This document shows positions 1 to 36,499 of a DNA stretch of 36,499 nt, piece by piece. The stretch lies in assembly GCA_013695685.1 (NCBI GenBank), contig JACCZY010000009.1, forward strand, positions 1-36,499. The letters run 5' to 3'. Made by a program: the position numbers and the translations under genes. This DNA comes from Geodermatophilaceae bacterium (GTDB lineage Bacteria; Actinomycetota; Actinomycetes; Mycobacteriales; Geodermatophilaceae). Each line of letters begins with the position of its first letter. The stretch's first letter is position 1. Below the pieces are notes generated by a model. That model saw only the letters and a program-made list of their open reading frames with translations. It had not been told where the DNA came from and made no database searches.

Positions 1-484
1 GGAGTGACACCGCCTCCGGCCGCCAGCGCGCCACGTCCAGCGCGGCGAGCGCCCGGGCAGCGGCCCGGAGGGTGACGGCGAGGTCATTGTCGGCCTCGGC
101 AACGGTGATCGGGTCGGGTCGCACATCGCAGACCTCATGTGCGGTCCACAGCACGGTCCCGTCGCCGACGTCGCGGGTCAGCCCCAGACTCAACCCAAGG
201 ACGCCGTCGCCGGCCTGCATCGCCGCCGTGCTGAACGAGCCGGGGCCGGGCAGCCCGCGCGGGTCGCCCGGCACGGGGAGCACCGTGCGCAGCCGGGTCT
301 CGCCCCGCTCGCGCAGCGCCGACAGTGCCCATCCGAGCGGTACCGGGTCGGACTGGCCCGGCAGGCCCGCGACCCGATGCACCTCGTCGCCGACGACAGC
401 GTCGATCACGTCGTCGTAGCAGGCCCGGCCGGCCAGCCAGGCCGTGGACCATGCGGCGAGCAAGCCGCATCCGTGGCGATGCAT
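1..484 (-). CDS. Unrecognised actinobacterial protein, N-terminal part (runs off the window)
   Basis: An open frame reads leftward from an ATG at 484 to the window edge without a stop, giving about 161 residues. The protein begins MHRHGCGLLAAWSTAWLAGR and has strong G/C bias at third codon positions, which supports coding. It looks soluble, with no signal peptide, long membrane segment or motif I can name; it is Ala/Leu-rich and has acidic stretches. A -10-like TAGGCT at 492-497 lies 7 bases before the ATG, so the message is probably leaderless. No in-frame ATG or GTG was seen in the roughly 45 bases upstream, which supports this start. It is divergent from the DUF3097 gene with about 50 bases between the two starts. 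The function is unknown to me; the reality of the gene is fairly secure. Confidence 0.7.
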   Translation of the reverse strand, partial: MHRHGCGLLAAWSTAWLAGRACYDDVIDAVVGDEVHRVAGLPGQSDPVPLGWALSALRERGETRLRTVLPVPGDPRGLPGPGSFSTAAMQAGDGVLGLSLGLTRDVGDGTVLWTAHEVCDVRPDPITVAEADNDLAVTLRAAARALAALDVARWRPEAVSL

Positions 485-491
485 GTCGGCG

Positions 492-497
492 AGCCTA
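492..497 (-). promoter_or_regulatory. -10 box TAGGCT for the leftward gene at 484
   Basis: On the minus strand TAGGCT (497 to 492) fits the actinobacterial TANNNT -10 pattern and is followed by 7 bases and then the ATG at 484. This spacing would place transcription initiation on or next to the start codon, as in leaderless messages. No convincing -35 is visible. This is inference from pattern and spacing. Confidence 0.4.
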
Positions 498-522
498 CGT
501 CGATCGCAGTGCGCCGGCGCAT

Positions 523-528
523 TAGCCT
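523..528 (+). promoter_or_regulatory. -10 box TAGCCT for the DUF3097 gene
   Basis: TAGCCT at 523-528 is followed by 7 bases and then GTG at 536. This is the mirror image of the arrangement for the divergent gene at 484. It supports a leaderless DUF3097 message and helps choose GTG 536 over the upstream in-frame starts at 479 and 509. No clear -35 is seen. Confidence 0.4.
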
Positions 529-535
529 CGCGCCG

Positions 536-1354
536 GTGGGGACGACGCGGTACGGCTCGGATGTCATGCGGGGGTTTCGGCCCGGCCGGCGCCGCACGAC
601 GGTTCCGGTGGTGGCCGCTGAGGCCGGGCTCGTCGTGGAAGACGCGAAGAGCGGCTTCTGCGGCGCGATCCTCGGCTGCGGCAAGGACTCGTTGACGTTG
701 CGGGACCGGCACGGCCGTGACCGGGTATTCCCGCTGTTCGCCGGCGGCTTTCTGCTGGCCGGGTCGCCGGTCACGTTGGTCCGTCCGGCGGCGCCGGCGG
801 CGGCACCCCGGCGTACCGCCTCGGGGTCGATCGCGGTACAGGGCCAACCGGCACTGGTCGCGAAAGCCAGCCGGATCTACGTCGAAGGCGTGCACGACGC
901 CGCGCTGGTCGAGCGGGTATGGGGCGATGACCTGCGGGTCGAGGGCGTCGTGGTGGAGCCGCTGCACGGGATCGACGACCTGCCGGCGGTGGTCCGCCAC
1001 TTCCAGCCGTCCCGCCAACGCCGACTGGGCGTACTGGTCGATCATCTCGTCCCCGGCTCCAAGGAGAGCCGGATCGTCGCCGCCGTCACGGACCCGCACG
1101 TTCTCGTCACCGGCCATCCGTACGTCGACATCTGGCAGGCCGTCCGCCCTGCGGCGCTCGGGATAGCGGCCTGGCCCGCCGTGGCACCAGGAATCCCGTG
1201 GAAAGCAGGTGTCTGCGCTGCCCTGGAAGCCGGTGACCCCGCGGACTTCTGGCGCCGGGTGCTCGGCGCGGTGTCGTCGTACGCCGACCTGGAGACGCCG
1301 CTGCTCGGAGCGGTCGAACGGCTGATCGACTGGGTGACCGGACCGGCTTCCTAG
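536..1354 (+). CDS. DUF3097 family protein
   Basis: The product is about 272 residues and matches the actinobacterial DUF3097 family in layout. Its start carries RYGSDV, followed by VPAEAGLVVED-like text (here VVAAEAGLVVEDAKSGFCGA) and later IYVEGVHDAALVERVWGDDLR. The central VEGVHDAALVE stretch with the later LVDHLVPGSKE resembles a Toprim-like fold, which is an inference. The biochemical role is not established. GTG 536 was chosen because it sits just before the conserved RYG segment and 7 bases after a TAGCCT box; in-frame starts at 479 (ATG) and 509 (GTG) would overlap or crowd the divergent gene. The gene is convergent with the kinase, and the two stop codons share one CTAG at 1351-1354. 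Confidence 0.85.
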   Translation: MGTTRYGSDVMRGFRPGRRRTTVPVVAAEAGLVVEDAKSGFCGAILGCGKDSLTLRDRHGRDRVFPLFAGGFLLAGSPVTLVRPAAPAAAPRRTASGSIAVQGQPALVAKASRIYVEGVHDAALVERVWGDDLRVEGVVVEPLHGIDDLPAVVRHFQPSRQRRLGVLVDHLVPGSKESRIVAAVTDPHVLVTGHPYVDIWQAVRPAALGIAAWPAVAPGIPWKAGVCAALEAGDPADFWRRVLGAVSSYADLETPLLGAVERLIDWVTGPAS

Positions 1355-2247
1355 GTCCGGGCGAAAGGGGCATCATCGGCAAAGGGCACCGGCGTGCTGT
1401 CGAGTGCGGCCGCGAGGGTGGCCGCCATTGCCGGGATCGTCGGTCGTGTCTCCGGGTCCAGCGCGAGGGCGGCGTCGATGAGCCTGGCGACGTCGGCCGG
1501 CACCCGACGCCGGCGCGGTAGCGGAGCCGGCGCCATGACGCTGACCTGCCGCCCGGTCGAGGTGGTCGGGCGCGCTCGCGAACCGCTGGACGGCGCCTCG
1601 GACGAGGCGGAAGTCCGCTCGGGTTGGGGGACCGCCGGCTCACCGACAAGGGCTTCGTAGAGCAAACCCCCGATGCCCCATACGTCGGCCGCCGGGCCGA
1701 GCCTGTCGCCGAGGGCTTGCTCCGGCGACAGGTAACCGGCAGTTCCGATACCGGGCTTGCGGCGCCCCGGTCGCCGGGCGAGGGACAGGTCGATCAGTTT
1801 GGCCCGGCCGCCGTCGGCCACGACGTTGGAGGGCTTCAGGTCCAGGTGCAGCCACCCCTGCCGGTGCAGGTAGCCGATCGCAGCGGTGAGGTGCAGCCCG
1901 AGGTGGAGCACGTCGCGTACCGGCAGGCGCTCGTGCTCGTCGAGCAAGGCCGACAGGGTGTGGCCGGACAAAGTTTCCAGGACAACCACAGGAGTAGGCG
2001 AACGGATCACGTCATACAGCCGAACGATGTGCGGATGGGTGAGCCGGCCGAGTAGGCGGCCTTCGGCCAAGAGGTCGCTGATGGATTTCCCGTCCGGGGG
2101 GCGGTCGGGCCGCAGCGTCTTGGCGACGCAGCGGCAGCCGCGCTCCTCGCTCCAGACGTCGTAGACGTTGACGTGCCTGCCTTCGTGCAGTTGCTGCAGA
2201 ACACGCAGGCCCGGAAGATCCGGCGCGGTCGGCTCCGGCCCGCTCAT
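1351..2247 (-). CDS. Serine/threonine protein kinase, short form without membrane segment
   Basis: The product is 298 residues and consists of little more than a Hanks-type kinase domain. Visible motifs are VAK with K43, the helix-C glutamate E62, HLDLKPSN with D136, K138 and N141, the metal-binding D153 in IDLS where most kinases have DFG, and GTAGYLSPEQ near 168-177. The glycine loop is degenerate, with EGRHVNVY and only one glycine. The main catalytic residues are kept, so it may be active. There is no transmembrane helix or sensor domain; a Ser/Pro-rich segment near 210-240 separates the last two parts. The ATG at 2247 overlaps the stop of the upstream ABC exporter gene as ATGA, so the two are translationally coupled. 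This suggests the kinase acts with the exporter, which is inference. Confidence 0.85.
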   Translation of the reverse strand: MSGPEPTAPDLPGLRVLQQLHEGRHVNVYDVWSEERGCRCVAKTLRPDRPPDGKSISDLLAEGRLLGRLTHPHIVRLYDVIRSPTPVVVLETLSGHTLSALLDEHERLPVRDVLHLGLHLTAAIGYLHRQGWLHLDLKPSNVVADGGRAKLIDLSLARRPGRRKPGIGTAGYLSPEQALGDRLGPAADVWGIGGLLYEALVGEPAVPQPERTSASSEAPSSGSRARPTTSTGRQVSVMAPAPLPRRRRVPADVARLIDAALALDPETRPTIPAMAATLAAALDSTPVPFADDAPFART

Positions 2248-4112
2248 GTGCGCCTCGACGCGTCGTCGAGGGCAGCTTCCTCCGGTTCCACGGCGGGGTC
2301 GAACGCTGGGGCGGGTCGGATCGGTTCGAGGGTGATTGTCCGGTTGGCCAGGGCCGCGACCTTCGGATCGTGGGTGATCAGCAGGACCGTCCGGTCGGTC
2401 GTCAGTCGCGGCAGCAGTTGGAGCGCGGTGGCCGGGTCGAGCCCGACCGTAGGCTCGTCGAGCACCAGGACTGCGGGGTCGCGCAGCAGGGTGCGGGCCA
2501 GCGCCAGCCGTTGCCGCTGGCCTCCGGACAACGACCTGCCCTTCTGGCCGACCCTGGTGTCCAGCCCCTCCGGCAGGGCCTGCACGAAGGCGAGCGCCTC
2601 GACCTGCTGCAGCGCCTCGATGACCTGCTCGTCGGTGGCCCACGGCTGGCCCATCCGGACGTTGTTCCGCACGCTCGCGTCCATCACCAGGGCTTCCTGC
2701 AACACGATGCCGACGTTGCTGCGGATCGTTTCCAGCCTCAGGTCCCGCAGGTCATGGCCGTCCAGCCGAACGCAGCCGGAGTCAGGGTCCACCAGGCGAG
2801 CGGCCAGCCGGGCCACTGTCGACTTTCCTGACCCGCTGGGTCCGACCAGAGCTACCACCTCACCCGGCTGGACGATCACGCTGAGCCCCTTCACCGCCGG
2901 CCTGGCCGATTCGGGGTAGCTGTAGCTGACAGTCTCGATGGCCAGCCGGCCGACCACGCGGTTCAGCCGGCGAGCACTCCGGCGCTCGGTGACCCCGGCC
3001 GGCGTGTCGAGCATCTCGAGCACCCGCTCCGCGCCGGCGGAGGCGGCGAAGACCGAGGCGACGACACTGCCGAGCTGCTGGATCGGGCTGTAGAGCAGGC
3101 CGAGGTAGGCCAGGAATGCAAGCAACTGGCCGAGGGTGAGGCGGCCGTCTACCAGCGCCCAGGCACCGAAGCCGATAGCCGTGAGAACGCCCATCAGCTC
3201 GAAGAAGTCGACGACCACCGGGTAGGCACCGCGCAGCCGCGCGGCGGCCAGCTCGGCCTCGTAGACGTCCTCGGCCTGCCGGTCGAACCGCTGGCTCTCC
3301 TCTTCCTGCATGCCGTGGCTCTGCACCAGCGCTGCCGCTCCGAGGGATTCCTCGGCTACGGAGGACAGCGAGCCGGTACGGCGCCGCTTCTCCCGGGAAG
3401 CCTGCTTGAGCCGGTTGGCGAACGCGCGGGCGAGGCTCCAGAACAGTGGCGCCAGCAGCAGTGCAGCAAGGGCAAGCTGCCAGTCGATGAGGAGTAGGGC
3501 GCCGGTGAAGAAGAGCACGCGGAACGTGGCCGAGACGGCGCTGGTCAGTGAGCTGACGAAGAGGGACTCGATCGCTGCTACGTCACCGCTGAGGCGGGAA
3601 ACCAGGTCGCCGAGCCTTCGGCGATCCAATGCGGGCAGGGACAGCTGGTGCAGATGGGCGAAGAGCCGGCTACGGAGCCGGAGCAGAAAGGCGCCGCCGA
3701 CGCGGGCGGCGAGGTAGTCATCGGTGTAGGAGAGGGCACCGGACAGCAGGTTCAAAGCGACGAACCCGATGCAGATACCGACCAGCGGACCCATGACCTG
3801 CGGAACCAGGACGGTGTCGACCAAGACCTGGAACAACCAGATCTCGACAGCTTGCAGTGCCGGGAGCGCTGCTACGGCGACAAGGCCGGTCAGCAGCAGC
3901 CAGCGGTCCGGTCGAAGGTCTGGCCAGAACCTTCTGAGCACCACGCGGATCGGCACTGCCGGGGCTGCTGCAACGATCGCCGAGCCCTCCCCGACCGGAG
4001 CGAGCAACCGGCGCAGGGACGTCAGGGGCCGGACAGTGAACGGCCCCCGACGTGGCCCGCGGTCGTTCGTGCCGGCCGCGGATACGCGTCGAGGGCCGTT
4101 CGCCGGTGTCAC
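2244..4112 (-). CDS. ABC exporter, fused membrane and ATP-binding domains
   Basis: The product is 622 residues and carries an exporter-type membrane domain with about six helices (roughly 70-340) followed by an ATPase domain. Motifs are Walker A GPSGSGKST near residue 423, signature LSGGQRQRL near 525, and Walker B VLVLDEPT. Such half-size exporters work as dimers to move lipids, peptides or drugs outward; the substrate cannot be told from sequence. There is no N-terminal C39 peptidase domain. The start is uncertain: GTG 4112 is used, only 8 bases after the stop of a 40-codon Arg-rich ORF that has a strong ribosome-binding site, while this GTG has none. Translation may therefore depend on the upstream ORF. 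The gene overlaps the kinase start by 4 bases. Confidence 0.88.
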   Translation of the reverse strand: MTPANGPRRVSAAGTNDRGPRRGPFTVRPLTSLRRLLAPVGEGSAIVAAAPAVPIRVVLRRFWPDLRPDRWLLLTGLVAVAALPALQAVEIWLFQVLVDTVLVPQVMGPLVGICIGFVALNLLSGALSYTDDYLAARVGGAFLLRLRSRLFAHLHQLSLPALDRRRLGDLVSRLSGDVAAIESLFVSSLTSAVSATFRVLFFTGALLLIDWQLALAALLLAPLFWSLARAFANRLKQASREKRRRTGSLSSVAEESLGAAALVQSHGMQEEESQRFDRQAEDVYEAELAAARLRGAYPVVVDFFELMGVLTAIGFGAWALVDGRLTLGQLLAFLAYLGLLYSPIQQLGSVVASVFAASAGAERVLEMLDTPAGVTERRSARRLNRVVGRLAIETVSYSYPESARPAVKGLSVIVQPGEVVALVGPSGSGKSTVARLAARLVDPDSGCVRLDGHDLRDLRLETIRSNVGIVLQEALVMDASVRNNVRMGQPWATDEQVIEALQQVEALAFVQALPEGLDTRVGQKGRSLSGGQRQRLALARTLLRDPAVLVLDEPTVGLDPATALQLLPRLTTDRTVLLITHDPKVAALANRTITLEPIRPAPAFDPAVEPEEAALDDASRRT

Positions 4113-4120
4113 CGCGCAGG

Positions 4121-4243
4121 TCAGTCGCGCGAGGTGCGCGAGCGGCGGCGCCGACGGCGGCGGGGGCGGCTAGTGCGGCTGGTGCGCCGTCCGTCGGTGT
4201 TGGCCGCGGGGGTGACGGCTGCGAAGATTCCTGAGCGGGCCAT
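4121..4243 (-). CDS. Small Arg-rich ORF (40 residues) heading the ABC exporter/kinase operon
   Basis: ATG at 4243 is preceded by a textbook ribosome-binding site AAGGAGG (4249-4255) at 5 bases, the strongest in this part of the window. The 40-residue product starts MARSGIFAAVTPAANTDG and ends in a tail with seven consecutive arginines within a Ser/Thr/Arg-rich stretch, then a TGA at 4121. It stops 8 bases before the GTG of the ABC exporter gene. I do not recognise a family. It could be a secreted or modified peptide, a nucleic-acid-binding tail protein, or a regulatory leader in which poly-Arg synthesis slows ribosomes and controls the exporter. Sequence supports that it is translated; function is inference. 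Confidence 0.55.
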   Translation of the reverse strand: MARSGIFAAVTPAANTDGRRTSRTSRPRRRRRRRSRTSRD

Positions 4244-4426
4244 GTCGTCCTCCTTGCTCTGTGCTACCGGACCCGGTGTCCGGCGCTGGCATCACGATTG
4301 CCCGCGCAGATGGCATGACCATGAAGTGAGCGTTAAAGGGCTTTCATCTGCTGGACAGGGGTACCCGATCCGCTCGACGTCGGTTGATCCAGCCGTCTGC
4401 CGGGCGGCAAGTGGTTGGATTGGGGC

Positions 4427-4864
4427 ATGCCCGCCTGGTTGATCTGGCTCATCGGCTCGGGACTGCTGGCCGTCGCCGAGATCTTCACGCTGGATCTGGT
4501 GCTCCTCATGTTCGCCGGCGCCGCACTGGCGACCGCCGGCGTGGCCCTGCTGGGAGCCCCGGTGCTCGTGCAGCTGATCACGTTCATCGTCGCGTCGGTG
4601 GGGCTGCTCTTCGTCGTACGTCCGATCGCTGCAAGGCACCTCAGGGAACGCAATCCGCGTCAGGTCGACGGTGCGCAGGTGTACATCGGCCGGCTGGGGG
4701 TGGTGACCGAGCGGGTCGACGAGCATCGCGGCCGGATCAAGATTGACGGCGACGAATGGTCGGCGGTGACCGAGACCGCGATCGAGCAGTTCGACATCGG
4801 CGCCAAGGTTCGGGTGATGGAGATCAGGGGCGCCACCGCCGTAGTTTCCGGCGACTTAGTTTAG
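4427..4864 (+). CDS. NfeD-like membrane protein with C-terminal OB domain
   Basis: The product is about 145 residues. Two or three hydrophobic helices occupy roughly residues 1-75 (starting MPAWLIWLIGSGLLAVAEIF), then a soluble OB-fold-like segment of about 65 residues ends it (GRLGVVTERVD, then RIKIDGDEWSAV and GAKVRVMEIRGATAVV). This is the short NfeD form that lacks the ClpP-like protease part. Family members sit beside SPFH/stomatin genes and are thought to work with them in membrane microdomains. That pairing is present here, with the SPFH gene about 60 bases downstream. ATG 4427 was preferred over an upstream TTG at 4415. Confidence 0.85.
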   Translation: MPAWLIWLIGSGLLAVAEIFTLDLVLLMFAGAALATAGVALLGAPVLVQLITFIVASVGLLFVVRPIAARHLRERNPRQVDGAQVYIGRLGVVTERVDEHRGRIKIDGDEWSAVTETAIEQFDIGAKVRVMEIRGATAVVSGDLV

Positions 4865-4925
4865 AGCACGTGGTCTAGCAGCACTGGTCCGACAGCTCGC
4901 AGCCGTCGAGGAGAAGGGACGTCCG

Positions 4926-6191
4926 ATGGAAGCCCTGATCGCCCTAGCCGTGATCATCGTGTTCATCCTGATCGTGCTCGGGAGAAGCGTGCGGATCGTG
5001 CCGCAGGCGACCGCGTCGGTGGTCGAGCGGCTGGGCCGCTTCAACCGGACGCTGACACCGGGGCTGGCGCTGCTGGTGCCGTTCGTCGACCGGGTGCGCA
5101 CCCGGATCGACCTGCGTGAGCAGGTGGTGTCCTTCCCGCCGCAGCCGGTCATCACCGCCGACAACCTCAACGTCGGCATGGACACCGTCGTCTATTTCCA
5201 GGTCACCGACCCCAAGTCCGCGACGTACGGGATCGCGAACTACATCCAGGCGATGGAGCAGTTGACTGTCACGACGCTGCGCAATGTGGTCGGCGGGCTG
5301 AACCTGGAGGAGACGCTGACCAGCCGCGACATGATCAACTCACAGCTCCGCGCGGTCCTGGACGGCACCACCGGCTCGTGGGGGATCCGGGTGGCCCGAG
5401 TGGAGATCAAGGCCATCGACCCACCGGGAACGATCCTGGAGTCGATGGAGAAGCAGATGAAGGCCGACCGTGACAAGCGGGCGATGATCCTCAACGCCGA
5501 GGGCATGCGGGAGTCGACCATCAAGACCGCGGAGGGGCAGAAGCAGTCTCAGATCCTGCAGGCGCAGGGAAACAAGCAGGCCACGATCCTCAACGCCGAG
5601 GCCGAGCGACAGGGTCAGATCCTGCGGGCCGAGGGAGAGCGGGCAGCGAAGTTCCTGCAGGCGCAGGGCCAGGCCAAGGCGATCGAGACAGTTTTCGCGG
5701 CAATTCACAACGGCGACCCGGATCCGCAGCTGCTCGCCTACCAGTACCTGCAGACGCTGCCGCAGATCGCTCAGGGTGACTCCAACAAGATGTGGATCGT
5801 GCCGAGTGAGTTCAGCCGGGCGCTGGAAGGTCTCGGCCGCGCCGTAGGGGGCGGCAGCGACGGCGGGTCCGACGGTGGTGACAACGGACCGTCCTGGCTG
5901 CGCGCCGAGCGCACCACGCCGCGTGAGCGCGCGGATGCGATCGACACGTCGGGCTGGTTCGACTCCAACCTGGCGCCGGCGGCTCAACAGCCGGAGGCGG
6001 AGACCGAAATGAGCGACACCACTCCTGGCGCCCTGACCGTGCCGAGCCTGTCGGCGGCGCGGGAGGAGGTCCCATCCACCCCGCCCGCGCTGAGGCCGCC
6101 GGATTCCCCGCCGGCCGACGCCGGACAGCAGCGATCACAGCACCGGGACCAGGACTCCGGGGAGTCGGAGCAGCCGCCACCCCGGCAGTAG
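4926..6191 (+). CDS. SPFH/stomatin-like (band 7) membrane protein
   Basis: The product is 421 residues. A single N-terminal membrane helix (residues 3-20, LIALAVIIVFILIVL) is followed by the SPFH domain (VRIVPQATASVVERLGRF, then DLREQVVSFPPQPV, and ITADNLNVGMDTVVYFQV). A long charged helical region of repeated AEG/AQG units follows (about 185-265), likely a coiled coil for oligomer formation. The tail after about residue 300 is Gly, Ser and Pro rich and probably disordered. Stomatin-type proteins form ring assemblies on membranes and influence membrane-protein turnover. ATG 4926 has a purine-rich ribosome site (GAGAAGGGA) upstream. It pairs with the NfeD-like gene and is convergent with the ABC exporter, with only 2 bases between stops. 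Confidence 0.9.
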   Translation: MEALIALAVIIVFILIVLGRSVRIVPQATASVVERLGRFNRTLTPGLALLVPFVDRVRTRIDLREQVVSFPPQPVITADNLNVGMDTVVYFQVTDPKSATYGIANYIQAMEQLTVTTLRNVVGGLNLEETLTSRDMINSQLRAVLDGTTGSWGIRVARVEIKAIDPPGTILESMEKQMKADRDKRAMILNAEGMRESTIKTAEGQKQSQILQAQGNKQATILNAEAERQGQILRAEGERAAKFLQAQGQAKAIETVFAAIHNGDPDPQLLAYQYLQTLPQIAQGDSNKMWIVPSEFSRALEGLGRAVGGGSDGGSDGGDNGPSWLRAERTTPRERADAIDTSGWFDSNLAPAAQQPEAETEMSDTTPGALTVPSLSAAREEVPSTPPALRPPDSPPADAGQQRSQHRDQDSGESEQPPPRQ

Positions 6192-6193
6192 GA

Positions 6194-8077
6194 CTACACC
6201 GGCGCGGGCTGCGCGCTAGGGTCGGCGAACTGGGTGCGGTACAGCTCGGAGTACCGCCCGCGCCGGGCGAGCAGCTCGCCGTGCGTGCCACGTTCGACGA
6301 TGCTGCCCTCGTCGATGACGAGGATCTCGTCGGCGGCCCGGATCGTGGACAGCCGGTGCGCGATGACGAGAGCGGTGCGTCCGCTCAACGCCTCGACCAG
6401 CGCCTCCTGCACCGCCGCCTCCGACTGGGAGTCCAGATGCGCGGTGGCCTCGTCCAGGATCACCACGCGGGGTCTGGCCAGGAGCAACCGGGCAATGGTC
6501 AGGCGCTGCCGCTCACCTCCGGACAGCCGGTAGCCCCGCTCTCCGATCACGGTGTCCAGCTGGTCTGGCAGCGACCGGACGAGGCGCTCCAGCCGGGCTC
6601 GCCGTAACGCGTCCCACATCTCGTCCCCGGTGGCCTCCGGCCGGGCGAAGCGCAGGTTGCCGCTGATCGTGTCGTGCCACAGGTGCCCGTCCTGCGTGAC
6701 CACTCCCAGCGTGTCGCGGATGGAATCGAAGGACAGCTCCCGCAGGTCGACACCGGAGAACCGAATCGCTCCGCTGTCGACGTCGTACAGGCGGGCGGCC
6801 AGCGCCGCGAGCGTGGACTTCCCGGCGCCGGAGGATCCGACGAGGGCGACCAGGCGCCCCGGCTCGGCGGTGAACGACAATCCGTGCAGCACCTCCTCGC
6901 CGCCGCGGGTGTCCAGCGTCGCAACCTCCTCGAGCGAGGCGAGCGACACCGCCGTCGCCGGGGGATAGCTGAACCGGACGCCCTCGAACTCCACCGACAC
7001 CGGTCCGTCGGGTACCTGGCGAGGCTGGTCCGGCTCGGCGATCAGAGGTACCAGGTCGAGCACCTCGAAAACCCGCTCGAAGCTGACCAGCGCGGTCATC
7101 ACCTCCAACCGGGCGCTGGCGAGTGCGGTCAGCGGGGCGTAGAGCCGGGCCAGCAACAGCGCCAGCGCGACGACGTCACCGGCGTCGAGGTTTCCGCGCA
7201 GGGCGAGGTAGCCGCCGAGACCGTAGACCAACGCGAGGGCCAATGCCGAGACCAGCAGAAGCGCGGTCACGAAGACCCACTGGTACATCGCCGTTCGGAC
7301 GCCGATGTCGCGGACCCGGCTGGCCCGGGCGGTGAACTCGAACGCCTCGTCCGCGGGGCGGCCGAACAGCTTGACCAAGGTCGCGCCGGGCGCGGAGAAC
7401 CGCTCGGTCATCTGCGTGGTCATGGCCGAGTTGTGGTTGGCCGCCTCCCGCTCCATCGCGGCCAGCTGCCTGCCCATCCGGCGCGCAGGCAGCACGAAGA
7501 CCGGCAGCAGGACCAGTGCCAGCAGGGTGACCTGCCAGGACAGCTGCAGCATCACGGCCAGGGTGAGCACCAGCGCCACGACGTTCGTCACGACGCCGGA
7601 GAGCGTGTCGCTGAAGGCCCGCTGCGCCCCGATCACGTCGTTGTTCAAGCGGCTGACCAGCGCCCCCGTCCGGGTGCGGGTGAAGAAGGCGACCGGCATC
7701 CGCTGAACGTGGGTGAACACCGCGCGGCGGAGGTCGAGAATCAGGCCCTCCCCGATGCGCGCCGACAGCCAGCGGCTGAACAGGCCGACCGCCGCCTCGA
7801 GCACGGCGATCAGCGCGATGATGACGGACAGGGTCACGACGGTGGAGACCTCGCCGTTGCCGACGATCGCGTTGACCACCCGGCCCGCCAGGACCGGGGT
7901 GGCCACGATGAGCACGGCCGAGACGACGCTGAGTAGTAGGAAGACAACGAGATCGCGCCGGTGCGGCCGGGCGAAGCCGAGGATCCGTTGCAGCGTCGTG
8001 ACCGAGAACTTCCGGCGTTCCTCGTTCTGGTTCATGGCGTGGTACAGCGAGTTCCACGCGGCGAATTCCATGCTCAT
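6194..8077 (-). CDS. ABC exporter, fused membrane and ATP-binding domains
   Basis: The product is 627 residues, starting MSMEFAAWNSLYHAMNQNEE. A six-helix exporter membrane domain (about 35-330) contains RMPVAFFTRTRTGALVSRLNND, the usual coupling-helix region. The ATPase part has Walker A GSSGAGKST near residue 412, signature LSGGERQRL near 516, and Walker B VVILDEATAHLD. Outward transport of an unknown substrate is expected, as a homodimer or with a partner; no partner gene is adjacent. ATG 8077 was chosen because residues read further upstream look non-coding (Arg/Ser-rich shadow text). Some of that upstream reading would also overlap the DUF998 gene. It is not related by operon to the SPFH gene, which faces it. 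Confidence 0.88.
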   Translation of the reverse strand: MSMEFAAWNSLYHAMNQNEERRKFSVTTLQRILGFARPHRRDLVVFLLLSVVSAVLIVATPVLAGRVVNAIVGNGEVSTVVTLSVIIALIAVLEAAVGLFSRWLSARIGEGLILDLRRAVFTHVQRMPVAFFTRTRTGALVSRLNNDVIGAQRAFSDTLSGVVTNVVALVLTLAVMLQLSWQVTLLALVLLPVFVLPARRMGRQLAAMEREAANHNSAMTTQMTERFSAPGATLVKLFGRPADEAFEFTARASRVRDIGVRTAMYQWVFVTALLLVSALALALVYGLGGYLALRGNLDAGDVVALALLLARLYAPLTALASARLEVMTALVSFERVFEVLDLVPLIAEPDQPRQVPDGPVSVEFEGVRFSYPPATAVSLASLEEVATLDTRGGEEVLHGLSFTAEPGRLVALVGSSGAGKSTLAALAARLYDVDSGAIRFSGVDLRELSFDSIRDTLGVVTQDGHLWHDTISGNLRFARPEATGDEMWDALRRARLERLVRSLPDQLDTVIGERGYRLSGGERQRLTIARLLLARPRVVILDEATAHLDSQSEAAVQEALVEALSGRTALVIAHRLSTIRAADEILVIDEGSIVERGTHGELLARRGRYSELYRTQFADPSAQPAPV

Positions 8078-8183
8078 GTGGGCTCTTTCGACGTCGGTGG
8101 TTCCGGCGCAAGCCTGGCAGGAGGGTCTGACAGTTTCGCGCACCGCGATGATCCGCCCGGCCGGACACCGCTGTCGACCGGGT

Positions 8184-8780
8184 TCAGAGCTGTCGAGGGA
8201 ATGCCGCCGCCACGGCTGCCCAGAAGATCCCGATCGTGACGACCGCCTTCTCCGCCCACCCGGCCGCATCGGCGAACCCGAACCAGACAAGTAGCGGGGC
8301 CAGCACGGCAAAACACGCCAACGCCGCCCGCGCCTCGGTCGGGTGCGTGCTGCGTCGGCGCAGCCCGAGGACGAGCGGTGCGAGCGACAGCGTGGTGAGG
8401 GCGATCGTCGCTGCGACGACGTGCACGACCTGCGACAGTGGGTGTGCGCTCGGCGTACACCAGGCCGCGTCGCCGCCTCCGCAGCCGACCCTGGCGACGG
8501 CGACGACGAGAGTCGCGGTCGCATTGACCGCGAGAACGGCGGCGGTGAGCCGGTCGACCGGACGTAGCAGCCACCCGGCGACAGCCATGGCGACAGCCTG
8601 CACGACGAAGGCGACGGCCATCACCCATGCGCCCGGGGCGCCGTACGCCGCAAGCACGCTGATCGAACCCTCGACGTGGGAGTAGCCGTCGTGACTGAAC
8701 CCGAGTAGCAGCCAGCTTCCGGTGAAGACGACCGGGCCGATCAGGACGAGCGCGCGGGTTGCGAACCGGGTTACTGTCAC
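8184..8780 (-). CDS. DUF998 family integral membrane protein
   Basis: The product is 198 residues with about six predicted membrane helices. Family-typical features are an initial helix (LVLIGPVVFTGSWLLLGF), then a short polar segment with HDGYSHVEGSISVLAAYG, and GAWVMAVAFVVQAVAMAVAG. DUF998 proteins are membrane proteins without a settled function. The GTG start at 8780 overlaps the stop of a 10-codon ORF as GTGA (see that entry). A pair of cysteines, one in GCGGGD and one in WCTPSAHP, lies in the loop around residues 99-107 and could form an external disulphide. Downstream, about 100 bases separate it from the ABC exporter start. Confidence 0.8.
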   Translation of the reverse strand: MTVTRFATRALVLIGPVVFTGSWLLLGFSHDGYSHVEGSISVLAAYGAPGAWVMAVAFVVQAVAMAVAGWLLRPVDRLTAAVLAVNATATLVVAVARVGCGGGDAAWCTPSAHPLSQVVHVVAATIALTTLSLAPLVLGLRRRSTHPTEARAALACFAVLAPLLVWFGFADAAGWAEKAVVTIGIFWAAVAAAFPRQL

Positions 8781-8809
8781 GACCCCGCCGACCGTCGCGG
8801 AAAACGCAT
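8777..8809 (-). CDS. Possible 10-codon upstream ORF coupled to the DUF998 gene
   Basis: ATG at 8809 opens a short frame MRFPRRSAGS that ends in TGA at 8777. The TGA overlaps the GTG start of the DUF998 gene as GTGA. The hexamer 6 bases before the ATG is CAAGCT, which matches TANNNT only at positions 2 and 6, so the promoter case is weak. It is listed because three other genes in this window show the same arrangement with good -10 boxes. It may be chance. Confidence 0.25.
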   Translation of the reverse strand: MRFPRRSAGS

Positions 8810-8865
8810 CCCACTAGCTTGCCGGAGGCGGCCACTGTCCCCATCGCACCGCCTATCATCGGCTG

Positions 8866-9032
8866 CCATGGCCGAGGGCGGCTCGACCTCCTTGAGTACG
8901 ACAGCCGCCTGAACCGCGCCTACCAGTCCGCGACCTACAGCCGACCTGGAGGTCCTGTTCCGGGACCTGCCCGCCGTGGCTGGCTTGGTTCAGGGCCCGG
9001 TGCCGGCGGCCGAGACACGACCCGACCGCTGA
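8866..9032 (+). pseudogene. Remnant of a DUF1707 (SHOCT-like) protein, frameshifted
   Basis: Between the DUF998 gene and the glycosyltransferase a reading frame gives GRLDLLEYDSRLNRAYQSAT, the typical second half of a DUF1707 domain (GRLxLxEFxERLxxAxxArT). At about 8940 the match moves to another frame, which continues DLEVLFRDLPAV, the normal end of the domain, and stops at 9030-9032. The first half of the domain (the DAERE segment) is absent. A TATCAT box lies just upstream at about 8854, but no intact ORF follows. The fragment is therefore a decayed gene. The rest of 8781-9175 shows nothing else I can support. Confidence 0.6.
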
Positions 9033-9175
9033 GCTATCACCAAGGCCTGGTGGGTACACGGCCGTCCCCTCAGCCAACATGGCTGGCCCGTTCCGGTCCG
9101 ACCAGGTCGGTAGTGGCGGTTGTTCGTCGGATGCTTGTTCTCGTTCGGTAAACGACGGGCTAGTCTCAGCGCCTC

Positions 9176-10705
9176 ATGACCACTGTGGGCGAAGTCCCCA
9201 GCTCGCGGGCGCATGCAGGGGCACCGGAGTACGGCGACGTCCGGCAGCTGCACCCGGTGCCGCGCCGGACGGTCGCGCTGGTGGTCGCAGCGCAGGTGCT
9301 GCTGCTGACCGCGCTGTCCGGCCGCTACGGTTACCACCGGGACGAGCTGTACTTCCGTGTCGCCGCGGATCACCTAGCCTGGGGGTACGTCGACCAGCCG
9401 CCCCTGACCCCGCTGCTCGCCGCGGTCGGCACCGCCGTCTTCGGCGACAGCCTCATCGGGCTCCGCGTCATCGCGACCCTCATCAGCGCCGCAACCGTTC
9501 TCCTGGTGGTGCTGATCGCCCGCTAGCTGGGTGGGTCCGGCCGCGCCCAGATGCTCGCCGCGGGCTGCGCGGCAAGCTCGGCGATGGTTTTGGCGCTCGG
9601 GCACATGCTTGCCACCGCCACCGTCGACTTCTGTCTCTGGCTCCTGCTCAGCTGGCTCGCCCTGCGCCTGCTGCGCTCGGGTGATCCTCGCTGGTTCCTG
9701 CCGATAGGGGTGGTCATCGGCATCGGGGTGCTGAACAAGTACCTGATCCTGCTGCTGGCCGGCGGTCTGCTGGTCTCGCTCCTGCTGGTCGGGCCGCGCA
9801 CCGTGCTGCGAAGCCCGTGGCTGGTCGTCGGGGCCCTCGTGGCCGCGGCGATCGCGGCACCCAACATCGCGTGGCAGGCCGCCAACGGATGGCCCCAGCT
9901 CCACGTCGCCGCGGGGATCGCCGCTGATCAGGGAGCGGAGAACCGGGCCCTATTCGTTCCGCTGCAAGTGGTCTATCTCTCGCCGCTGTTCATCCCGGTG
10001 TGGGTCGCGGGCATCGTCCGGCTGCTGCGTGATCCTGAGTCGCGCTGGGCGCGATCCATGGTGGTCACCTACGGCCTGCTCGTCGTCGCGGTAGTCGCGG
10101 CGGGCGGCAAGGCGTACTACGTGCTGCCGCTGCTGCTCGTGCTCACTGCCGCCGGGACCGAGCCCGTCGTCCGCGCCATCCCGTCGACGCGCACTCTGGT
10201 GGCAGCGGTTGGAGTCGCCGCGGCCGTCAGCGTCGCGGTCACCCTTCCGGTCCTGCCTCCGTCCACCCTGGGTCCGGTCAACGCGATGAATGCCGAGCAG
10301 GGCGAGCAGGTCGGCTGGCCCGAGCTAGCCGAGACGGTGGCCGAGTCATGGGCGCTGATCCCGGCCGAGCAGCGAGCCGACGCCGTCATCTTCACGATCA
10401 ATTACGGCCAGGCGGGGGCACTCGAACGCTACGGACCCGAGTGGGGGCTGCCCACGCCGTACTCCGGCCACATGGCCTACTCCGACTGGGCCGTGCCGCC
10501 GGACGACGCGACGGGTCCCGTCCTGGTGGTGGCCGACCGTGAGAGCCGTACTGCCGAGACGTACTTCACCGACTGCGAGATCGTCGCGATGAACGACAAC
10601 GGTCACGGCCTGGCCAACGATGAGCGGGACACGGTAGTCCGACTCTGCCGCGGCACCGTCGCCCCGTGGTCTACCTTGTGGCCGCAGCTGCGTCGCCTCG
10701 GCTGA
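9176..10705 (+). pseudogene. GT39-type membrane glycosyltransferase interrupted by an in-frame TAG
   Basis: One continuous frame of 510 codons encodes a polytopic protein of the ArnT/PMT-like glycosyltransferase group (PF13231 type). The first segment has a helix (VALVVAAQVLLLTALSG), the acidic HRDELYFRVAADHLAWGYVD loop carrying the DE pair expected near the lipid-sugar site, and QPPLTPLLAA. Codon 117 (9524-9526) is TAG. The same frame then continues without shift through LGGSGRAQMLAAG and several more helices to a stop at 10705. Relatives have a glutamate-containing ARE segment here, so a single G-to-T change (GAG to TAG) explains the stop. Either the gene is inactivated, the base is an error, or the stop is read through; ATG 9551 could at most restart a truncated protein. 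A TAGTCT box sits 9 bases before ATG 9176. Confidence 0.75.
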
Positions 10706-10755
10706 CCGGCCCCCCGTACGACGAACGCCAGGATCCGACCGGTGCGGCTCCAGGT

Positions 10756-12285
10756 TCAGGACAGCCCGTCGCGGAGGACGCGTTTGAGCAGCTTGCCCGA
10801 GGCGTTCCGCGGCAGCTCGTCGACGAACAGCACCCGCTTGGGCACCTTGAAGCCGGCCAGTTTCCCCCGCACGTGGGCGATGAGAGCCTCGGCCGTCACG
10901 TCCTCGCCGCCGACGTCGTTGAGCACCACGAACGCCGTGATCGCCTCGATCCAGCGCTCGTCCGGCGTACTGATGACGGCGGCCTCGGCCACGGCTGGAT
11001 GCTCGTACAGCGCGTCCTCGACCTCACGGGAGGCGACCAGGACGCCGCCGGTGTTGATGACGTCCTTGATCCGGTCCACGACGGTGATGGAGCCGTCGGC
11101 GTCCGCGCGGACGAGGTCGCCGGAATGGAACCAGCCGCCCTTGAAGGCCTCCGCGGTCTCCGCCGGCTTGCCCCAATACCCCTCGCACAGCTGCGGGGAC
11201 CGGTACACGACCTCGCCCAGTTCGCCGGGTGGTACGTCGTTGCCCGCACCGTCGACAACGCGCAACTCGACGAAGAGCACCGACGTGCCGCATGACTCCG
11301 GCCGATCAGCGTGCTCCTCGGGTCCGAGGACCGTCGCCAGCGGGCCGATCTCGGACTGCCCGAAGCAGTTGTAGAAGCCGAGGTCGGGCAACCGCTTCTG
11401 CAGCCGCTGCAGGACCGGCTGCGGCATGATCGAGGCGCCGTAGAAGGCCTTGCGCAGCGCCGTAAGGTCCCGGGCGGCGAAGTCCGGGTGGTTGGACAGC
11501 GGCACCCAGACCGTCGGCGCGAGGAACAGCGAGCCGATCGAGTCCGCCTCGATCCGGCGCAGGATCTCCGGGATGTCGGGGGCTTCCATGAGGTGGTTGA
11601 CGGCGCCGACGGCCAGGTAGGGCAGCAGGAAGGCGTGCATCCCGGCCGAGTGGTACAGCGGCATCGCGTGCAGGGGCTTGTCATCGGCGCGGAAGTCCAA
11701 GGACACGATGCAGGAGATGTACTCGTGCACGAACGCCCGGTGCGTCATCATCGCACCCTTCGGCCGCGACGTCGTGCCGGAGGTGTAGAGCAGCTGCGCC
11801 AGGTCAGTGTCAGCGACGGTGACATCCAGGGTGGGCACCGGACCGCTCCCGGCGCGGTCGAGCAGGCAGCCGTCGGCGTCTCGGAGGATCAGCACCCGCT
11901 CCAGGGAGTGCTCGATATCGTCGAACATCCCGGCGAGCACGGGATCGGCGAGCGCCACCCGGCTGCCGGACTGCTCGACGAGGTAGGACAGCTCACCGCC
12001 GGTCAGGTTGTAGTTGATGGGCACATGGATGAGACCCGCCCGGGCACAGCCGAGGAACCCGAGGAGATAGGCGTCGGAGTTCTTCCCGTACGCCGCCACC
12101 CGATCGCCCTTGGCCAGTCCGAGCTCGAGCAGTACGCCGGCGGCTCGGGTCACCGCCTCGTCCAGCTCGCGGTAGGTCCACGAGCGGTCCTGGAACAGCA
12201 GGGCCGTCCGCTCGGGATGGCGCATGGCGCAGCGCCGTACGACGTCGTCGACGGTGCTCGATCGGGTAGCAATCACGGGCGACAT
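10756..12285 (-). CDS. AMP-forming acyl-CoA synthetase/ligase (FadD-like)
   Basis: The product is 509 residues of the ANL adenylate-forming superfamily. Motifs in order are the ATP-binding loop LLYTSGTTSRPKGAMMTH (about 160-177), the YNCFGQSEIGP segment, the hinge-proximal GWFHSGDLVRADADG, DRIKDVINTGG, and the catalytic-lysine region PRNASGKLLKRVL at the C-terminus. It should activate a carboxylic acid, probably a fatty acid, to the acyl-AMP and then the CoA thioester. Substrate chain length cannot be told. ATG 12285 has AAGG at 3-6 bases upstream and gives the usual N-terminus before DVVRRCAMRHPERTALLF. It is convergent with the glycosyltransferase remnant, about 50 bases apart, and stands alone on its strand. 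Confidence 0.88.
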   Translation of the reverse strand: MSPVIATRSSTVDDVVRRCAMRHPERTALLFQDRSWTYRELDEAVTRAAGVLLELGLAKGDRVAAYGKNSDAYLLGFLGCARAGLIHVPINYNLTGGELSYLVEQSGSRVALADPVLAGMFDDIEHSLERVLILRDADGCLLDRAGSGPVPTLDVTVADTDLAQLLYTSGTTSRPKGAMMTHRAFVHEYISCIVSLDFRADDKPLHAMPLYHSAGMHAFLLPYLAVGAVNHLMEAPDIPEILRRIEADSIGSLFLAPTVWVPLSNHPDFAARDLTALRKAFYGASIMPQPVLQRLQKRLPDLGFYNCFGQSEIGPLATVLGPEEHADRPESCGTSVLFVELRVVDGAGNDVPPGELGEVVYRSPQLCEGYWGKPAETAEAFKGGWFHSGDLVRADADGSITVVDRIKDVINTGGVLVASREVEDALYEHPAVAEAAVISTPDERWIEAITAFVVLNDVGGEDVTAEALIAHVRGKLAGFKVPKRVLFVDELPRNASGKLLKRVLRDGLS

Positions 12286-12360
12286 CCTTGCCGAACTGTG
12301 GGGTCTGCCAACCCTTCCGTGAACTGGCGAGGGTGGCAAACCCCCAGGCGGGTGTCAAAG

Positions 12361-12382
12361 CCGGGGGTCCGTGTACCCCCGG
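12361..12382. terminator. GC-rich hairpin between tRNA-Leu and the acyl-CoA synthetase gene
   Basis: CCGGGGGT (12361-12368), a 6-base loop and ACCCCCGG (12375-12382) form a perfect 8-bp stem. It lies downstream of the leftward tRNA-Leu gene and upstream of the leftward synthetase gene. No T-run follows on either strand. It may end or process the tRNA transcript; this is inference. The remainder of 12286-12498 shows no gene. Confidence 0.35.
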
Positions 12383-12498
12383 GCCGCCCCACGGCAGGGG
12401 GATGCCTGCGCGGATGCCCGCTGTGAGGCTCGGGCCGTTGTCGATGAGGCGCTTCCTACACCGGACCCACCAACCGAGCCGGTTCGGGTTCTGGCCGG

Positions 12499-12583
12499 TG
12501 TCCGAGGGGGGACTTGAACCCCCACGCCCCATTAAGGGCACTAGCACCTCAAGCTAGCGCGTCTGCCATTCCGCCACCCGGAC
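12499..12583 (-). tRNA. tRNA-Leu(GAG)
   Basis: On the minus strand the sequence folds into an 85-base class II tRNA. The acceptor strand GTCCGGG (12583-12577) pairs with CTCGGAC (12506-12500), including one G-U pair, and the discriminator base at 12499 is A. The D arm is typical of tRNA-Leu (GCGGAATGGCAGACGC). The anticodon stem is CTAGC/GCTAG and encloses the loop TTGAGGT, giving anticodon GAG, which reads CUC and CUU. A long variable arm follows, then a T arm with GTTCAAGTCC. The 3' CCA is not encoded. The anticodon and long variable arm agree on leucine identity. Confidence 0.93.
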
Positions 12584-12642
12584 CGGTGTGCGGCGACCAC
12601 GATACAGCGCGCTCCACCCGCGGGGGCTGGTAGGAAGGGCGG

Positions 12643-13962
12643 ATGAGCGTTACGCCCCTGCGGGCCCAGGACGAGGTCGTCGAACTCTGTCGCGACCTGA
12701 TCCGGATCGACACGACGAACACCGGCGACAGCGCGACGAGCGCGGGGGAGCGGGCCGCCGCGGAGTACGTGGTGGCTAAGCTCGACGAGGTCGGCATCAC
12801 CGACGCCGAGCTGATCGAGTCCGAGCCCGGCCGGGCCAACCTCGTCGCCCGGATTCCGGGGGCCGACCGAACCCGCGGCGGGCTGCTCGTTCACTGCCAC
12901 CTCGACGTCGTCCCGGCCGAACCGGCCGAGTGGAGCGTCCACCCGTTCTCCGGCGAGGTCCAGGACGACTACCTGTGGGGCCGCGGCGCGGTGGACATGA
13001 AGGACATGGACGCGATGACGCTGGCCGTCGTACGGCAATGGATGCGAGACGGTACGACGCCGCCGCGCGACCTCGTCCTGGCCTTTGTCGCCGACGAGGA
13101 GGCCGGTGGCCGCAAGGGTGCCCGCTGGCTGGTGGACAACCGGCCGGAGCTCTTCGAGGGGTGCACCGAGGCGATCAGCGAGGTCGGCGGATTCAGCCTG
13201 ACCGTCCGCGACGACCTGCGGCTGTACCTGATCGAGACCGCGGAGAAGGGCATCGGCTGGATGAAGCTGACCGCCCGCGGACGCCCCGGCCACGGCTCGA
13301 TGGTGCACGAGGACAACGCGGTCGCCCGGTTGTGTGAGGCGGTCGCCCGGCTGGGTCGGCACGAGTTCCCGATCGTCATGACCAAGACGCTGCGGGCGTT
13401 CCTGGAAGCCATCGGCGAGGCGTTCGAGGTCGAGCTCGATGCTGACGACATCGAGGGGACGATCGCCAAGCTGGGCAGCCTGGCCAGGATCGTCGGAGCG
13501 ACGCTGCGCAACACCGCCAACCCGACGATGCTCGACGCCGGTTACAAGGCCAACGTGATCCCGAGTTCGGCGACGGCGGTCGTCGACGGCCGGTTCCTGC
13601 CCGGCCAGGAGGAGGAGTTCGAGCGGCAGCTCGCGGAGATCCTCGGCCCGGACATCGAACGGGAGTGGATCATCAAGGACCAGGCGCTGGAAACGTCGTT
13701 CGACGGGCCGCTCGTGGAGCAGATGGCCGCCGCGCTGAAGGCCGAGGACCCCGGCGCGCAGGCGATCCCGTACATGCTCTCCGGCGGCACCGACGGCAAG
13801 TCCTTCCAACGACTGGGCATGCGCTGCTTCGGCTTCTCCCCGCTGCGGCTCCCCCCGGACCTGGACTTCGCGGCACTGTTCCACGGCATCGACGAGCGGG
13901 TGCCGGTGGAGGCGCTGCGCTTCGGCACCAGGGTGCTCGACCGCTTCCTGCTCAGCTCCTGA
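12643..13962 (+). CDS. M20 family metallopeptidase (dipeptidase/deacylase type)
   Basis: The product is 439 residues. M20 features are the first metal motif LVHCHLDVVPA (H86, D88), the catalytic/metal acidic run ADEEAGG (D151, E152, E153), a bridging metal aspartate region WGRGAVDMKDMDAM (about 112-125), and a dimerisation lid starting KLTARGRPGHGSM near 210. The C-terminal metal histidine is probably in ALFHGIDERVP. The family removes acyl groups or splits dipeptides using two zinc ions; this member resembles the broad ArgE/DapE/ACY1 group used in amino-acid recycling. ATG 12643 has AGGAAGG upstream at a good distance. It starts 60 bases past the opposite-strand tRNA and ends near a long inverted repeat. 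Confidence 0.9.
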   Translation: MSVTPLRAQDEVVELCRDLIRIDTTNTGDSATSAGERAAAEYVVAKLDEVGITDAELIESEPGRANLVARIPGADRTRGGLLVHCHLDVVPAEPAEWSVHPFSGEVQDDYLWGRGAVDMKDMDAMTLAVVRQWMRDGTTPPRDLVLAFVADEEAGGRKGARWLVDNRPELFEGCTEAISEVGGFSLTVRDDLRLYLIETAEKGIGWMKLTARGRPGHGSMVHEDNAVARLCEAVARLGRHEFPIVMTKTLRAFLEAIGEAFEVELDADDIEGTIAKLGSLARIVGATLRNTANPTMLDAGYKANVIPSSATAVVDGRFLPGQEEEFERQLAEILGPDIEREWIIKDQALETSFDGPLVEQMAAALKAEDPGAQAIPYMLSGGTDGKSFQRLGMRCFGFSPLRLPPDLDFAALFHGIDERVPVEALRFGTRVLDRFLLSS

Positions 13963-13974
13963 CACCCCAACCCG

Positions 13975-14037
13975 CGCCGATCTTGGTCAACACAACGTCA
14001 AACGAGAGCTGAGAGGTTGTTTTGACCAAGATCGGCG
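13975..14037. repeat. Long inverted repeat (22-bp arms, 19-base loop) in the peptidase/SDR gap
   Basis: The arms 13975-13996 and 14016-14037 are complementary at 21 of 22 positions, with a 19-base spacer. The left arm includes GATCTTGGTCAA and the right arm TTGACCAAGATC. The element begins 12 bases after the peptidase stop and ends 17 bases before the SDR start. In RNA it would form a very stable hairpin, so it may end the peptidase transcript. Its length and near-perfect symmetry also fit a REP-like or miniature element. It could shield the SDR ribosome site. Confidence 0.7.
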
Positions 14038-14054
14038 AGAAGAGGGAGCACGCG

Positions 14055-14852
14055 ATGGATCTACGAGGCAAGGTTGCCCTCGTCACCGGCGGTGCCAGCG
14101 GGATCGGTGCGGCCGCCTGCCGCCGGCTCGCCTCGCACGGCGCCGTTGTCTCAGTTGCCGACGTGGACGAGGAGCGCGGCCGGTCCGTCGCCGACGCGGT
14201 AGGGGGGCGCTTCCACCGGCTCGACGTCACCGACCTGGCGGCGAACCACGCGGTCGTGGCCGCGATCGAGGAGCAGTTCGGCCGGCTCGACATCGCGTTC
14301 CTGAACGCCGGCATCGTGGCCTCGGGCCGGGACGACGAGCCGCTGGACGAAGCTGCGTACCGCCGGATCCTCGGCATCAACCTCGACGGCGTCGTGTTCG
14401 GCGTGGACGCCGTCGTACCGGCAATGACAAGGAACGGCGGCGGTCACGTCGTCGGCACGGCGTCCCTGGCCGGGTTGGTCCCGATGCCGGGAGACGCGCT
14501 GTACACGCTGACGAAGACCGCCGTCGTCGGCTACGTGCGGGCCCTCGCGCCCACCCTGGCAGCGCGGGGGATCAGCATCAACGCGCTGTGCCCCGGCTTC
14601 GCCGACACACCGATGATCACGCCGATGCGCGGGCAGTTCGACGCGGCCGGCTTTCCGGTCCTCACCGCCGAGCAGGTCGCGGAGGCGCTGGCCCAGTGCC
14701 TGGCCGCGGGGGGGACCGGTGAGGCGTGGTTCGTGCAGCCCGGCATGCCCGCCGCGCCGTACCGCTTCCCTAACGTCCCTGCCGCCCGCAACGCAGACGG
14801 CTCCCACGCCGCCGTACCGGCCGGCCTCGACCCGCACGGAGCTCGGCGATGA
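14055..14852 (+). CDS. Short-chain dehydrogenase/reductase (SDR)
   Basis: The product is 265 residues of the classical SDR family. The cofactor motif TGGASGIG lies at about residues 11-18; ADVDEE after the second strand, with the acidic residue, suggests NAD preference. NAG occurs in AFLNAGIV. The catalytic residues are S137, Y150 and K154 (YTLTK). It should oxidise or reduce a hydroxyl/carbonyl on an unknown substrate. ATG 14055 follows a GAGGGA ribosome site; an in-frame TTG at 14022 lies inside the inverted repeat and was rejected. The stop overlaps the next gene's ATG as ATGA, so the SDR and the quinone-reductase-like enzyme are coupled and may act in one pathway. Confidence 0.88.
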   Translation: MDLRGKVALVTGGASGIGAAACRRLASHGAVVSVADVDEERGRSVADAVGGRFHRLDVTDLAANHAVVAAIEEQFGRLDIAFLNAGIVASGRDDEPLDEAAYRRILGINLDGVVFGVDAVVPAMTRNGGGHVVGTASLAGLVPMPGDALYTLTKTAVVGYVRALAPTLAARGISINALCPGFADTPMITPMRGQFDAAGFPVLTAEQVAEALAQCLAAGGTGEAWFVQPGMPAAPYRFPNVPAARNADGSHAAVPAGLDPHGARR

Positions 14853-15835
14853 GAGCCTGGCGGGTCCACGAGCTCGGCGAGCCGGCCGACGTGCTCCACC
14901 TCGACGAGGTGGCCGATCCGATGCCGGGCCCCGACCAGCTGCTGGTCCGGGTGCAGGTCGCCGCCCTGAACTTTCCCGACATCCTGCTCTGTCAGGGCAA
15001 GTACCAGGAACGCCCGCCGCTGCCGTTTACCCCCGGGGTCGAGCTGACCGGCGAGGTTGTCAGTGCCCCCGACGACTCCGGCTTCCAGCCCGGCGACCGG
15101 GTGCTCGGCGGCCCTTCCCCGATGGGCGGTGCCTTCGCGGAGTACGCCGTACTGCGGGTCACTGATGCGTTCGCGGTTCCCGAGGCGATGCCGTCCGACG
15201 AGGCCGCCGCGCTGTACCTCACCTACCAGACGGGACACGTCGGACTACACCGCCGGGCCGGCCTCGAGGCCGGGGAAACGCTGCTCGTGCATGCCGGAGC
15301 CGGCGGCGTCGGCTCGGCCGCCATCCAGCTGGGCAAGGCGGCCGGCGCAACCGTCATCGCGACGGCCGGCGGACCGGAGAAGATTCAGGTCTGCCGCGAC
15401 CTTGGCGCCGACCAGGCGATCGACTACCTCACCGAGGACTTCGTCGCCGGCGTCAAGGAGTTCACCGACGGCCGCGGCGCCGACGTCATCTACGACCCGG
15501 TCGGCGGGGACGTCTTCGACGCCTCGCGCAGGTGCCTGGCCTGGGAGGGCCGGCTGATCGTCGTCGGCTTCACCAGCGGCCGGATCCCGCAGGCGCCGGC
15601 CAACCACGCGCTGATCAAGAACTACAGCGTCGTCGGCCTGCACTGGGGGATGTACCGCGTCAAGGAACCGGCGCTGATCACCGCCGTCCACGAGGACCTG
15701 ACCCGGCTGTACGCCGAGGGCCGGATCCGGCCGTTCGTGTCGGAGCGGTTCGCCTTCGACCGGCTGCCCGACGCGCTGGGGCGACTGGCCGGCCGGCGTA
15801 CGGTCGGCAAGGTCGTGATCACGGTAGCGGACTGA
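14849..15835 (+). CDS. Zinc-free medium-chain reductase, NADPH:quinone oxidoreductase type
   Basis: The product is 328 residues. It shows the GroES-like N-terminal part (about 1-120, with VAALNFPDILLCQG and PGVELTGEVV) and a Rossmann part with HAGAGGVGSAAIQLGKAAGA (about 144-164) for NADPH. The cysteine ligands of zinc alcohol dehydrogenases are missing, as expected for quinone oxidoreductase/enoyl reductase types. Such enzymes reduce quinones or activated double bonds. The ATG overlaps the SDR stop by 4 bases; with the SDR it forms a two-gene operon that may handle an acyl or ketone substrate. It is convergent with the DUF5703 gene. Confidence 0.88.
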   Translation: MRAWRVHELGEPADVLHLDEVADPMPGPDQLLVRVQVAALNFPDILLCQGKYQERPPLPFTPGVELTGEVVSAPDDSGFQPGDRVLGGPSPMGGAFAEYAVLRVTDAFAVPEAMPSDEAAALYLTYQTGHVGLHRRAGLEAGETLLVHAGAGGVGSAAIQLGKAAGATVIATAGGPEKIQVCRDLGADQAIDYLTEDFVAGVKEFTDGRGADVIYDPVGGDVFDASRRCLAWEGRLIVVGFTSGRIPQAPANHALIKNYSVVGLHWGMYRVKEPALITAVHEDLTRLYAEGRIRPFVSERFAFDRLPDALGRLAGRRTVGKVVITVAD

Positions 15836-15857
15836 CGACTGCGTGGAGCGAACGCGG

Positions 15858-16082
15858 CTAGAGCACCGGTCCGGGCAGGTTGCGGTGCCGCAGCCGCCGG
15901 CGTAACCACACCCGCCTGCTGCCGTCCGGGTGGACCAGCACCCGCGCCAGCTCCCAGCCGCCGGTCTCGGCCTGCATGCTCAGCAGCGTCGTGGTGAGCG
16001 AACGGGTGATGTCCCTCGGGATTCGCACCGGTGCGTACTCCCAGTCGGAGCCCACCGGTGCGGCGAAATGCATGCCGGGCAT
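15858..16082 (-). CDS. DUF5703 family small protein
   Basis: The product is 74 residues from ATG 16082, or 65 from GTG 16055. The core WEYAPVRIPRDITRSLTTTL, then GGWELARVLVHPDGSRRVWL, followed by RRR is the actinobacterial DUF5703 pattern; the function is unknown. The start is open: a -35 TTGACA (16090-16095) and a -10 TGCATT (16067-16072), 17 bases apart, lie so that transcription would begin just before GTG 16055, which would exclude ATG 16082. Many family members start close to the WEY segment, which also favours the shorter form. It follows the RecD-like gene on the same strand. Confidence 0.8.
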   Translation of the reverse strand: MPGMHFAAPVGSDWEYAPVRIPRDITRSLTTTLLSMQAETGGWELARVLVHPDGSRRVWLRRRLRHRNLPGPVL

Positions 16083-16095
16083 TCTGCCCTGTCAA
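16067..16095 (-). promoter_or_regulatory. Candidate promoter TTGACA-17-TGCATT for the DUF5703 gene
   Basis: On the minus strand TTGACA (16095-16090), a 17-base spacer and TGCATT (16072-16067) form a consensus-like promoter. It would start transcription about 4 bases before GTG 16055. If used, the DUF5703 protein starts at GTG rather than at the upstream ATG 16082. Confidence 0.4.
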
Positions 16096-16115
16096 CCGCT
16101 CATCTGGTGGCTTTC

Positions 16116-16208
16116 CTAGTCTGAAGTTCCCGGTGGCTCGACCGGGCCGACGATGGTGTCCTGCAGGCAGGCTCCGGGGCCGCAGCTGTCAACGAACGTT
16201 CCCCGCAC
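16116..16208 (-). CDS. Possible 30-residue Cys-containing peptide overlapping the RecD-like gene end
   Basis: A frame opening at GTG 16208, inside the last codons of the RecD-like gene, ends at TAG 16116. The product reads MRGTFVDSCGPGACLQDTIV, then GPVEPPGTSD. After the helicase stop (16189) roughly 18 of the next 20 codons end in G or C, well above what a non-coding stretch would give, which argues for translation. The SCGPGAC pair could bind metal or form a disulphide. I do not recognise a family. Start and function are uncertain. Confidence 0.35.
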   Translation of the reverse strand: MRGTFVDSCGPGACLQDTIVGPVEPPGTSD

Positions 16209-18105
16209 CGCCGTCTCGGGCCTCGATCTCCTCCTCCAGCAGCAGGCGCAGCCGGGTACGCCGCGGCCGGCCGCCCACGTCCCGCACCGCGCGGGCGACG
16301 ACGGAGCCCGCCGCATGCACGACGGACAGGTGACGTTGGGCCCTGGTCAGCGCGGTGTAGATCAACGGCCGGCTCAGCATGCCGCTGGCCTCCGGCGGCA
16401 GTACGGCAACCACGCCCGGCCACTCTGAGCCCTGGGCGCGGTGGACGGTGATCGCCCACCCGTGCCGAAGGTCGGCCAGCGCCTTGCCGCTGACCTTCAC
16501 CGGGCCGGAGGCGAACTCGATGGTCACTGCGCCCTCGCCGGCGCTCGTCACCACCCCGACCTCGCCGTTGGCGAAGCCCACGGGTTCCAGGTCGAGGTGG
16601 TTCGCCGTGGCCACCACGCGGTCGCCGGGATCGAACCCCGACACGGTGCCCTGACCCGGGTTGAGAACGCCTTTCAGGGCGCGATTCAGTTCGGTGGTGC
16701 CCGCCGGTCCGCGGTGCACCGGGGTGACCACCTGGACGTCGGCGGCCTGGATTCCCAGTGCGCGGGGGATCGAGTCGGTCACGAGCTGGACGGTCCGGTG
16801 GGCGGCCTGGGCGGAGCCGGTCGCCGTGACCACGACGACCTCAAGGTCCGGGGAGTCGACCGGCGGCAGCTCACCGCCGCGTACGGCTGTCGCCAGCCGG
16901 GCGATCGCTCCGCCCTCAGCCTGCCGGTACAGCGTGGTCAGCTCGGTGACCGGAATCCGACCCGAGGCCAGGAGGTCGGCGAGTACCTGCCCGGCTCCGA
17001 TCGAGGGCAGCTGCGCCGGGTCACCGACCAGCAGGACGTGCGCACCGTCGGGACACGCCTCGAGCAGGGCAGCGGCGAGTTCGGTGTCGAGCATGGACAC
17101 CTCGTCGACGACGATGACGGATTCGTCCAGCGGCCATCCCTCGCCGCGCGCGAAGTCGCCGGTGGTTCCCTGAGCACCCAGCAGCCGATGCACGGTCATT
17201 GCCGGGGCGTCGGTCAGCTCCTCGAGCCGCTTAGCTGCGCGGCCGGTCGGCGCGGCCAGGGCCACGCTTCGCCCGCGGGCCTCGACGAGGGACACGACCG
17301 CCGCGACCGTCCGGCTCTTTCCGGTTCCCGGTCCGCCGGTGAGGATGCAGAGCCCGTGCTCCAGCACGTTCTCCACGGCGGTCAGTTGGCGGGCGTCCAG
17401 GCCCTTGCTCACCGAGGTGGCCGCTGCCCGGTCGGCCAGCGGCTCGGCGGTGGCGAGCAGCCGTGCGCAGGACTCGGCCACCGAGGCTTCGGCGATCCCG
17501 AATCGCTGCAGGGCCAGCAACCGGGATCCGTCGTCCTCCTCGTACTCCAACACCGCGCCGGACTCCACCGCGGCCGCCGTCGCCACCGCCGGGTCGGGAA
17601 CCCGCTCGGCGACGAGAGCGGCGTGCACGAGGGCGGCGGGCAGCACCGTGTGCCCGTCCCGCGCCGCCCGCGCAATCGCGTGCGACACCAGTGCCCGACC
17701 GCGCCGGGGATCCTCCCGCCGTACGCCGGGGACGATCGCGAGCGCGAGCCGGTCGGCGTCGGCGACCCGCACGTCGGGCAGTGCCAGCAGCAGCCACGGG
17801 TCCTCCCGCAGGGCCGGCGCCGCGGTGTCGCCGTACAGCTCGGTCAGCCGGCCGGCCAGCCGCGGCTCGACCCTGCCCGCGACGAGCAGCGTCACGACGT
17901 CGTACGTCGGTACTGCTGAGATCCACGACGACACCAGGCGCTCGGCGCGCTGCGTCGTGACGCGGGGGAGCGTCGCCAACGCGGTCGCGGTGACGGCGTC
18001 GGGCCTGTCGATGCCGGCCCCGGGCAGCGCCGCGGCCAGCGTCCGCCCGAGCCCCGGCCACAGCCCGGCGTCGCAGAACGCGCGAAACGCCGGGTCGTCA
18101 GACAC
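16189..18105 (-). CDS. RecD-like (RecD2-type) SF1 DNA helicase
   Basis: The product is 638 residues. An N-terminal region with a helix-hairpin-like part (about 1-180) precedes the helicase core. Motif I GGPGTGKS lies near 255, then APTGRAAKRLEEL (motif Ia), VDEVSML (motif II), LLVGDPAQLPSIGAG (motif III), TLYRQ (motif IV), and the C-terminal WAITVHRAQGSEWPGVV with YTALTRAQRHL (motifs V/VI). These are 5'-3' SF1B helicases acting on DNA ends or in repair; RecBC partners are not adjacent, so the stand-alone RecD2 role is likely. GTG 18105 was chosen because upstream residues are shadow text of the aldo/keto reductase. It starts 11 bases after that gene's TAG, which also forms a TAGGGT hexamer 8 bases before the GTG. 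Confidence 0.88.
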   Translation of the reverse strand: MSDDPAFRAFCDAGLWPGLGRTLAAALPGAGIDRPDAVTATALATLPRVTTQRAERLVSSWISAVPTYDVVTLLVAGRVEPRLAGRLTELYGDTAAPALREDPWLLLALPDVRVADADRLALAIVPGVRREDPRRGRALVSHAIARAARDGHTVLPAALVHAALVAERVPDPAVATAAAVESGAVLEYEEDDGSRLLALQRFGIAEASVAESCARLLATAEPLADRAAATSVSKGLDARQLTAVENVLEHGLCILTGGPGTGKSRTVAAVVSLVEARGRSVALAAPTGRAAKRLEELTDAPAMTVHRLLGAQGTTGDFARGEGWPLDESVIVVDEVSMLDTELAAALLEACPDGAHVLLVGDPAQLPSIGAGQVLADLLASGRIPVTELTTLYRQAEGGAIARLATAVRGGELPPVDSPDLEVVVVTATGSAQAAHRTVQLVTDSIPRALGIQAADVQVVTPVHRGPAGTTELNRALKGVLNPGQGTVSGFDPGDRVVATANHLDLEPVGFANGEVGVVTSAGEGAVTIEFASGPVKVSGKALADLRHGWAITVHRAQGSEWPGVVAVLPPEASGMLSRPLIYTALTRAQRHLSVVHAAGSVVARAVRDVGGRPRRTRLRLLLEEEIEARDGGAGNVR

Positions 18106-18116
18106 GGCCACCGACC

Positions 18117-19091
18117 CTACTGACGGCGCTCTGGGTAGCTCTTCTCCGGCATCGACACGTCGTCGAGAGCGGTCCGGATCTCCTCGGGCAGGATGAGGGT
18201 CTCCGCAGCGAGCGAGGCCTGCAGCTGCCCGACCGTGCGGGCACCCACGATCGCGGCGGCCACACCCGGGCGGTCGCGCACCCAGGCGAGGGCGACGGCC
18301 AACGGTGACGTCCCGAGCCCGTCGGCGGCCGTCGCCACCGCCTCGACCACCCGCAGGGAGTCCTCCCCGAGCATGTCGTCGACGAAGCCCTTGAAGTGGG
18401 GTGACGCGCCGCGGGAGTCCGACGGGGTGGCGTAGCGGTACTTGCCGGTCAGTACGCCGCGACCCAGCGGCGACCACGGCAGCAGGCCGAGCCCGAGCGC
18501 CTGGCAGGCCGGCAGCACCTCACGCTCCACGCCGCGCTGCAACAGGCTGTATTCCATCTGGGTGGAGACCAGCGGCGCCCGGCCCGGCCACGCACGCTGC
18601 CAGGTCGCCGCCTGCGCCGTCTGCCAGCCGGTGAAGTTCGACACCCCGACGTAGGAGACCCGCCCCGAGCTCACGGCCGCGTCGAGCGCGCCGAGGGTTT
18701 CCTCCAGCGGGGTGTCGGCGTCCCAGGAGTGCAGCTGCCACAGGTCGACGTGGTCCACGCCGAGCCGCCGGAGCGAGGCGTCCAGGGCGCTGAGCAGGTG
18801 CCCGCGGGAGGACCCACGCGACATCGCCGTGTCGCCGGTGGCGCCGAAGGCCTTGGTCGCGATCAGGACGTCGTCTCGGGGTACGACGTCGCGTAGCAGC
18901 CGGCCGAGCACCCGTTCGCTCTCACCCTCGACGTACACGTCGGCGGTGTCGACCAGGGTTCCGCCGGCGTCTACGAACGCGGTGAGCTGGGCGGCGGCGT
19001 CGTCCTCGTCGGTGTCCCGACCCCACGTCATCGTGCCCAGTGCCAGCCGGGACACCACCAGACCGCTGCGGCCGACCGTGCGCTGCTCCAT
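18117..19091 (-). CDS. Aldo/keto reductase
   Basis: The product is 324 residues of the AKR TIM-barrel superfamily. Features are LVVSRLALGTMTWG at the start, GGTLVDTADVYVEGESERVLGR with the catalytic Asp and Tyr (D47/Y52 region), TKAFGATG with the lysine, and LWQLHSWD where the active-site histidine is expected. VSYVGVSNFTGWQ and the C-terminal AIVGARTVGQLQASL bind NADPH. It should reduce aldehydes or ketones with NADPH; the substrate is unknown. ATG 19091 lies 8 bases after a TAGGTT box. The RecD-like gene follows after 11 bases, so they probably share a transcript without obvious functional link. Confidence 0.9.
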   Translation of the reverse strand: MEQRTVGRSGLVVSRLALGTMTWGRDTDEDDAAAQLTAFVDAGGTLVDTADVYVEGESERVLGRLLRDVVPRDDVLIATKAFGATGDTAMSRGSSRGHLLSALDASLRRLGVDHVDLWQLHSWDADTPLEETLGALDAAVSSGRVSYVGVSNFTGWQTAQAATWQRAWPGRAPLVSTQMEYSLLQRGVEREVLPACQALGLGLLPWSPLGRGVLTGKYRYATPSDSRGASPHFKGFVDDMLGEDSLRVVEAVATAADGLGTSPLAVALAWVRDRPGVAAAIVGARTVGQLQASLAAETLILPEEIRTALDDVSMPEKSYPERRQ

Positions 19092-19099
19092 GCCGATGC

Positions 19100-19105
19100 A
19101 ACCTA
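19100..19105 (-). promoter_or_regulatory. -10 box TAGGTT for the aldo/keto reductase gene
   Basis: On the minus strand TAGGTT (19105-19100) precedes ATG 19091 by 8 bases, consistent with a leaderless or nearly leaderless message. No -35 is evident. Confidence 0.35.
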
Positions 19106-19135
19106 CCGGCCGCCCGCAGACCCCTCACCCGCCGT

Positions 19136-19141
19136 TAGGGT
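19136..19141 (+). promoter_or_regulatory. -10 box TAGGGT for the F420-type oxidoreductase gene
   Basis: TAGGGT at 19136-19141 would start a transcript about 34 bases before ATG 19182, which has a GGGAGAAG ribosome site. It is divergent from the TAGGTT box of the aldo/keto reductase about 30 bases away. Confidence 0.35.
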
Positions 19142-19181
19142 GACCCGCGAACGGCGAAGCCAGGAGTCGGGAGAAGCGCGG

Positions 19182-20231
19182 ATGAAACTGGGGTTGAACC
19201 TCGGTTACTGGGGCGCCGGCAACGACGCCCGCAACCTGGCGTTGGCGCTGGAGGCCGACCGGCTCGGATTCTCGGTGGTGTGGGCGGCCGAGGCGTACGG
19301 CTCGGACTCACCGACGGTGCTCGCCTGGGTGGGTGCCCTGACCGAGCGGGTCGATCTCGGAGCGGCGGTCATGCAGATCCCGGCCCGCACCCCGGCGATG
19401 ACCGCGATGACAGCCGCCACCCTCGACACCCTGTCCGGTGGCCGGTTCCGGCTGGGGCTGGGGGTGTCCGGACCGCAGGTCAGCGAGGGCTGGCACGGCG
19501 TCCGCTTCGACAAGCCGCTGGGCCGTACCAGGGAGTACGTCGACATCGTGCGGTCGGCACTGCGCCGTGAGCGGGTGCGCTACGACGGTAAGCACTACCA
19601 GCTGCCGCTTCCGGACGGACCCGGCAAGGCGCTGGCGCTGACCGTGCACCCCGTCCGCGCCGAGATACCGCTGTACCTGGCCGCAGTGGGGCCGAAGAAC
19701 CTTGAGCTGACCGGGGAGATCGCCGACGGCTGGTTGGCGATCTTCTACTCACCGGAGCACTCGGGGGAATCGCTGACGTCCCTTCGCGCCGGCCAGGAAA
19801 GGGCCGGTCGCCGGCAGGCGGCCATGGACATCGCAGTGACGATGCCGATCGTCGTCGGCGACGACGTCGCCGCAGCGGCGGACCCCGTACGTGGCTACTG
19901 CGCTCTGTACGTCGGCGGCATGGGCAGCCGCGAGCAGAACTTCTACAACGCGCTCGCGGTGCGGATGGGCTTCGAGCAGGCCGCGGCCGAGATCCAGCAC
20001 CGCTACCTGTCCCGGGACTATGCCGGCGCAGCCGCCGCCGTACCGCAGGAGTTTATCGACGCGACCTCGCTGCTCGGCCCGGTCGAGCGGATAGCGGACC
20101 GGATGCAGGCGCTGGCCGATTCCGGCGTCACCACCGTCTCGCTGGCGCCGTACGCCGGCACGCTCGAGGAGGGTGTCGAGACGATGCGTGGGGCCGTCGC
20201 CGCGCTGGAGCGGGCCGGGCTCGCCGAGTGA
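19182..20231 (+). CDS. Luciferase-like (LLM) F420-dependent oxidoreductase
   Basis: The product is 349 residues of the luciferase-like monooxygenase superfamily in its F420-linked actinobacterial form. The pattern is [20 protein letters not shown], then [20 protein letters not shown], then [40 protein letters not shown] and [15 protein letters not shown]. The F420-binding TIM barrel matches, while the substrate is unknown. ATG 19182 has a GGGAGAAG ribosome site; upstream in-frame GTG 19140 overlaps the promoter and was rejected. The UppP gene starts 13 bases after the stop, so the two likely share a transcript. Confidence 0.88.
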
Positions 20232-20244
20232 CCGAGCGCGCCAC

Positions 20245-21084
20245 GTGAGCTGGTTCGAGGTCATCATCCTGGGGATAGTCCAGGGGCTCACCGAATTCCT
20301 GCCCGTCTCCAGCAGCGCCCATCTACGGATCCTGCCTGAGCTCGCCGGCTGGCAGGACGCGGGCGCGTCGTTCACCGCGGTGACCCAAATCGGCACCGAG
20401 GCGGCTGTACTGATCTTCTTCCGCCACGACATCGCCCGGATCCTGACCGCGTGGTTCCTCAGCTTGTACCGGCGCCCGGAGTTGCGCTCGACCCTGGACG
20501 CCAGGATGGGCTGGTACGTGGGGCTGGGGACGATCCCGATCGGGATCCTCGGCCTGCTCTTCTCCGAGCAGATCAAGTCGCAGGCGAGGAACCTGTGGAT
20601 CAACGCCACCGTCCTCGTCGTGTTCGCGTTGGTGCTCCTCGCCGCTGACATCGCCGGGCGCAAGCAGCGGGGCGTCGCCGACCTGACACTGCGAGACGGC
20701 CTGATCATGGGCGGCGCTCAGGCTCTCGCGCTGATTCCCGGGGTCTCCCGCTCCGGTGGGACGATCTCGGCGGGGCTGTTCCTGGGGCTCACCCGGGAGG
20801 CTGCGGCCAGATTCTCGTTCCTGCTGGCGATCCCCGCGGTCGTGCTGGCCGGCGTGGTCAACATCCCGGACGTCGTCAACCCCGGCGGTGGCCCCGGCAG
20901 CGCGCCCAGCCTGCCGCAGACGGTGGCGGCGACAGCCGTGGCGTTCGTCCTCGGATACCTGTCCATCGGCTTTCTGCTGCGCTACGTCGCCCGACACTCG
21001 GTGCTCGTCTTCGTGGTCTACCGCATCCTGCTGGGAGGGCTCGTACTGATCCTGCTGTCGGCCGGGGTGATCTCCGCTACCTGA
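20245..21084 (+). CDS. uppP: Undecaprenyl-diphosphate phosphatase UppP (BacA family)
   Basis: The product is 279 residues and polytopic. It removes a phosphate from undecaprenyl diphosphate so the lipid carrier can be reused in cell-wall synthesis, and its loss usually raises bacitracin sensitivity. Hallmarks are the first motif [16 protein letters not shown] (about 13-28, with the catalytic glutamate) and the second motif [18 protein letters not shown] (about 160-178, with the catalytic arginine). The length fits the family. GTG 20245 gives the normal [20 protein letters not shown] start. It follows the F420-type gene by 13 bases. Confidence 0.95.
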
Positions 21085-21205
21085 TCGTCAACCGGCTCAG
21101 GCTCCTGCGCAGTGGTCTTGTTGCGGGTCGAGGGGGCAGCCAGCGCAGATCCGCAAGAGCCACGTCCGCGGCGATCCACGAGTGGACCCACCGTCGGACA
21201 ACAGT
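21085..21205. other. Non-coding stretch after uppP
   Basis: No gene is supported between the uppP stop and the PIN remnant. Open frames here are short and lack domain matches. No clear terminator was seen. Confidence 0.4.
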
Positions 21206-21418
21206 TCAGCCCGCGTCGATGAGTGGCACGTCGTAGTCGGCGATGCGGCGGTCGGCAGTGACGATGGGTAGTCGCTCGGAACGGACCTGCGCGATGAGCA
21301 GCCGGTCGAATGGATCACGATGGTGCATCGGTAGGTCCGCACCGCGAGTCCATGATCGGCATCGAGGCGGAGAACCTCAACACCGCTCCGGAAGCTTGTC
21401 GAGCATCTCGTCAAGTTC
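21206..21418 (-). pseudogene. Remnant of a PIN-domain toxin (VapC-like), frameshifted
   Basis: Reading leftward, the C-terminal half of a PIN ribonuclease is recognisable. LDEMLDKLPE occurs in one frame (about 21418-21390), GVEVLRLDADHGLAVRT in a second, and MHHRDPFDRLLIAQ then ADRRIADYDVPLIDAG in a third, ending at TGA 21206. HHRDPFDRLLIAQ and the TADRRIADYDVPLI tail are typical of VapC proteins that cut RNA. At least two frameshifts and loss of the N-terminal half mean it is dead. No antitoxin gene is seen beside it. Confidence 0.6.
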
Positions 21419-21424
21419 GGCGCG

Positions 21425-21620
21425 TCGTGGCGCCAGGCGGTCAGGGTGGTCGGTGTTGTCGTTGCTGGCGTGCGGCGCTGCTCGGGGACGAAGCCGTCCC
21501 GCAGGCCGGTGGACATGCCCATGACGGCATCGACGCGTTCGAGGCCATGCCGCTGCCCGAGAGGAACCTGCGCATCTGGTCGTCGGGGATGCGCTCGACG
21601 CGCACAGTGCGGCCACAGGC
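21425..21620 (-). pseudogene. Remnant of an NmrA-like/NAD(P)-binding protein, C-terminal part
   Basis: Leftward text GRTVRVERIPDDQMRRFLSG in one frame continues near 21540 in another frame as VDAVMGMSTGLRDGFVPEQ and PATTTPTTLTAW. Together these match the C-terminal part of NmrA-type NAD(P)-binding proteins (GRTVRYERIP, then GMSTGLRDGFVPEQPRTPETTTPTTL). A frameshift separates the two parts and the Rossmann N-terminus is missing. It abuts the PIN remnant, so the segment is a pile-up of decayed genes. Confidence 0.55.
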
Positions 21621-21700
21621 GTCCGTACCTTCCGCTGCGGGATCCGCTACCGGCACGGCTGCCCCCGCCGCTGACTGCCGGCCTGATCGACACCGTTCCG

Positions 21701-21706
21701 TACGCT
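21701..21706 (+). promoter_or_regulatory. -10 box TACGCT upstream of the histidine phosphatase
   Basis: TACGCT at 21701-21706 fits TANNNT and lies 6 bases before GTG 21713, which opens an 8-codon ORF coupled to the phosphatase gene. The spacing fits a leaderless transcript beginning at that GTG. No strong -35 is seen. Confidence 0.4.
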
Positions 21707-21712
21707 GGACCG

Positions 21713-21739
21713 GTGACCCCGACCGAGCCGAGCCCGTGA
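21713..21739 (+). CDS. Leaderless 8-codon ORF coupled to the histidine phosphatase gene
   Basis: GTG 21713, 6 bases after a TACGCT box, reads VTPTEPSP and stops at TGA 21737-21739. This TGA overlaps the phosphatase start codon GTG 21736 as GTGA. Ribosomes starting on the 5' end of the message would end here and could restart directly on the main gene. No ribosome-binding site precedes GTG 21736, which makes coupling plausible. This is an inference from arrangement. Confidence 0.4.
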   Translation: MTPTEPSP

Positions 21740-22434
21740 CGACACTGCTCCTGCTCCGCCACGGCCGGACGGCCGCGAACGCCGGCGGCGTGCTCGCCGG
21801 GTGGACCCCAGGGGTGGGACTGGACGAGATCGGACAGGCTCAGGCGGCTGCCGTCGCGCAGCGGCTTCGCCCGCTGCCGGTGGCTGCCCTCGTCAGCAGC
21901 CCGTTGCAGCGCTGCGAGGAGACGGCCCGCGCGGTGCTCGCCGATCGGGACGGTCTCGCCCTGCAGCTCGACGACCGCTTCGGTGAGTGCCGGTACGGCG
22001 ACTGGACCGGCCGCCCGCTCAAGGAACTGGCCAAGGAACCGATGTGGAAGGTGGTGCAGCAGCACGCCTCGGCTGCGGTGTTCCCGGGTCCAACGGGCGA
22101 GGGACTCGCCGACACGCAACGCCGGGCCGTCGCCGCAGTCCGCGACTGGAACGCGCGGCTCGGTGCCGACGCGGTGTGGCTGGCTTGCAGCCACGGTGAC
22201 GTGATCAAGGCGATTCTGGCCGACGCGCTCGGACTGCATCTGGACCAGTTCCAGCGGATCGTGGTGGACCCCTCCTCGATCAGCGTCGTGAACTACACCG
22301 AGACCCGGCCGTTCGTCGTACGGGTCAACGACACCGGCGGCAGCGTGGACGCGCTCGTTCCACCGAAGCGACGTCGGGGACGTCGGCGGTCCTCCGAGGC
22401 AGTTGTCGGTGGCGGCAGCGGTGGGCCCGCGTAG
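21736..22434 (+). CDS. Histidine phosphatase family protein (phosphoglycerate-mutase-like)
   Basis: The product is 232 residues. The first catalytic motif LLRHGRTAAN lies at residues 5-14 with the phospho-accepting histidine in RHG; SSPLQRCEETARAV supplies phosphate-binding arginine; DDRFGECRYGDWTGRP and LACSHGDVIKAIL contain the second catalytic histidine. This is the actinobacterial branch found next to DUF3090 and mshC; the substrate is not known. GTG 21736 matches the usual MTTLLLLRHG start. The tail after about residue 205 is Arg/Gly/Ser-rich. Its stop TAG is part of a TAGGGT box for the next gene. Confidence 0.88.
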   Translation: MTTLLLLRHGRTAANAGGVLAGWTPGVGLDEIGQAQAAAVAQRLRPLPVAALVSSPLQRCEETARAVLADRDGLALQLDDRFGECRYGDWTGRPLKELAKEPMWKVVQQHASAAVFPGPTGEGLADTQRRAVAAVRDWNARLGADAVWLACSHGDVIKAILADALGLHLDQFQRIVVDPSSISVVNYTETRPFVVRVNDTGGSVDALVPPKRRRGRRRSSEAVVGGGSGGPA

Positions 22435-22437
22435 GGT
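22432..22437 (+). promoter_or_regulatory. -10 box TAGGGT upstream of the DUF3090 gene
   Basis: TAGGGT at 22432-22437, sharing the TAG stop of the phosphatase gene, lies 6 bases before GTG 22444, which opens an 8-codon ORF. The spacing fits leaderless initiation. Confidence 0.4.
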
Positions 22438-22443
22438 CGGAGC

Positions 22444-22470
22444 GTGGGGATCCCGGAGGCAGCTCAGTGA
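22444..22470 (+). CDS. Leaderless 8-codon ORF coupled to the DUF3090 gene
   Basis: GTG 22444, 6 bases after TAGGGT, reads VGIPEAAQ and stops at TGA 22468-22470, overlapping the DUF3090 start GTG 22467 as GTGA. The short ORF itself holds GGAGG (about 8 bases before GTG 22467), so it could feed restart by coupling and by ribosome binding. Same length and layout as the ORF before the histidine phosphatase. Confidence 0.4.
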   Translation: MGIPEAAQ

Positions 22471-23084
22471 CCCGGCAGGTGTTCCTCTTCGACCGCCCGG
22501 ACCGCTTCGTGACGGGCACGGTCGGTCAGCCCGGTGAGCGCACGTTCTACCTGCAGGCCTCAGACGCCGGCCGCACCGTCAGCGTGAGCCTGGAGAAGGC
22601 CCAGGTGGCCGTACTGGCCGACCGGATGGACGAGTTGCTGGCCGAGATCGCACAGCGCAGCCTGGACGAGGGCGAGCAGGCGGCAGCACGATCACGCGAG
22701 CCGGTGGTGCGGGCTGTGCTCGCGGCCCTCACCGGCAACGCCGACGACGTCGCAGCCGTGGACGACGTCGACCCGCTGACCACGCCGGTCGAGGAGGAGT
22801 TCCGGGTGGGGGCGATGGGCCTGGCCTGGGATGGTGACGGCGAGGCCGTCGTGGTCGAGGCGGTGGCCGGAGGTGAGGAGCCCGTCGACGAGGACGCGAT
22901 CCTGTCGGACACCGCGGACGGGCCGGATGCGCTGCGGGTGCGGATCACCCCCGCCGCGGCTCGGGCGTTCATCGCCCGTGCCCGCCGGGTCATCGCGGCC
23001 GGCCGGCCGGCGTGCCCGCTGTGTGCGCTGCCACTGGATCCGGGCGGGCACGTCTGCCCCCGCCAGAACGGATACCGGCGCTGA
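22467..23084 (+). CDS. DUF3090 family protein
   Basis: The product is 205 residues. The family start MTRQVFLFDRPDRFVTGTVG is clear, followed by ERTFYLQASDAGRTVSVSLE and an Asp/Glu-rich middle. ARRVIAAGRPACPLCALPLD and GHVCPRQNG near the C-terminus give a CxxC plus Cys arrangement that may bind zinc. The family is confined to actinomycetes and its function is not established. It lies between the histidine phosphatase and the SCO1664-like gene, its usual neighbours. GTG 22467 is supported by GGAGG upstream and by the family N-terminus. It overlaps the next gene. Confidence 0.9.
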   Translation: MTRQVFLFDRPDRFVTGTVGQPGERTFYLQASDAGRTVSVSLEKAQVAVLADRMDELLAEIAQRSLDEGEQAAARSREPVVRAVLAALTGNADDVAAVDDVDPLTTPVEEEFRVGAMGLAWDGDGEAVVVEAVAGGEEPVDEDAILSDTADGPDALRVRITPAAARAFIARARRVIAAGRPACPLCALPLDPGGHVCPRQNGYRR

Positions 23085-23872
23085 CCGAGGCCGCAGCTCC
23101 GGACCCCGACGAGCTGACGCAGCTCACCGAACGCGGCGACGTCGTCGGGGATCCACACACCCTGGGCTGCGCGGGAACCTTGGAGCTGCTGCGTACCGGC
23201 GAGATCGAGGTCGAAGGACGGCTCGTCGACGCCAGCAACGCCACGTTGTACTGCGGGCTGACCGGCAACGGCGTTCGGGCCGCCTGCGTCTACAAGCCGG
23301 TGATCGGGGAACGCCCGCTCTGGGACTTCCCGGACGGGACGCTGGCCGGCCGTGAGGTGTGCTCCTACCTCGTCTCAGAGGCGCTCGGCTGGGAGGTCGT
23401 GCCACCCACCGTGCTCCGGGACGGGCCGTTCGGCGTCGGCATGGTGCAGTTGTGGGTCGAGGGAGACGTCGGCGTCGACCTGACCCGACTCGTGCGAGCC
23501 GACCTCCCCGAACTGCGCCGGATGGCGGTGTTCGACGCGATCGTGAACAACGCCGACCGCAAGGGCGGTCACCTGATCCCGATGCACGACGGCCGGGTGT
23601 ACGGCGTGGACCACGGCGTCTGCTTCTCCACCGAGGACAAGCTGCGCACCGTGCTGTGGCGGTGGGCCGGGGACCCGCTCACCGAAGCCGCCGTGGAGCG
23701 CTTGGGTGACCTGAGCGCCGATCTCGACGGTGACCTCGGTGAGCGCCTCGGGGAGCACCTGACCCGGCGGGAGGTGCGCGCTACCCGGCTGCGGGTGCGT
23801 CGCCTGATCCAATCGGGACGGCATCCGGAGCCGTCGGGGGAGTGGCCGGCGATCCCGTGGCCGCCGTTCTGA
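23012..23872 (+). CDS. SCO1664 family protein (phosphatidylinositol-kinase-like fold)
   Basis: The product is 286 residues from GTG 23012, or about 263 from a CTG at 23081. The conserved part begins LLRTGEIEVEGRLVDASNAT, then VYKPVIGERPLWDFPDGTLA, VFDAIVNNADRKGGHLIP and DHGVCFSTEDKLRTVLWRWA. The NNADRKGGH and VDHGVCF segments recall the catalytic and metal loops of PI3K/PI4K-like and HipA-like kinases, so an ATP-grasping activity is possible but unproven. It sits before mshC as in streptomycetes. GTG 23012 overlaps DUF3090 by 73 bases; CTG 23081 would give a 4-base CTGA overlap and residues closer to the conserved core. The start is uncertain. Confidence 0.8.
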   Translation: MPAVCAATGSGRARLPPPERIPALTEAAAPDPDELTQLTERGDVVGDPHTLGCAGTLELLRTGEIEVEGRLVDASNATLYCGLTGNGVRAACVYKPVIGERPLWDFPDGTLAGREVCSYLVSEALGWEVVPPTVLRDGPFGVGMVQLWVEGDVGVDLTRLVRADLPELRRMAVFDAIVNNADRKGGHLIPMHDGRVYGVDHGVCFSTEDKLRTVLWRWAGDPLTEAAVERLGDLSADLDGDLGERLGEHLTRREVRATRLRVRRLIQSGRHPEPSGEWPAIPWPPF

Positions 23873-23886
23873 CCACGGTCGCTGGC

Positions 23887-23892
23887 TAGGCT
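23887..23892 (+). promoter_or_regulatory. -10 box TAGGCT for mshC
   Basis: TAGGCT at 23887-23892 is followed by 7 bases and ATG 23900, the classic spacing of a leaderless message. No ribosome-binding site is present in between. Confidence 0.45.
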
Positions 23893-23899
23893 CGCTGTC

Positions 23900-25135
23900 A
23901 TGCAGTCGTGGCCCGGGCCGCCGATCCCCAAGCTGCCCGGACGGGGATTCCCGCTGTGGCTGCACGACTCCGCGACGGGCCAGGTACGCCTGACCGCGCC
24001 GGGTGCCACCGCCCGGATGTACGTCTGCGGGATCACGCCGTACGACGCCACGCACCTCGGGCATGCCGCGACGTACCTCGCCTTCGATCTGGTCAACCGG
24101 GTCTGGCGCGACGGCGGCCACGACGTGCACTTCGTCCAGAACGTCACCGACATCGACGACCCGCTGCTGGAGCGGGCCGCCCGCGACCACGACGACTGGA
24201 TGGTCCTCGGGATGCGCGAGACGGCGCTGTTCCGCGAGGACATGGCAGCGCTTCGCATCCTGCCGCCCCGGGACTACATCGGCGCCGTGGAATCCATAGA
24301 CGAGGCGGTGGCGCTGATCGTGGCCCTGCTCGACGCCGGAGTGGCCTACCGCCTGGATGACGGCAGCGGCGACGTGTACTACGACGTCGGCCGGTCGCAG
24401 CGCTTCGGCTACGAGTCGGGCCTGTCGACCGACGCCATGCTCGCGTACTTCGCCGAGCGTGGGGGTGATCCGGACCGGGCCGGCAAGCGCAACCGGCTCG
24501 ACCCCCACCTGTGGCGGGGAGCCCGACCCGGCGAGCCCGCATGGGAGTCCGCGGTCGGTCCGGGCCGGCCGGGTTGGCACATCGAATGCACGGCGATCGC
24601 GCTGAACCGCCTCGGCATGGGCTTCGACGTTCAGGGTGGGGGTTCGGATCTGCTCTTCCCGCATCACGAGATGTCTGCGGCGCACGCGGAGTCCGTGACG
24701 GGGGACTGGCCGTTCGCGCGGCACTACGTCCACGCCGGCATGATCGGACTGGCGGGCACCAAGATGTCCAAGAGCCGCGGCAACCTGGTGTTCGTGTCGC
24801 GGTTGCGCGGCGACAAGGTCGACCCGATGGTCATCCGGGCGGCGCTGCTCGCCGGCCACTACCGCGAGGACCGGCCCTGGTCAGGGTTGTTGCTCGACGA
24901 GGCGAGGGGGCGGCTGGGGCGGTGGCGGGAGGCGGTGGCACTCGACGCCGGCCCGGACGCCGGCCCACTGCTCGGCGCCGTACGCCGCCAGCTCGCCGAC
25001 GACCTCGACACGGTCAACGCCCTGGCCGCCGTGGACCACTGGGCGGCGGAGGCGCTGCAGCGTCGCGGCCGTGACGCCGGCGCGCCGCCGCTGGTCAGGA
25101 AAACCGTCGACGCCCTGCTCGGGATCGCGCTGTGA
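23900..25135 (+). CDS. mshC: Mycothiol ligase MshC (cysteine:GlcN-inositol ligase)
   Basis: The product is 411 residues, the usual MshC length. MshC joins cysteine to glucosaminyl-inositol with ATP in the third step of mycothiol synthesis. It resembles cysteinyl-tRNA synthetase: the N-terminal ATP and zinc region [20 protein letters not shown] (Cys and the HxGH motif), [28 protein letters not shown] with the second zinc cysteine, and KMSKS at residues 288-292. The [14 protein letters not shown] segment is characteristic. The tRNA-binding C-terminal domain of CysRS is missing, as in the family. ATG 23900 is probably leaderless. It is convergent with the PAC2 gene, with a palindromic repeat between. 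Confidence 0.95.
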
Positions 25136-25156
25136 ACGTGGACGGCCGAGTGTTGT

Positions 25157-25202
25157 TGATCATGGAGTTCGACCGGTCCTGACCGGCACAACCCCATGAT
25201 CA
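25157..25202. repeat. 46-bp palindromic repeat, copy A
   Basis: Arms 25157-25178 and 25181-25202 are complementary at 18 of 22 positions around a 2-base centre; the outer parts TGATCATGG and CCATGATCA are perfect. The reverse complement matches copy B (31417-31462) at 40 of 46 positions. It lies between the convergent mshC and PAC2 genes and could act as a bidirectional terminator. The second copy in a divergent region points to a dispersed REP-like element instead. Confidence 0.65.
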
Positions 25203-25221
25203 TCAGCGGCGCTGGTGCGAG

Positions 25222-26088
25222 TCAGGAAGGGGCGGTGCCGGGACCGGACGGGCGGCGGCGGCGCAGGTAGCGTTCGAACTCGCGGGCGATCACCTCGCCG
25301 CTGGTCTGCTTCAGCTGGCCGGAGTGATCCCGCTCCTCCAGTGCCCGGACGTACTCGATCACCTCGTCGTCCTCGTTGGCCATCTCGTCTACCAGCGACT
25401 GCCACTCCTCGGCCTGCTCGGGCAGCGCCCCCAGCGGCACCGGCACATCGAGCACCTCCTCGACCCGGTGCAGCAGCGCCAGGGTGGCCTTCGGCGACGG
25501 GGGCTGCGACACGTAGTGCGGCACAGCCGCCCAGAACGAGATCGCCGGCAGTCCCATCTGCACGCACGCGTCCTGGAAGACGCCGGTGATCCCGGTCGGG
25601 CCCTCGTAGCGCGAGGCCTCCAGCCCGTACCGCTCGGCGGATGCCGCGTCGTACGACGAACCCGTGACGGGAACCGGGCGGGTGTGCGGGGTGTCGGCCA
25701 GCAGGGCACCGAGTACGACGGCGCTCTCGACGCCCAGTTCCCGGCACAGGTCCAGCAGCTCGTCGCAGAAACTGCGCCAGCGCATGTTCGGCTCGATGCC
25801 GCGCAGCAAGACGATGTCCCGCTTGGAGTTCGGGGGGCGGCATACGGACAGCCGGGTAGTCGGCCATTCGATCCGCCGGCTGACACCGTCCACCAGGGAC
25901 ACGATCGGCCGGTTGACCTGGAAGTCGTAGTAGTCGTCGGGGTCGAGCGCGGCCAGCGGCCGGGCGTCCCAGATGAGTTCCAGGTGCTCGACTGCGCTGC
26001 TGGCCGCGTCCCCGGCGTCGTTCCAGCCCTCGAACGCGCCGATCAGAACCGGCTCGGTGAGGTCCGGGAGGGTCTCGAACTGGCTCAC
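25222..26088 (-). CDS. PAC2 family protein (proteasome-assembly-chaperone-like)
   Basis: The product is 288 residues of the PAC2 family (PF09754), common in actinomycetes. Recognisable text is VLIGAFEGWNDAGDAASSAV near the start, then PDDYYDFQVNRP, DIVLLRGIEPNMRWRSFC, GALLADTPHTRPVP, and FWAAVPHYVSQPPSPKATLA. Eukaryotic relatives help assemble the 20S proteasome; bacterial roles are unproven. GTG 26088 gives MSQFETLPDL. The stop of a 15-codon ORF overlaps it as GTGA. It is divergent from metH and lies a few genes from ARC and Dop, so a link to protein turnover is possible but is inference. Confidence 0.88.
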   Translation of the reverse strand: MSQFETLPDLTEPVLIGAFEGWNDAGDAASSAVEHLELIWDARPLAALDPDDYYDFQVNRPIVSLVDGVSRRIEWPTTRLSVCRPPNSKRDIVLLRGIEPNMRWRSFCDELLDLCRELGVESAVVLGALLADTPHTRPVPVTGSSYDAASAERYGLEASRYEGPTGITGVFQDACVQMGLPAISFWAAVPHYVSQPPSPKATLALLHRVEEVLDVPVPLGALPEQAEEWQSLVDEMANEDDEVIEYVRALEERDHSGQLKQTSGEVIAREFERYLRRRRPSGPGTAPS

Positions 26089-26132
26089 GAGCGCGGCGGG
26101 GCGTAGTCGGCGCCGAGGTTGGGACAATGCAT
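26085..26132 (-). CDS. Leaderless 15-codon ORF coupled to the PAC2 gene
   Basis: On the minus strand ATG 26132 lies 6 bases after a TAGGGT box (26144-26139) and reads MHCPNLGADYAPPRS before TGA 26087-26085. That stop overlaps the PAC2 start GTG 26088 as GTGA. No ribosome site precedes the GTG, so the PAC2 protein may rely on restart after this ORF. It contains one Cys codon. Confidence 0.45.
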   Translation of the reverse strand: MHCPNLGADYAPPRS

Positions 26133-26138
26133 CGGTCC

Positions 26139-26144
26139 ACCCTA
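26139..26144 (-). promoter_or_regulatory. -10 box TAGGGT for the PAC2 transcript
   Basis: TAGGGT (26144 to 26139 on the minus strand) lies 6 bases before ATG 26132 of the 15-codon ORF. It is divergent from the metH -10 box at 26190, with 45 bases between them. Confidence 0.4.
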
Positions 26145-26189
26145 CGTCCGACCGGAGCACCGCTCCGGTTGAGCGGCGCGCTACGTCGG

Positions 26190-26195
26190 TACCCT
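26190..26195 (+). promoter_or_regulatory. -10 box TACCCT for metH
   Basis: TACCCT at 26190-26195 lies 6 bases before ATG 26202, suggesting a leaderless metH message. A weak -35-like TTGAGC lies at 26169-26174. This leaves no room for a cobalamin riboswitch in the 5' leader. Confidence 0.4.
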
Positions 26196-26201
26196 CGTGG
26201 A

Positions 26202-29200
26202 ATGTCCGATTCGCCGCCCCTGCTGGCCGCCATGCGGGAACGGGTAGTGGTTGCCGACGGCGCGATGGGCACGATGCTGCAGGCGCAGGACCTGTCCCTC
26301 GACGACTTCGAGGGCCTCGAAGGCTGTAACGAGATCCTCAACGTCACCCGACCCGGCGTCGTTCAGGCGATCCACGAGTCCTACCTGGCCGCCGGCTCCG
26401 ACGCGATCGAGACGAACACGTTCGGCGCGAACCTGGCGAACCTGGCCGAGTACGAGATCGCCGAGCGGATCGGTGCTCTGGCTGAGGCCGGAGCGCGGTT
26501 GGCCCGCGACGTCGCCGACGGATTCAGTACGCCGGACCGCCCACGCTGGGTCATCGGCGCGGTCGGCCCCGGCACGAAGCTGCCCACCCTCGGGCACGCG
26601 GCATACGCCGACCTGCGTGACGCCTACCAGCAGCAGGTCGACGGCATGCTCAGCGGGGGCATCGACGCGGTGCTGGTGGAGACCGCGCAGGACCTGTTGC
26701 AGGCCAAGGCCGCGCTGATCGGGGCGCGACGCGCCATGACCGCTGCCGGTCGCAGGGTGCCGCTGTTCGCGCAGGTGACCGTGGAGACGACGGGGACCAT
26801 GCTGCTCGGCTCGGAGATCGGTGCGGCGCTGACCGCCATGGAGCCGCTGGGCATCGACCTGATCGGGCTGAACTGCGCCACCGGCCCGGCCGAGATGAGC
26901 GAACATCTGCGGTACCTGTCCAAGCACGCCCAGGTCGGCGTGTCCGTCATGCCTAACGCCGGGCTGCCGCAACTCGGTCCGCACGGCGCGGTCTACCCGC
27001 TGGGCCCCGAGGCGTTGGCCGCGGCGCTCGCGCAGTTCGTCCGGGAGTTCGGGACCACCCTCGTCGGCGGCTGCTGCGGCACAACGCCGGAACACATGCG
27101 CCAGGTCGTCGAGGCGGTACGTGACGTCGAGCCCTTGGTACGCCGCTCCCGTCCGGAGTCCGCCGCTGCCTCGCTCTACCAGTCGGTTCCGTTCCGGCAG
27201 GACACGTCGGTGTTGATGGTCGGCGAGCGCACCAACGCCAACGGCTCCAGGGCTTTTCGCGATGCGATGTTGGAGGGCCGGTACGACGACTGCGTGCAGA
27301 TCGCCCGCTCGCAGACCCGTGACGGCTCACACATGCTCGACGTTTGCATCGACTACGTGGGCCGTGACGGCGTCGCCGACATGCGCGAGATCGCCCGCCG
27401 CTTCGCCACCGCGTCGACGCTCCCGCTGATGCTGGACTCGACCGAGCCGCCGGTGATTGAAGCGGGCCTCGAGTGCCTCGGCGGGCGCAGCATCGTGAAC
27501 TCGGTGAACTACGAGGACGGCGACGGACCAGGGTCCCGGTTCGCCCGGATCATGCCGATCGTGGCTGAGCACGGTGCCGCCGTCGTCGCGCTCACTATCG
27601 ACGAGAACGGCCAGGCCCGGACGGCGCAGTGGAAGGTCGAGGTCGCCGAGCGGCTCATCCGCGACCTGACCGGTGTCTGGGGGTTGCGCACCGGCGACAT
27701 CGTCGTGGACACCCTGACCTTCCCCATCGGGACCGGTCAGGAGGAGACCCGGCGCGACGCCCTGGAGACGATCGAGGCGATCAGCGAGATCAAGCGGCGC
27801 TACCCCGACGTACAGACGACTCTGGGCCTGTCGAACGTCTCCTTCGGCCTGAACCCGGCCGCCCGTCAGGTCCTCAACTCGGTGTTCCTGCACGAGGCGG
27901 TACGCGCGGGACTGGATTCGGCGATCGTCCACGCGTCGAAGATCCTGCCGATGACGAAGATCCCCGACGAGCAACGCGAAGTAGCCCTGGACATGGTCTA
28001 CGACCGGCGGCGGGGCGGCCCTGACCCCTACGACCCGCTGCAGCGCTTCCTGCAGCTCTTCGAGGGTGTCGACGCCCAGTCGAGCCGGGAGAGCCGGGCG
28101 CAGGAACTCGCCGGACTGCCGCTGTCCGAGCGCCTGGAGCGGCGCATCATCGACGGGGAGCGCAACGGTCTGGAGGCCGATCTCGACGAGTCGCTGGCAA
28201 GCCGTCCGCCGCTGGAGATCGTCAACGACACGCTGCTGGCCGGGATGAAGACCGTGGGTGACCTCTTCGGCGCCGGCGAGATGCAGCTGCCATTCGTGCT
28301 CCAGTCGGCGGAGGTGATGAAGGCAGCGGTCGCCTACCTAGAGCCGCACATGGACAAGTCCGACGATGCCGGCAAGGGCAAGATCGTGCTGGCCACGGTC
28401 AGGGGCGACGTCCACGACATCGGCAAGAACCTGGTCGACATCATCCTGACGAACAACGGCTACGACGTCGTCAACCTCGGCATCAAGCAGCCGATCGGCG
28501 CGATCATCGATGCCGCCCAGGAGCAGCGGGTCGACGTGATCGGGATGTCCGGCTTGCTCGTGAAGTCCACCGTGATCATGAAGGAGAACCTGCAGGAACT
28601 GAACTCGCGCGGGCTGGCCGGCACGTTCCCGGTGCTGCTCGGCGGCGCCGCGCTCACCAGGTCCTACGTCGAGGACGACCTGGCCGAGACGTACCACGGC
28701 GAGGTGCGCTACGCCCGCGACGCGTTCGAGGGTCTGCGCCTGATGGGATCGCTCATGGCGGTTCGCGCCGGCACGGCGCCAGCACAGTTGGCCGCTCCCG
28801 GCCTCGACGAGGCACAGTCGGCCGAGCGGCGGAAACTGGCGGAGCGCAAGAAGCGTCGGGTTCGCTCCCAGCAGATCGCGGCGGAACGCCGCGCGGCCGA
28901 GGAGGCAGAGGACCAGCCGGCCGGCCGGTCCGACGTGGCAGCGGACAATCCCGTGCCGACCCCGCCGTTCTGGGGCTCGCGGGTGGTCCGCGGCCTGGCG
29001 CTCGCCGAGTACGCCGCCATGCTCGACGAGCGTGCGACGTTCATGGGCCAGTGGGGTCTGCGCGGCGCCCGGCGCTCCGACGACAGCCGCGGGCCGACGT
29101 ACGAGGAGCTGGTCGAGACCGACGGCCGGCCGCGGCTGCGCTACTGGCTGGACCGGTTCCACACCGATAACGTCCTGGAAGCCGCCGTCGCCTACGGCTA

Positions 29201-29786
29201 CTTCCCCTGCGTCAGCGAGGGCGAGGACCTGATCGTCTTGCACGGCACCTGCGACGAACCCGGCGGCGAACGGGTGCGCTTCACATTCCCACGCCAGCGC
29301 CGGGAGCGCCGGCTGTGCCTCGCCGACTTCTTCCGCGCCAAGGATTCCGGCCAGATCGATGTCGTCGCATTCCACGTCGTCACGATGGGCCAGCGGATCA
29401 GCGAGTTCGCCAACACGCTCTTCAAGGCGGATGCCTACCGCGACTACCTGGAGGTGCACGGGCTGTCCGTCCAGCTCACCGAGGCGCTGGCCGAGTACTG
29501 GCACCGGCGGACCCGTGAGGAGTTGACCTTTCCGGACGGTACGACGGCCGCGCGCGAGGACTCGGCGAGCCTCGACGAGGTCTTCCAGCAGGGCTACCGC
29601 GGCTCCCGCTACTCCTTCGGGTACCCGGCCTGCCCAGATCTCGAGGACCAGCGGCAGGTCATGGGGTTGCTCGACCCCGCTCGGATCGGGGTGGAGCTGT
29701 CCGAGGAGTTCCAGCTGCATCCGGAGCAGTCCACGTCGGCGATCATCGTGCACCACCCAGAGGCAAAGTACTTCAACGCCCGGTGA
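26202..29786 (+). CDS. metH: Cobalamin-dependent methionine synthase MetH
   Basis: The product is 1194 residues with the full four-module layout. The homocysteine module has zinc cysteines C225 (LNCATGP) and C291-C292 (GGCCGTTP). The methyltetrahydrofolate module follows at about 345-610 (MVGERTNANGSRAF and LDSTEP). The cobalamin module has the helical cap, then GDVHDIGKN with the cobalt-ligating H738. The activation module at about 900-1194 binds AdoMet and ends with GYPACPDLEDQ. MetH moves a methyl group from methyltetrahydrofolate to homocysteine. A charged linker (about 870-920) rich in Arg/Glu precedes the activation module. ATG 26202 is probably leaderless. The stop overlaps the HAD gene start as GTGA. 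Confidence 0.96.
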   Translation: MSDSPPLLAAMRERVVVADGAMGTMLQAQDLSLDDFEGLEGCNEILNVTRPGVVQAIHESYLAAGSDAIETNTFGANLANLAEYEIAERIGALAEAGARLARDVADGFSTPDRPRWVIGAVGPGTKLPTLGHAAYADLRDAYQQQVDGMLSGGIDAVLVETAQDLLQAKAALIGARRAMTAAGRRVPLFAQVTVETTGTMLLGSEIGAALTAMEPLGIDLIGLNCATGPAEMSEHLRYLSKHAQVGVSVMPNAGLPQLGPHGAVYPLGPEALAAALAQFVREFGTTLVGGCCGTTPEHMRQVVEAVRDVEPLVRRSRPESAAASLYQSVPFRQDTSVLMVGERTNANGSRAFRDAMLEGRYDDCVQIARSQTRDGSHMLDVCIDYVGRDGVADMREIARRFATASTLPLMLDSTEPPVIEAGLECLGGRSIVNSVNYEDGDGPGSRFARIMPIVAEHGAAVVALTIDENGQARTAQWKVEVAERLIRDLTGVWGLRTGDIVVDTLTFPIGTGQEETRRDALETIEAISEIKRRYPDVQTTLGLSNVSFGLNPAARQVLNSVFLHEAVRAGLDSAIVHASKILPMTKIPDEQREVALDMVYDRRRGGPDPYDPLQRFLQLFEGVDAQSSRESRAQELAGLPLSERLERRIIDGERNGLEADLDESLASRPPLEIVNDTLLAGMKTVGDLFGAGEMQLPFVLQSAEVMKAAVAYLEPHMDKSDDAGKGKIVLATVRGDVHDIGKNLVDIILTNNGYDVVNLGIKQPIGAIIDAAQEQRVDVIGMSGLLVKSTVIMKENLQELNSRGLAGTFPVLLGGAALTRSYVEDDLAETYHGEVRYARDAFEGLRLMGSLMAVRAGTAPAQLAAPGLDEAQSAERRKLAERKKRRVRSQQIAAERRAAEEAEDQPAGRSDVAADNPVPTPPFWGSRVVRGLALAEYAAMLDERATFMGQWGLRGARRSDDSRGPTYEELVETDGRPRLRYWLDRFHTDNVLEAAVAYGYFPCVSEGEDLIVLHGTCDEPGGERVRFTFPRQRRERRLCLADFFRAKDSGQIDVVAFHVVTMGQRISEFANTLFKADAYRDYLEVHGLSVQLTEALAEYWHRRTREELTFPDGTTAAREDSASLDEVFQQGYRGSRYSFGYPACPDLEDQRQVMGLLDPARIGVELSEEFQLHPEQSTSAIIVHHPEAKYFNAR

Positions 29787-30454
29787 GCACCTTGCGGGCT
29801 GTGCTGTGGGACATGGACGGCACGTTGCTGGACTCGGAGAAGGTGTGGGACGTCTCGTTGGAGCAGCTCGCCACGAGGCTGGGCGGCGTACTGGGCCCGG
29901 CGGCCCGGGAGGCGATGGTCGGCACGAGCATGGCTACGTCGATGGACATCCTGTACGCCGACCTCGGCATCACCGGCCGGGACAGCGACGCGGACGCCAG
30001 GTGGCTTGACAAGCGGACCAGCGAACTCTTCGCGACGGGCCTGCTCTGGCGGCCGGGGGCTCGTGAGCTGCTCCTGGCCGTACGCCGGGCCGGCCTGCGT
30101 ACGGCGCTCGTGACCTCCACCAGCCGGCCGCTCGTGGAGCAGGCGCTGCAGACGATGGGGGCCGAGCACTTCGACGCGGTCGTCTGCGGGGGCGAAACGG
30201 CGGCGAAACCCGACGCCGCGCCGTACCGGGAGGCGCTGTCGCTGCTCCGGCTGGATGTCGAGGATGCCATCGTGATCGAGGACTCCCCGACCGGAGTGGC
30301 CTCCGGCGTGGCGGCCGGTTGCGCCGTACTGGCCGTGCCGTGTGCCGTCGCGCTACCCGAGCAGCGGGGCGTGGTACTCCGCGACACGCTGGCCGGTCTC
30401 ACGGTGGAGGACCTGCGCACGATCTGGAACCGGCCAGCGGTCCCGCGATCATGA
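29783..30454 (+). CDS. HAD superfamily phosphatase (beta-phosphoglucomutase-like)
   Basis: The product is 223 residues. HAD motifs are WDMDGTLLDSEK (motif I, two catalytic aspartates, about 8-19), VTSTSRP (motif II, about 112-118), KPDAAPYREAL (motif III lysine) and VIEDSPTGVASGVAAG (motif IV). A helical cap follows motif I, as in the PGMB/phosphatase subgroup. The substrate is a small phosphorylated metabolite that cannot be told. GTG 29783 overlaps the metH stop as GTGA, so it is translated with MetH. A hairpin downstream separates it from the convergent RecB-like gene. Confidence 0.87.
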   Translation: MSTLRAVLWDMDGTLLDSEKVWDVSLEQLATRLGGVLGPAAREAMVGTSMATSMDILYADLGITGRDSDADARWLDKRTSELFATGLLWRPGARELLLAVRRAGLRTALVTSTSRPLVEQALQTMGAEHFDAVVCGGETAAKPDAAPYREALSLLRLDVEDAIVIEDSPTGVASGVAAGCAVLAVPCAVALPEQRGVVLRDTLAGLTVEDLRTIWNRPAVPRS

Positions 30455-30497
30455 TGTGTCGTGCTCCGATCGTGGTGATGGTCAGCGAGTACCGGCG

Positions 30498-30526
30498 CCG
30501 ATGAGGCTGTAGCCGCGCCTCACCGG
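30498..30526. terminator. Hairpin between convergent HAD and RecB-like genes
   Basis: TGAGGC (30502-30507), a 9-base loop and GCCTCA (30517-30522) pair perfectly, and after one mismatch CCG (30498-30500) pairs with CGG (30524-30526). It lies between the two convergent stops (30454 and 30541) and may serve both strands. No T-run is present. Confidence 0.35.
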
Positions 30527-30540
30527 CGGTGTGCCCGCTG

Positions 30541-31368
30541 TCAGTCGGACTCCTCGACCGGGGGTGGGTACGGCGGGGGAGTTCCACCCCACGCCGGGCA
30601 GAGCGCCTTATGATCACACCAGTCGCAGAGCCGGCTGGGCGAGGGCCGGAAGTCCCCGGTCTCGGTGGCCCTGGCGATCGCGGCCCACAGCGCGAGCAGG
30701 TTGCGCTCGAAACGAGCCAACTCGATCTCGTCCGGGGAGTAGGTCAGCGTGTCCCGATCACCGAGGTACATCAGCCGTAGCTCGCGGGGCACCACGCCGC
30801 GGACCCGCCAGACGACCAGGGCATAGAACTTCATCTGGAACAGCGCCTTGCCCTCGAACACGTCCCGCGGGCTCGCGCCGGTCTTGTAGTCCACCACCCG
30901 GATGTCCCCGGTGGGCGCCACGTCCAGGCGGTCGATGACACCGCGCAGCAGCAGGCCGCTGTCCAGGACCACCTCGACGAGTTGCTCGCGCTCGGTGGGC
31001 TCGACCCACGCCGGATTCTCCAGGGTGAAGTAGGTCTCGACCAGGTCGCGGGCCGAGGCGAGCCAGCCGGCCAGCCCGGCGACATCCTCGAAGAGCAGAT
31101 CGAGCTCGGGTTCGATGTCACGCAGCCGATCCCACTCGGGCAGCAACAGGGCCTGGGCGGCGGCCAGCGTCCGGGCGGCAGCGGGAAGGTCGAAGAGCCG
31201 CTCCAGCACGCTGTGCACCAGAGTCCCGCGGGTCGCCGCCGGACTGGGCTGCTGCGGCAGGCGGTCGATGCTGCGAAATCGGTACAGCAGCGGGCAGGTC
31301 TTAAACTCCGCCGCCCGCGAGGGCGACAGCGACCCGATGACCGGGTTCGGCAGCTCGGTGATGCTCAC
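30541..31368 (-). CDS. RecB family nuclease (PD-(D/E)XK, Cas4/AddB-like)
   Basis: The product is 275 residues from GTG 31368. Features are SPSRAAEFKTCPLLYRFRS with the first cysteine, ATRGTLVHSVLERLF, then GVIDRLDVAPTGDIRVVDYK (the D and DYK of the nuclease centre), and CDWCDHKALCPAWG with three cysteines. Four cysteines in this layout usually hold an iron-sulphur cluster, as in Cas4 and AddB. It should cut or trim DNA; its partner is unknown. A TAGCCT box 7 bases before GTG 31368 favours this start over ATG 31398. It is divergent from TrmI with a palindromic repeat between, a neighbourhood common in actinomycetes. Confidence 0.88.
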   Translation of the reverse strand: MSITELPNPVIGSLSPSRAAEFKTCPLLYRFRSIDRLPQQPSPAATRGTLVHSVLERLFDLPAAARTLAAAQALLLPEWDRLRDIEPELDLLFEDVAGLAGWLASARDLVETYFTLENPAWVEPTEREQLVEVVLDSGLLLRGVIDRLDVAPTGDIRVVDYKTGASPRDVFEGKALFQMKFYALVVWRVRGVVPRELRLMYLGDRDTLTYSPDEIELARFERNLLALWAAIARATETGDFRPSPSRLCDWCDHKALCPAWGGTPPPYPPPVEESD

Positions 31369-31375
31369 ACCAGCC

Positions 31376-31381
31376 AGGCTA
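31376..31381 (-). promoter_or_regulatory. -10 box TAGCCT for the RecB-like gene
   Basis: On the minus strand TAGCCT (31381-31376) is followed by 7 bases and GTG 31368. The spacing supports leaderless initiation there and argues against ATG 31398, which lies upstream of the box. Confidence 0.4.
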
Positions 31382-31413
31382 GGTGCCGGCACCGACATTT
31401 CCCGTCGCGTCCT

Positions 31414-32329
<916 letters not shown>

Positions 32330-32430
32330 TTCCCAGGTCGTGCCGAGTGTCGGTGTCCGCGGTGCGGGCAGCACGACAACCGCGTGTATAGGCTGGGCTG
32401 GCGGAGGCTGACCGGCGGGAGGTGGCGAGC

Positions 32431-34203
32431 ATGTCGAGCAGTGGACACGACGCAGAACGTGCTGCTGCCCGGTCCAGACGCGACCGGGACGCCGAAGCCA
32501 TGCTCGCCCAGGTCTCCTTCCTCGAGGAGGAGGTGGCCCTGCTACGACGCAAGGTCTCCGATTCCCCGCGGCAGCTGCGCGCGCTGGAGGAACGCCTCGC
32601 CGAGGCGCAGGGGCGGGTCGCCTACCTCGCGGAACGCAACGACAAACTCTCCGGGACGCTGCGGGATGCCCGCGACCAGCTGATCAGCCTCAAGGAGGAA
32701 GTCGACCGGCTGGCCCAACCGCCCAGCGGTTACGGCCTCTTCTTGCGCAGTTACGAAGACGAGTCGGTCGACGTGTTCACCGGCGGACGCAAGTTGCGGG
32801 TGTCGGTGTCCCCGAACGTCGACGTGGAGGACCTGCAACGCGGTCAGGAAGTCATGCTCAACGAGGCTCTGAACGTCGTCGCGGCCAAGGGCTTCGAGCG
32901 GGCCGGCGACGTGGTCACCCTCAAGGAGATCCTCGACGGGGGCGACCGGGCCCTGGTGGTCGGTCACACCGATGAGGAGCGGATCGTCCACCTCGCCGAC
33001 GTGCTGCTGGACGCCCCGCTGCGGATCGGCGACTCGCTGCTCATGGAGCCGCGGTCGGGCTACGTCTTCGAGCGCATCCCCAAGAGCGAGGTCGAGGAAC
33101 TGGTCCTGGAGGAAGTGCCGGACATCGACTACACCGACATCGGTGGACTGAGCGCCCAGATCGAGGCGATCCGTGACGCGGTGGAGCTGCCGTTCCTGCA
33201 CGCCGAGCTGTTCCGGGAGCACAAGTTGCGCCCGCCCAAGGGAATTCTGCTGTACGGGCCGCCGGGATGCGGCAAGACGCTCATCGCCAAGGCGGTCGCC
33301 AACTCGCTGTCCAGGCAGATGGCCAAGGAGCGCGGTGAGGGCGAGGCGAAGAGCTACTTCCTCAACATCAAGGGTCCCGAGCTGCTGAACAAGTACGTCG
33401 GCGAGACCGAGCGGCACATCCGGCTGGTCTTCCAACGGGCCCGGGAAAAGGCGAGCGAGGGTACGCCGGTCATCGTGTTCTTCGACGAGATGGACTCCAT
33501 CTTCCGCACCCGCGGCAGCGGTGTGTCCTCCGACGTGGAGAACACCATCGTGCCGCAGTTGCTCAGCGAGATCGACGGGGTCGAGAGCCTGGAGAACGTG
33601 ATTGTCATCGGGGCCTCCAACCGCGAGGACATGATCGACCCGGCGATCCTGCGTCCCGGCCGACTGGACGTGAAGATCAAGATCGAGCGCCCCGACGCCG
33701 AGGCCGCCCGCGACATCTTCACCAAGTACCTCACGATGGACCTGCCGATCCACAGCGACGACCTGATGGAGCACGTGGGCAGCGCCGAGGCGACGGTGTC
33801 GGCGATGATCCAGAGCACGGTCGAGCGGATGTACACCGAGATGGAGGAGAACCGCTTCCTCGAGGTCACCTACGCCAATGGCGACAAGGAGATCCTGTAC
33901 TTCAAAGACTTCAACTCCGGTGCGATGATCCAGAACATCGTCGACCGGGCCAAGAAGATGGCCATCAAGGACTTCTTGAGTTCCGGGCAGAAGGGGCTGC
34001 GGGTCCAGCACCTGCTGACCGCCTGCATCGATGAGTTCAAGGAGAACGAGGACCTCCCGAACACGACGAACCCCGACGACTGGGCCCGGATCTCGGGCAA
34101 AAAGGGCGAGCGGATCGTCTACATCCGCACCCTGGTGTCGGGCAAGGGCAGCGAGGCCGGACGGGCCATCGACACCGCTACGAACACCGGTCAGTACCTC
34201 TGA
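32431..34203 (+). CDS. arc: Proteasome-associated AAA ATPase ARC (Mpa)
   Basis: The product is 590 residues. An N-terminal coiled coil (about 15-80, [18 protein letters not shown]) binds pupylated proteins. Two OB-like domains follow (about 80-235), then the AAA module with Walker A GPPGCGKT at 276-283 and Walker [11 protein letters not shown] with D352/E353. The C-terminus is GQYL, the tail that inserts into the 20S proteasome pocket. ARC unfolds Pup-tagged proteins and feeds them to the core. ATG 32431 follows GGGAGG at 8 bases; in-frame GTG 32422 overlaps this ribosome site. A TATAGGCT stretch at 32387-32394 may be the promoter. Dop follows 28 bases downstream. Confidence 0.96.
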
Positions 34204-34231
34204 TTTCCAGCCGTCCTGCGGAGTGCCGAGC

Positions 34232-35746
34232 ATGACGGTACGGCGGGTCATGGGCGCCGAGGTGGAGTACGGAATCTCCGTGCCCGGGCAGCCGACAGCC
34301 AATCCGATGCTGCTCTCCTCGCAGATCGTCAACGCCTGGGCGGTAGCAGAAGCACCGCGACTGCGGCGTACCCGGTGGGATTTCGAGGAGGAGTCGCCGC
34401 TGCGGGACGCGCGCGGGTTCGACCTGTCGCCGTCGCACGCGATGGACCACAACGATCTGGACGAGGATGCCGGTCTCGCCAACGTGATCCTGACCAACGG
34501 CGCGCGGCTGTACGTCGATCACGCCCACCCGGAGTACTCCACACCGGAGGTCACCACGCCACGCGATCTGGTGCTGTGGGACAAGGCTGGGGAACGGGTG
34601 ATGGTCGAGGCCGCCCGCCGCGCAGCCACGGTGCCCGGTCAGCCGACCATCCAGCTCTACAAGAACAACACCGACAACAAGGGTGCGTCGTACGGGTCGC
34701 ACGAGAACTACTTGATGCGCCGGCAGACGCCGTTCGCCGACATCGTGAAGCACCTGACGCCGTTCTTCGTCAGCCGGCAGGTGATCTGCGGTCAGGGGCG
34801 CGTCGGCATCGGCCAGGACGGCCGGGAGGACGGCTTCCAGATCTCCCAGCGGGCGGACTTCTTCGAGGTCGAGGTCGGCCTCGAGACGACGCTCAAGCGC
34901 CCGATTATCAACACACGCGACGAGCCGCACGCCGACGCTGAGAAGTACCGGCGGCTGCACGTCATCATCGGTGACGCCAACCTGTCCGAGATCGCCAGCT
35001 ACCTCAAGTTCGGTACGACGTCGCTCGTGCTCGCGATGATCGAGGAGGAGGCGATCGGAGCAGACCTGGCGATCGAGGACCCCGTGCACGCGCTGCGGGC
35101 CGTCTCGCACGACCCGTCCCTGCGCTACCTGCTCCGGCTGCGTGACGGCCGGCGGATGACCGCCGTTGAACTGCAGCTGGAGTATCTGTCCCTTGCTCGG
35201 TCCTATGTGGACAGTCGCCTCGGGTCCGATGTGGACGATCAGACAGCGGACGTTCTGGACCGGTGGGAATCGGTGCTGGATCGGCTCGTGCGTGACCCGA
35301 TGCTCTGCGTGCAAGAGCTCGACTGGGTGGCGAAACTGCGGCTCCTGGAGGGATACCGGGACCGCGACGGCCTCAGCTGGGCAAGCCCGCGGCTGGCCCT
35401 AGTGGATCTGCAGTACTCCGACGTACGCCCCGAGCGTGGCCTGTTCCAGCGGCTGGTGGCGAGGGGCTCCATGCAGACGCTCCTTGCCGAGTCCGACGTG
35501 GACCAGGCGATGATGCGGCCTCCGTCGGACACCCGCGCCTTTTTTCGCGGCGAATGCCTGCGGCGCTATCCGGGGCAAGTCGCGGCGGCCTCCTGGGACT
35601 CCGTTATCTTCGACCTCGGACGGGAGTCGCTGGTCCGCATCCCGACCCTGGAACCGCTGCGGGGGACGCGTGAGCACGTCGGGGCCTTGCTCGACGAGTG
35701 CGAGACGGCCGCGGAGTTGGTCGACACGATCACCGGCGCCCGCTAG
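34232..35746 (+). CDS. dop: Pup deamidase/depupylase Dop
   Basis: The product is 504 residues of the glutamine-synthetase-like Dop/PafA family. [20 protein letters not shown] at the start is the nucleotide/Mg site with E10 and E12; [15 protein letters not shown] contains the reactive aspartate around residue 96; [11 protein letters not shown] and the long loop around residues 40-80 separate Dop from the ligase PafA. Dop converts Pup-Gln to Pup-Glu and removes Pup from targets. ATG 34232 matches the family start. It forms an operon with ARC. Unlike many actinomycetes, no pup gene follows before the window ends; a phosphatase gene comes next. Confidence 0.95.
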
Positions 35747-35756
35747 CAAACCTCCT

Positions 35757-35791
35757 CTCCGCAGGCCTTCTCCGCAGGCCTTCTCCGCAGG
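35757..35791 (+). repeat. 13-bp tandem repeat after dop (2.7 copies)
   Basis: The unit CTCCGCAGGCCTT occurs at 35757-35769 and 35770-35782, and its first 9 bases again at 35783-35791, all identical. It starts 10 bases after the dop stop. It could slip and vary in number, or pair into a weak hairpin; it lies just before the PHO box. Confidence 0.8.
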
Positions 35792-35799
35792 GTCGAGGA

Positions 35800-35821
35800 G
35801 TTCACCCCGCGTTCACCCGGT
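35800..35821 (+). promoter_or_regulatory. PHO box: two 11-bp direct repeats
   Basis: GTTCACCCCGC (35800-35810) is directly followed by GTTCACCCGGT (35811-35821), the layout of actinobacterial PhoP operators built from tandem 11-mers starting GTTCACC. It lies about 87 bases before the start of an alkaline phosphatase gene, a standard phosphate-starvation target. PhoP control is inferred from motif plus target; no search was run. Confidence 0.7.
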
Positions 35822-35907
35822 GCATGCCGGTTCGCGAACAAGTTCCCTCACGGTAGGACCCGGCGGATCACCGCCACGTGCGTACCTGACGTGATTGAGG
35901 GGTAGCG

Positions 35908-36499
35908 ATGGCCGATCCGACGATCGATCGAGATGACACCGGCGATGCCGGGAAGCGCGGATTCTCCCGCCGGAGGTTTCTGGGAGCTGGTGCCGCGGGT
36001 GCCGGTGGCGTTGCCGCCGCGGTGGTGTTCGGCACTGGGCTCAGGCCCGCCAGTGCCGCTCCCCCCAGCGGGGGGAAGGGCCCGCTCGCGGAGGCCGACC
36101 CGCACGTCAACACCGGGCCGTCCGGGTCGAGGGCGCGACTGCGACCACGGCCCGACGGGCTCGTCATCCTGCCGATCGATCGCGCGAAGTTCCAGGCCGG
36201 GATGCGGTTCGACCTGCGCATCGAGGCCACCGGGGTCGACACCGAGACCTCCCGCATCAACATCGCGGTGCGTGGTCCGAGCGGTCCTGCCCGCCTGCTG
36301 ACGGATGACCCGGTGCGCACGAGTTCGGAACCGGACAGCTTCGTGGTGACCTACCTGGCCCTGCGGTACCCGGAGCCAGGGACCTACACGATCACGGCGT
36401 CGGTGACGTCCGACACGAGTCGGCCGGCGGCCGCTCGGGTGACCCACGAGGTGGTAGTCGCACGGGCTGGCGCTCGCACCGCCAAGAACGTGATCTTCT
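35908..36499 (+). CDS. Tat-exported alkaline phosphatase, N-terminal part (runs off the window)
   Basis: About 197 residues are visible from ATG 35908, which has a GAGGGG ribosome site. A twin-arginine signal SRRRFLGAGAAGAGGVAAAV with a hydrophobic stretch and a PASA cleavage region lies at about 20-50. A beta-rich, Ig-like segment follows (about 75-190, with RFDLRIEATG and GTYTITASVTSD). The last residues RTAKNVIF match the start of alkaline phosphatase catalytic domains (KNVIFFIGDG type), so the rest should carry the metal sites. The enzyme would free phosphate outside the cell, in keeping with the PHO box upstream. The extra Ig-like domain before the catalytic part is a point of interest. 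Confidence 0.75.
   Translation, partial: MADPTIDRDDTGDAGKRGFSRRRFLGAGAAGAGGVAAAVVFGTGLRPASAAPPSGGKGPLAEADPHVNTGPSGSRARLRPRPDGLVILPIDRAKFQAGMRFDLRIEATGVDTETSRINIAVRGPSGPARLLTDDPVRTSSEPDSFVVTYLALRYPEPGTYTITASVTSDTSRPAAARVTHEVVVARAGARTAKNVIF

Follow-up and report, generated by a model that had tools for sequence, protein, structure and literature searches.

The window, that is, the whole stretch of 36,499 nucleotides analysed here, belongs to a 2.98-Mb assembly and carries on its reverse strand an operon formed by a small ORF, an ABC exporter gene and a kinase gene. The features of this operon, in the direction of transcription, are the following.

4308..4348, minus strand: upstream element with half sites TTTAAC, CTTCAT and TGCCAT at 11-bp spacing
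4249..4255, minus strand: Shine-Dalgarno sequence AAGGAGG of the small ORF, a few bases 5' of its ATG, read from the sequence
4121..4243, minus strand: small ORF, ATG start, TGA stop, 40 aa, with the conserved head MARSGIFAAVTPA and an Arg/Ser/Thr-rich tail
4038..4101, minus strand: hairpin with a 15-bp stem (GAACGGCCCTCGACG / CGTCGGGGGCCGTTC), directly 3' of the small ORF and without a T-run
2244..4112, minus strand: ABC exporter, 622 aa, GTG start at 4112, with membrane and ATPase domains
1351..2247, minus strand: soluble Hanks-type Ser/Thr kinase, 298 aa, ATG at 2247

The product of the small ORF is the proposed exported peptide. The gene arrangement given in the earlier note was borne out: the small ORF has its own ribosome site, its TGA lies 8 nt before the exporter GTG, this GTG has no ribosome site of its own in the window, and the exporter TGA and the kinase ATG share an ATGA overlap. 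The exporter would here be translated by coupling from the stop codon of the small ORF. The hairpin at 4101-4038 is a feature that was absent from that note. Divergently from the operon lie NfeD-like (4415-4864, plus strand) and SPFH/stomatin-like (4926-6191, plus strand) genes, both named by eye. Upstream, beyond these two genes, a second ABC exporter was located at 6329-7972 (minus strand), with 31% identity to that of the operon, and a comparable second exporter occurs in family relatives, a few kb 5' of the operon. A tRNA-Leu (GAG) gene occupies positions 12497-12583 (minus strand).

The small ORF of the window is a real gene. It was found before the same exporter in six further genomes of the same family, the head MARSGIFAAV being identical in all seven members and the tails similar. 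Pairwise differences among the family members in codons 2-12 amounted to 12, 0 and 56 at codon positions 1, 2 and 3, respectively. The head pattern was matched in 8 of 115 genomes of the family, one of these matches (G039) proving on inspection to be an unrelated gene, and a genome of the same genus as the window (G018) showed no such ORF and no member of the exporter and kinase clades defined below.

Judged from profile searches and alignments, the exporter and the kinase are a distinct orthologue pair that forms a discrete clade pair in several actinobacterial families. The kinase profile search gave two separated groups, with the clade at E values below about 1e-90 and the other kinases at about 1e-60. 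Clade exporters, which outside the family are 45-54% identical, scored at least 462 bits vs at most 303 bits for the paralogues. Genus g38 had clade kinases in 16 of 150 genomes, and others came from family f29 and from f58, a family that belongs to a different class of the phylum. In 37 of 40 additional loci the exporter was immediately 5' of the kinase. The earlier note had asked whether relatives with the exporter and the kinase also have the small ORF, and whether its protein or only its arginine run is conserved. On manual reading, an ORF of 32-64 aa with a ribosome site adjoined the exporter or the kinase in 52 of 53 loci; it showed coding conservation, and it is the head that is conserved, the Arg run being replaced in relatives. 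When a fixed criterion was applied (30-70 aa, a ribosome site and at least 28% R/K/H), 49 of the 53 loci gave an ORF, compared with 72 of 1516 control windows (4.7%). With the head motif added, the figures were 46/53 and 4/1516, bearing in mind that this motif comes from the very loci that it scores and that loci within one family are not independent.

One locus, L194, has exporter and kinase with no ORF on reading by eye, and the first 137 residues of its exporter are also unaligned. No ORF was detected beside the clade kinases of L202 and L116, and the sequence of L227 stops at the kinase. The surroundings of seven loci were mapped for ORFs and read by eye, and they had no neighbour gene in common; no plasmid-borne copies were found in PLSDB at 1e-90. 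The trio without other maturation genes, which the earlier note had regarded as unusual, is genuine and recurs across relatives. Comparison of 40 peptides with Pfam and NCBIfam gave no match, and the literature searched, which covers the field partially, contained no description of the trio. Taken together, the trio suggests a hitherto undescribed system that makes, probably phosphorylates and exports small repetitive peptides.

Among the peptides, the head is a segment of about 13 residues with the general pattern MA..F..L.PA, whereas the tail is variable, very hydrophilic and repetitive. The tails were of poly-Arg/SRSRTN, RGRG/RTRT, lysine/threonine and His-Gly-Asp repeat types, and examples of counterparts are MAIFSSLMPAKRHDHGGDSSGHGSSGHGDRHDHGDHGDHGG... 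in g38 and MAFSAYSLSTRRRRGRGRGRHGTGTGTHTRTGG... in f29. Within genus g38, the first 10 residues were on average 70% identical, in contrast to 30% for the tails. Most tails of this genus (His/Gly/Asp) are neutral to acidic. The system therefore cannot be explained by one chemical property common to all tails, and g38 likewise gives no support to a general role as cationic antimicrobials. Tail type tracks the exporter tree, with 5 changes vs 14.1 in shuffles, although this tree also follows taxonomy, which alone could cause part of the agreement. All listed tails contain Ser/Thr, with only 1 to 5 of these residues in some, and the peptide is expected to be disordered. Cysteine is absent from the window peptide and from nearly all counterparts, being found only in L204, L211, L212 and L219. 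The tails of L204, L211 and L212 have two cysteines (e.g., RRPCRRMPNPRRCRRRRRSRSRTN), which could form a loop. Genome G888 contains two separate trios (L213 and L214), one with a poly-Arg/SRSR tail and the other with an RGRG/RTRT tail.

Both the exporter and the kinase are proteins of known fold. The main Pfam domains of the exporter were ABC_membrane and ABC_tran only, and the Pfam scan did not identify a C39 peptidase domain. Fused membrane and ATPase domains together with the Walker A, signature and H-loop motifs (GPSGSGKS, LSGGQ and ITHD) place it with the MsbA/Sav1866/P-glycoprotein-type exporters, to which its nearest solved structures also belong. This structural kinship points to no particular substrate; the type is a broad multidrug/lipid one that is not diagnostic of peptides. 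The L070 exporter ORF (genome G005, ~5987-7050) changes frame after residue 347 and resumes only at the end of the ATPase domain, which is either a real deletion or an assembly fault. The kinase consists of a lone Pkinase domain (122.8 bits) with the Hanks-type motifs, DFG being replaced by DLS and HRD by HLD in the window protein. Residues K43, E62, D136, N141 and D153 were invariant across 12 aligned orthologues, the catalytic Lys, the HxD Asp, the Asn and the D(LS) Asp among them.

The hairpin lies within the first codons of the exporter, and its 15-bp stem is kept directly 3' of the ORF in 7/7 family members. Two stem pairs were changed on both sides in several sequences with the pairing retained. 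In these seven members the exporter start codon is located 6-9 nt after the ORF stop and the frame is open. The codons of the hairpin loop had no third-position bias, whereas this bias was present in the exporter codons after 26; since the loop codons lack it, the 5' stretch of the exporter looks constrained as an RNA hairpin rather than as protein. Other families usually have a different strong hairpin in the gap between the ORF and the exporter, and z values below -2 after the ORF were obtained for 38 of 52 loci, counting those of the seven family members, vs 10 of 100 coding controls. The hairpin probably sets the ratio of peptide to exporter, lowering exporter output relative to that of the peptide.

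Conserved elements were also identified upstream of the ORF. Loci of three families showed direct repeats (CTCAC/CTCAT/TTAAC) with 11-bp spacing at about -80 to -120, and a strict three-repeat pattern was present in 2/7, 9/16 and 6/8 loci vs approximately 0.01 expected or less. The window element (4348-4308) is a looser version of these repeats, with the same arrangement in two other families, and it is a probable response-regulator operator. The sites of OmpR/PhoB-type response regulators have a repeat spacing similar to that of these loci; PhoP of M. tuberculosis is described in PMC4832192 as reading 7-bp repeats with a 4-bp spacer. In place of the repeats, 13 of the 16 g38 loci have the following element, which is possibly an alternative sigma-factor promoter.

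~-60 of the ORF: CATCC-N16/17-GTAT (L108, L109, L217, L218, L220-L223, L225, L226, L228-L230)

The position and number of the ORFs differ in some loci. Tandem ORFs precede the exporter in L197 (2140-2274 and 2351-2482) and L198 (2366-2476 and 2523-2630, both in kinase-forward orientation). In L115, the ORF comes after the exporter and before the kinase; it has a ribosome site of its own and is succeeded by a hairpin followed by T. In L191 (genome G517), the ORF (4411-4518) is directly 5' of the kinase and the genome has no clade exporter. These arrangements argue for the peptide as a product and against a stalling leader. The Arg codons of the ORFs were mostly CGC, and CGT represented 20-27% of them vs 3-9% in the exporter genes, an enrichment that would suit efficient translation better than stalling.

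On balance, we think it somewhat more likely than not that the peptide, composed of a leader and a tail, is recognised by a dedicated kinase and leaves the cell through a dedicated ABC transporter. According to this proposal, the small ORF would yield an abundant precursor-like peptide, in which the conserved head of about 13 residues would be the recognition segment and the variable, disordered, Ser/Thr-containing tail would be the part acted upon. The dedicated soluble kinase would recognise the peptide and phosphorylate Ser/Thr residues of the tail, which would either partly neutralise an arginine-rich tail inside the cell or set the activity of the tail. The dedicated ABC exporter would then carry the peptide out of the cell. 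The hairpin after the ORF would limit read-through or translation into the exporter, which in the window would be coupled to the ORF stop codon, and the cell would make far more peptide than exporter. The linkage and conservation of the three genes, the coding constraint on the head, the variability of the tail, the intact catalytic motifs and the conserved hairpin and promoter elements come directly from the sequence comparisons; export, phosphorylation, the part played by the hairpin and any function outside the cell are deduced from them. Against this proposal stand the differing chemistry of the tails, with most of those in g38 neutral to acidic, the absence of a C39 domain or a linked protease to remove the leader, the clade kinases of L202 and L116 without a detectable ORF, and the exporter and kinase of L194 without one.

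It is more tentative to regard the trio as a new actinobacterial class of ribosomal peptide system, with a dedicated Hanks-type kinase as the sole maturation enzyme and a dedicated ABC transporter secreting a phosphorylated, low-complexity Arg- or His-rich peptide, the recognition head being fixed and the tails switching between chemical types. We hold this to be possible, with the odds rather against it.

The most serious of the alternatives, although an unlikely one, is that the peptide is an intracellular regulatory microprotein: it would attach to the exporter or the kinase through its head, detect a metal or an anionic ligand with its tail, and in this way control the export of some other substrate. 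The short conserved head and the low complexity of the tail agree with it, as do the broad multidrug/lipid type of the exporter and the ORF kept in L191 beside a kinase without exporter. However, tandem copies speak against it, the CGT-enriched Arg codons and the hairpin suit an excess of peptide, and the same head with differing tails in one genus resembles varied cargo more than a conserved sensor.

Less probable still is a kinase whose target is the exporter or some unlinked protein, with the peptide leaving the cell unmodified. Membrane proteins are often under the control of Hanks-type kinases, and because of the ATGA overlap in the window exporter and kinase are made together. This explanation is opposed by L191, where the kinase adjoins the ORF and the genome has no clade exporter, and by the Ser/Thr residues present in all listed tails, a point tempered by the few that some of them have.

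The second alternative put forward in the earlier note, that the poly-Arg run slows ribosomes and so controls the exporter, taken here to act through altered folding of the hairpin, fits the order of ORF, strong hairpin and exporter seen in most loci. We nevertheless consider it very improbable, because the run is replaced by RGRG, Lys/Thr (KGKK) or His-Gly-Asp (HGDHG) repeats, conservation resides in the head and not in the tail, and the Arg codons are mostly CGC with CGT enriched. Furthermore, no antiterminator pairing signal was found: the ORF paired with the hairpin's 5' arm no more than its synonymous shuffles did (mean z -0.25). The tandem ORFs, the ORF 3' of the exporter in L115 and that without exporter in L191 also argue against it. 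Of the two alternatives of the earlier note, that of the peptide as a substrate of the exporter, and perhaps of the kinase, is the one that the sequence comparisons favour. Finally, a chance ORF of a GC-rich genome, in which random ORFs are Arg-rich and a basic ORF with a ribosome site occurs in 4.7% of control windows, was ruled out by the conserved head, the codon-position bias, the control windows and the recurrence in 49 to 52 of 53 loci.

It is usually by way of known modification enzymes that peptide systems come to light, and the trio has only a stand-alone kinase; in addition, its tiny peptide gene lies outside curated families and would be easy to miss. If the peptides preferred here as kinase and exporter substrates are indeed phosphorylated and exported, they would represent a widespread class whose tails are of Arg-Ser, Arg-Gly or His-Gly-Asp type. 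Anionic polymers or membranes are conceivable binding partners of the Arg-rich tails, and metals of the His-Gly-Asp tails; competition and envelope stress would be further possible roles. Moreover, the arrangement is a clean system in which to study how one kinase and one exporter recognise a short head on very different tails.

Several known systems resemble the trio. Class III/IV lanthipeptide operons (LanKC, LanL; e.g., venezuelin) likewise join a small precursor with an ABC exporter and with a Ser/Thr kinase-like domain for which the peptide is the substrate. The NCBIfam models matched the trio kinase weakly (LanL, 75.5 bits with a cut-off of 650; LanKC, 32.4 bits with a cut-off of 575), and these far lower scores belong to a protein of 298 aa without lyase or cyclase, whereas the lanthipeptide enzyme is a lyase-kinase-cyclase fusion. 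Lanthipeptide cores contain Cys besides Ser/Thr; since nearly all listed trio tails lack cysteine, lanthionine rings are not expected. Export operons of unmodified or lightly modified bacteriocins share with the trio the short precursor, the conserved head, the dedicated exporter, the hairpin and the tandem precursors. However, the exporter with a C39 peptidase domain that defines double-glycine bacteriocins is not the one found in the window, and the trio has no double-glycine motif or recognisable immunity gene, a kinase replaces the maturation enzymes, and the tails are of low complexity and rich in Arg or His. Some lasso peptide clusters include a kinase that phosphorylates the peptide, and the tailoring of an exported ribosomal peptide by a kinase is an idea common to them and the trio. 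Lasso clusters contain a lasso cyclase and a protease, whereas the trio has no consistently linked gene around the seven mapped loci. Unusual lasso modifications are among the matters reviewed in PMC9266682.

Amino-acid attenuator leaders (his, leu, trp) also present a short ORF with a single-residue run and a hairpin before the next gene. These are defined by a conserved run and a mutually exclusive antiterminator, while in the trio the head and not the run is conserved, the residue of the run varies by clade and no antiterminator signal was found. As an analogy only, eukaryotic SR proteins with their kinases, and protamines, have similar Arg-Ser tails whose charge kinases could neutralise. 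The gene layout and the division into head and tail of the trio loci would suit a RiPP in the broad sense, a group defined by a ribosomal precursor with leader and core beside a tailoring enzyme and an exporter, and by post-translational modification of the peptide.
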